This document shows positions 1 through 6,836 of a stretch of DNA of 6,836 nucleotides, in pieces. The DNA comes from Betaproteobacteria bacterium (GTDB lineage Bacteria > Pseudomonadota > Gammaproteobacteria > Burkholderiales > SG8-39). Each line of letters starts with the position of its first letter. The stretch's first letter is position 1. The notes beneath the pieces were generated by a model. That model was not told where the DNA came from. It saw only the letters and a program-made list of their open reading frames with translations, and ran no database searches. The translations under genes and the position numbers were made by a program. Location: positions 1-6,836 of the forward strand of contig JAOUGZ010000143.1 in NCBI GenBank assembly GCA_029865405.1, in the 5' to 3' direction.

Positions 1-326
1 AGGACGACGCCGAGGCGTTCCGCTGGTTCCTGCTGGGCGCGCAGCAGGGCCACACCGAGGCCCAGTTCCAGCTCGCGAACCTGTACGCCCTGGGCCTGGG
101 GCTGCCGGAGTCGGAGTCCGAGCCCGACCGCGCCGCCGCCACCTGGTACTTCGAGGCCGCGCGGCAGGGCCACGCCGAAGCGCAGCACAACCTCGGGATC
201 CTGTTCCTCACCGGAAAAGGCGTCGTGCAGAGCGAGAGCGAGGCGCGCGCCTGGTTCCGCCGCGCCGCTGCCAGCGGGCATCGCGAGGCGCGGCGGTTCG
301 TCGAAACGCATCCTGACACCCGTTAG
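1..326 (+). CDS. Sel1-repeat (TPR-like) protein, C-terminal part; 5' end outside window
   Basis: The frame is open from base 3 to a TAG at 324-326 and gives the last 107 residues of a longer protein. Sel1-type signatures recur about every 36-40 residues: aromatic and Ala-rich helix ends (EAFRWFLLGAQQGH, TWYFEAARQGH, AWFRRAAASGH), each followed by an EAQ or EAR helix such as HAEAQHNLGILFLTGKGV. One full repeat, one expanded repeat with a Ser/Glu-rich loop (PESESEPD) and the tail of an earlier repeat are visible. Sel1 repeats form helical solenoids for protein-protein contacts, often in exported or periplasmic bacterial proteins. No catalytic residues are visible and the partner is unknown. It faces the - strand cytochrome-maturation genes convergently, and its stop overlaps the stop of the neighbouring gene. 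The family call is secure; the function and N-terminal targeting cannot be judged here. Confidence 0.88.
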   Translation, partial: DDAEAFRWFLLGAQQGHTEAQFQLANLYALGLGLPESESEPDRAAATWYFEAARQGHAEAQHNLGILFLTGKGVVQSESEARAWFRRAAASGHREARRFVETHPDTR

Positions 327-1201
327 ACGAGCAGCGCGCCAACGCGCCCTGCCGCGAGCAGCCCCGCCGTCGCCACGACGAAGACGCCGAGCACCAGCCG
401 CGCCTGGCGCCGCGCGTCCAGCTCGCGCATGCGCAGCCACGCGAGCAGCGCGGCTGCCGTGGCAAGCGACGACATGAACAGAAAGCCCGCCGGCCTCGCC
501 GAGGCCTGTGCGTCGATGAGCGTCCACGCCGCCCCCATGCCGGCCGCGAGCAGCAGCAACGGCGCGCCGACCGCAAGCCCCGCCGAGAGCCTCGCGGCCG
601 AGTCCGGCGCGCCGCCACGGCGGGCGGCGAGCGCCAGCGCCGCCACGGCGCCGGCGAGCGCGATCGGTCCGTAACCCAGCGCCATCGCGAAGCGGTAGCC
701 CGCCTCCCAGTAGGCGCCGAAACCCTCGGGCGGCGAGCCGGGCAGCGCGAGCCCGTGCGCGATGAGCCACATCTCGCAGGCGACGGCGAGCATCACCGCC
801 GGCATCACGACGATGCCCGCGTCGCGGTTGCGGTAGGCCCTCTCCAGGCACAGGTAGGCGATCACGGCCGCGGCCGAGAGCAGCGCCGTCCCCTCGTACA
901 GGCCGACGCGCGCAGTGCCCGTCGCGAGCGCCGCGACCACCAGCCCGGCGAGTACTCCGATCGCGCCGAGCGCGGCGAGTCCTGTGGCCACGCGGCCGAC
1001 GACGTCCAGGCGCAACCACAAGTAGGTGGCGTACAGCGCGGTGGAAGCCGCCAGCGCCGTGTTGGCCAAGGTGACCCAGCGAAAGCTCGAGGCCGCGCCT
1101 TCCGCGGCCGCGACATCCGGCAGAAAGCGCGATAGCGTCCAGGCAGCCGCGAGCGCGACTGCTCCCGCAGCCCCCCAGGATGAAAGCCTGTGCGTCTCCA
1201 T
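323..1201 (-). CDS. Polytopic membrane protein, divergent CcsA/HemX-like paralogue without WWD motif
   Basis: The protein has 292 residues and eight or nine predicted membrane helices, roughly at 9-28, 42-63, 71-94, 100-122, 129-152, 168-193, 204-229, 238-257 and 267-291. I do not recognise a named gene. Read against the true CcsA of this cluster, the helix pattern matches: GLYEGTALLSAAAVIAYL (100-117) resembles the CcsA TMYEILSSN region, and LSAGLAVGAPLLLLAAGMGAAW (205-226, with loop to 240) sits where CcsA has its pre-WWD helix. The loop that should carry WGxxWxWDPxE instead reads IDAQASARPAGFLF. The CcsA histidines before and after WWD align with Glu and Arg or Leu, so heme ligation as in CcsA looks impossible. 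The start at 1201 (METHR) is preceded by a G-run at 1212-1217. A GTG at 1294 would add 31 residues unlike a membrane-protein N-terminus. It may be an accessory to cytochrome assembly. Alternatives are a HemX-like protein or an unrelated membrane protein. Confidence 0.72.
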   Translation of the reverse strand: METHRLSSWGAAGAVALAAAWTLSRFLPDVAAAEGAASSFRWVTLANTALAASTALYATYLWLRLDVVGRVATGLAALGAIGVLAGLVVAALATGTARVGLYEGTALLSAAAVIAYLCLERAYRNRDAGIVVMPAVMLAVACEMWLIAHGLALPGSPPEGFGAYWEAGYRFAMALGYGPIALAGAVAALALAARRGGAPDSAARLSAGLAVGAPLLLLAAGMGAAWTLIDAQASARPAGFLFMSSLATAAALLAWLRMRELDARRQARLVLGVFVVATAGLLAAGRVGALLV

Positions 1202-1224
1202 GTCGCCGTTGCCCCCCGGGGCCG

Positions 1225-1237
1225 TTGCGCAGCGCAA
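1225..1237. repeat. Small perfect palindrome upstream of the CcsA-like gene
   Basis: TTGCGC-A-GCGCAA is a perfect 6+1+6 inverted repeat about 24 bases upstream of the ATG at 1201. An 8-bp CCCCGGGG palindrome lies beside it at 1214-1221. It could be a regulator site or a 5'-leader hairpin controlling translation of the downstream gene. In DNA this GC-rich such short palindromes also arise by chance, so function is only a suggestion. Confidence 0.35.
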
Positions 1238-1344
1238 TGCGCCGCACCTGGACCCAAGGGGAGCAATTTCCGCTCCATGTGGGGCAGGTGCCACGGGGGC
1301 GATCAGCCCACCCCAGGTCCGCGCAAAACCCGGCTCGGAGAATC

Positions 1345-1376
1345 CCGATTCCGGGAATCGGAAACCCGCTCGCGGG
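1345..1376 (-). terminator. Two tandem hairpins after the dsbE-like gene, possible weak terminator or processing site
   Basis: Two inverted repeats begin three bases after the stop codon of the thioredoxin gene at 1379. The first has a 4-bp stem (1365-1368 with 1373-1376). The second has a 7-bp stem, CCGATTC with GAATCGG (1345-1351 with 1355-1361), and a 3-base loop. On the - strand no U-run follows directly; only a short TTTT occurs later (1325-1328). This is therefore not a classic intrinsic terminator. It may attenuate read-through, stabilise the mRNA end or be a dispersed intergenic repeat. Confidence 0.4.
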
Positions 1377-1378
1377 AC

Positions 1379-1903
1379 CTACGCTACGAGCCGGCGCAGC
1401 AAGGGCAACAGTTGCGTATCGAGCACCTTGCGCGTGACGGGGCCGGTGAGCTCGAAGCGGATGATGCCCTGCCGGTCGATCACGTAGGTCACCGGGACGG
1501 CGCGCAGGCCATAGCTCTGGCCGATCGTCCCATCGGCGTCAAAGACCGAAAGCGCGTATGGATCGCCCAGTTGCCTGAGCCAGGACTGCGCGTCGGCACG
1601 GCGGTCCATATAGTTCAGGCCGTAGACCGGGGCAAGGCGCGCGTGCGCCAACTCGCGCAGGAGCGGATGCTCGTCCCGGCAGGGCGCGCACCACGAAGCC
1701 CAGACGTTCAGCACCCAGACCTGGCCCCGCAGCTCCTGCGGCGAAAAGCGCCGGCCCGGGTCGGCGAGCGTCGGCAGCGAAAAATGCGGCGCCAGCCGCT
1801 CGTTGACGCGCGCCGGACCGGCGCGGTTGCCGAAATACACCGCGGCGGCGAGCAGGGCGAGCGCCGCCGCGGCCAGTGCCAGCGCCAGCAGCAGGCGCCT
1901 CAT
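1379..1903 (-). CDS. dsbE: CcmG/DsbE-type periplasmic thioredoxin (cytochrome c biogenesis thiol reductant)
   Basis: The protein has 174 residues. An N-terminal membrane anchor (about 5-23) precedes a thioredoxin fold. The active site NVWASWCAPCRDEHP has the redox cysteines at 72 and 75, and E78 matches the conserved acidic residue of CcmG. The segment GLNYMDRRADAQSWLRQLG, then DPYALSVFD and IDRQGIIRF, follow E. coli CcmG almost position by position. The cis-proline is P137. The CcmG hallmark GAPET before the cis-Pro loop is changed here to RAVPVT, so the loop Glu is lost. Family role: a periplasmic reductase keeping apocytochrome CxxCH cysteines reduced for heme ligation, normally recharged by CcdA or DsbD, neither of which is seen here. 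The ATG at 1903 overlaps the upstream TGA (ATGA, 1900-1903), with GGAG at 1915-1918 and GGGAG at 1906-1910 as possible ribosome sites. A start 19 codons upstream would place an uncharged tail before the anchor and is less likely. Confidence 0.92.
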   Translation of the reverse strand: MRRLLLALALAAAALALLAAAVYFGNRAGPARVNERLAPHFSLPTLADPGRRFSPQELRGQVWVLNVWASWCAPCRDEHPLLRELAHARLAPVYGLNYMDRRADAQSWLRQLGDPYALSVFDADGTIGQSYGLRAVPVTYVIDRQGIIRFELTGPVTRKVLDTQLLPLLRRLVA

Positions 1904-2472
1904 TTCTCCCGCGACTCCGCTTGCCACTCCCAGAGCGCCGAGCGCGCCTTGGCGAGCCACGGATCTTCCGGACCGGTGAGATGCACGTAGGTACGCATCG
2001 CGCCGAGCGCCCCGGGCCGGTCGCCCAGCGCGTCGAGCGCGACCGCGAGGCCGTAGTAGGCGTTGGACTTCGCCGGCTGCAGCTCGATCGCACCGAGGAA
2101 GAAGTCGCGCGCCGCCGCGTGCCGCTTCAGGCCGATGAGCGCAAAGCCCATGTTGACGTGCACTTCGGGCACCTCCGGGGCGATCTCGAGCAGCCGGTGC
2201 AAGGCCGTCACCGCGTGCTCGTACTGCCGCGCGTGCAGCATCACCGTGGCCTGGCCAAAGCGCGCGTCGAACTCCGCGCGCTGGCTGCTGCGCGCGTGGC
2301 CCAGCGGGTCGACGTGAGCGCCGGGGCGCGCCGCTTCGGCCGCCGGCGCAGTGTCAGGGTCTTTGCCGAGCCAGTGCAGCCCGGCGCCGCCTGCCGCGAC
2401 CGCGAGCAGCACGCCAAGGACCACACGCATTCGGAAGTCGCGCCGCGCGCGCGGCCGCTGTGCCCGGGGCAT
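1900..2472 (-). CDS. Membrane-anchored TPR protein, putative apocytochrome chaperone (CcmI/NrfG-like role)
   Basis: The protein has 190 residues. A strongly basic N-terminus (MPRAQRPRARRDFRMR) leads into one hydrophobic segment (about 16-33), which would leave the rest in the periplasm. After an Ala/Pro-rich linker (38-60) come three tetratricopeptide repeats at about 68-101, 102-135 and 136-168. Typical TPR ends are visible, such as LHRLLEIAPEVPEVHVNMG and FFLGAIELQPAKSNAYYGLA. TPR domains bind peptides. In System I the TPR parts of CcmI and NrfG bind the C-terminus of apocytochromes. Placed between ccsA and the DsbE-like gene, a similar role for the multiheme protein encoded upstream is a reasonable inference, not shown by sequence alone. 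The ATG at 2472 lies four bases after the ccsA stop, with a weak AGG overlapping that stop. An internal ATG at 2430 (MRVVLG) is an alternative that lacks a ribosome site. The gene overlaps the next one by ATGA. Confidence 0.85.
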   Translation of the reverse strand: MPRAQRPRARRDFRMRVVLGVLLAVAAGGAGLHWLGKDPDTAPAAEAARPGAHVDPLGHARSSQRAEFDARFGQATVMLHARQYEHAVTALHRLLEIAPEVPEVHVNMGFALIGLKRHAAARDFFLGAIELQPAKSNAYYGLAVALDALGDRPGALGAMRTYVHLTGPEDPWLAKARSALWEWQAESREK

Positions 2473-2476
2473 GTGC

Positions 2477-3289
2477 CTAGATCGCCCCCTGGTGCGGCGC
2501 CGTGGTGACGAAGGGCACGCCAAAGAAGGTGAGGAACGCCAGCACGAAAACGGCGATGGCGAGCGCCGCGCTCACCGGCGGCGCCGGCCTGAAGGTCGAG
2601 CGCACATGCAGCGCGACCACGAGCATCAGCCAGGTGAGAAAGGCCCAGGTCTCCAGCGGATCCCAGGCCCAGTAGCGGCCCCACGCGTCCTGCGCCCAGA
2701 CCGCGCCCGCGACGAGCATCAGCGTCTCGAAGACCAGCGCCAGAGCGAGGAACCGGTAGGCGAGCTCATCCAGCTGCCGGTCGCCCGGCAGCGCCGCGAA
2801 CCACGCCGCGCCGCGCCGCGTCAAGCGCGCGAGCACCACGCCGCCCAGCCCCACCGCGATCAGCACCGCGCCGAGGAACACCTTGCCGAGTCCGACGTGC
2901 ACGTAGAGCAAAGCGGTGGCGTAGGTGGGTGGCAGGTGACCCGCGCGCGGGTCCTGCAGCGCGAGCCACAGCATCATCACGAAGAGCAGCGGCAGCACGA
3001 TGGCCAGCGCCGGCCGCAGCACCGGCAGCCGCCAGGCGGCGAGCACGAAAATCGCGAGCAGGCTCCAGACGTTCGAGGACAGGATCTCGTACATGGTGAG
3101 AAACGGGCCGTGGCCCAGCCGCTCCCAGCGCGCGCCGATGGAAACGGCGTGCAGCGCAAGCCCGAGGACGAGCAGGCGCATCACCCAGCGCTCCGGCAGG
3201 CGCCCGCTCGCCACGCCGGCGAACGCGAGCGAGCCCGCAAGCGTGTAGGTTGCGAGCGCGCTCCAGAGCGCTGGCAGCTCGGCGTTCAC
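2477..3289 (-). CDS. ccsA: Cytochrome c biogenesis protein CcsA/ResC (System II heme exporter-synthetase subunit)
   Basis: The protein has 270 residues and about seven or eight membrane helices. The hallmark WWD motif is intact as WGRYWAWDPLETWAFLTW (203-220). Histidines in the positions of the external heme ligands flank it: H131 in LLYVHVGLG and H228 in VALHVRS. The MYEILSSN segment (66-73) before the third helix is also typical of the family. With ResB, CcsA takes heme across the inner membrane, presents it in the WWD pocket and attaches it to reduced CxxCH cysteines of apocytochromes. At 270 residues it is at the short end for the family. The GTG start at 3289 is favoured because it overlaps the resB stop (GTGA, 3286-3289) and has GGAGG at 3294-3298. 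A start at 3394 would add 35 Arg-rich residues. It ends four bases before the TPR gene. Confidence 0.97.
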   Translation of the reverse strand: MNAELPALWSALATYTLAGSLAFAGVASGRLPERWVMRLLVLGLALHAVSIGARWERLGHGPFLTMYEILSSNVWSLLAIFVLAAWRLPVLRPALAIVLPLLFVMMLWLALQDPRAGHLPPTYATALLYVHVGLGKVFLGAVLIAVGLGGVVLARLTRRGAAWFAALPGDRQLDELAYRFLALALVFETLMLVAGAVWAQDAWGRYWAWDPLETWAFLTWLMLVVALHVRSTFRPAPPVSAALAIAVFVLAFLTFFGVPFVTTAPHQGAI

Positions 3290-4311
3290 GCGGCCTCCGC
3301 GGCGACACCGCCGTGCCAGGGCTCGCGGCGGAATTTGCCGTAGTAGTGCGCGCCAAGCGCCAGAGCCGCCAGCACGGCGGCGGCGAGGAGCCACGGCAGC
3401 GTCCAGTCATAGAAGACGCTGTAGCCCATCCACATGCGCAAGCCCACGTAATGCAACGTGCCCGCGGCAAAAGCGTGCGACTCACCCGGTCGCAGCACGA
3501 CGCGCTGCGCGTTCGCGTCGATGGCGAGCGCATGCGCAGCGGGCGCGCGCAGCACCCATGGACGTTCCAGGTCCACCAACTGCGCCTCAAGCTCCAGCCG
3601 GATGGTCAGCGCCTGCGAGGCGCCGGGCGGCGTCCACTCCTGCTGCTGGCTCGCCAGCTGCGCCGGGAACGAGGGCATGTGCACAGTGCCGCGCACCGGC
3701 GCGCCGCCGCGCGCGCCCTGCCACACGAATTCCGGCGCGAATCCCTTGTTTGGCGTCGTGTAGAAGCGGTAGCCCGCCAGGCGCAGCGGCGTGTCATCGC
3801 CCACCTCGGCCTCGCGCAGCGTCCCGCGCGCATCGCGCCAGGCGATGCGCGCGTGCGTCTGCGCGCGCTTCATGCCCGGCTGATAGTGCACGGTGAAGCC
3901 AAGCTGCGTGAATGCCACGCCCTCGATGGCGTCGCCGTGCAGCGGCCCCTGCTCGCGCTGGTTGAGCGCTCCGGCAAACTCCTCGCCGTCGGAGAGCTCC
4001 AGCGTGCCCTTCAGGTACGTGAGTCGCCCGGCGGCGGCGAGCGCCACCACGGCGAGCAGCGCGAGATGGAACGCGAGCAGCGCAGGCTGGGCGCGAAACG
4101 AGGCATGCGTCGCCACGGCGCAGGCGAGGTTGAGCGCGAGCAGCGCGAGCGGCGTCGCGAGCAGCCAGCCGGCCGGGCCCGCATCGCGGCTTGCCGCGAC
4201 GGCGCCCAGCGCGAGCAGACCGATCAGCGCGAGCGCGAGCCGCGTCGAGCCGAGCCGCGCGACAGCCTCGCCCCAGGCCGGCGTCTCAAGGTGGGTTCTG
4301 GCAATTCTCAT
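3286..4311 (-). CDS. resB: Cytochrome c biogenesis protein ResB/CcsB (Ccs1), compact form
   Basis: The protein has 341 residues. Three N-terminal membrane helices (about 19-40, 48-69, 78-97) include the family-like LGSTRLALALIGLLAL start and a helix-3 histidine (H82 in LLAFHLALL). A long periplasmic domain (about 98-300) opens with LTYLKGTLELSDGEEF and contains the typical YRFYTTPNKGFAPEF stretch. A last helix at about 303-322 precedes a short basic tail. This order (three helices, large external domain, one helix) is that of ResB/Ccs1, which with CcsA forms the System II cytochrome c synthetase. Many ResB proteins run to 400-600 residues, so this one has a trimmed periplasmic domain. The ATG at 4311 lies inside the end of the cytochrome gene (26-bp overlap) without a good ribosome site; only GGAT at 4323-4326 is seen, so translation probably depends on ribosomes arriving from upstream. 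Confidence 0.94.
   Translation of the reverse strand: MRIARTHLETPAWGEAVARLGSTRLALALIGLLALGAVAASRDAGPAGWLLATPLALLALNLACAVATHASFRAQPALLAFHLALLAVVALAAAGRLTYLKGTLELSDGEEFAGALNQREQGPLHGDAIEGVAFTQLGFTVHYQPGMKRAQTHARIAWRDARGTLREAEVGDDTPLRLAGYRFYTTPNKGFAPEFVWQGARGGAPVRGTVHMPSFPAQLASQQQEWTPPGASQALTIRLELEAQLVDLERPWVLRAPAAHALAIDANAQRVVLRPGESHAFAAGTLHYVGLRMWMGYSVFYDWTLPWLLAAAVLAALALGAHYYGKFRREPWHGGVAAEAA
3294..3298 (-). promoter_or_regulatory. Ribosome binding site GGAGG of ccsA, deciding the GTG start
   Basis: On the - strand GGAGG is followed by four bases and then GTG at 3289. It lies inside the 3' end of resB, so ccsA translation is probably coupled to resB termination. This is the strongest Shine-Dalgarno sequence seen among the overlapping genes. 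Confidence 0.7.
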
Positions 4312-6836
4312 TGCTGTCGCGCATCCAGTCGCGCCCGCTCTGGCCGTTGCCCGGCGCGCCCACCGAGCCGCAATCGGTGGCGCGCCACTGGCCGCTCGGG
4401 CGGAAGTTGCGGATCTTGAGGACCGCGTTGAGGTAGTAGGGCTGCTGGTTGTAGGCCGCTGTCGTGTTGTTGCGCACCTGCGTGCCGGGCACCTGACCGG
4501 CCTCCTGCCCGACGTCGTTCAGGTTGACGAGGAAGGCCTTGTTCTTCCAGCCGTGCGGCACCGCCACGTGACACCAGTTGCAGCGCAACCGACCAATCCT
4601 GTCGGCGTGCATCGAGTGGCCGTCCTCGCCGCGGTCGGTCAGCCAGAAACCGGTGCGCGTGTCGGCGCGCGTCGCGTAGATCGTGTAGCTGTGGCACTTG
4701 AAGCACAGGCCCGCGGCCTGCTGGCCGGTGCCGGTGGCCGTGTTCCACGCGCCCTTCAGCAGGAAGCTGTTATTGGAGCCGTGCGGTCCCCAGGGAACGC
4801 CGTTCTCGCCGCCGTCGGGGATCACCGAGTTGCTGGCGGCCACCTCGGCGCCGTGGCAGTCGCTGCAATACATGGTCTGCGTGCCGACCGCGTTGCGCCA
4901 GGGGAACTGCCAGTTGTTCGCGCTCAGCCCGCCGCGCACTGCGGGCGTGCGGCCCGTATCGCCGGTCACGGGGTGCCAGCTGCGGTGGTTGCTGGTCTGG
5001 AAGTTCACCGATGCCACCGGTCCCGGCGGGTCCCCGGCGAAGGCCCCCGAGTCGACGGTGGTCACCTCGCCGCGGTGCCCGAGCGGCGCCTGGAACTCCT
5101 TGGCCTGATTGGTGTACTGCGTGAGGTTGTTGGTGCCGCTCGCCGTGCCGCCCGTGCGGCCGAGCGACGGACGGCTGCCGACCGGAAGGACATTGCTGTC
5201 GTCGTAGCCGAAGTCCGAGTGGCACTTCAGGCAGATCTGGTATTCGCGCGTCACGTAGCTCGCCGCCACGCTGGTGTCGGCGCTGGCGCCGGGGTCGCCG
5301 CGCTTGAAGGCGTAGCTGGTCGGCAGTGAGTGGAAGGAAGCGGATCCGTAGATCGGCTCCACCCCGGTGGTGCCGCGCAGCACGCCGGAGGCGATGTTCG
5401 AGTGGATGCTGCCAGCGCCGTCCACGTGCGTGTGCGTGCCCGCCGCTTCCGGCGCGCCCGAGATGTTGCCGCCGGCGCCGATGAAGGCGCGGAACTTCAC
5501 CACGCGGTGCGGATTGTGGCAGTCGGTGCACTCGGCGTGCCGATTGGCAAGGTTGCCCACCCCCAGGCGCGCGCGCGGCTCGACGAAGTCCGCGCCGCAG
5601 CGGTTGTCCGAAGTGGTGCAGTTCACGTAGGCGAGGTCCGCGAAATTCCCGCCGATGTCATGCGCCTCGGTGGTCACGCCCTGCTCTGCATTGGTGATCG
5701 GCATGCGCACCGCGCGCGCGTACTCGCTCCTGATGTTGGGAACGAACGCCCCGGTGTTGGTGATCACCGGGGTCGCGGAATGGCACTGGTAGCACACCTC
5801 CTCGATGGCGCTCGCACCCCCCGACTTGGGGCTCGAGGGACTGTCGGTGCCCTCGCGCGTCAGGCGCCGCGCGCCCTGCACGGTGTGCGTATCGTGGCAG
5901 TTGAGGCACGAGGCCCGCCACACCGGCAAGTTGGCGGGGAAGTCGCGCAGCGGCGCCGTGCTCACCGAAGGCAGGTAGGTCTGAGTCGCCACCTGCGGGT
6001 TGGCATGCGCCGAGAACGCCCAGGTGCCACTGATGCCGTTCTTGTCGTGGCACGACAGGCACATGATGTCGCCCGCCTCGCTGTAGCCCGGGCCCGGCGT
6101 GCCGACCTGGAACCGGTTCTGACGGAGGAATTTCTGGTTGCCCTGCGCCGCGTCAGTCTCGCGGATGTGCGGATCGTGGCAGGAGCCGCACTGCACCTGG
6201 CCCTGCCCGCCCGCGGCGGTGGGCTCCAGCGGCAGCAGCGGCTTGTAGCCGGGCGCGCGCACGCCGATGACGGTGCCGCTGCCCGCGGGCCAGCGCTGCG
6301 CGGGGTCCACCGCGCGCAGCTCGCCGTCGCGCGCGGCGAGCGCGCCGGTGTAGGTGAGCGAGATCGGGTGGTCGTTGGTGAGGTCGACCCCAACGTTGCG
6401 CGTGTAGCCCGTGGCGACGCCCTGCCCTGGGGGCATTACGCCGCCCGCGCCCGTGCCGCTCATCGGGATCGTCACCGTGCCCTGCTGCGCACCCGAGCCC
6501 AGCCCGTTCAGCACGTTGACGCTGCCGATCGCGAGCGTGCCGTCGTGGCAGGAAAGGCACAGCTTCGAGCTGCCGCCGGGCTGGTCGAGCGAGCCCTGGA
6601 TGGCGTTCGCGTCGAGCGAGCTCGAGGTGTAGACGGTGTAGGTCGCGTCCGAAAGCTTGCGGTTCCACAGCGGCGTGACGCCCGGCGTGGCCGCGTGCGG
6701 CGTGTGGCAGAACGCGCACACCTGGCTCTCGCTCACCGCGCGCACGCCGCCCACGCCACCGCCGCCGCTCGCCGAGAGATTGTGCGGTGTGGCGCGCACG
6801 TCCGACACGCGCCCGGCATGCGCCGGCGCGAGCCAG
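4286..6836 (-). CDS. Exported undecaheme (11 CxxCH) c-type cytochrome, doubled-CxxCH / cytochrome c3-like; N-terminus outside window
   Basis: The frame is open from the window edge to TGA at 4286-4288, giving 849 visible residues. Counting from the Val (GTG) codon at 6808 as residue 1, CxxCH sites begin at 31, 84, 207, 250, 301, 339, 427, 526, 648, 702 and 743. Several read CHxPH (CAFCHTPH, CGSCHDPH, CTDCHNPH), typical of doubled-CxxCH domains, and many further His residues could be distal ligands. The conserved opening ATPHNLSASG followed by CAFCHTPH and PLWNRKLSDATY fits this family. Near the end, CNWCHVAVPHGWKNKAF is a recognisable terminal heme block. Four cysteines lie outside heme sites: 397/404 and 813/836, possibly two disulfides. 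No membrane segment or lipobox is visible, so the mature protein is probably periplasmic or secreted. Role: electron transfer or storage in respiration; partner and substrate cannot be told from sequence. It heads an operon of cytochrome maturation genes and is their likely client. Confidence 0.96.
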   Translation of the reverse strand, partial: WLAPAHAGRVSDVRATPHNLSASGGGGVGGVRAVSESQVCAFCHTPHAATPGVTPLWNRKLSDATYTVYTSSSLDANAIQGSLDQPGGSSKLCLSCHDGTLAIGSVNVLNGLGSGAQQGTVTIPMSGTGAGGVMPPGQGVATGYTRNVGVDLTNDHPISLTYTGALAARDGELRAVDPAQRWPAGSGTVIGVRAPGYKPLLPLEPTAAGGQGQVQCGSCHDPHIRETDAAQGNQKFLRQNRFQVGTPGPGYSEAGDIMCLSCHDKNGISGTWAFSAHANPQVATQTYLPSVSTAPLRDFPANLPVWRASCLNCHDTHTVQGARRLTREGTDSPSSPKSGGASAIEEVCYQCHSATPVITNTGAFVPNIRSEYARAVRMPITNAEQGVTTEAHDIGGNFADLAYVNCTTSDNRCGADFVEPRARLGVGNLANRHAECTDCHNPHRVVKFRAFIGAGGNISGAPEAAGTHTHVDGAGSIHSNIASGVLRGTTGVEPIYGSASFHSLPTSYAFKRGDPGASADTSVAASYVTREYQICLKCHSDFGYDDSNVLPVGSRPSLGRTGGTASGTNNLTQYTNQAKEFQAPLGHRGEVTTVDSGAFAGDPPGPVASVNFQTSNHRSWHPVTGDTGRTPAVRGGLSANNWQFPWRNAVGTQTMYCSDCHGAEVAASNSVIPDGGENGVPWGPHGSNNSFLLKGAWNTATGTGQQAAGLCFKCHSYTIYATRADTRTGFWLTDRGEDGHSMHADRIGRLRCNWCHVAVPHGWKNKAFLVNLNDVGQEAGQVPGTQVRNNTTAAYNQQPYYLNAVLKIRNFRPSGQWRATDCGSVGAPGNGQSGRDWMRDSNENCQNPP
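6809..6836 (-). other. End of a signal peptide with AHA-type cleavage site
   Basis: Upstream of the GTG at 6808 the same frame continues without a stop to the window edge and reads WLAPAHAGR. Small residues at -3 and -1 (Ala-His-Ala) fit signal peptidase I cleavage just before Gly-Arg, about two residues ahead of the GTG. The true start therefore lies beyond 6836, and GTG 6808 is an internal Val codon. Export is required for c-heme attachment, which supports this reading. Confidence 0.75.

What the first reader, a model, noticed from the sequence alone, without database searches (positions are those of the whole stretch)
323..1201. CcsA-like paralogue that has lost WWD and both flanking histidines, next to a complete CcsA
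Manual alignment with the CcsA encoded at 2477-3289 matches the MYE-type segment and the helix order. The WGxxWxWDPxE loop is replaced by a short loop around residues 228-240 (IDAQASARPAGFL). Residues aligned with H131 and H228 of CcsA are Glu and Arg/Leu. If the homology is real, this is a non-catalytic copy retained beside the active enzyme, perhaps a scaffold, a regulator or a heme-independent partner of ResB. Such a companion to a multiheme cytochrome maturation operon is not something I know as described.
Basis: partly seen in the sequence, partly recalled or inferred. Interest (0 to 1): 0.72.

Follow-up and report, generated by a model that had tools for sequence, protein, structure and literature searches.

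The report
CcsA relative that lost heme site
Next to the genes that build a many-heme cytochrome sits a membrane protein descended from a heme-attaching enzyme; it has lost its heme-holding parts but is still kept under selection, so it probably helps the assembly line in a way that does not need heme.

Summary
The gene at 323-1201 (-) is real and under purifying selection (dN/dS 0.30-0.37). It belongs to a small family (27 members read; "X") that descends from CcsA but lost the heme machinery: WWD motif and the equivalents of H228 and H266 in 0 of 27, P-His1 in 10 of 27 (Tyr169 here). X is not measurably a copy of the adjacent CcsA. Its nearest relatives are intact second CcsA genes ("CcsA2") beside the same short CcsA and TPR genes in four other genomes, in three next to a second ResB (39% identity, E 3e-29; 142-183 bits against 8 for controls). 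Four intermediates have half-decayed motifs. Long ResB was found in 0 of 5 X-type genomes and 4 of 4 CcsA2 genomes. In CcsA the C-half is the conserved half; in X it is the N-half (348 of 351 pairs). Best reading: a CcsA2 that outlived its ResB partner and now serves the ResB-CcsA/multiheme-cytochrome operon as a heme-independent membrane scaffold or adaptor. Descent is shown; function is inferred.

The parts
323..1201 (-). X: 292-aa membrane protein, CcsA2-derived, without WWD or heme-ligand histidines
893..901 (-). LYE (residues 101-103), the CcsA MYE-type segment; E103 is E in 27 of 27 X, 4 of 4 CcsA2, 10 of 10 CcsB rows
773..778 (-). C142-E143: Cys142 in 27 of 27 X (Phe in all CcsA2 and CcsB rows; Cys in 1 of 4 intermediates); E143 is shared with CcsA2 (E in 3 of 4, D in 1) but not with CcsB (Leu)
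695..697 (-). Tyr169, the column of P-His1 (H131 of CcsA)
692..694 (-). Arg170, in 26 of 27 X (Val in all CcsA2 and CcsB rows)
497..514 (-). short loop, residues 230-235, in place of the WWD loop
434..436 (-). Arg256, the column of TM-His2 (H228 of CcsA)
1379..1903 (-). DsbE/CcmG-type thioredoxin (TIGR00385 131.3 bits, cut-off 123.15)
1900..2472 (-). TPR protein
2477..3289 (-). short CcsA, complete (WWD, H131, H228, H266 present)
3286..4311 (-). short ResB (PF05140 33.8 bits, cut-off 24.6)
4286..6835 (-). multiheme cytochrome with 11 CXXCH motifs (counted by eye in the translation), 5' end outside the window
3..326 (+). Sel1-repeat protein, 5' end outside the window; tail-to-tail with X
   Evidence: the relative in L001 hits PF08238

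Best explanation
X is a heme-site-less descendant of CcsA2, the CcsA of a second System II heme lyase (ResB2-CcsA2, in two of four loci with a TlpA-type thioredoxin after it) that sits downstream of the same short CcsA and TPR genes in related bacteria. Shown: no long ResB was found in the X-type genomes, CcsA2 lost its WWD loop and axial histidines through half-decayed intermediates, and the protein stayed under selection, with constraint moved from the heme-binding C-terminal four-helix core (TM5-8) to TM1-4. Inferred: X does not carry or attach heme. It acts through TM1-4 and a periplasm-facing patch (N47, T48, E103, C142, E143, W145, W165, R170; placed by topology, not measured) as a membrane scaffold or adaptor that helps the dedicated short ResB-CcsA synthase, its TPR protein and its thioredoxin mature the 11-heme cytochrome.
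For: Descent: best relatives are CcsA2 (39% over 211 aa, E 3e-29); X-profile bits fall CcsA2 142-183 > four intermediates 96-140 > ten CcsB 57-66 > short CcsA <= 1.9, best shuffled or reversed control 8.0. TIGR03144 bits fall 262.5 (CcsA2 of G046) > 71.9, 58.1 (two intermediates) > 22.3 (X). Tree: X 100, X+intermediates 97, plus CcsA2 88 (SH-aLRT). X shares N47 and A76 with all four CcsA2 and none of ten CcsB. Ligand loss. Constraint inversion: N-half identity exceeds C-half identity in 348 of 351 X pairs, but in 8 of 171 short-CcsA, 1 of 45 CcsB and 0 of 6 CcsA2 pairs; PMC10663686 (passages) places the conserved heme core in TM10-13 of CcsBA, which by position are CcsA TM5-8 (my mapping). Selection: dN/dS 0.338, 0.301, 0.371 in the three pairs. 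Linkage: all 7 genomes with X, intermediate or CcsA2 among 399 of the order are among the 13 with short CcsA (hypergeometric 5.7e-12, kinship ignored). Long ResB in 0 of 5 X-type and 4 of 4 CcsA2 genomes.
Confidence: 0.5

Rival explanations
1. X still handles heme in another way (a sensor, reservoir or regulator), using P-His1 where present and other residues as ligands.
For: P-His1 column is His in 10 of 27 members; W145 and W165 are invariant; CcsA2 ancestors bind heme by homology.
Against: In the window P-His1 is Tyr; TM-His2, P-His2 and the WWD are gone in all 27; the heme-core half is the less conserved half.
Confidence: 0.15
2. X became a thiol or redox partner of the neighbouring DsbE/TlpA, using the newly fixed Cys142 near the periplasmic face.
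For: Cys142 is in 27 of 27 X and in none of the CcsA2 or CcsB rows; a DsbE or TlpA gene is the next gene on one side of X in the window, L001, L036 and L038.
Against: Only one invariant Cys; it lies within predicted TM4; 3 of 4 intermediates lack it; L034 shows no DsbE in the locus, and in L035 the TlpA gene lies about 3.8 kb away.
Confidence: 0.15
3. X is a decaying relic without function.
For: The catalytic features are lost; the C-half diverges faster than the N-half.
Against: dN/dS 0.30-0.37, like ResB (about 0.34-0.37) and DsbE (about 0.31) of the same locus, higher than CcsA (about 0.15-0.20) (ratios taken); 26 invariant columns among 26 proteins; no stop in the three X genes whose DNA was read for this (window, L001, L034).
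Confidence: 0.08
4. X belongs to an unrelated membrane family and resembles CcsA by chance.
For: No Pfam hit for X itself; weak fold match to CcsBA, with CydA ranking higher.
Against: A series of intermediates, BLAST and HMM scores far above shuffled controls, shared helix order.
Confidence: 0.02

Closest known systems
CcsA/ResC of System II (TIGR03144, PF01578), long CcsB type; here CcsA2 of G046, G146, G296, G817
   Same: Helix order, LYE segment, E120 and R126, conserved TM4 Trp, place next to the same short CcsA and TPR genes
   Different: X lacks the WWD, TM-His2 and P-His2, mostly P-His1, and the long ResB partner; constraint sits in the N-half
Second CcsA-CcsB pair of anammox bacteria with a modified heme-binding motif (PMC4222556, passages and section 10 part 1 read)
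   Same: A second CcsA in the genome with an altered WWD
   Different: There the motif is modified, not absent, and the pair is kept with its CcsB
Wolinella CcsA paralogues CcsA1, CcsA2, NrfI (PMC12285233, passages read)
   Same: Several CcsA-type paralogues dedicated to particular cytochromes
   Different: Those are described as synthases for particular heme motifs; X lacks the active site
YpjD-like PF01578 proteins (name recalled, from no call; six rows called Y here)
   Same: PF01578 relatives without the strict WWD pattern (0 of 6)
   Different: They do not group with X in the tree and X shows no significant BLAST match to them (E >= 1.8)

Membership tests
CcsA / heme-handling (WWD) family | WWD (WGxxWxWDPxE) motif | tested here: not met
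   0 of 27 X members
CcsA / heme-handling (WWD) family | P-His1 and P-His2 | tested here: not met
   window Tyr169; P-His1 in 10 of 27, P-His2 in 0 of 27 members
CcsA / heme-handling (WWD) family | TM-His2 (H228 of the CcsA here) | tested here: not met
   0 of 27
CcsA / heme-handling (WWD) family | TIGR03144 / PF01578 score over the curated cut-off | tested here: not met
   TIGR03144 22.3 bits against 187.6, no Pfam hit; a soft criterion, since the adjacent complete CcsA also stays under the TIGR03144 cut-off (124.7) though over PF01578's
CcsA / heme-handling (WWD) family | eight TM helices in CcsA order | tested here: met
   predicted helices 36-63 ... 263-291 match CcsA 4-28 ... 237-261 in order, plus one extra N-terminal helix
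CcsA / heme-handling (WWD) family | same three-dimensional core as CcsBA, CcmC, CcmF | tested here: inconclusive
   [not shown]
Descendant of CcsA2 | sequence descent from CcsA2 | tested here: met
   BLAST E 3e-29, HMM up to 182.5 bits, tree, shared residues; tree support for X+intermediates+CcsA2 is 88, and grouping with CcsB is not rejected (p 0.070)
Direct paralogue of the adjacent CcsA (2477-3289) | pairwise or profile similarity above background | tested here: not met
YpjD-like WWD-less proteins | clade with X | tested here: inconclusive
   not grouped in the tree, but AU p 0.26 does not reject grouping
Pseudogene | neutral evolution or broken frame | tested here: not met
   dN/dS 0.30-0.37 in three pairs; no stops in window, L001, L034

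The most novel reading that the evidence does not exclude
A pseudo-heme-lyase family: a CcsA that outlived its ResB partner and lost its heme-handling site, kept by selection as a heme-independent factor for maturing one dedicated multiheme cytochrome. It would show that CcsA TM1-4 have a job separable from heme transport and attachment, one that persists even where a System I operon lies in the same gene cluster (G012, G133).
Probability: 0.5. Interest if true: 0.68.

Novelty: new variant of a known kind. Interest (0 to 1): 0.52.

Why it matters
The passages I saw on CcsBA centre on the heme core (TM10-13, WWD, four histidines; PMC10663686, PMC6299221). X is a natural separation experiment: evolution let that core decay and kept the other half. 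If X is needed for cytochrome maturation, it would expose a heme-independent function of CcsA-type proteins. The series CcsA2 - intermediates - X also records how one heme-attachment system is dismantled beside another.

Tried and rejected

Limits: large sweeps scored at most 6 candidates per genome (24), and the protein searches scored only about 8000 candidates, so absences are soft. Completeness of the genomes is not given. Alignments used 26 X proteins and 24 (A3) or 58 (A4) rows of short CcsA: P0002 plus some of the 120 hits listed (2571 matched). The tree used 15 short CcsA proteins plus 4 from loci, and 10 ordinary CcsB from the 58 weaker-hit genomes (12 read). One weaker family hit (G427, E 4.5e-13) was not read. 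Trees are 'quick' (SH-aLRT only). There are only four intermediates (from three genomes) and four CcsA2.

Full report
What is there. On the minus strand the window reads multiheme cytochrome (MHC; 11 CXXCH, counted by eye in the translation) - ResB - CcsA - TPR protein - DsbE - X, with a Sel1-repeat gene tail-to-tail with X on the plus strand. The first five overlap or nearly touch; X follows DsbE after 177 bases, with no promoter or terminator call in between.

X as a family. X itself has no Pfam hit and only a weak TIGR03144 (CcsB) hit, 22.3 bits, E 9.3e-5, residues 85-195. Database searches gave 26 family members including X. All 15 members scanned hit TIGR03144 at E <= 0.1 (best 9.1e-9); 3 of 15 hit PF01578. 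With X from genome G445 (locus L034) I read 27.

Where it comes from. A profile of X run over 399 genomes of the order of L001's genome gave 65 genomes with matches at E <= 0.001. Seven stand apart (E <= 2e-28): one with X (G001), three with intact CcsA2 (G146, G046, G296) and three with intermediates (G012, G133, G171). The other 58 start at 3.5e-18; proteins of 12 of them were read and are ordinary CcsB with WGGYWSWDPKETW. A fourth CcsA2 came from the class sweep (G817) and a second X from the family sweep (X in 2 of 98 genomes; a third, weak hit was not read). X aligns best with CcsA2 (39% over 211 residues, E 3e-29), then intermediates, then CcsB (E 8e-10 or weaker), and with the short CcsA type of the window at E >= 3. 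HMM bits: CcsA2 142-183, intermediates 96-140, CcsB 57-66, short CcsA at most 1.9, best shuffled or reversed control 8.0. TIGR03144 bits show the decay: CcsA2 of G046 262.5, intermediates of G012 and G133 71.9 and 58.1, X 22.3. The tree puts X (100), X plus intermediates (97) and these plus CcsA2 (88) together, away from short CcsA. A tree on the N-half alone keeps X (90), CcsB (100) and short CcsA (99) each together but does not resolve CcsA2. AU tests: X with short CcsA p 0.039, X with CcsB p 0.070, so the CcsB alternative is not formally rejected. N47 and A76 are shared by X and all four CcsA2 but by none of ten CcsB; M133 and L146 likewise, though these are also common in short CcsA.

What was lost. 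In the joint alignment the WWD residues W203, W207, W209, D210 and E213, and H228 and H266 of CcsA, are present in every CcsB (10), short CcsA (19) and CcsA2 (3) row and in none of 27 X, apart from one Trp at the W203 column of one X. The fourth CcsA2 row was cut off; its motif is confirmed, its P-His1, and its other two histidines were seen by eye in its translation. A strict WWD pattern is found in 0 of 27 X, 0 of 4 intermediates, 4 of 4 CcsA2, 10 of 10 CcsB and 17 of 19 short CcsA. P-His1 is His in 10 of 27 X; in the window it is Tyr169.

What was kept or gained. Mean identity is 0.587 in the N-half and 0.401 in the C-half of X, against 0.608/0.71 for short CcsA, 0.771/0.879 for CcsB and 0.676/0.805 for CcsA2. 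The N-half is the better conserved half in 348 of 351 X pairs, 8 of 171 short-CcsA pairs, 1 of 45 CcsB pairs and 0 of 6 CcsA2 pairs. PMC10663686 (passages) states that the conserved heme core of CcsBA is TM10-13; by position this is CcsA TM5-8 (my mapping). Residues fixed in X but different in the four CcsA2 are T48, C142 and L216 (27 of 27 each) and R170 and A213 (26 of 27 each); the CcsB rows also differ, except that two of ten have Thr at the T48 column. By topology T48, C142 and R170 face the periplasmic half of the membrane (inference; no coordinates were measured). dN/dS of X is 0.338 (window-L001), 0.301 (window-L034) and 0.371 (L001-L034); for the two window pairs it is lower in the N-half (0.27, 0.21) than in the C-half (0.384, 0.38); CcsA shows the reverse (0.259/0.148 and 0.19/0.108).

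Locus history. CcsA2 loci: G046 and G296 read MHC-ResB-CcsA-TPR-ResB2-CcsA2, in G296 followed by a TlpA-type gene; G817 has CcsA-TPR-ResB2-CcsA2-TlpA without this MHC beside it; G146 has ResB-CcsA-TPR-CcsA2 without adjacent ResB2, at a contig end. Intermediates in G012 and G133 sit in MHC-ResB-CcsA-TPR-(ccm genes)-X', with a TlpA gene next to X' in G133 and about 3.8 kb further on in G012. The ccm genes are ccmC, ccmE, ccmF (family models in G012), ccmA and ccmG (family models in G133), ccmG in G012 by tblastn, and ccmH and ccmI named by eye; ccmB and ccmD were not checked. X loci (window, G001, G445) read MHC-ResB-CcsA-TPR-(DsbE)-X. G171 has one intermediate beside ccm genes on a contig that begins inside ccmC, and another on an 8.7-kb contig where no maturation gene was found. 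So 5 of 7 X-type loci show the linkage; the two others are G171. Genome-wide, long ResB is found in 0 of 5 X-type genomes and 4 of 4 CcsA2 genomes (in G146 on another contig). All 7 X/intermediate/CcsA2 genomes of the order sample are among the 13 of 399 with short CcsA; the other six short-CcsA genomes gave none (hypergeometric 5.7e-12, which ignores kinship).

Conclusion. Ancestry, ligand loss, retention and linkage are shown within the limits stated. The heme-independent scaffold or adaptor role is the best inference from the shift of constraint, the missing ResB2 and the persistence of X beside the dedicated ResB-CcsA pair.

Noticed in passing
L046+L035 (G012), L047+L036 (G133): System II (ResB-CcsA) and System I ccm genes lie in one gene cluster with the 11-heme cytochrome and a half-decayed X. 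CcmC, E, F rest on family models in G012, CcmA and CcmG on family models in G133; ccmH and ccmI were named by eye.
   Followed up: partly
window 1379-1903: The DsbE in this System II operon is of the System I CcmG type (TIGR00385 over its cut-off); it may be left from an embedded ccm operon.
   Followed up: partly
window 3-326 and 323-1201: A Sel1-repeat gene is tail-to-tail with X; the same is seen in L001 and L034, and with a TlpA gene between in L036 and L038.
   Followed up: partly
L040 6494-11650: Two tandem copies of the 11-CXXCH cytochrome in G046.
   Followed up: no
[not shown]
   Followed up: no
X residues 169 and 178 (window 695-697 and 668-670): In several X members His169 (old P-His1) goes with Cys178; in the window these are Tyr and Gly.
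   Followed up: no
window 1345-1361: Perfect 8-base inverted repeat with a 1-base spacer between DsbE and X.
   Followed up: no
L037 (G171 C103): A second intermediate X in G171 on an 8.7-kb contig where no cytochrome maturation gene was found.
   Followed up: no
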